From Planctomycetota bacterium (GTDB taxonomy: Bacteria > Planctomycetota > UBA1135 > UBA2386), in NCBI GenBank assembly GCA_016872675.1, contig VGZG01000031.1, positions 1 through 38,675 of the forward strand: 38,675 nt of DNA, read 5' to 3'. The notes beneath the pieces are model-generated. The model was not told the origin of the DNA, did not search any database, and saw nothing but the letters and a program-made list of their open reading frames with translations. How positions within the stretch are numbered: position 1 is the first letter of the stretch; each line of letters begins with the position of its first letter. This document shows, piece by piece, positions 1 through 38,675 of this stretch. The position numbers were made by a program, and so were the translations under genes.

Positions 1-65
1 CGCGACCGCGAGGCGCCGGCCATCCCGTCGGCGGCGCGGACCTGGCGCAGTTGCCGACGGGAGCG

Positions 66-98
66 CGCTGCGAGCGCCCGCCGAGGGCGCCCGCAGCG
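66..98 (-). terminator. Hairpin just after the subtilase stop codon
   Basis: A 14-bp stem with one mismatch (arms 66-79 and 85-98, loop of 5) begins 5 bases beyond the stop codon of the minus-strand subtilase. No T-tract follows on the minus strand, so it is a terminator-like hairpin rather than a textbook intrinsic terminator. The position directly behind a stop codon is the main argument. Nothing else is recognisable in bases 1-103. Confidence 0.45.
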
Positions 99-103
99 GC
101 GGG

Positions 104-2461
104 TCAGTTGCCCATCGTCATCTTCAGGCCGGCGGACGCGGCCCAGCGCTCGCCGGACGCGACCGGGTCGTTGGGCATCCAGAACTGCCAGTACGTGCTG
201 ACGCCGTTGAACACCGACGAGTTCGGGATCGTCACCGGGAAGCTCCACTGCCCGATCGTCGCGCCCGTGGTGACGATGTTGAGGATCAACGGGTTGGCCA
301 GCACCGTGCCGCCGTCGAACGGCAGCGACGTCGGCGCGTCGCCATAGACGACGATGCCAAAGGCATTGGACAGGGTGAGCGCGCCGCTCAGCGTCCAGGT
401 CGACGGGATGACCGGCAGGTTGCCGGTGATCGACGGCACGCCGAGCGTGCCCGGCTTGCCGGCGCCGTAGTTGGCGACGCTGGCGAAGCCGAAGCCGCCG
501 CCGAGGTCGCCCGAGGCGCACAGCGCGTAGCCGCACGGGCCCTGCGGCACCGATGTGCCGACGACGCGGATCGTCCACGTGCCGACGACCGGCGACGCCA
601 GCGTCACGCGTTCGACGTTGTTGATCGCGTCGGCCGTTCCGCCCGTGGTCGAGAAGCCGCCCGAGAAGGCGTTGCCGAGGTAGATCGTGCCGTTGGGCGC
701 CGTGACCTCGAGGTTGAGGTTGTTGACCGCCGCGGCCGCCGCGTTGACCGCGCCGGCGAAGTCGGTGAACGCCATGGTGATCTCCAGCGGGCGCGCCGAC
801 GACAGCACGGCGATCGAGAACGTGCGCTGGCCGCCGGTGGCGAGGCCGTTGGCGCGACGCACGTCGGCGACCCACATGCGGCCGAGGTCGCCGCTGAAGT
901 GCAGCGTCTCGTCGAGCACGATGCGGCCCCAGCCCTCCGTGGTGTTCGGCACCGTCGCGGCGACGCCGGTCATGTCCTGGCAGGTGTTGACCAGCACGGC
1001 CTTGACCAGCGCGCCGGTCGGGCTGAACGAGTCGGCCGCGTTGGCCGCGCCCGACGGGTAGAAGCCCTGCGCGAAGTACTGGCGGATCAGCGCCGACGCG
1101 GCGGTAGCCGCCGGGCAGGCCATGCTGGTGCCGGTCAGCGACGTCGTGCCGCAGGCCGCGGTCGACGCCGCGATGATCGACGTGCCCGGCGCAAACAGGT
1201 CGGGCTTGCGCCGGCCGTCCGACGTCGGGCCGACGCCGCCGCCGCCCTTGCTCATGTAGCTGGCGCCGTTCAGCGCGTTGCCGACAGCGACGAGGTTCTT
1301 GGCGTTCTCCGGGTTCTTCAGTGTCGACAGGTTGGTCTCGGCGAAGAGCACGAGGTTGTCCTCGTACGTCCACGAGAACGCGTCGATGGCGTTGCAGTGC
1401 GCGTCGTAGGCGGTGGTGCCGTCGTTGCCCCACGAGTTGGTGTGCACGCGCGCGCCGGCGTTGCGGTGCGCGACGGCGAGCGAGTTCCACGACGACGCCG
1501 AGTAGTTGTTGCTGTGCGCGATCTTCGCCGCGTAGGCGAGGCCGCGGGCCGTCGTCGTGCCGTTGACCGGGAACGGATCGCCCGCCGACGTGCTCGCCGT
1601 GTGCGTGCCGTGCGTGTTGGCGCTGCCGGTGCCCGACGTGTAGACGATCTTGCGGTGGTTCGGACCGACCGGGTTGGCCGGATCGGAGAAGTGGCACGAC
1701 GACGTCGCGATGGCGCCGTCCATGTGGCCGATGATCTGGCCCTCGCCGCGCAGGCCGGCGGTCCAGATGCGGCGGTTGCCGCTCGTCGCGGTCTGCACCG
1801 CCCACGTCATCGTGTCGTTGCGGTCGGTGACGAGGCCCTCGGCCTCGACCCACTGCACGTCGCGGCAGCGCGCCAGCGCCTTGCACAGTTCCGGCGTCGC
1901 CGGGACCAGCATCAGCCAGCGGTCGATCTGCTCGTGCTCCTCGGCGACCGTGCCGCCGGCGGCGGCGATCTGCGCGCGCAGCGTGGCGCGATCGACGCCG
2001 AGGAAGCCGAGCACGGCGACGCGCGCCGGCGTCGGGCCTGACAGCAGCAGCGGGTCGACGCGATAGGCCGCGTGCAGCGGCGACGACCAGATCGCCACGC
2101 CGTCGCGGACGCAGCCGGCGACCTGCGCCGCCGTGCCGCGCACGATCCACGCGCGGTTGGGGATGTAGTCGAGCAGTTCGAGGCCGCGGTCGCGCAGCGC
2201 CTGCTTGTTGCCCTCGTCGATCGTCGCGCCGATCTGGACGAGGAAGTGGTCGACGTCGGCGGCTTCGCTGCGCAGGTCGGCCGGGAGCGTCGGCTCGCCG
2301 GCGCGGGTGTCGAACGTCGTGTGCTTGAGTTGCAGCAGGCGCGACGCGGCGACGAGGGCGTTGGCCTCGTCGTGGCCCAGCGGAGCCTGGGAGGGGACCG
2401 CTTGCTGCGCGGTGAGCAGCGCGGCGGTCGCGAGAAGGGCGGGGACGGCGTGGTGGCGCAT
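104..2461 (-). CDS. Secreted subtilisin-like serine protease (S8 family)
   Basis: A secreted peptidase of 785 residues. The start chosen at 2461 gives a clear signal peptide (MRHHAVPALLATAALLTAQ); the frame stays open 195 bases further upstream without homology. Residues about 70-140 look like an I9-type propeptide. The catalytic triad reads Asp248 (HMDGA), His284 (NTHGTH) and Ser446 (GTSMA), with Asn377 (ETN) at the oxyanion position. After the protease domain a P/PPC-like beta domain (about 525-660, ending NLNLEVTAPNGTIYLGN) resembles that of KP-43-type subtilases. The last ~120 residues are a beta-rich tail ending TMGN that recurs in other secreted proteins of this window. It is separated from the upstream oxidoreductase gene by 219 bases containing strong inverted repeats. 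No Shine-Dalgarno sequence is visible. The substrate is unknown; degradation of extracellular protein is inferred. Confidence 0.93.
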   Translation of the reverse strand: MRHHAVPALLATAALLTAQQAVPSQAPLGHDEANALVAASRLLQLKHTTFDTRAGEPTLPADLRSEAADVDHFLVQIGATIDEGNKQALRDRGLELLDYIPNRAWIVRGTAAQVAGCVRDGVAIWSSPLHAAYRVDPLLLSGPTPARVAVLGFLGVDRATLRAQIAAAGGTVAEEHEQIDRWLMLVPATPELCKALARCRDVQWVEAEGLVTDRNDTMTWAVQTATSGNRRIWTAGLRGEGQIIGHMDGAIATSSCHFSDPANPVGPNHRKIVYTSGTGSANTHGTHTASTSAGDPFPVNGTTTARGLAYAAKIAHSNNYSASSWNSLAVAHRNAGARVHTNSWGNDGTTAYDAHCNAIDAFSWTYEDNLVLFAETNLSTLKNPENAKNLVAVGNALNGASYMSKGGGGVGPTSDGRRKPDLFAPGTSIIAASTAACGTTSLTGTSMACPAATAASALIRQYFAQGFYPSGAANAADSFSPTGALVKAVLVNTCQDMTGVAATVPNTTEGWGRIVLDETLHFSGDLGRMWVADVRRANGLATGGQRTFSIAVLSSARPLEITMAFTDFAGAVNAAAAAVNNLNLEVTAPNGTIYLGNAFSGGFSTTGGTADAINNVERVTLASPVVGTWTIRVVGTSVPQGPCGYALCASGDLGGGFGFASVANYGAGKPGTLGVPSITGNLPVIPSTWTLSGALTLSNAFGIVVYGDAPTSLPFDGGTVLANPLILNIVTTGATIGQWSFPVTIPNSSVFNGVSTYWQFWMPNDPVASGERWAASAGLKMTMGN

Positions 2462-2533
2462 GGGATGGTGGGGTGGTAGGTCGGGGCAGAGTACCTCGCC
2501 AATGCCGCTGCGGCAGGCCCGCACCGGTCGCCG

Positions 2534-2612
2534 ATGCCGAGGCGCCGGAACGACCGCGACCGGACCGGAGGTCGGCGCCTCGCAGCATGGGGACCAACCG
2601 GTTTCCCATGCT
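2534..2612 (-). promoter_or_regulatory. Two overlapping, mutually exclusive hairpins
   Basis: One stem pairs 2534-2547 with 2573-2588 (10 perfect GC-rich base pairs plus four more after a two-base bulge). A second pairs 2584-2591 with 2605-2612 (8 perfect pairs, extendable). Both need bases 2584-2588, so only one can form fully. In minus-strand RNA the second hairpin emerges first, 69 bases after the oxidoreductase stop codon and 123 bases before the subtilase start. This could be a terminator region or a leader of the subtilase gene. No T-tract is visible and function is inference. Confidence 0.35.
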
Positions 2613-2680
2613 CCGCGCGGCCGCAGAGGCGGCCACGACGGGCCTTCTGTGGGCACGTGGGCCGACGTCTTCCCGCGGTC

Positions 2681-3967
2681 TCAGCCCTTCCGCTTCTGGT
2701 TCTGCCCCGGCATCGGCACCGGATCGACCGGCAGCGGCCCCAACTCGTAGCTGTCGGGCCCCCACTTCTCGTCGCTGGCCATCGCCTGCTCCCAGGTGAC
2801 CTCCTGGCCGGAGTAGGTCGCCATGCGGCCCATGATCGCGGTGAGCGTGCTCTCGGCGACCATGCGCGCCTCCGAGAAGGGCTTGCCGGCGCGGATCGCG
2901 GCGAACAGGTCGTCGTGCTCGCTCTGGTACGGATCGTTGTTCGGGCCCTGGTGCTGCCATGGCTTGTCGCCGGTGATGCGCCAGCCGTTGCCCATGTGGG
3001 CCTCGCCGTTCGTGCCGTAGACGTGCTCGCTGACGTCGTTGGCGCAGCCGTCGATCTGGCGGCACTCCGAGAAGCACCACGCGCCGTTGGCGTACTGATA
3101 CTGGATGGCGTGGTGGTCGAAGATGTGGCCGAACTTGGGGTCGGTGCGGACCTGCCGGCCGCCCATGCCGCGGCAGCGCGTCGGATGCGCCTGCATCGCC
3201 CAGTTGACGACGTCGAGGTTGTGCACGTGCTGCTCGACGAGGTGGTCGCCGGACAGCCACGTGAAGTACAGCCAGTTGCGCAGCTGCCACTCCATGTCGC
3301 TCATCTCCGGCTGGCGCGCGACATGCCACAGGCTGCCCTGGTTCCAGCTGCAGCGCGCGAACAGCAGGCGACCGAGGTCGCCGCCGTGGATGCGATTCAT
3401 GATCTCCAGGTAGCCGTTCTGGTGGTGCCGCTGCAGCCCGCTGCACACCTTGAGGCCTAGCTTGTCGGCGGCTTCGGCGGCGGCGAGCACGCGGCGCACA
3501 CCCGGTGCGTCGACGGCGACCGGCTTCTCGAAGAACACGTGCTTCTTCGCCTTCACCGCCGCCTCGAAGTGCGCCGGCCGGAAGTGCGGCGGCGTCGCCA
3601 CCAGCACGACGTCGCAGTTGCTCGCCATCACGCCGAGGTACGCGTCGGGGCCGACGAAGCGGCGCTCCTTCGGCACGTCGACCTTCTGCTTGAAGGCCTC
3701 GTTCTCGCCGAGGCTGTCGAGGCAACCCTCCAGCCGCTCGCCGAACATGTCGGCGACGGCGACGACGCGCGTCAGGCCCTTGGTCGAGAGCGCCTGGCTG
3801 ATCGCGCCGCTGCCGCGGCCGCCGCAGCCGACGAGGCCGATGCGGACCTCGTCGTTGCCTTGGCCTTGCGCCAGCGGGTCGCGGCCGGCGGCGAGCGAGC
3901 GAGAGAGGCTCTGGGCGGTCGCCGCGGCGGCGGCCGCGTAGAGGAACGAGCGGCGGGACGTGGTCAT
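2681..3967 (-). CDS. Gfo/Idh/MocA family oxidoreductase, Tat-exported
   Basis: A 428-residue NAD(P)-dependent oxidoreductase. The N-terminus (TTSRRSFLYAAAAA) is a twin-arginine signal, so the folded protein is probably exported. The Rossmann fold shows GLVGCGGRGSG at 45-54 and the family's EKPV motif at 147-150; the C-terminal half contains GDHLVEQHVHNLDVVNW, typical of the exported bacterial group of this family. Such proteins usually act on sugars or sugar derivatives, but the substrate cannot be read from the sequence. It follows the SUMF1-type gene on the same strand after 56 bases, which suggests cotranscription. No convincing Shine-Dalgarno lies before the ATG, but the Tat motif fixes the start. 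Confidence 0.93.
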   Translation of the reverse strand: MTTSRRSFLYAAAAAATAQSLSRSLAAGRDPLAQGQGNDEVRIGLVGCGGRGSGAISQALSTKGLTRVVAVADMFGERLEGCLDSLGENEAFKQKVDVPKERRFVGPDAYLGVMASNCDVVLVATPPHFRPAHFEAAVKAKKHVFFEKPVAVDAPGVRRVLAAAEAADKLGLKVCSGLQRHHQNGYLEIMNRIHGGDLGRLLFARCSWNQGSLWHVARQPEMSDMEWQLRNWLYFTWLSGDHLVEQHVHNLDVVNWAMQAHPTRCRGMGGRQVRTDPKFGHIFDHHAIQYQYANGAWCFSECRQIDGCANDVSEHVYGTNGEAHMGNGWRITGDKPWQHQGPNNDPYQSEHDDLFAAIRAGKPFSEARMVAESTLTAIMGRMATYSGQEVTWEQAMASDEKWGPDSYELGPLPVDPVPMPGQNQKRKG

Positions 3968-4023
3968 GGGATTGGGTGCAGACGTGGGCGAGAGTTCGGA
4001 TCAGGCATGGCGCCGGGTGACGT

Positions 4024-5043
4024 TCACAGATTCTCGAAGCGTGCGCGTTCCTCGGCGCTCGGCTCGCGCCGCGGGCGCACGACGCGGAAGCCGATGTTCT
4101 GCGCCTCGGTCAGGTACCACCAGCTCTTCGGCACCTGCGGGTCGCGCTGGTTCCACGACGTCTCGCTGTAGAGGCGCGCGGCCGAGCGCGACAGCGCCGC
4201 CGGGTCGCGCCAGCTGCCACCGCGCGCGACGTGCGGGAAGCGCGCCGGCCGGCCCTTGGCGTCGAGCTTGGGCGGGAAGAACGGACTGCTGCGCGGCGCC
4301 GCGCCGTTGGCCGCGGCGTAGGCGTCGGCGAGGTAGGTGTCGGCCACCCATTCGGCGACGTTGCCGTGCATGTCGTAGAGCCCCCACGGATTCGGCTGCT
4401 TGCCGCCCACCTTCTGGTAGGCCGGCACCGGCGGCGCGCCCTGCTCCAGCACGCGCGCGCTGTTGCCGGCGTGCCAGCCGTGCCCGTCGAGCGCCTTCTC
4501 GTCGTCGCCGCACGACCACGCCGTCGCAGCGCCGGCGCGGCAGGCGTACTCCCACTCGGCCTCGGTCGGCAGGCGGTAGAAGCGGCCGGTCTTCTGGCTG
4601 AGCCAGACGCAATACTGGCGCGCGGCGACGTGCGACATGCAGATCGCGGGGTAGCCCTCGCGGCCCATGTTGAACGTCATGTCCTGGTAGGGCGGCGTCG
4701 GGCGCGCCACGCCATCGGGCTTCTTCTCCATCGGCCGCGACGTGTCGGTGTTCCACAGGTCGTACTCGGCCCAGGTCACCTCGTGCACGCCCATCCAGAA
4801 CGGCGCCACCTCGACCGCGACCTGCGGGCCTTCGTCGTCCTTGCGGTCCTTCTCGCCCGCCGGGCTGCCCATCAGGAACGTGCCGCCCGCGATCGGCGCG
4901 AGGTCGAAGCCGACGCCGCTGTCGCCGATCGCTTGGCGATAGGCGGCGAAGTCGGCCGTCGCCGCTTCCTGGGCGCTGGCACCGGCGAGCAGGGCGAACG
5001 GAACGAACGCGACAGGGAACGGATGCGGCAGCAGAAACGACAC
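4024..5043 (-). CDS. SUMF1/FGE-sulfatase-modifying-factor domain protein, secreted
   Basis: A 339-residue protein with the formylglycine-generating-enzyme fold. Visible family signatures are GGTFLMGSP (53-61), FWMGVHEVTWAEY, YRLPTEAEWEYACR, GLYDMHGNVAEWVADTY and ARGGSWRD, ending NIGFRVVRP. I chose a GTG start at 5043 because it places a signal peptide (SFLLPHPFPVAFVPFALLAGASAQ) at the N-terminus; the frame is open to 5256, but that extension runs over the divergent promoter region and into the neighbour. The active-site cysteine pair of true FGE is not apparent, and no sulfatase gene lies nearby, so it is more likely one of the many non-FGE SUMF1 proteins of planctomycetes (ligand binding or other oxidation). 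It probably forms a transcription unit with the Gfo/Idh/MocA gene. Confidence 0.9.
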   Translation of the reverse strand: MSFLLPHPFPVAFVPFALLAGASAQEAATADFAAYRQAIGDSGVGFDLAPIAGGTFLMGSPAGEKDRKDDEGPQVAVEVAPFWMGVHEVTWAEYDLWNTDTSRPMEKKPDGVARPTPPYQDMTFNMGREGYPAICMSHVAARQYCVWLSQKTGRFYRLPTEAEWEYACRAGAATAWSCGDDEKALDGHGWHAGNSARVLEQGAPPVPAYQKVGGKQPNPWGLYDMHGNVAEWVADTYLADAYAAANGAAPRSSPFFPPKLDAKGRPARFPHVARGGSWRDPAALSRSAARLYSETSWNQRDPQVPKSWWYLTEAQNIGFRVVRPRREPSAEERARFENL

Positions 5044-5203
5044 GAACGGGAGTGTAGCAACGCCTGCCGCCGACGCGATCCCGTGACGAACACGGTGCGC
5101 CGTGCCGGCCGCACGCGGCACGATCGCACGACGGGGGAGATGGACCGACTCGCGCGGAGATTCTACGCTTACTCGGCCCCGCAGCCCTACTCGCATCACG
5201 GCT

Positions 5204-8176
5204 ATGCTCGCACGCACCACCTTCGCCACAGCGCCGATCGCCGCGTTCGCCGTCATCGCGCCCGCCAGCGCGCAGGATCCCGCCGCCGCGCACCCCCGCT
5301 ACGTCGATGCCAGCGCGGTCGCGAACGCCGCGCCGACGGCCGCCGTCGCCGCCGCGTGGGACGAGTTCACGCGCGCACACGGCACGGCCTGGATCGCACA
5401 GTGGCACGCGCCGACCGGCACGCCGCGCGCGATCTTCGGCCACGGCTACGAGTTGGCGGATTGGCGCGGCGCGAGCGAAGCCGAGGCGCGCCGGCACGCG
5501 CACGCCGAACTGCAGCAGCACGCGGACCTGCTCGGGCTCGGCGCGAGCGACTTCGCCGAGACGATCGGCGCGCGCATGGGGCGCACGTGGACCTTCACCT
5601 TCCGCCAGTCGTTTCGCGGCCTCGAGGTCGTCGGCGGCCGCGCCGACGTGCGCATCCACATGGTCGGGCGGCTCGTGCACCTCGGCAGCACGGCGTGGCC
5701 GGTGCCGGCGGACTTCGACGTCACGCCGAAGATCGGCGAGGAGGTCGCGACGGCGCAGGCGTGGCTGTTCCTCGGGCGCGAACCCGTGGCCGGCCCGCAG
5801 CCGGGCAAGGCGCGCGCGCCGCGCCTCGTGGTCTGGGGCGACGACGCGGCGACCGCGCCGGGCGACGTCCGGCTCGCCTGGGAGGTGCCGGTCAGCGCCG
5901 TCGCTGCCGACGGCACGGGTCCGGTCGGCCGCGTCTACGTCGACGCCCGTACTGGCCAGGGCCTGAGCTTCCGCAACGACAAGCACGAATGCGGCCTCCC
6001 CGGCTGCGCCGTCGACGGCGGCGCCGAGCTCGCGCGCAGCGCGCCGCTGCCCGTGCCGACGACGGTCACCGTGCGCGGCTGGTCGCACACCAGCTTCTCG
6101 CCGGTGTCAACGCCGACCAACCCGCCGCTGCCCGGCGTCCGCGTCGTCGTGCCGGGCCACGGCGTGCAGACCACCGACCAGAACGGCCAGTTCACCATCG
6201 ACATCGCGGCGCCGCTGCAGGTGACCGCTCAACTCGACGGCCAGCACTGCAACCTCGTGTTCGGCGCCAACGCGCCGGTCGCAACGGGAACCATCCAGCC
6301 GGGCGTGGCGACGACGCTGCAGTTCGCCGCCGCCAACGCCGGCGAGCAACCGCTCGCGCACACGACGACGTACTACTGGACCGACCGCATCAACGCGTGG
6401 GCCCGCAGCATCCTCGGCAACTCGCCGCAACTTGCCGTCGCCGACGACGTGCAGCCGACCGTCAACCTGGCGAGCACCTGCAACGCGTACTACGTCGGCA
6501 ACTCGATCAACTTCTACGCCTCGGGCGGCGGCTGCAACAACACGTCGGCGGCCTCGGTCGTGGCGCACGAGTGGGGCCACGGCCTCGACGACCAGTACGG
6601 CGGCATCTCGCAGACCAACGGCCTCAGCGAAGGCTGGGGCGACATCTGCAGCATATACCTGCTCGACGACCCGCAGATCGGGCACGACTTCTTCAGCAAC
6701 GGCGGCGGCATCCGCAACGGCACCAACACGCGCCAGTATCCGAGCGGCTCGGGTCCGCACGCGCAGGGCGAGTCGTGGATGGGCTTCGCCTGGAAGTTCC
6801 GCGAGATCCTGCGCACGACCTTCGGCACGCCGCAGTCGATCACGTTGAGCAACAACATCGTGCTGGCCTCGATCGCGGCGAACGCGCAGAACCAGCCCGA
6901 CGCGGTGATCGCCGCCTTCCAGGCCGACGACAACGACGGTCTGCTCGCCAACGGCACGCCGCACTACGCCGAGCTGGTCGCCGCGTGCAACCTGCACAGC
7001 CTGCCGTATCCGCCGATCGTTCCGGGCTACGTCCAGAACGGCACCGTGCTCAGCTCGACGTTCGACCAGGGCCTGCCACGCCGCGTCGAGGTCGAGGCGG
7101 TGCCGGTGACCGGCTCGTTCGCGCAGGTGCGCGTGCACTGGACGACCGGCAACGGCGTCTGGCAGCAGCGCGCGATGATCCCGACGGGCGCTGCCAACCG
7201 CTACCAGGCGCTGCTGCCCGGTCAACTGGCGCCGGTCGTGACGCAGTACCACTTCGAGGCGCAGCACGCGTCGGGGCCGACGTTCCGCCTCCCGGTGAAC
7301 AGCGAGACCGGCTACCTGACGCAGAGCGAGATGCGCATCTGGCGCGAGAACTTCGAACAGGGTGGCGTCGGCTGGACGCATGGCGCGACCACGGGCGTCG
7401 ACGACTGGCAGATCGGCGCGCCGGCGGGCGGTGGCGGTTTCGGCTGGAGCGACCCGACGACGGCGGCGAGCGGCACGCAGTGCGCCGGCACCAACCTGTC
7501 GGCGAGCGGCGCGTACCCGCTGTCGACCGATTCGTGGCTGCGCAGCCCGCCGGTCGACTGCACCGGATACTCGTCGGTGCGCGTGCGCATCAAGCGCTGG
7601 CTCAGCTGTGCGGGCCCGAGCGACCGGCTGGAGCTGCGCATCGGCGGCGTGCTGACGTGGGCGACCGCCTACGCGCCGGTCAACGACGCCGGCTGGGTGA
7701 CCTTCGACACCATGGCGCCCAACGGCGGCAACAACCCGGCGCTGGTCGTCGAGTTCCGCCTGCTAAGCGACGCGAACATCGCGTACGGCGGCTGGCAGAT
7801 CGACGACGTCGAGGTCTACACGCTGACCGTGCCGGTCGCGCCGCCAGCGCGCCTGAGCCTGGCGCCGGAGCAGGCCGCGCAGGGCACGACGGTCACGCTC
7901 CAGGTGACGACGCCGGCGGCTGCGCCGTTCCTGCTGCTGCTCGGCGACGCGCCAGGGCCGACGCAGATTCCGTTCGCGGGCGTGCCGGCGCTGCGCGCGG
8001 GCGGCAACCTGATCCCGCTGTTCGGCGCGACGGACGCGCAAGGCGTGTTCTCGGCGACGTTTCCGTCGCCGATCGCGCCGGCTGCGGGATCGCCGTGGTG
8101 GAGCCAGGCGGTGACCCTCGACGCGCAGGGCGCGATCGTCGCCACCAACCCGTTCCTCAACCTATTCACGCAGTAG
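5204..8176 (+). CDS. Secreted zinc metallopeptidase with HEWGH motif (thermolysin/fungalysin-like)
   Basis: A 990-residue secreted peptidase. The ATG at 5204 gives a signal peptide (MLARTTFATAPIAAFAVIAPASAQ). Residues about 90-250 resemble an FTP-type propeptide (RGLEVVGGRADVRIHM). The zinc site reads HEWGH at 455-459 with third ligand Glu476 in LSEGWGD, as in gluzincins of the M4/M36 type. A short beta domain (about 285-345) interrupts propeptide and catalytic parts. After the peptidase domain comes a jelly-roll of the MAM or choice-of-anchor kind (about 705-855, NFEQGGVGW ... GGWQIDDVEVYTL), then a beta tail of about 110 residues like those of the other secreted proteins here. It is divergent from the SUMF1 gene (160 bases between starts) and lies 49 bases before hflK. 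Family placement between M4 and M36 is uncertain. Confidence 0.9.
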   Translation: MLARTTFATAPIAAFAVIAPASAQDPAAAHPRYVDASAVANAAPTAAVAAAWDEFTRAHGTAWIAQWHAPTGTPRAIFGHGYELADWRGASEAEARRHAHAELQQHADLLGLGASDFAETIGARMGRTWTFTFRQSFRGLEVVGGRADVRIHMVGRLVHLGSTAWPVPADFDVTPKIGEEVATAQAWLFLGREPVAGPQPGKARAPRLVVWGDDAATAPGDVRLAWEVPVSAVAADGTGPVGRVYVDARTGQGLSFRNDKHECGLPGCAVDGGAELARSAPLPVPTTVTVRGWSHTSFSPVSTPTNPPLPGVRVVVPGHGVQTTDQNGQFTIDIAAPLQVTAQLDGQHCNLVFGANAPVATGTIQPGVATTLQFAAANAGEQPLAHTTTYYWTDRINAWARSILGNSPQLAVADDVQPTVNLASTCNAYYVGNSINFYASGGGCNNTSAASVVAHEWGHGLDDQYGGISQTNGLSEGWGDICSIYLLDDPQIGHDFFSNGGGIRNGTNTRQYPSGSGPHAQGESWMGFAWKFREILRTTFGTPQSITLSNNIVLASIAANAQNQPDAVIAAFQADDNDGLLANGTPHYAELVAACNLHSLPYPPIVPGYVQNGTVLSSTFDQGLPRRVEVEAVPVTGSFAQVRVHWTTGNGVWQQRAMIPTGAANRYQALLPGQLAPVVTQYHFEAQHASGPTFRLPVNSETGYLTQSEMRIWRENFEQGGVGWTHGATTGVDDWQIGAPAGGGGFGWSDPTTAASGTQCAGTNLSASGAYPLSTDSWLRSPPVDCTGYSSVRVRIKRWLSCAGPSDRLELRIGGVLTWATAYAPVNDAGWVTFDTMAPNGGNNPALVVEFRLLSDANIAYGGWQIDDVEVYTLTVPVAPPARLSLAPEQAAQGTTVTLQVTTPAAAPFLLLLGDAPGPTQIPFAGVPALRAGGNLIPLFGATDAQGVFSATFPSPIAPAAGSPWWSQAVTLDAQGAIVATNPFLNLFTQ

Positions 8177-8225
8177 GCGCAGCCCGCATGGCAGGAGCGC
8201 GACGGCAGCGGCTACAACCGGCGCC

Positions 8226-9200
8226 ATGTCGCGTCCCCCATTCCAAACCGGCGGCCCGGACTGGTCCAAGCTCCGGCTGCTGAAGGTCCTCGTGCCGCTG
8301 GCGCTGCTGCTGGTCGGCCTGTTCACCACCTACTACACCGTCCCGTACGACTCGGTCGGCGTGGTGCAGCGCTTCGGCCGCTACTCGCACACCGCCGAGC
8401 CCGGACTGCACTTCAAGCTGCCGTTCGGCGTCGACGTGGTCACCACGCTCGCCGTCCGCCGCCAGCTCAAGCTCGAGTTCGGCACCTCGCCGGACCACGA
8501 CTCGACCAACCCCGACCAGGTCGGCGCCGAGCCGGAGAAGGAGCGCGCGATGGTCACCGGCGACCTCAATGCCGTGCTCGTCGAGTGGGTCGTGCAGTAC
8601 CACATCGCCGACCCGCGGCTGTGGCTGTTCCACGTGCACGAGCCCGGCCAGACGCTGCGCGACCTCGGCGAGGCGGTCCTGCGCGAGGTGGTCGGCGACC
8701 GCACGGTCGACGAGGTCATCACCGTCGGCCGCCAGGAGATCGAGGTGGCAGCCGTCGCGCGGCTCGGCGAGCTGGCGAAGTTCTACCAGCTCGGCATCGG
8801 CATCGACCAGGTGCAGCTCAAGAACGTCAATCCGCCCAAGCCGGTGCAGGCCTCGTTCAACGAGGTCAACAAGGCGCAGCAGGACCGCGAGAACATGATC
8901 AACGTCGCCAACGGCGAGTACAACAAGGCCGTGCCACGCGCCGAGGGCGAGGCCGAGCAGAAGCTCAGCGAGGCGGAGGGTTACCGGCAGAAGCGCGTCA
9001 ACGAGGCGCTCGGCGACGTCGCCGCCTTCAACGCGCAACTGGCGCAGTACAGCAAGGCGCCGCAGGTCACCCGCACGCGCCTCTACCTCGAGACGATGAA
9101 GGAGGTGCTGCCAGCGCTCGCCGACACCTGGATCGTCGACGCCTCGGTCACGCAGCTGCTGCCGATGCTGCAGGGCAAGGCCCAGGGAGGCGGCAAGTGA
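8226..9200 (+). CDS. hflK: HflK-type SPFH/band-7 membrane protein
   Basis: A 324-residue band-7 (SPFH) protein. One N-terminal membrane segment (about residues 19-38, VLVPLALLLVGLFTTYY) is followed by the SPFH domain beginning VPYDSVGVVQRFGRYSHTAEPGLHFKLP. A charged, probably coiled-coil stretch (about 215-270, rich in Ala, Glu and Lys) follows, with the typical NPPKPVQASFNEVNKAQQDRENMIN. In the known family HflK and HflC form a large membrane complex around the FtsH protease and modulate its proteolysis. The protein is shorter than enterobacterial HflK (about 420 residues) and lacks its glycine-rich cytoplasmic N-terminus. It is translationally coupled to hflC by a GTGA overlap. Confidence 0.92.
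   Translation: MSRPPFQTGGPDWSKLRLLKVLVPLALLLVGLFTTYYTVPYDSVGVVQRFGRYSHTAEPGLHFKLPFGVDVVTTLAVRRQLKLEFGTSPDHDSTNPDQVGAEPEKERAMVTGDLNAVLVEWVVQYHIADPRLWLFHVHEPGQTLRDLGEAVLREVVGDRTVDEVITVGRQEIEVAAVARLGELAKFYQLGIGIDQVQLKNVNPPKPVQASFNEVNKAQQDRENMINVANGEYNKAVPRAEGEAEQKLSEAEGYRQKRVNEALGDVAAFNAQLAQYSKAPQVTRTRLYLETMKEVLPALADTWIVDASVTQLLPMLQGKAQGGGK
9185..9190 (+). promoter_or_regulatory. Shine-Dalgarno for hflC
   Basis: GGGAGG lies six bases before the GTG at 9197, inside the end of hflK. It supports the GTG start that overlaps the hflK stop codon. Confidence 0.75.
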
Positions 9201-10135
9201 AGCTCGCCTCGATCGCCGGCCTCGTGCTGGCCTTCTTCGTCCTGCTGGTCGCCGGCGGCGCGTTCTACACCGTCTCGGAGCGCGAGACGGTGATCCTGAC
9301 CCAGTTCGGCGCGCCCGTCGGCGAGCCGGTGACGGAGCCGGGTCTGCACTGGAAGACGCCGTTCGTGCAGGAGGTCAATCGCATCGACAAACGCGTGCTC
9401 GAGTTCGACGGGCCGGCGACGCAGATGCCGACCAAGGACAAGACCTACATCGAGGTCGACACCTTCGCGCGCTGGCGCATCGCCGACCAGGCGAAGTGGT
9501 ACGAGGCGCTGCGCGACATGCGTCGGAGCCAATCGCGCCTGGAGGACATCATCGGCAGCGAGACGCGCGCGGCCGTGGCGAGTCACGAGCTGATCGAGGT
9601 CGTGCGCAGCGACAAGACGCGCGTCGCCGCGGTCGACCCGACGGCCCAGGGCGCCGCGGCGCTGCGTCCGGCGAAGCGCGGCCGCAAGGAGCTGGAGAAG
9701 GACATCCTCGCCGCCGCCGCGCCCAAGCTGCTGCCGCTCGGCATCGAGCTGCTCGACATGCGTTTCAAGCGCGTCAACTACACGCCCGAGGTGCTCGAGC
9801 CGATCCACCAGCGCATGAAGAGCGAGCGCACACAGATCGCGCAGCGCTTCCGCAGCGAGGGCGAGGGCGAGGCGGCGCGCATCCTCGGCCGCAAGGAGCG
9901 GCGCCTGCGCGAGGTCGAGTCGGAGGCGTACAAGAAGGTGCAGGAGGTCCGCGGCGCCGCCGACGCCGAGGCGACGCGGATCTATGCCGAGGCCTACGAC
10001 AAGACCGCCGAGGCCCGCGAGTTCTACGCCTTCCTGAAGACGCTCGACACCTACCGCAGCGTGCTCGGCGCGCGCACCAACCTGGTGCTGTCGACCGACA
10101 GCGACCTGTTCAAGCTGCTGCGACAGGGCAAATAG
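9197..10135 (+). CDS. hflC: HflC-type SPFH/band-7 membrane protein
   Basis: A 312-residue partner of HflK. The GTG start at 9197 overlaps the hflK TGA (GTGA) and is preceded by GGGAGG. An N-terminal membrane segment (LASIAGLVLAFFVLLVAGGAFYTV) is followed by the band-7 domain with VSERETVILTQFGAPVGEPVTEPGLHWKTPF, the classic HflC opening. The central part ends in LLPLGIELLDMRFKRVNY, and a coiled-coil region (about 200-265, SEGEGEAARILGRKERRLREVE) precedes the YRSVLGARTNLVLSTDSDLFKLL end. It shows an insert of about 20 residues (about 143-165, around VDPTAQGAAALRPAKRGR) between the domain halves. Role by family knowledge: control of FtsH-mediated membrane-protein quality control. Confidence 0.93.
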   Translation: MKLASIAGLVLAFFVLLVAGGAFYTVSERETVILTQFGAPVGEPVTEPGLHWKTPFVQEVNRIDKRVLEFDGPATQMPTKDKTYIEVDTFARWRIADQAKWYEALRDMRRSQSRLEDIIGSETRAAVASHELIEVVRSDKTRVAAVDPTAQGAAALRPAKRGRKELEKDILAAAAPKLLPLGIELLDMRFKRVNYTPEVLEPIHQRMKSERTQIAQRFRSEGEGEAARILGRKERRLREVESEAYKKVQEVRGAADAEATRIYAEAYDKTAEAREFYAFLKTLDTYRSVLGARTNLVLSTDSDLFKLLRQGK

Positions 10136-10182
10136 GCGCGCGCCTGGCCGCGCGCGCGGCGGTATGGTCGGCGCACCTCAAC

Positions 10183-10187
10183 AGGAG
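10183..10187 (+). promoter_or_regulatory. Shine-Dalgarno for the TIM-barrel gene
   Basis: AGGAG lies six bases before the ATG at 10194. It favours that start over one 30 bases upstream in the same frame. Confidence 0.7.
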
Positions 10188-10193
10188 CAGACC

Positions 10194-11099
10194 ATGCAAC
10201 GCCGCACCTTCCTCGCCGCCAGCGGCGCGGGCCTCGTCGCCAGCGCCATCCCCGCCGACTCCCTCGCTGCCGCAAGCGCCCGCCGCGGCGAGCCGTTCCA
10301 GCTGAAGTACGGCCCGCACTTCGGCATGTTCGGCAACCACGCGAAGTCCGACGAGGACCAGCTGAAGTTCGCCTTCGACGAGGGCTTCCGCGCCTGGGAG
10401 GACAACGGCATGGGCGGCCGGTCGCCCGAGGACCAGGAGCGCCTGGGCAAGGTCATGAAGGACCTCGGCATCACCATGGGCGTGTTCGTCGCGCACGGCG
10501 ACTTCGGCGCGCCGACGTTCGCGTCCGGCAAGAAGGAGCACGCCGACCGCGTGCTCGCCGACATGAAGAAGGCCGTCGAGGTCGCCAAGCGCGTGCACGC
10601 CAAGTGGTGCACCGTGGTGCCGGGCAGCGTCGACCATCGCCAGGACTGGGGCTACCAGATGGCCAACTGCATCGAGCTGCTCAAGCGCTGCTGCGAGATC
10701 GTCGCCGAGGCCGACCTGACGATGGTGCTCGAGCCGCTCAACTTCCGCGACCACCCGGAGCTGTTCCTGACCAAGGTCGCGCAGGGCTACGAGATCTGCC
10801 GCGGCGTCGGCAGCAAGCACTGCAAGATCCTCGACGACCTGTACCACCAGCAGATCACCGAGGGCAACCTGATCCCCAACATCGACCGCGCCTGGAGCGA
10901 GATCGGCTACTTCCAGGTCGGCGACAACCCGGGCCGCTGCGAACCCGGCACCGGCGAGATCAACTACCGCAACGTCTTCCGCCACATCCACAAGAAGGGC
11001 TTCCAGGGTGTGATGGGCATGGAGCACGGCAACGCGCATGGCGGCAAGGACGGCGAGCGCCTGCTGATCGACGCGTACCGCGCGGCAGACGCGTTCTGA
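10194..11099 (+). CDS. Hydroxypyruvate-isomerase-like TIM barrel (AP endonuclease 2 superfamily), Tat-exported
   Basis: A 301-residue xylose-isomerase-like TIM-barrel protein. The N-terminus MQRRTFLAASGAGLVASAIPA has a twin-arginine motif (RRTFLA), so export is likely. Family features are the opening PHFGMFGNH, the conserved LEPLNFRDHPELF with the metal-binding Glu, a His/Asp-rich stretch (CKILDDLYHQQ, NIDR) and the terminal GVMGMEHGN with a second Glu. Homologues are often annotated as hydroxypyruvate isomerase (Hyi-like), but exported planctomycete members are uncharacterised and the substrate is likely a sugar or sugar acid. It lies 58 bases after hflC and converges on the fused flavoprotein gene. 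Confidence 0.88.
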   Translation: MQRRTFLAASGAGLVASAIPADSLAAASARRGEPFQLKYGPHFGMFGNHAKSDEDQLKFAFDEGFRAWEDNGMGGRSPEDQERLGKVMKDLGITMGVFVAHGDFGAPTFASGKKEHADRVLADMKKAVEVAKRVHAKWCTVVPGSVDHRQDWGYQMANCIELLKRCCEIVAEADLTMVLEPLNFRDHPELFLTKVAQGYEICRGVGSKHCKILDDLYHQQITEGNLIPNIDRAWSEIGYFQVGDNPGRCEPGTGEINYRNVFRHIHKKGFQGVMGMEHGNAHGGKDGERLLIDAYRAADAF

Positions 11100-11202
11100 C
11101 GAACCGAGACCACTCCGTCCCGGCCGTGCCTTCGGCGGATCGGCGTTCCGTGATGGCGAACAGAGCGACGTTGCGGCTGGCGTAGTCGCTGCGCCGGTCC
11201 GC

Positions 11203-13440
11203 TCAGCCGCCCTTCACCGCCAGGTACTGCGGCAGCCACGCGTGGCTCGCCGCCTTGCGCGCCGCCGCCTCGCGCTGCACCAGGAACGGATCCGACAAGA
11301 AGCCGCGCGCGATCGCGCAGAGGTCCGCGCGCCCGGCGGCGACCAGCGTGTGCGCGTGGTCCATGCCGGCGATGCCGCCGACAGCCATGACCGGCATGCC
11401 GGCCTCGAACCGGATCCGCTCGGCGAACGGCGCCTGGTACATGCGGCCGTACTGCGGCCGCGACTCCGGCACGTTGCCCGCCGACGACACGTCGAGCACG
11501 TCGACGCCGCGTTCCTTGAGCCACTTCGCCACCTGCACGGCCTCGTCGAGCGTGAAGCCCCTGCCTTCGTCGTCGAACCAGTCGGTCGCCGACAGACGCA
11601 CGAAGAGCGGCTTGTCCGCCGGCCACGCCGCGCGCACCGCCTCGACGACCGCGAGCGGATAGCGCGCGCGGTTGGCGAGCGAGCCGCCGAATTCGTCCGT
11701 TCGCAGGTTGCACAGCGGCGACAGGAAGCTCGACAGCAGGTAGCCGTGCGCCATGTGCAGCTCGATCACGTCGAAGCCGGCTGCCGCGCACCGGCGCGCT
11801 GACGCGACGAAGGCGTCGCGCACGCGCGCCATGTCGGCGCCGTCCATTGCCTTGGGCGCCGGCCAATCGGCGCGGAACGGCAGCGCCGACGGCCCGATCG
11901 TGCGCCACGCGCCGATCGCCAGCGGCTTGTCGCCCTCCCACGGCCGGCTGCACGAGCCCTTGCGCCCGGCGTGCGCGAGCTGCATGCCGATCTTCGTCGC
12001 CCCCTGCGCGTGCACGAAGTCGACGACGCGCTGCCACGCCGCCTGCTGCGCGTCGTTCCACATGCCGGCGCAGCCGAGCGTGATGCGGCCCTCAGGCTCG
12101 ACGTTGGTCATCTCCGTGAACACGAGGCCGGCGCCGCCGAGGGCGCGGGCGCCAAGGTGCACGAGGTGGAAGTCCGTCGGCGCGCCGTCGACGGCCGAGT
12201 ACATGCACATCGGCGAGACGACGACGCGGTTCTGCAGGCGCAGGCCGCGCGACGTGAACGGCGAGAACGCCGCCGGCTCGGGCGCCGCGCCGGCGCGCTG
12301 GCCTTCTTCCACCGCCACCGCGACATCGACGCGCGCGATCAGCGCCGGGTCGCGTTTCTGCAGGTTCTCGTACGTAATGCGACGACTGCGCGTCATCAGG
12401 TTGAAGACGAAGCGATTCGGGTTCTGCGCCATGTAGCGGTCGCTGTTCTCGAACCACTCGAGGCTCGTCTGCGCCGCGCGCTGGATCTTGAGCACATCGA
12501 GCCGACGGGCGTCCTCGTAGGCCTGCAGAGCTCCGCGTACATCGCCGCGTTGGCCGAGCACGGCGTCGGCGAGCGCGACCGCGTCCTCCATCGCCAGCTT
12601 GGTGCCAGAGCCGATCGAGAAGTGCGCCGTGTGCGCCGAGTCGCCGAGCAGCACAATGTTCCCGTGGCGCCACGAACCGCAGCGCACCGTCGGGAACGTG
12701 CGCCAGATCGAACGGTTGGTCAGCAGCTTCTCGCCAGCGAGGTGCTCGGCGAACAGCTGCTCGCAGAACGCCGCCGACTGCGCCTCGTCGAGCCTGTCGA
12801 GGCCGGCCTTGCGCCACGTCTCCTCGCGGCACTCGACGATCCACGTGCCGCGGCCGTCCTCGAACGGGTACGCGTGCACCTGGAACAGGCCCCACTCCGT
12901 CGGCTGGAACACGAACGTGAACGCCGACATGCGCTTCGTCGTGCCAAACCACGCGAACTTGCATTTGCGCCAGTCGAGGCTCGGCCGGAACGACGCCGCG
13001 AAGCGCTCGCGCACTTTGCTGTTGACGCCATCCGCCGCGACGACGAGATCGTGCGTCGCGGCGAGGCTCTCGACGTCGACGATGGTCTGCTGGAAGCGCA
13101 GGCCGACACCAAGTTGCCGGCAGCGTTCGTGCAGGATCTGCAGCAACTTCACTCGCGCTAGCCCGCAGAAGCCGTGGCCCGTGCTCGTCACCTTCGCGCC
13201 CGGCAGGAAGGTGTCGATGTCGGTCCAGTAGGCGAAGTGGCCCCGGATCGCCGCGTAGCTCTCCGGGTCGGCGACCTCAAAGTTGCCCAGCGTTTCGTCG
13301 GAGAAGACCACGCCCCAGCCGAAGGTGTCGTCCGGTCGATTCTGCTCGTAGACGTCGACCTGCACCGACGGGTCGCGCTTCTTCAGCAGCAGGGCGAAGT
13401 ACAGTGAGGCCGGGCCGCCGCCGATGCAGGCGATCTTCAT
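11203..13440 (-). CDS. Fused FAD monooxygenase / NADH:flavin oxidoreductase (salicylyl-CoA 5-hydroxylase or anthraniloyl-CoA monooxygenase type)
   Basis: A 745-residue two-domain enzyme. Residues 1 to about 385 are a class-A flavin monooxygenase: dinucleotide motif GGGPAS at 7-12, DLVVAADGVNS at 131-141 and the GD motif LLGDSAH at 264-270. Residues about 391-745 are an Old Yellow Enzyme-type FMN oxidoreductase of the YqjM class, with NRVVVSPMCMYS (404-415), QLAHAGRKGS (487-496), HMAHGYLLSSFLSP (562-575) and DEFGGSLANRARYP (582-595). This architecture matches proteins annotated as bifunctional salicylyl-CoA 5-hydroxylase/oxidoreductase and the 2-aminobenzoyl-CoA monooxygenase/reductase of Azoarcus. 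It would hydroxylate, and perhaps then reduce, an aromatic CoA thioester. The actual substrate is inference. No CoA ligase or thioesterase lies nearby, and the gene stands alone on its strand. A 10-bp palindrome sits 33 bases before the start. Confidence 0.9.
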   Translation of the reverse strand: MKIACIGGGPASLYFALLLKKRDPSVQVDVYEQNRPDDTFGWGVVFSDETLGNFEVADPESYAAIRGHFAYWTDIDTFLPGAKVTSTGHGFCGLARVKLLQILHERCRQLGVGLRFQQTIVDVESLAATHDLVVAADGVNSKVRERFAASFRPSLDWRKCKFAWFGTTKRMSAFTFVFQPTEWGLFQVHAYPFEDGRGTWIVECREETWRKAGLDRLDEAQSAAFCEQLFAEHLAGEKLLTNRSIWRTFPTVRCGSWRHGNIVLLGDSAHTAHFSIGSGTKLAMEDAVALADAVLGQRGDVRGALQAYEDARRLDVLKIQRAAQTSLEWFENSDRYMAQNPNRFVFNLMTRSRRITYENLQKRDPALIARVDVAVAVEEGQRAGAAPEPAAFSPFTSRGLRLQNRVVVSPMCMYSAVDGAPTDFHLVHLGARALGGAGLVFTEMTNVEPEGRITLGCAGMWNDAQQAAWQRVVDFVHAQGATKIGMQLAHAGRKGSCSRPWEGDKPLAIGAWRTIGPSALPFRADWPAPKAMDGADMARVRDAFVASARRCAAAGFDVIELHMAHGYLLSSFLSPLCNLRTDEFGGSLANRARYPLAVVEAVRAAWPADKPLFVRLSATDWFDDEGRGFTLDEAVQVAKWLKERGVDVLDVSSAGNVPESRPQYGRMYQAPFAERIRFEAGMPVMAVGGIAGMDHAHTLVAAGRADLCAIARGFLSDPFLVQREAAARKAASHAWLPQYLAVKGG

Positions 13441-13755
13441 CGGCGGCGGATGCTAGCCGCAGCCGCAAAACGGTATGCATACGGGGCTCGCTGTGACTTC
13501 GACCCGTCCTGGCAACGCCCTGGCGCCCGCCGGCGCCGCCACCCACCTGGATATGTTTCCACAAATTCTCCAGGGCAGCGGAGCGCCGTGGACATCGCTT
13601 CTTCGACAGCTGCGCGCCGCCAGACGGCGCGCCTTGTCACGACATCTGGGTCATGGAGATGCTCTGACTTCCTCCCTGGTTTAGTACGCTCCCATTACGC
13701 TTGTCGTGGCGGCGAGACATCCGTCCGCTCGCACCCTGCTCCATCACGCCGCCCC
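13441..13755. other. Divergent intergenic region, 315 bases
   Basis: Between the divergent flavoprotein and sugar-phosphotransferase genes. It contains the palindrome GTATGCATAC (13473-13482) and a perfect 8-bp hairpin (13612-13619 with 13625-13632, loop of 5). The plus-strand frame is open through the whole region, but the translation has no recognisable protein character. It must hold promoters for both genes, yet I could not identify convincing -35/-10 pairs. Confidence 0.5.
13473..13482. promoter_or_regulatory. AT-rich palindrome before the fused flavoprotein gene
   Basis: GTATGCATAC is a perfect 10-bp palindrome centred about 37 bases upstream of the flavoprotein start codon, in otherwise GC-rich sequence. 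It could be an operator for a dimeric regulator. It is short enough to occur by chance. Confidence 0.25.
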
Positions 13756-15123
13756 GTGTCCCGTTCGTCGTACTCAAAGACCGCGCCGCTCGCTGACGCC
13801 ATCGCCGTGATGGTCGTCGTCGGCGCGACCAGCGCCACACCGGCCGGCGGCGGGCTGGACCTCGCGCACCAGTTGGCTACGCCGCTAACGTACGCTTTGG
13901 TCTGGTCCGGGGTCGCGCGCCACATCGGCGTGTACCGCGCGATCCCGCGCCACAGCCTGATGCTCGCGCTGCGCCGCACCTTCGATGCGTGGATCGCGAC
14001 GTGGGGCCTGGGCGGAATCATCGCCCTGTCGACCGTCGCGCCTGCCGAATCTGCGGTCTGGACGATGCTGCTCTTCGGCCTCGTCACGCTGATCACCTTG
14101 CGCTGCCTCGGCGCCGTCGCGCCGTGGTGGAACGACGACCTGCGCCTGCGCACCATCGTGATCGGCTCGGCGGCGTCCGCGCGATCAGTCGACTACACTC
14201 GCTATGAGAGCGGCCTGCACGTCGTAGGCGCGGTGCCATTCCCCAACGAGACGGCAGCGCCGAACGCCCCAGTTCCGGACCTGGGAGCGCTCAACGACCT
14301 GCCGCGCATCCTGCAAGAAGAGAAGGTCGACGTCGCGATCGTGACACCGTCGGACGTCGCGGTGACCGGCGAAGTGCGCGCGGCGTTCCGCGCCTGCACC
14401 GATGCCGGCGTGACGGTGCACTACTTCCCGACGCTTTTCGATTTCGGCGACGAGAACCTTCGCATCACATGGAGCGCGAGCCATGGCGACCTCGACGTCA
14501 TGAAGGTCACCGCGCCGCAGCGCGCGCTCGCCATGGCGGCCAAGCGCGCGATCGACCTCGCCGGCGCTGGCCTCGGCATCGCATGCCTGCTGCCGGTGCT
14601 CATCGGCGTCGCGCTCGCCGTCAAGGTGACGAGCGCCGGCCCGGTGCTCTACAGCCAGACGCGCGTCGGCGCCGGTGGTCGCCACTTCTCGTGCCTCAAG
14701 TTCCGCACGATGAGGATCGGCGCCCATCGCCAGCAGGAACTGCTACGCAGCGCCAACCAGCAAGACGGGCCTGCCTTCAAGATGGCCGGAGACCCGCGCC
14801 TGACGCCGATCGGGTCGTTCCTGCGCAAGTACAGCATCGACGAGCTGCCGCAGCTGCTCAACGTCCTGCTCGGCGACATGAGCCTCGTCGGCCCGCGCCC
14901 GCCGATACCGAGCGAAGTCGAGCACTATCGGTGGTGGCAGCGCCGTCGCGTCTCGGTGAAGCCGGGCCTGACGTGCCTTTGGCAAGTCTGGGGCCGCAAC
15001 CGCGTGTCGTTCAAGCGCTGGGTCGAGATGGACCTCTACTACATCGACAACTGGTCGCTGTGGATGGATCTCAAGCTGATCGCGCACACCATGCGCGTGG
15101 TCCTGCAGGGCACCGGCATTTGA
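13756..15123 (+). CDS. Polyprenyl-phosphate sugar-1-phosphate transferase (exopolysaccharide initiating enzyme)
   Basis: A 455-residue membrane enzyme of the bacterial sugar transferase family (WcaJ/WbaP type). It would attach a sugar-1-phosphate from a nucleotide sugar to undecaprenyl phosphate at the inner membrane, the first step of exopolysaccharide or O-unit assembly. The N-terminal part is hydrophobic (about 13-125, several membrane segments). Residues 130-240 look like a CoA-binding/Rossmann-like regulatory domain. The catalytic C-terminus shows a membrane helix (about 265-292), LKFRTM (314-319), SIDELPQLLNV with GDMSLVGPRPP (360-383), KPGLTCLWQV (402-411) and RWVEMDLYYIDNWS. I chose the GTG at 13756 because family-like sequence starts there; the frame is open to 13450 without homology. 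No other polysaccharide genes are visible in the window. It ends six bases from the convergent pepP stop. Confidence 0.88.
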   Translation: MSRSSYSKTAPLADAIAVMVVVGATSATPAGGGLDLAHQLATPLTYALVWSGVARHIGVYRAIPRHSLMLALRRTFDAWIATWGLGGIIALSTVAPAESAVWTMLLFGLVTLITLRCLGAVAPWWNDDLRLRTIVIGSAASARSVDYTRYESGLHVVGAVPFPNETAAPNAPVPDLGALNDLPRILQEEKVDVAIVTPSDVAVTGEVRAAFRACTDAGVTVHYFPTLFDFGDENLRITWSASHGDLDVMKVTAPQRALAMAAKRAIDLAGAGLGIACLLPVLIGVALAVKVTSAGPVLYSQTRVGAGGRHFSCLKFRTMRIGAHRQQELLRSANQQDGPAFKMAGDPRLTPIGSFLRKYSIDELPQLLNVLLGDMSLVGPRPPIPSEVEHYRWWQRRRVSVKPGLTCLWQVWGRNRVSFKRWVEMDLYYIDNWSLWMDLKLIAHTMRVVLQGTGI

Positions 15124-15129
15124 CGCCGG

Positions 15130-16464
15130 TCAGGAGCGGCCGACGAGCCGCTCCACTTCGTCGATGGCCTTGGGGGCCGCGGCTGTCAGCACGACCGGGC
15201 CGCGGCGTGTGACCAGCACGTCGTCCTCGATGCGCACCCCGATGCCGCGCAGCGCCGACGGCGCGCGCTGGTCCTTGGCGCCGAAGTAGAGACCCGGCTC
15301 GACGGTGAGCACGGCCCCGTCGACGAGCGATAGTGGGCGATCGTGGTCGTCGTCGTAGGCGCCGACGTCGTGCACGTCGCGGCCGAGCCAGTGGCTGGTG
15401 CCGTGCATGTAGAACGGCTTGAACGCCTGCTTCCGCACCAACCGGTCGACGTCGCCGCGCAGCGCGCCAAGCTCGACGAGACCCTTGGTCAGCTCGCGCA
15501 CGCAGACGACGTGCGCGCGGGTCCACGGCGCGCCGACACGGCACGCGCGGATACCGGCGAGCTGCGCGCGCAGCACGACACGGTAGACCGCGGCCTGCGC
15601 CGACGTGAAGCGCCCCGAAACCGGGAACGTGCGCGTGACGTCGCCGGTGCAGCCGCCGACCTCGGCGCCGGCGTCGACCAGCAGCAGATCGCCGGCGCGC
15701 ATGCGGCGGTCGTTCTCGTGGTAGTGCAGCACGCACGCGTTGGGGCCGCTGGCGACGATCGACGGGTAGCCGTTGCGGGGACTGCCGTGACGGCGGAACG
15801 CCGCTTCGAGCGCCGCCTGCGCTTCGTACTCGCGTATGCCGGGCCGCGTCGCACGCATCGCTGCGATGTGGCCGGCCACCGTCGCCGCTGCCGCCGCGCG
15901 CATCGCCGCGAGCTCAGCCGGATCCTTGCGCTGGCGCATGGCAGCCAGCGCGGGAATCGGATCCTCGATCGCCGGATGCGCGACTGGCTGCCGGCGCCGG
16001 CGCTTCTGCGCCAATGTCGCAAACGCATCGAGCAGTCGGCGGTCGAACGCCGAATCGACGCCGAGGCGGTGGAACAGCCGTGCATGGTCACAGGACAAGT
16101 CAGGCAACCGATGCCAGAGCTCGCCAATCGGGTGCGCCGCGTCGGCGCCGAACGCGCGCACCGCGCCGGCGACGCCGGCGCGCGGGCCGTCCCAGACCTC
16201 GCGCACCGGGTCGCGCGGCCGCACGAACAGCACGGCGCGATGTCGGCCGCGGCCCGTGCGCCACGCCGCCAGCACGGCTTCGGGCTCGGGGAAGCCGGTC
16301 AGAAAGTGGAAGTCCGAGCCCGGCCGGTGCTCGTACAGCACGTCGCCGTTGCGGCGCTGTTCCGGCGCGGTCGGCAGCAGCAGCAGGCCGTCGCCGAGCG
16401 CATCGAGCAGGCGCTGGCGGCGGCGACGGTGCAGGACAGGATCGGCAACGGCGTCGCGGCTCAC
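15130..16464 (-). CDS. pepP: Xaa-Pro aminopeptidase, M24B family
   Basis: A 444-residue metalloaminopeptidase that removes N-terminal residues preceding proline. The N-terminal creatinase-like domain shows DVLYEHRPGSDFHFLTGFPEPEAVL. The pita-bread domain has the dimetal ligands Asp264 and Asp275 (LLVDAGAEVGGCTGDVTRTF), His358 (HGTSHWLG), Glu389 (VEPGLY) and Glu413 (RIED), plus His247 and His365 as likely catalytic histidines. Spacing closely follows E. coli PepP. I chose the GTG at 16464: it overlaps the stop of the upstream frame as GTGA, the same coupling seen for hflK-hflC, and fits the family N-terminus. An ATG at 16482 in frame is the alternative. Probably cytoplasmic, since no signal peptide is seen. 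Confidence 0.92.
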   Translation of the reverse strand: MSRDAVADPVLHRRRRQRLLDALGDGLLLLPTAPEQRRNGDVLYEHRPGSDFHFLTGFPEPEAVLAAWRTGRGRHRAVLFVRPRDPVREVWDGPRAGVAGAVRAFGADAAHPIGELWHRLPDLSCDHARLFHRLGVDSAFDRRLLDAFATLAQKRRRRQPVAHPAIEDPIPALAAMRQRKDPAELAAMRAAAAATVAGHIAAMRATRPGIREYEAQAALEAAFRRHGSPRNGYPSIVASGPNACVLHYHENDRRMRAGDLLLVDAGAEVGGCTGDVTRTFPVSGRFTSAQAAVYRVVLRAQLAGIRACRVGAPWTRAHVVCVRELTKGLVELGALRGDVDRLVRKQAFKPFYMHGTSHWLGRDVHDVGAYDDDHDRPLSLVDGAVLTVEPGLYFGAKDQRAPSALRGIGVRIEDDVLVTRRGPVVLTAAAPKAIDEVERLVGRS

Positions 16465-16855
16465 GCCGCCAGCATGCCGCATCGGCCCGTGGCGATCACG
16501 CCTTGGCCATGCTCCCGACGGGCGAGTTCTGCACGCCGGCGCTGCCCCGTCTTCCTGGTCACCATCAGGCACTCCACCGAGAAGGTCTCGTTGCCGACGT
16601 AGCCGTTTGGCGCCGAGATGTCGAACGGCGGCGACTCCTGCGACTCCTTGGCGCAAAACGTCCGGGTGACGTCGAGGCCGTCCTTGCCGCGCCGCTCCAA
16701 GCCCGTGAAGATCGGGGCGACATAGTGGCGGATGAAGGCCTCGAAGGCGTCCATTGCCCAGGTGACCGCCAGCACCTGGGAGCGGCCTTGTGGAAGTGGG
16801 CGCTGAGCGCCGAGGTCAGCATGGCGCAGTCATTGACGAGCAGGATCGTGTCCAA
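16461..16855 (-). pseudogene. Uncharacterised small gene with a single-base frameshift
   Basis: Two adjacent minus-strand frames join into one sensible protein of about 131 residues. The first reads DTILLVNDCAMLTSALSAHF from a TTG at 16855, five bases after GAGGA. The second reads GRSQVLAVTWAMDAFEAFIRH and continues to VECLMVTRKTG, stopping at 16461. The switch is needed near 16785-16790, where AAGGC would have to read AAGGGC. The product would have no membrane segment or signal peptide. I do not recognise the family. It follows the lipoprotein gene on the same strand and overlaps the pepP start. The break may be a real mutation or a sequencing error in a short G run. An alternative start is a GTG further upstream in the same frame. 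Confidence 0.55.
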
Positions 16856-16860
16856 GTCGG

Positions 16861-16865
16861 TCCTC
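16861..16865 (-). promoter_or_regulatory. Shine-Dalgarno supporting a TTG start
   Basis: On the minus strand GAGGA lies five bases before the TTG at 16855. It is the main reason for starting the frameshifted small gene there. Confidence 0.4.
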
Positions 16866-16923
16866 GCGGTTGCGTCCGCCCGACATCGGCGGCCCGAGCA
16901 GGCCGACACGACCGCCGCCGTGC

Positions 16924-17394
16924 TCAGGGAAAAGGCAGCTGGACATAGACGTCCGGCAGGTCCCATCGGAGGGTGATCGAGTACAGGACGGGTGGGAAAC
17001 CATCGGCGTCGACCTCGACCAGCACATCTGCCTCGTCCTCGTAAAACTCCGGGTAGAGCATGGCGCGGCCGATGCCGTCCTCCCGGAAACCGACGTCCTG
17101 CCAGGACAACATGTACTCGTCGAGAAACACCAGGCCGTCGGCATCGGTCAGGAAGACATCCTGGTACGGGCTGTCGTAGTAGCTGTCCGACCACTCCTGG
17201 TAGGCCTCCAGCACGCGCACGCGGACGGCGGGCAGCGGCAGACCGCTCACCGCGTCCACCACCTCGACGAGGATCGAGACCGGCCGCGGCTCGAGCGGCG
17301 GGAGCGGCGGCGGGTCGCAATTGGAGTGGCCGCAGGCGGCGGACAGCAGCACGGCGAGGCTGGCGAACAGGCGGCGGAGAGGGGTCGGGGTCAT
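16924..17394 (-). CDS. Putative lipoprotein with carboxypeptidase-regulatory-like (Ig-like) domain
   Basis: A 156-residue protein with a lipoprotein signal: basic N-terminus, hydrophobic stretch ASLAVLLSAA and Cys21, followed by a proline-rich linker (DPPPLPPLEPRP). Residues about 38-156 begin SILVEVVDAVSGLPLPAVRV, which resembles the start of CarboxypepD-regulatory-like Ig folds. The rest is very acidic and rich in Tyr (EYMLSWQDVGFRED, YPEFYEDEADVLVEVDADGF). That suggests a surface- or periplasm-exposed beta domain; function is unknown. It lies between the M3 remnant and the frameshifted orphan, so this stretch appears rearranged. Base composition looks slightly less GC-rich than in neighbouring genes. 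Confidence 0.75.
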   Translation of the reverse strand: MTPTPLRRLFASLAVLLSAACGHSNCDPPPLPPLEPRPVSILVEVVDAVSGLPLPAVRVRVLEAYQEWSDSYYDSPYQDVFLTDADGLVFLDEYMLSWQDVGFREDGIGRAMLYPEFYEDEADVLVEVDADGFPPVLYSITLRWDLPDVYVQLPFP

Positions 17395-17483
17395 GGACGT
17401 CTGGCGGCGGGCGACGGGCGACGCGATGCAAAGCGCGGGCCACGGTTGCCGCGTGCCGCGCTCGCCCTAACTTGCGCCCCGAC

Positions 17484-17648
17484 GAACAGCGCGAGCCACA
17501 GACGGCGCTGGCCGACTACGAGCAGGGCCTCGCCCTCGGCGGCAGCCGGCCGCTGCCCGAGTTGTTCGCGGCGATGGGCGTGCGCTTCGACCTCGGCGGC
17601 GCCGTGCTGCAACCGCTGGTCGACGACGTGCTGCGCGAGATCGGCTAG
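17484..17648 (+). pseudogene. C-terminal remnant of an M3-family oligoendopeptidase
   Basis: The plus-strand frame ending at the TAG 17646-17648 reads LADYEQGLALGGSRPLPELF followed by AAMGVRFDLGGAVLQPLVDD and VLREIG. This matches the usual last ~50 residues of M3 oligopeptidases (PepF-like), where a helix with LGGS.PLPELF..AG..FDF..... LRPLV precedes the stop. The zinc site HEXGH and the rest (about 500 residues) are absent: immediately upstream lies unrelated sequence and the lipoprotein gene on the other strand. No start codon or ribosome binding site is apparent. The TAG is shared in the palindrome CTAG with the rarA stop. It is best read as the scar of a deletion or rearrangement. Confidence 0.6.
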
Positions 17649-18994
17649 GAGTCTGCGCGCCCCGGCCGCCGCAGTCGGTCGTTGTCGGCCATGCGCTCGG
17701 CGACCTTGGCCTCGAAGCCGCGCGCGCCGGGCTGGTAGAAGCGCGCGTCGCGCAGCTCCGAAGGCAGGCACTCCATCGCGGCGACGCCGTCCTTGCTGTC
17801 GTGCGCGTAGACGTAGCCCTGGCCGTGGCCGAGGTCGGCGGCGAGCTTCGTCGTGGCGTTGCGCAGGTGCGGCGGCACCGGGTGCTGCGCGCCGGCGCGC
17901 GCAGCCTCGCCGGCAGCGGCGATGGCTTGGTAGACGGCGTTGCTCTTCGGCGCGGCGGCGAGGTAGACGGCCGCCTCGGCGAGCGGCAGGCGCGCCTCGG
18001 GCAGGCCGAGGAACTGCGTCGCCTGCAGTGCTGCGACCGCGACCTGGAGCGCCATCGGGTCGGCGAGGCCAACGTCCTCGGCGGCGACGGCGACGAGGCG
18101 GCGCGCGGCATGCACCGGATCGGCGCCGGCCTCGATCGCGCGCGCCAGCCAGTACACCGCCGCCTGCACGTCGGAGTTGCGCAGGCTCTTGTGCAGCGCG
18201 GACAGCAGGTCGTAGTGCAGGTCGCCGTCCTTGTCGTGCGCGAGCGCGCGGTGCTGGAAGGCCTCGGCCACCATCGCCACGGTCATCGTCTCGCCGTCGA
18301 CACAGCCGGCGGCGCACGCCTCCAGGCAACCGAGCGAACGACGGGCGTCGCCGCCGGCGAGCGCGACCAGCCGGTCGAGCGCCGCGTCGTCGAGGCGCAG
18401 TTCGCGCGCGCCGAGCCCGCGTTCGCGGTCGGCGAGCGCAGCGCGCACCAGCTGCTTCACGGCGCCGGGCGGCAAGGACTGCAGCGGCACGATGCGGCAG
18501 CGCGACAGCAGCGCGCCGTTGACCGCGAACGACGGGTTGTCGGTGGTCGCGCCGACGAGCACGAGGTCGCCGCGTTCGACGTGCGGCAGGAACGCATCCT
18601 GCTGCGCCTTGTTGAAGCGATGGATCTCGTCGATGAAGACCAGCGTGCCGCGGCCGTCGCGGCCGCGGTCCTCCTGCGCCTGCGCCACCGCCTCGCGCAC
18701 CTGCGCGACACCGGCGTTGACCGCCGACATCGGCCGGAAGTGCAGCTTGGCGTGCTGCGCGATCAGCAACGCGAGCGTCGTCTTGCCGACGCCGGGCGGA
18801 CCCCACAGCAGCAGCGAGCCCGCTTTGCCGGACTCGATCGCGGCGCGCAGCGCGCGGCCCTCGCCGACGACGCCGTCCTGGCCGAGGTACTCGGCGAGTG
18901 TGCGCGGCCGCATGCGCTCGGCCAACGGCGCCAACGGGGCGCGCGGAGCGGCGGCTGGCGTCGCTTCGCCGTGCGGGTCGCCGAACAGGCCCAT
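17645..18994 (-). CDS. rarA: Replication-associated recombination protein A (RarA/MgsA) AAA ATPase
   Basis: A 449-residue clamp-loader-like AAA+ ATPase acting at stalled replication forks. Walker A is GPPGVGKT (65-72), Walker B LVFIDEIHRF (118-127), sensor 1 GATTDNPSF (148-156), with arginine finger in LLSRCR (162-167). The C-terminal part has the family's DNDV-like NSDVQAAVYWLARAIEAGADP and AEDVGLADP stretches and the tetramerisation region ending GYVYAHDSKDGV. Length fits the family (about 440). The ATG at 18994 overlaps the stop of the upstream methyltransferase gene by one base (TGATG), so the two are translationally coupled. The N-terminal sequence MGLFG is typical of RarA proteins. Confidence 0.95.
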   Translation of the reverse strand: MGLFGDPHGEATPAAAPRAPLAPLAERMRPRTLAEYLGQDGVVGEGRALRAAIESGKAGSLLLWGPPGVGKTTLALLIAQHAKLHFRPMSAVNAGVAQVREAVAQAQEDRGRDGRGTLVFIDEIHRFNKAQQDAFLPHVERGDLVLVGATTDNPSFAVNGALLSRCRIVPLQSLPPGAVKQLVRAALADRERGLGARELRLDDAALDRLVALAGGDARRSLGCLEACAAGCVDGETMTVAMVAEAFQHRALAHDKDGDLHYDLLSALHKSLRNSDVQAAVYWLARAIEAGADPVHAARRLVAVAAEDVGLADPMALQVAVAALQATQFLGLPEARLPLAEAAVYLAAAPKSNAVYQAIAAAGEAARAGAQHPVPPHLRNATTKLAADLGHGQGYVYAHDSKDGVAAMECLPSELRDARFYQPGARGFEAKVAERMADNDRLRRPGRADS

Positions 18995-19788
18995 CACGCC
19001 CCCCGCTGCCGCTGCGCCTCGTAGAGCAGCACGCCCGCGGCGACGGCGACGTTGAGACTCTCGACCGGCGCCTTCAGCGGGATGCGCACACGCGCGTCGG
19101 CGGCGGCGAGCAGTTCCTTCGGCACGCCAGCGGCCTCGGCGCCGACGACCAGCAGGACCGGCTTGCGCAGGTCGACGGCCGTGTGCGCGCGTTCGCCGCC
19201 GCCGTCGGCGACGATCAATTGCAGGCGATGCCGGCGCGCCAACGCGATCACCGCGGCGGCGTCGAGCCCGTGCAGCGTCGGCAGGCGGAAGATCGAGCCC
19301 ATCGAGCCGCGCACCGCCTTGTCGCGGAACGGGTCGGCGCCGCCCTGCAACGTGATCACGCCGGTCGCGCCGGCGGCCTCGGCGGTGCGCACGACGCTGC
19401 CGAGGTTGCCCGGATCGCGCACGCCGGCGGCGCAGACGACCAGCGGCGCGCGGCCCTGCCGCAGCAGCGCCGCCTCGTCGGCGCGCGGACGCTCGATCAG
19501 CGCGGCGACGCCCTGCGGCGTGTCCAGCGCGCTGAGCGCCGCGAGCACTTCGTCGGAGCACTCGTAGCACTCCTGCGCGGCGGCGAGCAGGACCGCGCGC
19601 AGGTTGGCGTCGGCGCAGCGTGGCGACATCGCCGCCTGTAGCACGCGCGCCTTGGCCGCGACGGCCTCGCCGACGAGGCGCACGCCTTCCGCCAGCAGCA
19701 CGCCGTCGAGCTCGCCAGCCGCCGCGGCGCGGAAGCGCGGCACCAGCGGGTTCTTCGTCGACGTGATCTGGCGCGGCGAGGCGGTCAT
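18994..19788 (-). CDS. TrmH/SpoU-family RNA 2'-O-methyltransferase
   Basis: A 264-residue SPOUT methyltransferase that would methylate a ribose 2'-OH in tRNA or rRNA using S-adenosylmethionine. The N-terminal substrate-binding domain starts ITSTKNPLVPRFR, a common opening of this family. The three SpoU motifs are present: GVRDPGNLGSVVRTAEAAGA, VLLVVGAEAAGVP and RIPLKAPVESLNVAVAAGVLLYE. I chose the ATG at 19788 because the family N-terminus begins there; the frame remains open to 19920. The gene is coupled to rarA downstream by a one-base overlap and is divergent from the decayed ABC ATPase gene (79 bases apart). The exact RNA target is not deducible. Confidence 0.92.
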   Translation of the reverse strand: MTASPRQITSTKNPLVPRFRAAAAGELDGVLLAEGVRLVGEAVAAKARVLQAAMSPRCADANLRAVLLAAAQECYECSDEVLAALSALDTPQGVAALIERPRADEAALLRQGRAPLVVCAAGVRDPGNLGSVVRTAEAAGATGVITLQGGADPFRDKAVRGSMGSIFRLPTLHGLDAAAVIALARRHRLQLIVADGGGERAHTAVDLRKPVLLVVGAEAAGVPKELLAAADARVRIPLKAPVESLNVAVAAGVLLYEAQRQRGA

Positions 19789-19867
19789 CGGCGACAGGCT
19801 AGCGCAACGCACGGCAGATGCAGCGGTCAGTTCGCCAACGGACGCGAGCGTGGCGATACTCGCGACG

Positions 19868-20464
19868 ATGAGCGACCTCCCGAGCGACGCCCCCATCGCG
19901 ACCATGCGCGGCCTCCGCAAGTCCTACGGCCTCTTCGCCGCCGTCGCCGACCTCGACCTCGAAGTGCGCCGCGGCGAGATTCTCGCGTTCCTCGGCCCCA
20001 ACGGCGCCGGCAAGACGACGACGATCCGCATGCTGATGGGCGTCCTCGCGCCGAGCGCCGGCGAGGCGCGCATCGCCGGCCGCGACTGCTTCGCCGACCG
20101 GCCGGAGGTGATGCGACACGTCGGCTACCTGCCCGACGAACCGATCTTCCACGACCACCTGCGCGGCCGCTAAGTGCTGGCCTTCTGCGCGACGTTGCAC
20201 GGCCTGCCGCGCGCGGCGGCGCTGACCGAGCGGCTCGGGCTCACCGGCGACCTCGACGAGTTAGCGGTCAACTACTCGCTGGGCATGCGCAAGAAGCTCG
20301 CGCTCGTCGCCGCCATGCTGCACGAGCCGGAGCTTCTGATCCTCGACGGGCCGACCAACGGTCTCGATCCCCTGGTCACGCGCGCGCCGCTCGACCTCGA
20401 TGACGCGGGTCGCGCACCCCGGCGCGGCGCCGGGGCGCACGCGGCAGGCACGGAGCGCTCTTGA
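19868..20464 (+). pseudogene. Decayed ABC-transporter ATPase (ABC-2 type export)
   Basis: The reading starts normally at 19868 with Walker A FLGPNGAGKTTTIRMLMG, as in ATPases of ABC-2 exporters. At codon 102 (20171-20173) there is an in-frame TAA where the family has Glu (LRGR*VLAFCATLHGLP); GAA to TAA is one base change. The frame continues with signature motif YSLGMRKKL, then Walker B reads LLILDGPTNGLDP with Gly (GGG, 20348-20350) in place of the catalytic Glu (GAG). After about 20390 the family sequence is recoverable only by changing frame (DLMTRVAH), and the protein ends early, missing about 60 residues. No permease gene follows. Several independent lesions make true decay more likely than one sequencing error. 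Confidence 0.85.
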
Positions 20465-20494
20465 CGCAAGAATGAAGGAATCGTGAAGGCGCGG
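20462..20494 (+). promoter_or_regulatory. Triple 11-bp direct repeat, candidate Pho box
   Basis: TGACG, TGAAG and TGAAG recur at 20462, 20473 and 20484, exactly 11 bases apart. On the opposite strand each unit reads CGTCA or CTTCA, close to the TGTCA core of PhoB half-sites, which are also direct repeats with an 11-bp period. It lies about 100 bases before the phosphate-porin-like gene, and GATTAA (20513-20518) could serve as -10. Phosphate control is inference from period, core and target gene. Confidence 0.4.
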
Positions 20495-20589
20495 TGCAGG
20501 CCCCGCGCAGGCGATTAAGGTCCGAGACCAGCATTCCACTTCCGTGTCGTCTTGGCCAAGGTTCACGGCGTTCAGTCCTGGACTTGCCA

Positions 20590-21819
20590 ATGCTCAGCCG
20601 AATTCTTCGCGACTCCTTCATGTTCGCCGCCGCGGGCACGCTCGCGGCGCAGACCCCGACGCCTCCCGCTGCCGACGCCGCGCCGGTGGCTCTCGCCGCG
20701 CCGGCTGCCGCCAGCAAGCCGAAGCCGCCAGCCGAGCCATTCCCGAACCTCGGCCTGTTGTTCCGCGACGACGACGCCAGCGTGCTCAACGAGTTCTGGG
20801 TGCTCGGCCGCTACCACGGCCAGTACCACTGGTCCAACGGCGGCGCCGAGGACGACGAGGGCTGGGACAATCGACGCTTCCGTCTCGGCACGCAGTTCCG
20901 GATGTTCAAGAACCTGACGGTGCACGCGCAGTCGGTCAGCGCCGACGATCCGGACGACTGGGACCCCCGCTACAACGGTTTCACGGAGCTCTGGGCCGGC
21001 TGGCGCTTCGACGACGCCTTCACGCTGACCGTCGGCCAGCAGAAGCACCGCTTCACCCACGATCGCAACGTCAGCAGCCGCTACATCAGCTACCTCGAAC
21101 GCGGTCAGCTGACCAACATGTTCCGCGCCGACTACACCCCGGCCATCACCGGCTCGGGCCGCATCGGCGCCTGGAGCTACTACGCCGGCGTATTCACCAA
21201 CAAGACGAGCGACCACATGGACGACTCGTTCACCGACCTCGACTCGGGCGAGTCGGTCTTGGCGACGGTGACGCGCGACCTCGGCGATGCCTTCGGCACC
21301 GACACGGCGTTCCTCAACGTCTCCGGCGTGCACAGCGAGGCGAACGACAACGCGACCAACCTCAACTGGTTCGAGGACGGCCTCGCGTCGGCGCTGATCC
21401 TGACCGAAGGCCCCGCATCGCTGGTCACGGAAGTGACCGCGGGCCTCGGCGATGCGACCGGCGATGCGAAGGGCGACTGCTACGGGCTCAATCTGCAGCC
21501 TACGCTGTTCCTGACCGACACGCTCCAGCTGGCGACCCGGTACCAGTTCGCCTGGAGCGCGGGCGACGACGGGCTGCGCGCGCAGCGCCGTTACGAGCGC
21601 GACGCGGGCATGTCGACCGGCGACCAGTACCAGGCCGCCTACCTCGGCCTCAACCACTACCTCGCCGGCCATCGCCTCAAGGTCATGTACGGCGCCGAAT
21701 ACTCGACGCTCGGTGGCCAGGAGTGCGTCACCTTCTCGGTGATGTTCCGCATGTTCTTCGGCCCGCACTCGCGCGGCCCGTTCCCGATGGGCGACACGCT
21801 GCACGGCGTCTGGGACTGA
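20590..21819 (+). CDS. Phosphate-selective porin O/P-like outer-membrane protein
   Basis: A 409-residue outer-membrane beta-barrel. The start at 20590 gives a short signal (MLSRILRDSFMFAAAGTLAAQ) followed by an Ala/Pro-rich linker. The barrel begins near residue 65 (FWVLGRYHGQYHWSNGG) and shows alternating aromatic and charged strands: RRFRLGTQFRMFKNLTVHAQ, FTLTVGQQKHRFTHDRN, SYYAGVFTNKTSDH, YQAAYLGLNHYLAGHRLKVM. This pattern and YLERGQLTN match the OprO/OprP family. OprP-type porins take up phosphate or polyphosphate; here the specificity is inferred from fold only. The candidate 11-bp repeat upstream would fit phosphate-responsive expression. The last residues (FSVMFRMFFGPHS) do not end in the usual terminal Phe, so strand topology at the C-terminus is unclear. 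Confidence 0.82.
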   Translation: MLSRILRDSFMFAAAGTLAAQTPTPPAADAAPVALAAPAAASKPKPPAEPFPNLGLLFRDDDASVLNEFWVLGRYHGQYHWSNGGAEDDEGWDNRRFRLGTQFRMFKNLTVHAQSVSADDPDDWDPRYNGFTELWAGWRFDDAFTLTVGQQKHRFTHDRNVSSRYISYLERGQLTNMFRADYTPAITGSGRIGAWSYYAGVFTNKTSDHMDDSFTDLDSGESVLATVTRDLGDAFGTDTAFLNVSGVHSEANDNATNLNWFEDGLASALILTEGPASLVTEVTAGLGDATGDAKGDCYGLNLQPTLFLTDTLQLATRYQFAWSAGDDGLRAQRRYERDAGMSTGDQYQAAYLGLNHYLAGHRLKVMYGAEYSTLGGQECVTFSVMFRMFFGPHSRGPFPMGDTLHGVWD

Positions 21820-21845
21820 CGTTCGCAGCGCCGCGGCGCGCTACC

Positions 21846-22685
21846 ATGCGCGCCGCCATGCGCCCCGCCGCCGACCGCTATCCGCTGACCGAGGCGGAGA
21901 TCGCCGCCTTCCACCGCGATGGCTGGATCACCCTGCCGGGCTTCCTGTCGGCCGCCGAGCTGGCGCCGATCGAGGAGCTGTACATGCGGCTGCTGCGCCG
22001 CGAGATCCCGGTCCGCGGCCGCGACTACTGCGACATGACCGGCGACTACCACAAGCCGGTCGAGGACTACGCGATCCTCAACGTCATGCTGCCGCGCGTG
22101 TACTGCCCGATCCTCGCCGGCAACGTGTACGAACGCCGCGCCGCCGACGTCGCGCGCCAGCTGTGGGGCGAGGACTTCGCCATCGACTACGACCAGCTGG
22201 TCGCGAAGCCCCCGCGCAAGGCCGACGCGGTGTTCCACTGGCACCAGGACCTCGGCTACTGGCCGATGACCGCGGACACGCGCACGGCGACCTTCTGGCT
22301 GGCGCTCGACGACGTCGCCGACGACAACGGCTGCGTGCGCTTCGTCGACGGCAGCCACTGCGAGCCGGAGCTGCGCGAGCACCTGCCGCTGCACGGCGAC
22401 CGCGGCAGCAACCACACGCTGGTGGCGCAGGTCGACCCGGCGCGCGACCGGATCCGCAGCGCCATCCTGCCGCGCGGCTCGGTCAGCGTGCACCACGAGC
22501 GCACGGCGCACGGCTCCGGCGGCAACGGCAGCGACCGCTGGCGGCGCGGCTACGTGCTGGCCTACCGCTCGCCGGCGACGATCGCCGCCGAGCGCGCCAT
22601 GGGCTTCACCCACTCGCACAACGACGACGCCAAGGTGCTGACGGCGATCGGCGAACAGACGCGGCGGCGGGAAGGGCGGGGCTGA
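21846..22685 (+). CDS. Phytanoyl-CoA dioxygenase (PhyH) family protein
   Basis: A 279-residue Fe(II)/2-oxoglutarate-dependent oxygenase. The N-terminus has the family's LTEAEIAAFHRDGWITLPGFLS. Iron ligands are His133 and Asp135 (HWHQDLGYWP) and His222 (HHERTAHGSGGN), followed by the 2-oxoglutarate-binding Arg in RRGYVLAYR. NGCVRFVDGSH and DVADDNGCVRF are also typical. A second ATG at 21858 is equally possible and shortens it by four residues. Members hydroxylate very different small molecules and the substrate is not readable. It follows the porin gene after 26 bases on the same strand and may be cotranscribed. It converges with the molybdenum hydroxylase operon across a 108-base gap. Confidence 0.88.
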   Translation: MRAAMRPAADRYPLTEAEIAAFHRDGWITLPGFLSAAELAPIEELYMRLLRREIPVRGRDYCDMTGDYHKPVEDYAILNVMLPRVYCPILAGNVYERRAADVARQLWGEDFAIDYDQLVAKPPRKADAVFHWHQDLGYWPMTADTRTATFWLALDDVADDNGCVRFVDGSHCEPELREHLPLHGDRGSNHTLVAQVDPARDRIRSAILPRGSVSVHHERTAHGSGGNGSDRWRRGYVLAYRSPATIAAERAMGFTHSHNDDAKVLTAIGEQTRRREGRG

Positions 22686-22702
22686 AGCTCGCAGCGAGCG
22701 GA

Positions 22703-22722
22703 CGCGCCGGCGACACGGCGCG
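22703..22722. terminator. Possible bidirectional terminator hairpin
   Basis: A perfect 7-bp GC stem (22703-22709 with 22716-22722, loop of 6) lies between the convergent PhyH and molybdenum hydroxylase genes. No T-tract follows on either strand. Placement between two stop codons is the main support. Confidence 0.3.
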
Positions 22723-22793
22723 ACCATGACTCAGGGGCGCGACCGCCGCAGCCGAGCCGCTGCCCGGCGCGCGCGCGACGCCGCCGAGAGAAC

Positions 22794-23774
22794 TCACCGA
22801 CACGCCATCAGCGCGCGCGCGACGTACACCGGCGCGACCTTGCGGCGCCAGTAGACGTCGAGGTCGGTGTTGTCCATCGTGCGCGCCGGCTTCATCGCCT
22901 CGCTTCCGGCCGCGGCGACGAGTTCGTCGGTCAGCTTGTTGCCGACCAGCAGCTTCTCGCTCGCGGTCGCCGGGATCGCGTAGCTGCCGGCGCCGCCGAG
23001 GCGGATGTTGGCCTTGGTGACCGTGCCGGCCGCGTCGGTCCAGACGCAAGCGCCGACGCCGAGCACCGGGAAGTCGTAGGTGTCGCGGCGGCGCAGCTTG
23101 AGGTAGCTGGCCTTCCAGCCCTTGGGCGCCGGCAGGATCAGCCGCGTCAGCAGCTCCTCGGGCTTCTTGGTCAGGTACTGGATGCCGTCGTCGCGGTAGA
23201 GGTCGCCGGCCTTGATGGTGCGCACGCCGTCCAGGCCGACGAGTTCCACCTCGGCCTCCATGGCGCAGACCAGCGGCACCGTGTCGCTGCTCTGCACGGC
23301 CCAGCAGCGCGGCGAGCCGGGCGCGACCCAGCAGATCGCGCCGTCCTTCTTCATGCAGAAGTCGATCGACTCGCGCCACTCGTGCGTCTGGTCGTAGTAC
23401 GTGCAGCGCGTGTCGAGCAGCAGGTTGCCGCCGATCGTGCCCATGTTGCGCAGCAGCGGCGTGCTGATCTCGCGCACGGCGTGCGCGAACGCCGGATGCG
23501 CCGCCTTGACCTTGGCGTCGTGCTCGAGCGCCGACAGCTTGACCATCGCGCCGATCGCGCAACGACCGTCGGGCAGCCAGTCGATCGAGTGCAGACCGGG
23601 CACGTCCTGCAGCGAGATGACCTGCGTCGGCGTCTGGTGCCGGCGCTTCATGTTGGGGTAGAGGTCCGTGCCGCCGGCGACGTACATCGCCGCCTTGCCG
23701 TGCTGGCAGGCGATCGCGACGGCTTCCGTCGCGGTCTTCGGCCGGTGGTAGGTGAACGTGGGGAGTCGCAGCAT
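22794..23774 (-). CDS. Molybdenum hydroxylase FAD-binding (medium) subunit with 4Fe-4S insert, HcrB-like
   Basis: A 326-residue FAD-binding subunit of the xanthine dehydrogenase family, moving electrons between the iron-sulfur clusters and an external partner. FAD motifs are AGGTDLYPNMK (33-43) and RNMGTIGGNLLLDTRC (109-124). It carries an insert with four cysteines, Cys124, Cys140, Cys148 and Cys157 (spacing 16, 8, 9). The same spacing, as I recall it, coordinates an extra [4Fe-4S] cluster in the beta subunit of Thauera 4-hydroxybenzoyl-CoA reductase; ordinary xanthine dehydrogenases and CO dehydrogenases lack it. GAGGA five bases before the ATG at 23774 supports the start. It is the last gene of the operon, 14 bases after the large subunit. 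The aromatic acyl-CoA substrate is inferred from this insert only. Confidence 0.9.
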   Translation of the reverse strand: MLRLPTFTYHRPKTATEAVAIACQHGKAAMYVAGGTDLYPNMKRRHQTPTQVISLQDVPGLHSIDWLPDGRCAIGAMVKLSALEHDAKVKAAHPAFAHAVREISTPLLRNMGTIGGNLLLDTRCTYYDQTHEWRESIDFCMKKDGAICWVAPGSPRCWAVQSSDTVPLVCAMEAEVELVGLDGVRTIKAGDLYRDDGIQYLTKKPEELLTRLILPAPKGWKASYLKLRRRDTYDFPVLGVGACVWTDAAGTVTKANIRLGGAGSYAIPATASEKLLVGNKLTDELVAAAGSEAMKPARTMDNTDLDVYWRRKVAPVYVARALMACR

Positions 23775-23788
23775 GTTCGTCCTCGCTC

Positions 23789-26329
23789 CTACTTGGCGGC
23801 CTTCTTCTCGCGCTTGGGCTCGTTCCACGCCGTGCCGTCGCCGCCCTGCCAGGGCGTCTTGATCTTCAGCGCGTCGCCGAAGTCGACGACGGGCACGCCG
23901 TCGGCGCCGTTGCTCGGGCCGTACCGGCCCTCCTTGCCGTCCTTCTTCGCCTGCAGCGCGGCGAAGACCTTCTCGAAGCTGCACGGGATCTCGTCCACGC
24001 GCACGCCGACGGCGTCGAAGATGGCGTTGGCGACCGCCGGCATCATCGGCAGCAGCGGCCCCTGGCCGACCTCCTTGGCGCCGAACGGACCGTTGCGATC
24101 CGGGTCCTCGATGACGTAGGTCGTGACCTTCGGCATCTCGAGCGCGCTCGGACTCTTGTACTCGAGCATCGACGGGATCTTGTGGACGAACACGCGCTTG
24201 CCCTTGTGGCTGCGATCGCGGTACGCCATCTCCTCCATCATCGCCTCGCCGAGGCCCATGTAGACGGAGCCCTCGATCTGGCCCATCGCGACCGCGGCGT
24301 TGAGCGCGCGGCCGATGTCGTGCGCCATCCACACGTGCGGCACCCGGTAGATGCCAGTCTCCGGGTCGACCTCGACCTCGACGACGGCGGCCGAGTAGCT
24401 GTAGCTCGGGCTCGGGCCGACGCCGCCGCCGCGGAACTTGGCGGCCGCCGGCGGCGGGGTGTAGCTGCCGACCGTGCCGATGGTGCCAAACCGCGCCTCA
24501 GAACAGACGATCGCTTCCTGGAAGGTCATGCCCTTCTTCGGGTCCTCGGCGTCGAAGACGCGCTCGTCGGCGAACACCAGCCGCCCGGCCGGCACGCCGA
24601 GCTTCTCGGCGACACCCTTGGCCAGGACGTCGCGCGCGCGCTCGGCGGCCTGCATCGCGGCGTTGCCGGTCATCACCGTCACGCGCGAGCTGTAGCTGCC
24701 GAGGTCGACCGGCGTCAGGTCGGTGTCCGCCGTCACGACCTTGATGCCGAGCGGGTCGATGCCGAGCACCTCGCCGATGATCCAGCCGAGGATGCTGTCG
24801 CTGCCCTGCCCGATGTCCGTGCTGCCGCAGAACGCGGTCACGAGGCCGCTGCGGTCGAGTTTCAGCTGCACGCCCGAGTGCGGCAGGCCGTTCCAGTAGA
24901 TCGGCAGGCCAGCGCCCGAGAGGTAGCTGCTGCACGCGATACCGAGGCCGCGGATGCGCCCGTCCTTGGTCACTTCGCGCTTGCCGCGCCGCTCGTTCCA
25001 GCCGGAGCCGGCGACGACCTTCTCGATGCACGCGCCGAGGCCCATCGAGCCGATGCGCAGGAAGTTCGCCGTCAGCGAGTCGCGCGGCGCGAGGTTGTCG
25101 AGGCGGATCTTCGCCGGGTCGAGGCCGAGGTCGCAGGCGATCTTGTCGAGCTGCACCTCGAGGGCGAAGCGCGGCTGCGGCGTGCCGTGGCCGCGCTTGG
25201 GTCCGCACGGCGCCTTGCAGGTGAAGAACCGCGCGCCGCGGAAGTGGTAGTTCTCGACCGCGTAGGTCACCGTCTGCAGCGCGCCCGTGTAGAACGTGCT
25301 GGCCGTGCCGTAGCTGCCGTACGCGCCGCCGTCGAGGTAGCTGTGGAAGTCGAGCGCGGTGATGCGGCCGGTCTTGGTGACGCCGACCTTGCTGCGCATC
25401 AGCACGGGGTGGCGGCCGCGGTGGCACCAGAACACCTCCTCGCGCGTCAGCGCGATCTTCACCGGCCGGCCGGTGAGCATCGCCATCTTCGCCGCCGCGA
25501 CCTCGTGGTTGAACGGGTCGCTCTTGCCGCCGAAGCCGCCGCCATTCGTGATCGCGACGACGCGGATGTGGTGCGCCGGCAGCGGGTGCAGCGTGCGCGC
25601 GAGCGCCCGGTGCAGGTAGTGCGGCGTCTGCGTGCTCGACCAGACAGTCAGCTTGCCGTCCTTGTCGAAGTGGGCCAACGTCGCGTGCTGCTCCATCGGC
25701 AGGTGCGTGTTGCCCTCGAAGAAGAACGTGTCCTCGCGCACGTGCTCGGCGCGCGCGAAGCCGTCCTGCAGGTCGCCGAACTCGAGATTCTCCAGCCGGT
25801 GGATGTTGCCGCGCACGCCGTAGTCGTGCAGCCGCGGCTCGTTCGTCTCGGCCGCCTCATGCACGCCGCCGATCGTCTGTAGCTCGCGGTACTGGACGTC
25901 GACCAGCCGGCAGGCCTCCCACGCGACCTCCTCCTCGGTCGCCGCAATCGCGACGACGGGATCGCCGACGAAGCGCACCTTGTCGGGGCACAGCGCGTGC
26001 TCGTCCTGGCTGACCGGCAGGATGCCAAAGGGGATCGGCAGGTCCTTGCCCGTCAGGATGCCCTTCACGCCGGGCAGCGCCGCCGCCTTGCTCGTGTCGA
26101 TCGACACGATCTCGGCGTGCGCGACGGTGCTGCGCAGCAGCTTCATGTGCAGCATGCGCGGCAGCGTGAGGTCGTCGGCGAACTTGGTCAGCCCGGCAAC
26201 CTTGCCGCGCGCGTCGACCTTGCGGATCGGCTTGCCGATGTGCTTGAGGTCTTCCTTCTTGACGTCGTGGCGCCAGGGCGCCGCCGGCTTGCCTTCGTCG
26301 ACGCGGCCGACCGGTTGATCAAGAACCAT
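23789..26329 (-). CDS. Molybdenum hydroxylase large (molybdopterin) subunit, HcrA/XdhA-like, with Glu-to-Gln at the catalytic position
   Basis: An 846-residue catalytic subunit that binds molybdopterin cytosine dinucleotide. The aldehyde oxidase a/b hammerhead domain covers about residues 30-140 (IRKVDARGKVAGLTKFADD). The cofactor domain shows ITNGGGFGGKSDPFNHE, CKAPCGPKRGHGTPQPRFALE and GSTDIGQGSDSILGWI. Near the C-terminus the family motif G-x-K-x-x-G-E is GAKEVGQGPL here: residue 756 (CAG at 24062-24064) is Gln where xanthine dehydrogenases and HcrA have the essential Glu base. The start at 26329 is preceded by AAGGAG at seven bases and overlaps the small-subunit gene by 11 bases. The Lys-rich tail is longer than usual. 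Whether the enzyme is active with Gln is unknown. Confidence 0.92.
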   Translation of the reverse strand: MVLDQPVGRVDEGKPAAPWRHDVKKEDLKHIGKPIRKVDARGKVAGLTKFADDLTLPRMLHMKLLRSTVAHAEIVSIDTSKAAALPGVKGILTGKDLPIPFGILPVSQDEHALCPDKVRFVGDPVVAIAATEEEVAWEACRLVDVQYRELQTIGGVHEAAETNEPRLHDYGVRGNIHRLENLEFGDLQDGFARAEHVREDTFFFEGNTHLPMEQHATLAHFDKDGKLTVWSSTQTPHYLHRALARTLHPLPAHHIRVVAITNGGGFGGKSDPFNHEVAAAKMAMLTGRPVKIALTREEVFWCHRGRHPVLMRSKVGVTKTGRITALDFHSYLDGGAYGSYGTASTFYTGALQTVTYAVENYHFRGARFFTCKAPCGPKRGHGTPQPRFALEVQLDKIACDLGLDPAKIRLDNLAPRDSLTANFLRIGSMGLGACIEKVVAGSGWNERRGKREVTKDGRIRGLGIACSSYLSGAGLPIYWNGLPHSGVQLKLDRSGLVTAFCGSTDIGQGSDSILGWIIGEVLGIDPLGIKVVTADTDLTPVDLGSYSSRVTVMTGNAAMQAAERARDVLAKGVAEKLGVPAGRLVFADERVFDAEDPKKGMTFQEAIVCSEARFGTIGTVGSYTPPPAAAKFRGGGVGPSPSYSYSAAVVEVEVDPETGIYRVPHVWMAHDIGRALNAAVAMGQIEGSVYMGLGEAMMEEMAYRDRSHKGKRVFVHKIPSMLEYKSPSALEMPKVTTYVIEDPDRNGPFGAKEVGQGPLLPMMPAVANAIFDAVGVRVDEIPCSFEKVFAALQAKKDGKEGRYGPSNGADGVPVVDFGDALKIKTPWQGGDGTAWNEPKREKKAAK

Positions 26330-26840
26330 AGATCGACTCCTTGCTCGGCTCGGCCTTCTCGCCACGCATGCGCGCCGCCGCCAGCTCGACGGCCTCGAAG
26401 ATCTTCAGGTAGCCGGTGCAGCGGCAAAGGTTGCCTGCGAGCGCTTCCTTGATGTCGTCGCGCGAGGGCTTGGCGTTGTGCTTGAGCAGCGCGTCCGCGG
26501 CCATCAGCACGCCCGGCGTGCAGTAGCCGCACTGGGCCGCGCCGAGGTCGGCCATGCAGTGCTGCAGCGGCGTCAGCTCGCTGCCCTGGGCGAGGCCCTC
26601 GACCGTGCGCACGTCCTTGCCGACCGCGTCGACCGCGAGGCTGAGGCAACTCAGGATCGGCACGCCGTCGACCTGCACGGTGCAGGTGCCGCACTCGCCG
26701 AGCTCGCAGCCGTGCTTGGTGCCGGTCAGGTTCATCTCCTCACGGAGCACCTCCAGCAGGGTCTTGTGCGGCGCAAACGCCACTTCGTGCGGCTCGCCGT
26801 TCACATGGAACGTCGCCAGCGCCTTCTTGGACTCGCTCAT
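26319..26840 (-). CDS. Molybdenum hydroxylase [2Fe-2S] (small) subunit, HcrC/CoxS-like
   Basis: A 173-residue electron-transfer subunit with two [2Fe-2S] clusters. The plant-ferredoxin-type cluster uses Cys45, Cys50, Cys53 and Cys65 (GCELGECGTCTVQVDGVPILSC spaced as usual). The alpha-helical second cluster uses Cys104, Cys107, Cys139 and Cys141 (QCGYCTPG and NLCRCTGY). It is the first gene of a small-large-medium operon, the order also known from hcrCAB. I chose the ATG at 26840 because the family N-terminus starts there; an ATG at 26855 in frame is possible. No signal peptide is present, so the complex is cytoplasmic. No cofactor maturation gene (XdhC, MobA-like) is seen nearby. Confidence 0.94.
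   Translation of the reverse strand: MSESKKALATFHVNGEPHEVAFAPHKTLLEVLREEMNLTGTKHGCELGECGTCTVQVDGVPILSCLSLAVDAVGKDVRTVEGLAQGSELTPLQHCMADLGAAQCGYCTPGVLMAADALLKHNAKPSRDDIKEALAGNLCRCTGYLKIFEAVELAAARMRGEKAEPSKESIYGS
26337..26342 (-). promoter_or_regulatory. Shine-Dalgarno for the large subunit
   Basis: AAGGAG on the minus strand lies seven bases before the ATG at 26329, within the end of the small-subunit gene. It fixes the large-subunit start against one 36 bases upstream in frame. Confidence 0.7.
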
Positions 26841-27111
26841 GGGGGGCGCGGACATTAGCTGCGCCCGTCGACGCCTGCGAGCGCAACCCTGCTCGCTCCG
26901 GCAGGTTCGATGCGCCGGGCGGGATGGCGGCGAGGCCCGGCGACGCGCTGCCCGGTGCCGGGTGCGCGCCGCCATGGCAACCGCGCGCACAGGGCGCGAC
27001 GCCGCAACGGGTTCGGGCCGCAGCCAAATCGTCCGATGCGCCCCCGGCGCACGCGCAACGACGCGCGCGCCGGCCCGCTTGCGCTCTTGGCGAATCAGAG
27101 GTTTCGACGCC

Positions 27112-27357
27112 ATGCCCAGCCATCGCTCACCGTCCCGCTCCGCCATCGTGCTCGCCGCGCTGCTGACCGTCGCGAGCTTGCCGAGTTGCCTGACGCAAAA
27201 GGTGTGGGAGGGGCACGGCTGCGCCGCCAGCGAAGAGGAGATGTCGACGGCAACCCGCATCGCCCTGACCCCCGTCGCGCTGTCCGGCGACGCCCTGGTC
27301 GGCGCGGCGGTCGCCGTCGTGCTGATCGGGCCATACGCGTTTTGCGGCTGCCGCTGA
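27112..27357 (+). CDS. Small putative lipoprotein
   Basis: An 81-residue protein with a basic N-terminus, a hydrophobic stretch (AIVLAALLTVASLPS) and Cys26 in a lipobox-like SLPSC context. The mature part holds Cys38 in GHGCAASEEEM and a hydrophobic C-terminus (ALVGAAVAVVLIGPYAFCGC) with two further cysteines, which could be a membrane segment. Weak similarity in layout to small YceK/YidQ-type lipoproteins is possible but not convincing. It is divergent from the molybdenum hydroxylase operon, with 271 bases between starts in which I see no clear promoter, and converges on the large secreted protein across a strong hairpin. It is the only plausible gene on this stretch. Confidence 0.6.
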   Translation: MPSHRSPSRSAIVLAALLTVASLPSCLTQKVWEGHGCAASEEEMSTATRIALTPVALSGDALVGAAVAVVLIGPYAFCGCR

Positions 27358-27375
27358 ACGAGCACCGCGGAAACG

Positions 27376-27415
27376 ACGCCGCCCGCGTCGGTCACTCGAC
27401 CGGCACGGGCGGCGT
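27376..27415. terminator. Strong bidirectional hairpin terminator
   Basis: A 40-base near-perfect hairpin lies in the 97-base gap between two convergent genes. The outer arms 27376-27385 and 27406-27415 pair perfectly over 10 bases and the inner arms 27089+304 to +308 (27389-27393) and 27398-27402 pair over 5. The three bases between them give one mismatch, one pair and one wobble; the loop is ACTC. No long T-run follows, though GTTTCC follows on the minus strand. It is the strongest hairpin I found in the window. Confidence 0.65.
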
Positions 27416-27454
27416 TCCACCAACGCCGGCGACGCGCGCCGGCGCGTCAGCCGG

Positions 27455-29230
27455 TCAGAAGCCGACCGAGATCGTGGTGCCGTTCGACGACGCGAGGTTG
27501 AGCGGCGTCGCCAGCGACAACGCGACCGCCTGCGCCGTCAACGACGCGCCGGCGAGCGCCGGGTTCGCCGGGATAGCGAACGGCAGCGTGCCGGTGCCGG
27601 CTGCGACCGGCGCGGTCAGCGAGCCGAGGTCGGCGCTCGTGTAGCTGAAGCAGCCCGGCATGCCGATCGCGGCCAGCGGGAAGCCCGGGTTGACGGCCGC
27701 GGTGCCGAAGAAGACGAACGCCAGCGGCAGCAGCGGCGCGACGTTCGACACCGTGAAGCCGAACGCGGCGTTGCCGACTGTCGGCAGGCCGTTGTTGGCG
27801 AGCGCGAGCGACGGGAGGTCGACGCCGTTGATCACAAAAGCCACCACGGTCGACAGGTCGATGCTGCCCGGATCGAGACCAGCGCCCGGACCCGAGTAGC
27901 CGACGATCCAGCCTTCGGCGCCCGGCCAGGTGCTGATCGACACCGTGTCCATCGACTGGAACACGAAGGCGACATCGCCCGTGGCGAGGTAGAACTGGAA
28001 CTGGAAGGTGCTCGGCGTCGCGCCGGGCGCCTGGCCCTGGTAGCCGATGACGTTGTCCCACGTGATGTAGGCGACGCCGCCGATCTCCTCGAACTTGACG
28101 TTGCCGTTGGCGTTGCAGATGAAGTCGCGCCACACCGCCCACGTCGGGTTGGTCCAGCCGAGGAACTCGCCGGGCGTCGGCGTGTAGTCGCCTGCGGCGC
28201 CGTTGCTGGCCGTCGCGACGTGGCCGTTGGAACCGACCGTGAGCGTGGTCGTCGTGCCGCCCGGGAACGAGAACGGCGCCGACAGGGTCACCGTGCCCTC
28301 GGTGTCGTCACCGAGGCCCAGGTTGGTCGCGGCGGCCGACGGCGCGACGAACGGCGTGCCGGCGTTCGGCACCACGGCGTAGCCCGAGCCGTTGTTGAAC
28401 ATGCGGAACGACTGGTTCGACAGGTCGATCGACGGCGTGGTCAGGAAGCGCTCGTAGTACGACGACAAGGCGCCACCGCAGCCCTGGCCGAAGGTCGTCG
28501 CCGAGGCGCAGCTGCCCGACGGGCCGAGCAGCACGTACGACCAGCCGGGGCTGCTCGGGATCATGAGTAGGCGGTTGTTCGCCATGTCGAAGGTGTTGGC
28601 GACGACGAAGTTCTCAAACGTGTTGTTGTTGACGGATGCGCCCCCCGTCGAGAGGTCGCTACTGGCTGGCAGCACGCCGCCGGCGAACATGCCGACGATG
28701 CCGTTGTCGCTGACGCCTCCGAACGTCGAGTTGTTGGTCACGCCCGGGCCGTAGTCGAACTGCACCTGGCCGGTGATCGACAGCGTCATCGCGAGGTTGA
28801 ACTCCAGCGCCGGGAAGCCGTAGCTGGCCGCCCGCCGCCACTCGATGCGGCACTCGGTCGCGGTGCTGTTGACGTAGCAACCGGCGCCCGGCGTGGGGCT
28901 GCCGCCGACGGTGTCGGACCACATCGCGGCGATCTTCGGGCCGCCGGCCGCGAAGTTGGCCAGCGACGGCGTGTAGACGAACGGCGTCGCGGCCGGCGGC
29001 GTCGGCACGCCACCGTTCGACAGGAAGACGATGCCGTGGTCGGACACGTGCACGTCGGTGTAGGTCGCGCCGTCGAACGGGAACGAGAAGCCGATCGGCT
29101 GCGCCGGGTAGATCGTGTCCATGGCGTTGCCGAGGAACGTGCCGGCGGCCGGGCCGCTGAAGCAAGTGGAACTCTGCGCCGCGGCCGTGGCGGCGAAAAC
29201 TAGAGCCGGAAGCAAGAATGCGTTTCGCAT
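27455..29230 (-). CDS. Large secreted protein with two related beta-sandwich domains and planctomycete-type tail
   Basis: A 591-residue secreted protein; the start at 29230 gives signal peptide MRNAFLLPALVFAATAAAQ. Residues about 30-235 form a first domain (IGFSFPFDGATYTDVHVSDH, GGPKIAAMWSDTVGG, VQFDYGPGVTNNS). Residues about 300-480 form a second of similar plan (FSFPGGTTTTLTVGSNGHVA, PTWAVWRDFICN, VAYITWDNVIGYQ, GDVAFVFQSMDTVS). Both resemble nidogen-like beta-sandwich domains, suggesting an internal duplication. A cysteine-containing linker (SGSCASATTFGQGCGG) separates them. The last ~110 residues carry the tail AIGMPGCFSYTSADLGSLTA, ending in TTISVGF, similar to the BNR-repeat neighbour. 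No catalytic motif is visible; binding or structural function is inferred. No Shine-Dalgarno is seen. Confidence 0.88.
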   Translation of the reverse strand: MRNAFLLPALVFAATAAAQSSTCFSGPAAGTFLGNAMDTIYPAQPIGFSFPFDGATYTDVHVSDHGIVFLSNGGVPTPPAATPFVYTPSLANFAAGGPKIAAMWSDTVGGSPTPGAGCYVNSTATECRIEWRRAASYGFPALEFNLAMTLSITGQVQFDYGPGVTNNSTFGGVSDNGIVGMFAGGVLPASSDLSTGGASVNNNTFENFVVANTFDMANNRLLMIPSSPGWSYVLLGPSGSCASATTFGQGCGGALSSYYERFLTTPSIDLSNQSFRMFNNGSGYAVVPNAGTPFVAPSAAATNLGLGDDTEGTVTLSAPFSFPGGTTTTLTVGSNGHVATASNGAAGDYTPTPGEFLGWTNPTWAVWRDFICNANGNVKFEEIGGVAYITWDNVIGYQGQAPGATPSTFQFQFYLATGDVAFVFQSMDTVSISTWPGAEGWIVGYSGPGAGLDPGSIDLSTVVAFVINGVDLPSLALANNGLPTVGNAAFGFTVSNVAPLLPLAFVFFGTAAVNPGFPLAAIGMPGCFSYTSADLGSLTAPVAAGTGTLPFAIPANPALAGASLTAQAVALSLATPLNLASSNGTTISVGF

Positions 29231-29348
29231 GGAGAAAGCAACGAGTGAGGGAATTACGGAAGGAGTCGCCGGAAGCGATCGAGCGACCAAAGAGCACTCC
29301 GGCCGGGCAAGATAACTCGTTGGCGGCAAAGGATGCGGTCCTTCGTTG

Positions 29349-29368
29349 TCATGCGGTCGACCGCATGA
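29349..29368. promoter_or_regulatory. Perfect 20-bp palindrome
   Basis: TCATGCGGTCGACCGCATGA is identical to its reverse complement. It lies 119 bases upstream of the start of the large secreted protein and 30 bases beyond the end of a minus-strand protein-like fragment. It has no T-tract, so a dimeric-regulator operator is more likely than a terminator. Confidence 0.35.
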
Positions 29369-29397
29369 ACGACTCGCGAGGGCCATTGGCCGACGCC

Positions 29398-29607
29398 TCA
29401 CGACAGGTCGTACTTCCACCCGGCCTCCATGCGCGCGCCGAACTCCGTATCGAAGCGGCCGTACTGGCGCACCACCCCCGAGCGCTCGCCGCGAACGTTG
29501 ATTGTGCGCCCGTCGGCATCGGTCCCCTTGAAGCCGTGGCCAACGGTGCTGACGAGGTCCCCCTGCCGCCCCACATAGTGGCACTCGACATAATCTGTCC
29601 GGCTAAT
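29398..29607 (-). pseudogene. Short protein-like fragment or small gene, unrecognised
   Basis: The minus-strand frame ending at 29398 reads ISRTDYVECHYVGRQGDLVS, then TVGHGFKGTDADGRTINVRG, and closes GRFDTEFGARMEAGWKYDLS. It is balanced in composition and unlike the Arg/Ala/Pro-rich noise of antisense frames here, so it looks like a real coding remnant of about 60-70 residues. A GTG at 29574 could start a 58-residue protein, but no ribosome binding site is seen, and upstream the frame runs antisense into the BNR gene. The C-terminal part with alternating aromatic residues could be the end of a beta-rich protein. I do not recognise the family. The rest of the 391-base gap 29231-29621 holds only the palindrome and no other gene. 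Confidence 0.35.
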
Positions 29608-29621
29608 CTGCCTCTTCTCCC

Positions 29622-32333
29622 ATGCGGCCCCTCCTCGCCGTTGCCACGACGCTCTGCGCACTCTGCGCCGCTGCATGGCACTGGCCGACCGCCGTCGACG
29701 CTGCGGCGCTGCGCGCGCCGATCCAGGAGCGCAAGGACGCCAACAAGGCGCGCGAGCGCGCGAACGGTCGCAGGCGCGCTCCCGATGCCGTGCCAGGCGG
29801 CCCGGACGAAGCCCGGCTGTGGCGGCTCGAACGCATGCAGGACGAGACCGGCGCGTTCCAACCGGACGCGCTTGCCGCCGCGAAGGCGGAGTGGCGGCTG
29901 AACGCCGCGTACCACGACAGCCTCGACAACGCCGGCATCGGACGCTTCGGCTGGGTCGAGCGCGGCCCGAGCAACCTCGGCGGGCGCACGCGCAGCCTCG
30001 TCGTCCACCCGACCAATCCCAACGAGATGTGGGCGGGCGCTGTCGGCGGCGGCGTGTGGAACTCGACCAATGCCGGCGTCAGCTGGGCGCCGGTCAACGA
30101 CCACGTCGGCAACCTCGCGGTCTGCAGCCTCGCGCTCGCGCCGACCACGCCGCTGACCATCTACGCCGGCACCGGCGAAGGCTTCTTCAACGGCGACGCG
30201 ATCGTCGGCGACGGCGTCTACAAGTCGAGCGACGGCGGCGCGACGTTCGCCCGGCTGCCGGCGACCGCGTCCTGGGACTACGTCAACCGCATCGCCGTCT
30301 CGCCGGCCAACCCGTCGCTGCTGCTCGCGGCGACGCGCAGCCCCGGCGGCATCCACCGCAGCGTCGACGGTGGCCTGATGTGGGCCAACGTCCGCATCGC
30401 GGACAACTGCCTGCAGGTCGCCTTCGACCCCAACGACGGCAGCAGGTGCGTCGCCGACGTGTACGAGGGCGGCGCCCACCGTGTCGTCTACTCAACCAAC
30501 GGCGGCCTGACGTGGGCCAACACCGCGACGGGCCTCGTCAACCAGCCCGGCATCGACGGGCGCATCGAGCTCTGCTACGCGCGCAGCGTGCCGAACATGG
30601 TCTACGCCTCGTGCGGCACCAATGGCGGCATCATCTGGCGTAGCATCGACGGCGGCGTGAACTGGGCCCCGCGCACGACGTCGGCCGGCTCGGGCGCCGC
30701 GTGGTACTACAACACGCTCTGGGTCGACCCGACGGACGCCAACTTCCTGGTGACCGGCGCGTACCACCTCTACAAGTCGGCCGACGGCGGCGCGACGCTG
30801 ACGCAACTCAGCAACGGCTACATCAACACGGCGCAGCCGCATCCCGACCAGCACCAGATCGTCGCCGATCCCGGCTTCAACGGCGTCACCAACCGCCGCG
30901 TCTACGTCACCAACGACGGCGGCGTCTACGTGACCGCCGACATTCGCGCGGCGAGCGTGACCACCGGCTGGACGCGCCGCGACCAGAGCTACCGCACGAC
31001 GCAGTTCTACGGCGCCGCCGGCGACGGCCCGACCGGCAAGCTCACGGGCGGCACGCAGGACAACGGTCACCTCACGATCGCCGCCAACAGCAACGTCGCC
31101 ACGCTGACGTTCGGCGGCGACGGCGGCTTCGCCGCGATGGACGCGCAGAACGCCAACTACATCTACGGCGAGTACGTCTACGCGCAGGTCCATCGCTCGA
31201 CCAACGGCGGCAGTTCGGCCAGCTACATCGACGGCGGCATCACCGAGGCCGGCAGCGCCGCCAACTTCATCGCGCCGCTGCTGCTCGACCCGTCGGACCA
31301 GCGCCGGCTCTACGTCGGCGCGGCGAGCCTCTGGCTCACGAGCGACGCGCGCGCGGCGACCGTGGCGTGGTCCAACGTCAAGCCGGCCGTCGGCTCCTAC
31401 ATCGCGGCGATCGCGGTCGCCCCGAGCGACCCCAACGTCGTGTGGGTCGGCCACAACGACGGCCGTGTCTTCAAGACCAACAACGCGCTCGCCGCCGCGC
31501 CCACCTGGGTCGCCGTCGACGACAACGGCGCGGCCAACCCGCTGCCCAACCGCTACGTCTGCCGCATCCTGATCGACCGCACGAACCCGCAGGTCGCGTT
31601 CGTCGGCCTGGGCGGCTTCGCCGGCGACAACCTGCGCAAGACCAGCAACGGCGGCGCGTCGTTCGTCGACGTCACCGGCGCCGGCGCGACCGGCCTGCCG
31701 ACGGCGCCCGTCTACGGCATCGCGCAGCACCCGCAGGATCCGGCGTACCTGTACGTCGGCACCGCCGTCGGCATCTACGCGTCCGACGACGGCGGCGCGA
31801 CCTGGTCGACCAGCAACGACGGCCCCGCCGACGTCTCGGTCGACGAAGTGGTCTTCCTCAACAACTCGACGACGCTGCTCGCGGCGACGCATGGTCGCGG
31901 CCTGTGGACGATCGCGCTGCGCGAGCCCGTCGTGGCCCAACTGGGCCCGGGCTGCGCCGGCTCGTTCGGCACGCCGACGCTCACCGCGTCGTCGCCCGAG
32001 CTCGGCAAGCCGGTCGCCCTGCGCTGCGCCAACCTGCGCCCGGGGCAGCAGGGCCTCTTCGCGCTCGGCGTGTCGTCCACTTCCTACCTCGGCTCGCCGC
32101 TGCCGCTCGACCTGATCGTGTTCGGCATGCCCGGCTGCTTCGCGCGCACGAGCGCCGAGTCGCTCGTGATCGGCACGAACAGCAACGGCATGCTCGAGAC
32201 GACGATCCCGATGCCGACCGCGTCGGCGACGCTGGGCTTCCAGTTCTTCGTCCAGGCCTTCAGCCAGGACCCGCTGGTCAACGCCTTCGGCGCGGCGGCC
32301 AGCAACGCGCTGGCGCTGACCGTCGGCAACTGA
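29622..32333 (+). CDS. Secreted BNR/Asp-box beta-propeller protein (sortilin/GH74-like)
   Basis: A 903-residue secreted protein. A signal peptide (RPLLAVATTLCALCAAAWHW) is followed by a charged region and, from about residue 108, a beta-propeller with many Asp-box motifs: SSDGGATF, SVDGGLMW, STNGGLTW, SIDGGVNW, SADGGATL, TNDGGVYV, SDDGGATW. This pattern occurs in sortilin-like VPS10 domains and in GH74 xyloglucanases; paired catalytic Asp residues of GH74 cannot be assigned confidently, so an enzymatic role is open. The last ~130 residues (QLGPGCAGSFGTPTLTASSP ... LIVFGMPGCF ... SNALALTVGN) are the tail shared with other secreted proteins here. CATAAT at 29589-29594 could be its -10 box, but I see no matching -35. 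Confidence 0.9.
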   Translation: MRPLLAVATTLCALCAAAWHWPTAVDAAALRAPIQERKDANKARERANGRRRAPDAVPGGPDEARLWRLERMQDETGAFQPDALAAAKAEWRLNAAYHDSLDNAGIGRFGWVERGPSNLGGRTRSLVVHPTNPNEMWAGAVGGGVWNSTNAGVSWAPVNDHVGNLAVCSLALAPTTPLTIYAGTGEGFFNGDAIVGDGVYKSSDGGATFARLPATASWDYVNRIAVSPANPSLLLAATRSPGGIHRSVDGGLMWANVRIADNCLQVAFDPNDGSRCVADVYEGGAHRVVYSTNGGLTWANTATGLVNQPGIDGRIELCYARSVPNMVYASCGTNGGIIWRSIDGGVNWAPRTTSAGSGAAWYYNTLWVDPTDANFLVTGAYHLYKSADGGATLTQLSNGYINTAQPHPDQHQIVADPGFNGVTNRRVYVTNDGGVYVTADIRAASVTTGWTRRDQSYRTTQFYGAAGDGPTGKLTGGTQDNGHLTIAANSNVATLTFGGDGGFAAMDAQNANYIYGEYVYAQVHRSTNGGSSASYIDGGITEAGSAANFIAPLLLDPSDQRRLYVGAASLWLTSDARAATVAWSNVKPAVGSYIAAIAVAPSDPNVVWVGHNDGRVFKTNNALAAAPTWVAVDDNGAANPLPNRYVCRILIDRTNPQVAFVGLGGFAGDNLRKTSNGGASFVDVTGAGATGLPTAPVYGIAQHPQDPAYLYVGTAVGIYASDDGGATWSTSNDGPADVSVDEVVFLNNSTTLLAATHGRGLWTIALREPVVAQLGPGCAGSFGTPTLTASSPELGKPVALRCANLRPGQQGLFALGVSSTSYLGSPLPLDLIVFGMPGCFARTSAESLVIGTNSNGMLETTIPMPTASATLGFQFFVQAFSQDPLVNAFGAAASNALALTVGN

Positions 32334-32391
32334 TCGCCGCCACGCACGCGGCATTCGCGTCGCCGCCTGCGCGGCGTACTGTCGGTAACCG

Positions 32392-33153
32392 ATGCGGCTC
32401 ACCATCCTCGGCTCCGGCACGGCGATCCCGGTCCCCGACCGCTTCCCCGCCGCGTACGCGCTCGAGCTGCCCGACGGCCTCGCGCTCGTGGACTGCGGCC
32501 CCGGCGCGCTGCGGCGGCTCGCGCAGGCGGGCTTCGGCGTCGAGCGGCTCGGCGCCGTGCTGCTGACGCACTACCACACCGACCACTGCGCCGACCTCGC
32601 GGCGCTGCTGTTCGCGCTGCGTTCGCCGACGTACGCGGGCCGGCCGCCGCTGCAGGTCCTCGGCGCGCCGGGCCTGCTGCGGCTCGTCGACAAGCTGACC
32701 GAGGCGTGGCCGTGGCTGCAGCCGCGCGGCTATGAGCTGGCGCTGCGCGAGGTCCTACCGGGCCGCGTCGACCTGCTCGGCGCGCAGGTCGACGCCGTGC
32801 CGATCCGCCACACCGCGCAGAGCCTCGGCTATCGCTTCGCGGCGGACGGCGGCGCCATCGCGTTCTCCGGTGACGCCGACGAGTGCGACGAGCTGGTCGA
32901 CCTCGCCCGCGACACGGACGTCTTCGTCTGCGAGGCCGCGACGCCCGACGGCCAGAAACTGGAAGGCCACCTGACGCCGTCGCTCGCCGCCGGCTACGCC
33001 GCCCGCGCCGGCTGCAAGCGACTGGTCCTCACCCACTTCTATCCGCCGTGCGAAGGCGTCGACCTGCGCGCCCAAGCGGCGACGGCGTTCGATGGCGACA
33101 TCGTGCTGGCAAGCGACCTGCTGCGGCTGCCCACCGGCGCGGCGCTGGCCTGA
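32392..33153 (+). CDS. MBL-fold metal-dependent hydrolase (RNase Z-like)
   Basis: A 253-residue metallo-beta-lactamase-fold protein. The opening MRLTILGSGTAIPVPDRFPA is typical of RNase Z-like and related hydrolases. Metal ligands are visible: HYHTDH at 60-65, His140 (PIRHTAQSLGYRF), Asp161 (FSGDADEC) and His215 (LVLTHFYP), with His193 in KLEGHLTP. The internal GYRF...GGAIAFSGD pattern is that of RNase Z/ElaC-type or arylsulfatase-like members. The long flexible arm of true tRNase Z is not evident, so the substrate is open (RNA 3' ends, cyclic nucleotides or sulfate/phosphate esters). It begins 58 bases after the BNR gene and is followed by the ROK kinase on the same strand. Confidence 0.88.
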   Translation: MRLTILGSGTAIPVPDRFPAAYALELPDGLALVDCGPGALRRLAQAGFGVERLGAVLLTHYHTDHCADLAALLFALRSPTYAGRPPLQVLGAPGLLRLVDKLTEAWPWLQPRGYELALREVLPGRVDLLGAQVDAVPIRHTAQSLGYRFAADGGAIAFSGDADECDELVDLARDTDVFVCEAATPDGQKLEGHLTPSLAAGYAARAGCKRLVLTHFYPPCEGVDLRAQAATAFDGDIVLASDLLRLPTGAALA

Positions 33154-33256
33154 GCCGGCGGTTCCAGACGGCCGCGGCGGACCGCCGATGCGACTGGCCA
33201 AACGTCGCATGCGCGCCATCTGCCTCGTAGCCTGCCACGCGCTCACCGCACCGACC

Positions 33257-33952
33257 GTGAACACGCTCGCCATCGACATCGGCGGATCCGGCCTCAAGGC
33301 CACGGTCCTCGACGCGCAGGGCGCGCCGCTCTGCGAGCGCGTGCGCGTCGACACGCCAGTCGGCGCGCCGCCGACCGACGTGGTGACAACGCTCGCCACG
33401 CTGGTCCGCGACCTGCCCGCGTTCGATCGGATCGCCGTCGGCTTCCCCGGCATGGTGCGCGACGGCGTCGTGCGCACCGCGCCCAACCTCGGCCACGACG
33501 GCTGGGCCGGCTTCGATCTCGCCGCGGCGATGGCCGCAGCGCTCGGCAAGCCGGCCCGCGTCGGCAACGACGCCGACGTGCAAGGCCTCGCCGCCATCCG
33601 CGGCGTCGGCGTCGAGATGGTGATCACGCTCGGCACCGGCTTCGGCACGGCGCTGTACGAGAATGGTCGCCTGTGCCCGCACCTGGAGATCTCGCAGCAG
33701 CCGTTCCGCAAGGGCGAGACGTACGACCAGCAGCTCGGCAACGCCGCGCGCAAGGCGGTCGGCAACGACAAGTGGAACAAGCGCGTCCACAAGGCGATCG
33801 CCAACCTGCGCACGCTGACGCACTTCGACCATCTCTACGTCGGCGGCGGCAACGCGCGCAAGCTCGCCGGCGAGCTGCCTGTCGACGTCACCATCATCGA
33901 CAACGCCGCGGGCCTCGCCGGCGGCGCCTGCCTCTGGCGCCAGGCGCACTGA
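33257..33952 (+). CDS. ROK-family sugar kinase, polyphosphate-glucokinase-like
   Basis: A 231-residue kinase of the ASKHA fold. The phosphate-binding loop AIDIGGSGLKATVLD lies at 5-19, the catalytic Asp105 in VGNDADVQGLA (102-112), and the glycine-rich phosphate 2 motif TLGTGFGTAL at 124-133. There is no ROK zinc-binding cysteine cluster, and the short length and GNDADVQGLA fit the polyphosphate/ATP glucokinase branch (PpgK-like). I chose the GTG at 33257 because the family N-terminus starts with the first beta-strand; ATGs at 33188 and 33209 in frame would add 16-23 residues with no homology. It would phosphorylate glucose or a related sugar in the cytoplasm. Use of polyphosphate is inferred. 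Confidence 0.85.
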   Translation: MNTLAIDIGGSGLKATVLDAQGAPLCERVRVDTPVGAPPTDVVTTLATLVRDLPAFDRIAVGFPGMVRDGVVRTAPNLGHDGWAGFDLAAAMAAALGKPARVGNDADVQGLAAIRGVGVEMVITLGTGFGTALYENGRLCPHLEISQQPFRKGETYDQQLGNAARKAVGNDKWNKRVHKAIANLRTLTHFDHLYVGGGNARKLAGELPVDVTIIDNAAGLAGGACLWRQAH

Positions 33953-33977
33953 CCGCGCCACGGCGGCCATCGCTGCG

Positions 33978-34560
33978 ATGACCGCTCCCGTCCGCCGCTT
34001 CGTCGCCGTCGGCGCCAGCCTCGCGCGCATGGCGCTCGCGCTGCTCGACGCCGAACGCGCGCGCGCCGGCGGCCCGGTGCACGCCGATCTCGCGCTCGGT
34101 CGCGGCCGTTCGTTCGGCATGCCGAGCCGACTGCTCGGGCGCGGCATCGACGGCATCCTGGCGAGCCGGTTGTGGTCGCAAGCCGCCGCGGCCCCGCGCG
34201 AAGCGACCACGGCGCTGCTGATGAACGTCGGCAACGACCTGCTCTACGGCGCCGCGCCGCCGCAGATCCTGGCGTGTGCCGACGCGACGCTCGCGCGACT
34301 GTGCGAACGCGCCGAGCGCGTCGTCGTCGTCGGCCTGCCGATCGCCGCCGTGCGGCTGCTGCCGCCCTGGCGCTTCCACGTCGTCCACCGCGTGCTCGTG
34401 CCGTCGAGCCGCTTGTCGTACGACGCCGCTCGACACGCACGCGCACCGCTTGGGCTTGCTGTTCGCAGCGCCCGACGAGCGCCGCTGGTTCGGCCGCACG
34501 ACGCGCACGCCGCAGCCGGCGCGCCGCTACGCCGACGGCAGCGCGCTGGCGCTCTGGTGA
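33978..34560 (+). pseudogene. SGNH-hydrolase-like gene with a single-base frameshift
   Basis: The plus-strand frame from the ATG at 33978 reads VRRFVAVGASLARMALALLD, then GRGRSFGMPSRLLGRGIDGI, LLMNVGNDLLYGAAPPQIL and VHRVLVPSSRLSYDA. Near 34425-34432 sensible sequence moves to another frame: LDTHAHRLGLLFAAPDERRW, FGRTTRTPQPARRYADGSAL and a stop at 34560. Restoring one base (GCCGCTC to GCCGCGCTC) gives a continuous protein of about 194 residues. The GRSFG, GNDLLYG and SSRLSY motifs match an uncharacterised SGNH/GDSL-like group seen in planctomycetes. The usual C-terminal Asp-x-x-His is not evident in WFGRTTRT, so activity is doubtful even if the frame is intact. It starts 26 bases after the ROK kinase gene. 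The break may be a sequencing error. Confidence 0.6.
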
Positions 34561-34680
34561 GCTGACAGCACGCGCGCGGACCACCGCGGCGAACTGGCGT
34601 TGGCGGAGTTCACGCCGGCCGATGCGCGCGGCGACGATGGCCGCGGAACCGCAGCCAGCGCCCGCCCCACGCGTTGCGGC

Positions 34681-36873
34681 TCAGCGCAGCGCGTAGGCGC
34701 GGAAGCCGCGCGCGGGCACGCGCACCGGCGCGAGCAGCCGGCCGTCGGGCTGGACCTGGACCAGCAGCGCCGGCGCGTCGCCGCTGCCCGGCGTGACGTC
34801 GCGCAGCGCGATCGCCCGGCCGGGCGCGATCCCGGCGAACCGCACATCGAACGCGAGCGAGCGCACGGCCTCGACGTCGAGCGGGTTGTGCACGGCGAGC
34901 AGCGCCTTCGTCGCGCCGCGTGGATCGACGTGCAGCAGCCAGTCGACGTCGCGGCCGTCGGGCCGGCGACCGTGCAGCACGTCGGCTTCGAGGATCGATC
35001 GGTGCGCGCGGAACCAACCCGTCCACTCCTGCACCAGCGCGCGCGTCGCGTCGGTGTCGTAGAGCCGCGGGCCGCGCCAGCACGCCTGCACGCCAGCGCC
35101 CAGCAGGTTGGCGAAGCGCGCGCCGTAGTGGTCGCGGTGCGCGTCGAGCGGCTCGATGGTCGCCGCCGCGCCGCCGCCGTGGTACTCGCTCAGCGGCACG
35201 AACATCCAGCCCATCGTCACCGCCTTGTTCCACGTGCCGTCGAAGACGTTCTGCCGCTCGATCAACAGCTGGTCCTCGCGCGGCAACGACCAGTTGGTCT
35301 CGCGGTAGCCCATGCCGGTCTTGTTGGCGCCGCTGAGGAACCACCAGTCCGGCACGTTGAGGTAGACGCCGCGGCCGCGCAGCTCGCGGTACAGCGCGCG
35401 CACTTCCTCCCACTGCCGCCACTGCGAGTCGGCGAGGCCGGCGTGCCCCGGATGCGCCGCCGACGCGCAGACGTCGCCGGGGTAGCTGCCGTCGTGTTCG
35501 AGCGCGTCGAGGCCGGTCGCGGCGTAGACCTTGCGCAGCTTGGCGAAGTAGCGCTGGCCCCACGCGCTGCACAGGCACGGCGAGTTGCCGAACGTCGCGA
35601 AGCCGCCCGGCTTGCCGGTCGCCGGGTTGACCACGTCGTCGTCCGCGCCGATCGAACGGCTGGCGAGCAGCGAGTAGCCGCCGAGCGCCACGCCCTTGCC
35701 GTGCGCGTAGTCGACGAGCGCCTTGATGCGCGCGATGTTGGCGTCGCTGTCGTCCTCGGCGTCGAAGCCGCTGCCGAAGGTCATGATCACCAGCTCGAAG
35801 CCGACCGCCGCCGCCTGATCGACGGCCGCGCGCACCGACGCGTCGTCGGCGTGGCGGACGTGGAAGATCAGCGGGTTCTCCTCGACCCACGGCGCGACCG
35901 TCCGGTACATGCGCCGCCGCGCCATGCCGCGCCGCTCGCGGTCGCTCGACGACTCGACCAGCTCGAAGACCCGGAACGACTGCCAGCTCGCGCCCGGCGC
36001 GACGACCACGCCGGGCCCGATCGGCGGCGCGCAGCGCAGCAGGCACGGCGTGCGCCGTTCGTAGTGCACCTGCGTGCCGTACTCGGGATCCGCCTCGAAG
36101 CGCACGCACGGGTTGTCGGCGACGGCCTGCATCGCGCCGCCGAAGGCCATGTCGGTCTCGACGTGCAGCGCGCGCAGGTCGCGCAGGCCGACGTCGGGAT
36201 CGCCGCCGACCGCCGAGCCGGTCTCGACGAGCGCGAGCAGCTCGGCGGCGAAGGCGTCGATGCGCACCGGCCGGTCGCCGGCGTTGCGCAGTTCCAATCG
36301 CTTCATCAGCAGCGGCACGCCGTCGTACAGCTCGTAGACGACGGTCGCGGTCACCGCCGGCCCGCCCACCGGCGGCGTGAACTCGAGCGCGTAGCCGACG
36401 CCGGCCGGCGGCCAGCTGCGCGCGTTGGCCAACCACTCGCGCCGCGGCCGCCACGGCAACGGTGCTGCGACCGCGCGCGGGCCGTGGCCGACGCACCGCC
36501 ACGCCGCCGCATCGGGCTGCAGCGCCGCCTCCGCCGCGGCGGTGAGGAAGTTGCGCACCGCCTGCCCGGTGAAGCCGCCGAGCCGGTGCTCGACGCCATC
36601 GAGCGTCAGCGTCGCCTCGGGCTTGGTCGCGCGCAGCAGCGAGCTGCCGGCGACGAGGTCGTCGAAGGCCACCGTGCCAGCGCCATCGTCGACGACGCGC
36701 AGCCGGCGCGCGATGAGGCCGTTGGTGAGTGTCACCGCGCCGCCGTCGGCAGCGCGTTCGACGCGGGCGGCGAAGGGCGCCGGATCGACCAGCCAGTCGG
36801 GCTGTTGCGCGGCAGCGACGACGGCGAGGCACGACGCCGCGAGCGCGGCGGCGCGGAGACGGAGGCGAGGCAT
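34681..36873 (-). CDS. Secreted alpha-galactosidase-like glycoside hydrolase (GH36/GH27-like TIM barrel)
   Basis: A 730-residue secreted protein; the ATG at 36873 gives signal peptide MPRLRLRAAALAASCLAVVAAAQ. Residues about 45-300 are a beta-sandwich (VTLTNGLIARRLRVVDD, VVYELYDGVPLLMKRLELRN) as in the N-terminal domain of GH36. The TIM barrel follows, with VGFELVIMTFGSGFDAEDD, DYAHGKGVALGGYSLLASR and GLDALEHDGSYPGDVCAS, where the Asp in EHDGSYPGD is a candidate nucleophile or acid. A C-terminal beta domain (LLHVDPRGATKALLAVHNPL) closes the protein. Substrate is probably an alpha-linked sugar polymer or glycan but is not proven. It converges with the SGNH-like gene across 120 bases, where I see nothing definite, and lies 38 bases after the partial subtilase gene on the same strand. 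Confidence 0.8.
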   Translation of the reverse strand: MPRLRLRAAALAASCLAVVAAAQQPDWLVDPAPFAARVERAADGGAVTLTNGLIARRLRVVDDGAGTVAFDDLVAGSSLLRATKPEATLTLDGVEHRLGGFTGQAVRNFLTAAAEAALQPDAAAWRCVGHGPRAVAAPLPWRPRREWLANARSWPPAGVGYALEFTPPVGGPAVTATVVYELYDGVPLLMKRLELRNAGDRPVRIDAFAAELLALVETGSAVGGDPDVGLRDLRALHVETDMAFGGAMQAVADNPCVRFEADPEYGTQVHYERRTPCLLRCAPPIGPGVVVAPGASWQSFRVFELVESSSDRERRGMARRRMYRTVAPWVEENPLIFHVRHADDASVRAAVDQAAAVGFELVIMTFGSGFDAEDDSDANIARIKALVDYAHGKGVALGGYSLLASRSIGADDDVVNPATGKPGGFATFGNSPCLCSAWGQRYFAKLRKVYAATGLDALEHDGSYPGDVCASAAHPGHAGLADSQWRQWEEVRALYRELRGRGVYLNVPDWWFLSGANKTGMGYRETNWSLPREDQLLIERQNVFDGTWNKAVTMGWMFVPLSEYHGGGAAATIEPLDAHRDHYGARFANLLGAGVQACWRGPRLYDTDATRALVQEWTGWFRAHRSILEADVLHGRRPDGRDVDWLLHVDPRGATKALLAVHNPLDVEAVRSLAFDVRFAGIAPGRAIALRDVTPGSGDAPALLVQVQPDGRLLAPVRVPARGFRAYALR

Positions 36874-36911
36874 GCGCGCACCGTAGCGGCGCGGAGCCGC
36901 CGCGCCGGCCG

Positions 36912-38675
36912 TTACAGGATCGTGAACGACGTCGTCGGCGACGTCTCCTCGGCGATCTCGGCGAGCGTCAGGTCGATCGTCACCATCGCCGCGTGCACCG
37001 GCAGGCCGGTCAGCCACGGCAGGTTGGGAATCGCCAGCACGGCGTTGGCGCGGCCGTTGGCGCCGAGCACGCCGGCGAAGCCGGGCAGCGACAGGCTGAG
37101 GTCGGTGACGCCGTCGTAGCCGAGGTCGAGCACCTTCTTGGGGCCGACCTGCGTCGTCGCCGGCGACGGCGTGATCGACAGCACCGCGAGGTAGCTGGCG
37201 CCCGGGTGGTAGACGTCGACGAACTCGTAGTTCGCCGTGCCGCCGGGGATCTTGCTGCCGGTCACCACGACTTCGTTGGTCGCGGCGTCGCGGCGCGTGC
37301 ACCACGCCAGCGCCAGCGGCTCGCTCGCGCCGAGGAAGCGCTGGTTCTGCAGGCGGATCGTGTACGTGCCCGTCTGCGGCGGCACGAACTGCACGAGCTC
37401 GAACGGGTTGGCCGCGCTCGCCGACGTCGCCACCAGCGTGCCGCCGAACCACACCGTCAGGTCGAGATCCATCTGCAGCACGTCGGTCGCGTACGCCGAG
37501 TCGGCCTGCGAGAACCAGACCGCGCACAGCCGCGTCTCGTCGCCGCGGACGAGCGGCACGCTGACGCTGTACTGGCCGCCGGCGAAGCTGCCCGGCGTCA
37601 GCACGACGCGCTGGAACTGCCCCTTCGCCGCCGCCGCCTGCGACGCTGCCGCGTCGACGTGGCCGGCGCCGTCGCGATCGCTCATCGCCGCAGCGCCCTC
37701 GACGTTGTGGAACGCGCCGGCCATCAGCAGCGCGCGCACCGTCTCCGGTTGCGCCTGCAGCACGGGGACCGTCTGCGCCAACAGCGCGGCGATGCCGCAC
37801 GTGACCGGCGAGGCGTACGACGTGCCCGAGCCCTGCGCGCCGATCCACGGCGACGCCGTCGTCGTGGTGGTGATCGTGGTGCCGCAGGCGGTGACCTCCG
37901 GCTTGTCGTGGCCCTCGATCGGGTTGACCCAGCTCGACGACGACGACATCGCGTCGCCGCCCCAGTCGAGGGTGTTGTTGTCGGTGGCGTTGCCCGACGC
38001 CGTCATGTTGAAGCCGCAGCCGGGCGTGGTGATCAGCCCGTCCGTGCCGCCCTGGTTGCCCGACGACTTGAACAGCATCACCGCGAACGTGCGGATGACG
38101 TAGTCGAAGTAGCGGTCGAGGAACTGGATCTGGCCCTTCTGGCCGTTCCACCACGAGCAGTTGCCGAAGCTGATGCCTTGCTGCATGCCCCACGCCCACG
38201 CCTGCGGCGCGCTGGTGTCGCCAGCGGCGCCGTAGCTGTAGAGCTGCGCGAGGCCCGGCGCGGCGCCGGTGTGCGGCGATTGACGCGAGGCGACGATGCC
38301 CGCGACGGCGGTGGCGTGCGCGGCGGCGGTGCCGGTGTTGCCGGCGACGATCGGCGGCAGGAACGGGTTGGTCGTCGCGACCGGCGCGGTGTCGTTGATC
38401 AGCACCTTCACGCCAGCGCCGTCGACGCCGCGGCGGTGCACGGCGTCGGTGCGGGCCGTGCGGCTCGCCCACTCGTTGAACGCCGCCAGCGACGCGAGCG
38501 ACGCAGCGCCGCCTTCGTCGAGCGACACCGGCGACGACCAGTACGCGAGGTCGACGTCGGCGCGGCCGGCGAGCTGGCGCGCGAGCGCCTCGCCGCAGCG
38601 CACGAACACGACCGGCGTCAGCGTGTCGCGGTAGGTCACCTCGCCGCCGAGCGCACTGGCCGTGGCGGCGAACGC
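36912..38675 (-). CDS. Subtilisin-like serine protease (S8), N-terminus beyond the window
   Basis: At least 587 residues of a second S8 peptidase; the frame is open to the right edge, so the signal peptide and most of any propeptide lie outside. The triad is visible in order: Asp in GVKVLINDTAP, His in NTGTAAAHATAVAGIVASRQ, oxyanion Asn in FKSSGNQGG and Ser in GSGTSYASPVTCGIAALL. The C-terminal ~250 residues are beta-rich: a jelly-roll of PPC type (MDLDLTVWFGGTLVATSASA, TGTYTIRLQNQRFLG) and a final domain ending TSPTTSFTIL. It differs from the first subtilase in its HATAVAG histidine motif and lacks the shared GMPGC-type tail. Likely secreted; the substrate is unknown. Confidence 0.9.
   Translation of the reverse strand, partial: AFAATASALGGEVTYRDTLTPVVFVRCGEALARQLAGRADVDLAYWSSPVSLDEGGAASLASLAAFNEWASRTARTDAVHRRGVDGAGVKVLINDTAPVATTNPFLPPIVAGNTGTAAAHATAVAGIVASRQSPHTGAAPGLAQLYSYGAAGDTSAPQAWAWGMQQGISFGNCSWWNGQKGQIQFLDRYFDYVIRTFAVMLFKSSGNQGGTDGLITTPGCGFNMTASGNATDNNTLDWGGDAMSSSSSWVNPIEGHDKPEVTACGTTITTTTTASPWIGAQGSGTSYASPVTCGIAALLAQTVPVLQAQPETVRALLMAGAFHNVEGAAAMSDRDGAGHVDAAASQAAAAKGQFQRVVLTPGSFAGGQYSVSVPLVRGDETRLCAVWFSQADSAYATDVLQMDLDLTVWFGGTLVATSASAANPFELVQFVPPQTGTYTIRLQNQRFLGASEPLALAWCTRRDAATNEVVVTGSKIPGGTANYEFVDVYHPGASYLAVLSITPSPATTQVGPKKVLDLGYDGVTDLSLSLPGFAGVLGANGRANAVLAIPNLPWLTGLPVHAAMVTIDLTLAEIAEETSPTTSFTIL

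Follow-up and report, generated by a model that had tools for sequence, protein, structure and literature searches.

A C-terminal domain shared by exported proteins with unrelated bodies in Planctomycetota, probably a sorting label that directs its carriers to secretion or to the cell surface

The window analysed here, a stretch of 38,675 nucleotides that forms contig C31 of a 3.58 Mb planctomycete genome (G000; 182 contigs, 95% complete), encodes secreted proteins of very different kinds whose C-terminal ends look alike. The locus raises the question of whether these tails belong to one domain and what such a domain could do for the proteins that carry it. An earlier note had claimed that four secreted proteins share a C-terminal module, with GMPGC in two of the tails and the endings LTVGN, SVGF and TMGN. 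The four genes are present, those at 104–2461 and 27455–29230 on the minus strand and the other two on the plus strand; the motif and the endings were found as described (Table 1), and profile comparison confirmed the shared module.

Tails of the window and of the genome

Pairwise alignment of the four tails supported only some of the pairs. For two of the six, none of 500 shuffles reached the real score, whereas for the pair 5204–8176 and 27455–29230 it was reached by 384 of 500 shuffles; pairwise alignment was therefore rejected as too weak to be the sole proof of homology, and a profile was needed to decide. When the 131-residue tail of 29622–32333 was compared with its own genome, 37 places were obtained at E ≤ 10 including the tail itself, 34 of them at E < 0.002, and most of the matches that were read out ended at or near a stop codon. 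Profile A1 was built from 22 own-genome tails, including that of 29622–32333 and none of the other window tails. Run against the own genome, it gave 92 matches at E ≤ 1, which include those to the tails of 27455–29230 and 104–2461 and one at 36954–37274 on the minus strand; the tail of 5204–8176 was missed by the uniterated A1 in this search and required iteration. The iterated model, in which A1 was extended with own-genome carriers and still contained none of the four other window proteins, scored each of their tails above the best of 500 shuffles of its own sequence (Table 1), with 5204–8176 as the weakest family member. A six-frame scan of the window with this model (frames of at least 80 residues, E ≤ 0.01) gave exactly five matches, corresponding to the four named proteins and a fifth carrier. 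The genome-wide profile search, offered by the earlier note as the check on its claim, thus found the tails to be homologous: the five window tails are one domain family, and this family is larger than first described, with the fifth tail and 89 own-genome frames outside the window.

Table 1. Tail carriers of the window, with their C-terminal domains and predicted signal peptides (bits refer to the iterated model; the best score among 500 shuffles of the same tail is given in brackets)
Feature	Position	Strand	Details
Secreted S8 (subtilase) carrier	104–2461	−	Translation; Peptidase_S8 E 1.5e-23
C-terminal domain of 104–2461	107–478	−	Ends LKMTMGN; A1 E 3.0e-7; 32.1 bits (11.9)
Predicted signal peptide of 104–2461	2408–2461	−	Ending A|Q; by eye
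Secreted metallopeptidase-like carrier	5204–8176	+	Weak: Peptidase_M4 E 0.43; M36-type NCBIfam E 0.0031, far below cut-off
Predicted signal peptide of 5204–8176	5204–5272	+	Ending A|Q; by eye
C-terminal domain of 5204–8176, most divergent member	7868–8173	+	Profile match 7868–8131; 20.7 bits (10.9); pLDDT 67.2
Secreted carrier without Pfam match	27455–29230	−	Translation, Pfam comparison
Predicted signal peptide of 27455–29230	29177–29230	−	Ending A|Q; by eye
C-terminal domain of 27455–29230, short subtype without GxGC opening	27458–27811	−	GMPGC, ends SVGF; A1 E 7.9e-18; 76.3 bits (8.5)
Secreted beta-propeller (Sortilin/BNR-like) carrier	29622–32333	+	Sortilin-Vps10 E 1.1e-11
C-terminal domain of 29622–32333	31932–32330	+	GxGC, GMPGC, ends LTVGN; structure-model query, pLDDT 96.9
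Fifth carrier, S8 peptidase cut by contig end, absent from earlier list	36912–38675	−	Peptidase_S8 E 5.1e-12
C-terminal domain of fifth carrier	36915–37277	−	A1 match 36954–37274, E 3.6e-4; 22.3 bits (14.8)

For the census of the own genome, 85 stretches around A1 matches were scored with the iterated model; the seven of the 92 matches that were left out comprised four in the window, two with internal stops and one in a 40-residue frame, and frames were pooled when their last 40 residues were identical. The 89 distinct frames outside the window that carry the domain each hold a single copy (89/89). Among the 86 frames with a stop codon, the domain lies no more than 4 residues from the end in 64 and no more than 25 in 78, the exceptions being five frames with 33–40 residues after the domain and three with 172–378. 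The former (L112, L118, L144, L148 and L152) may represent a subtype extended beyond the domain. L145 and L151 depart most clearly from the terminal position, with a well-scoring domain situated 367–378 residues before the end of frames whose gene boundaries are uncurated. Likewise, 29 of 31 matches in named relatives end 0–4 residues from the stop, as do all 20 hand-picked best matches from other families of the phylum (0–3 residues), which are not a random sample. One distant carrier (L201) bears a second, weak copy of the domain.

The bodies to which the tails are attached are unrelated, as the earlier note had proposed. The comparison of 72 of the 78 complete frames together with four window proteins distributed these 76 carriers over 33 body similarity groups, the largest with 37 members under single linkage. 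At E ≤ 1e-3, 751 pairs of tails were similar to each other, and in 634 of these the bodies showed no similarity at that level. For instance, the tail of 27455–29230 is 55% identical to the tail of a carrier whose body falls in another group. In the Pfam run, which covered 67 of the 78 complete frames (the 11 left out include L145, L151 and L160), these 67 carriers matched 38 families, including PKD, kelch, di-haem peroxidase, lamin-tail, S8 and M14 peptidases, sulfatase and CotH, among others.

Anatomy and predicted fold of the domain

The domain measures about 130 residues, with reference sequences of about 100–150. A rough consensus drawn from A1 and A5 reads GxGCxG..GxP...P.LG......N.P...G...G.S....PLPxDL..LGMPGCxL..S.D......A.... 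in its first part and continues directly with IPN.PAL.GF....Q...LDP..NAFG...SNG.....G. In alignment A5, composed of 32 tails, P57, L60, C68, G101 and Q107 are invariant and eight more positions are near-invariant (P21, G24, G64, G67, P94, D112, G119 and G131). In the more diverse alignment A7, which holds 94 of 118 listed references, only G21, P91, G98 and Q104 are conserved in more than 90% of the tails, none of them in the loop between strands 3 and 4; this loop (PLPxDLxxxGMPGC) contains five of the 13 positions that are best conserved in A5. The C-terminal end is variable, with 14 kinds of last residue and a glycine among the last four residues in 44 of 77 tails. Regarding the cysteines, that of MPGC is present in all 32 rows of A5 and that of GxGC in 25, and 18 of the 32 aligned tails have exactly two, which could form a disulfide.

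AlphaFold2 modelled the tail of 29622–32333 (132 residues) as nearly all beta, with a pLDDT of 96.9 and a pTM of 0.89. The strands span residues 15–18, 27–32, 40–45, 76–79 with 81–83, 86–91, 103–111 and 120–129, that is, seven when the broken pair 76–79/81–83 is counted as one, and the long loop at 46–75 is the site of the PLPxDLxxxGMPGC motif. For the tail of 5204–8176 the model was less confident (pLDDT 67.2), but its six strands can be placed in the same order. Foldseek returned nothing from the PDB at E ≤ 0.001, and the best VIA-align matches were Ig domains, with a top Z of 8.1 for an antibody VL; the PDB matches were weak and mixed. On this account the fold looks Ig-like in the model, and none of the chains that were compared is a closely related solved structure.

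The domain is absent from the protein-family databases that were searched, Pfam and NCBIfam. The 32 tails matched one family of Pfam-A at E ≤ 1 and three of NCBIfam, each through one tail only and with E no better than 0.011; these matches are chance-like and none is to a CTD model. A search of the domain profile against PDB sequences likewise gave chance-like matches only, the best being complement C3 at E 0.028, and no T9SS CTD appeared at E ≤ 10. No paper describing the domain was found among the open-licence PMC papers listed, which does not prove its absence in print.

Export signals and distribution across the phylum

A start resembling a signal peptide was found in 63 of the 78 complete carriers with a home-made rule and in 55 of the 78 with a stricter one, compared with 11 of 346 internal Met positions. 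The remaining 15 of the 78 complete frames, whose starts are uncurated, have no signal-like start. Among 20 distant carriers, 15 have such a start and five have none (starts uncurated, and two of the 20 frames incomplete at the 5′ end). The highest 19-residue hydropathy was 1.37–1.74 in the five window carriers, whereas two other proteins of the window reached 2.12 and 2.50. Two window proteins, at 2681–3967 and 10164–11099, which from their starts (SRRSF and QRRTF; labelled by eye) we take to be twin-arginine-like, show no tail match, which agrees with a tag carried by Sec cargo. A lipoprotein-like gene of the window (16924–17394, also labelled by eye) shows no match either. Elsewhere, L199 and L200 (genomes G054 and G051) begin by eye like lipoproteins, their hydrophobic stretch being followed by a Cys, and to judge from these sequences the tail may occur on lipoproteins too.

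The carriers' signal peptides show a further feature, a glutamine after the cleavage site. AQ was found at the expected site in 60 of 63 carrier signal peptides, compared with 123 of 1703 control 17-mers; the beta-propeller protein 29622–32333 is an exception to this rule. With a second gene caller and the pattern A/S/G/C then Q, the count was 47/49 among the tail carriers of G000 and 17/17 among those of L058–L081, as against 4/14 and 9/19 among their other signal-like genes, a noisy set. Stretches from five f8 genomes poor in tails showed the same pattern in 5/24 cases, the tail-rich G050 showed it in 4/24 signal-like genes (1 of 2 tail carriers seen), and the glutamine rule held for 11 of the 15 signal-like starts of distant carriers. 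These counts tie the rule to the window's family and not to the tail itself. It resembles the Q-rule of Bacteroidetes, which co-occurs with T9SS according to PMC5837995; the main text of PMC5837995 and PMC10653852 does not mention planctomycetes. Type I glutaminyl cyclase was found in 5 of 61 genomes, none of them in the window's family.

A scan with a strict tail pattern placed 23 of 24 loci in Planctomycetota, including entries labelled Planctomycetia, Phycisphaerales and Kuenenia, and one in an entry labelled "bacterium". The first profile detected tails in 56 of 61 genomes, namely our own and its relatives (copies per genome counted among at most 69 scored candidates). At the level of the order, A7 at E ≤ 0.001 detected tails in 30/30 genomes, with 7 to at least 144 per genome, at most 144 candidates being scored in each. 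Across 294 genomes of the phylum, 42 were positive with A5 at E ≤ 1e-6, and 56 were positive and 238 negative with A7 at E ≤ 1e-5. With 14 candidates scored per genome, 54 of the 56 A7-positive genomes hold at least 4, 41 hold at least 10, and two hold no more than 3. The control PKD_4, an ordinary extracellular domain, was found in 225 of the 294 genomes, 104 of which hold no more than 3 copies (at most 17 candidates scored per genome). The tail distribution is thus many-or-none across the phylum, unlike that of PKD_4, and this is the pattern expected of a tag with a dedicated reader.

Candidate partners and possible roles

The search for such a reader, in the form of co-occurrence with a dedicated partner as the earlier note had proposed, returned none. 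G000 encodes an exosortase, and one was detected in 46 of 61 genomes, namely in 43 of 47 tail-rich and 3 of 14 tail-poor relatives as classified by the first profile, a comparison confounded by kinship (families f5 and f8); with A7, the "tail-poor" genomes also carry 7–32 tails. It was not found in eight genomes with 10–142 tails, all of them incomplete assemblies (87–93%), and it was rejected as a required partner for this reason. The tail seems not to require exosortase, although its copy number goes with exosortase presence. In G000 the exosortase (L187:14270–16108, G000:C27) forms one frame with DUF3485 and adjoins a polysaccharide-export gene and a Wzz-like gene, the latter below its cut-off. 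SprA (TIGR04189) was found in 0 of 61 genomes at E ≤ 0.001 with a model that also had no match in 14 control genomes; at E ≤ 0.01 it gave short partial matches in 3 of 294 genomes, with 0 over the cut-off and no positive control. Finally, the type II secretin gave no distinction: GspD-like matches occur in 61/61 genomes, none over the curated cut-off, and are uninformative on the partner.

The closest functional likeness is to the cargo of T9SS, which, as described in PMC11285876, ends in a seven-strand Ig-like domain. The CTDs of RgpB, HBP35, PorU and PorZ are, like the tail in its model, C-terminal Ig-like beta-sandwiches, and T9SS cargo shares with the tail carriers a Sec signal peptide and diverse bodies in what has been described of it. 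In the P. gingivalis CTD, PMC11285876 reports that the loop between strands 3 and 4 and the C-terminal motif are needed for secretion, and that the loop motif is not conserved in T. forsythia cargo; the tail has a conserved loop at the same place in A5 and not in A7. The tail is larger (about 100–150 residues, against the 67–108 given for T9SS CTDs in PMC11285876) and, unlike a T9SS CTD, it has GxGC and PLPxDLxxxGMPGC and a less conserved C-terminal end; its conserved sites G101 and Q107 have no parallel in the CTD description of PMC11285876. We hold, by analogy, that the tail would work like a T9SS CTD, but we do not file it as one because it has no match to a CTD model, SprA was not found in its Planctomycetota hosts (an uncontrolled search), and a 2016 survey reported T9SS only in Bacteroidetes (PMC4793230).

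PEP-CTERM with exosortase, GlyGly-CTERM with rhombosortase and MYXO-CTERM with myxosortase resemble the tail in being lineage-limited C-terminal tags on dozens of exported proteins. All three are short tags that contain a transmembrane stretch, and MYXO-CTERM has a tripartite plan. Tags of the PEP-CTERM type have a transmembrane stretch and a basic end, whereas the tail is by its model a soluble beta domain and lacks this make-up. Autotransporters (type V) end in a membrane beta-barrel, whereas the tail, with its sandwich-like model of 132 residues, offers neither a barrel-sized domain nor a Pfam barrel match. Ig-like and PKD extracellular domains and carbohydrate-binding modules are, like the tail, beta-sandwiches on secreted proteins; PKD_4 occurs at 1–3 copies in many of its genomes, whereas the tail mostly occurs once per protein and at its end, with a many-or-none distribution.

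Taken together, the tail probably labels its carriers for secretion or for attachment to the cell surface. We give a probability of about 0.52 to its being a C-terminal sorting domain that is functionally like a T9SS CTD and forms a distinct Planctomycetota family. According to this reading, the carrier would be exported by Sec through its N-terminal signal peptide, as its sequence suggests, and a machine of the outer membrane, common to all carriers and serving secretion or surface attachment, would recognise the Ig-like tail in the periplasm, perhaps via the loop that joins strands 3 and 4. This machine would then move the body outside or keep it on the surface; the carrier may also be cleaved or anchored. 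The sorting-domain reading is weakened because no machinery was found among the candidates searched, the Ig fold is common, the loop is not conserved in A7, and the C-terminal end is variable. The frames that run on past the domain, the second weak copy in L201, the carriers that lack a signal-like start and the two lipoprotein-like carriers also count against it. The wider proposal is that the tail is the cargo signal of a new system in Planctomycetota for secretion or surface display at the outer membrane, functionally equivalent to T9SS and serving from fewer than 10 to far more than 100 proteins per genome; it is tentative and falls somewhat short of an even chance. The lineage-specific secretion or anchoring signal of the earlier note is partly supported: the single terminal copy, the unrelated bodies, the signal-like starts, the high copy numbers in the order and the many-or-none distribution fit a sorting tag, which may serve secretion or anchoring, and a dedicated partner was not found among the candidates searched.

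Alternatively, the carriers could leave the cell by another route, with the Ig-like tail serving, like a CBM, to retain them by binding an exopolysaccharide, the surface layer or an envelope polymer. Many carriers are of extracellular types that would suit this role (peptidases, sulfatase, kelch and other propellers, PKD, glycosidase-like), and both the position of the exosortase beside a polysaccharide-export gene and its kinship-confounded excess in tail-rich genomes would agree with it. However, binding modules are usually also internal and multi-copy, whereas here one copy per frame is the rule and nearly all copies are terminal; the most conserved residues of the tail are Gly, Pro, Cys, Leu, Asp and Gln rather than aromatics, and the many-or-none distribution also argues against binding. 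We regard this explanation as unlikely, though the most serious of the rivals. A structural cap or intramolecular chaperone, aiding the folding and protease resistance of large beta-rich exported proteins and shielding the C-terminus by its end position, would fit a small, confidently modelled, Cys-bearing domain on very different bodies, but gives no reason why some genomes should have more than 100 carriers when 238 of 294 have none detected, and appears improbable. Least probable of all, though not negligible, is a highly diverged true T9SS in which the tails are its CTDs and the system has drifted beyond the reach of the SprA model. The fold is of the same kind, the Q-rule extends to the carriers' signal peptides, and HBP35 of P. 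gingivalis, a T9SS cargo, was a weak Foldseek match among many (5y1a, rank 27, E 0.012); against it, 0 of 32 tails match a T9SS CTD model at E ≤ 1, the PDB profile search returned no such CTD, and SprA stayed at 0/294 over the cut-off in a search with no positive control.

A single domain on up to more than 100 exported proteins per genome offers a way into the secreted and surface proteins of these planctomycetes, and many unannotated proteins can be labelled as exported by their tail. Owing to the many-or-none distribution across the phylum, comparative genomics can be applied directly to look for the missing machine; the PEP-CTERM paper (PMC1569441) speaks of phylogenetic profiling to the same end. 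In the genomes of family f5, some of the neighbours of tail genes are conserved.
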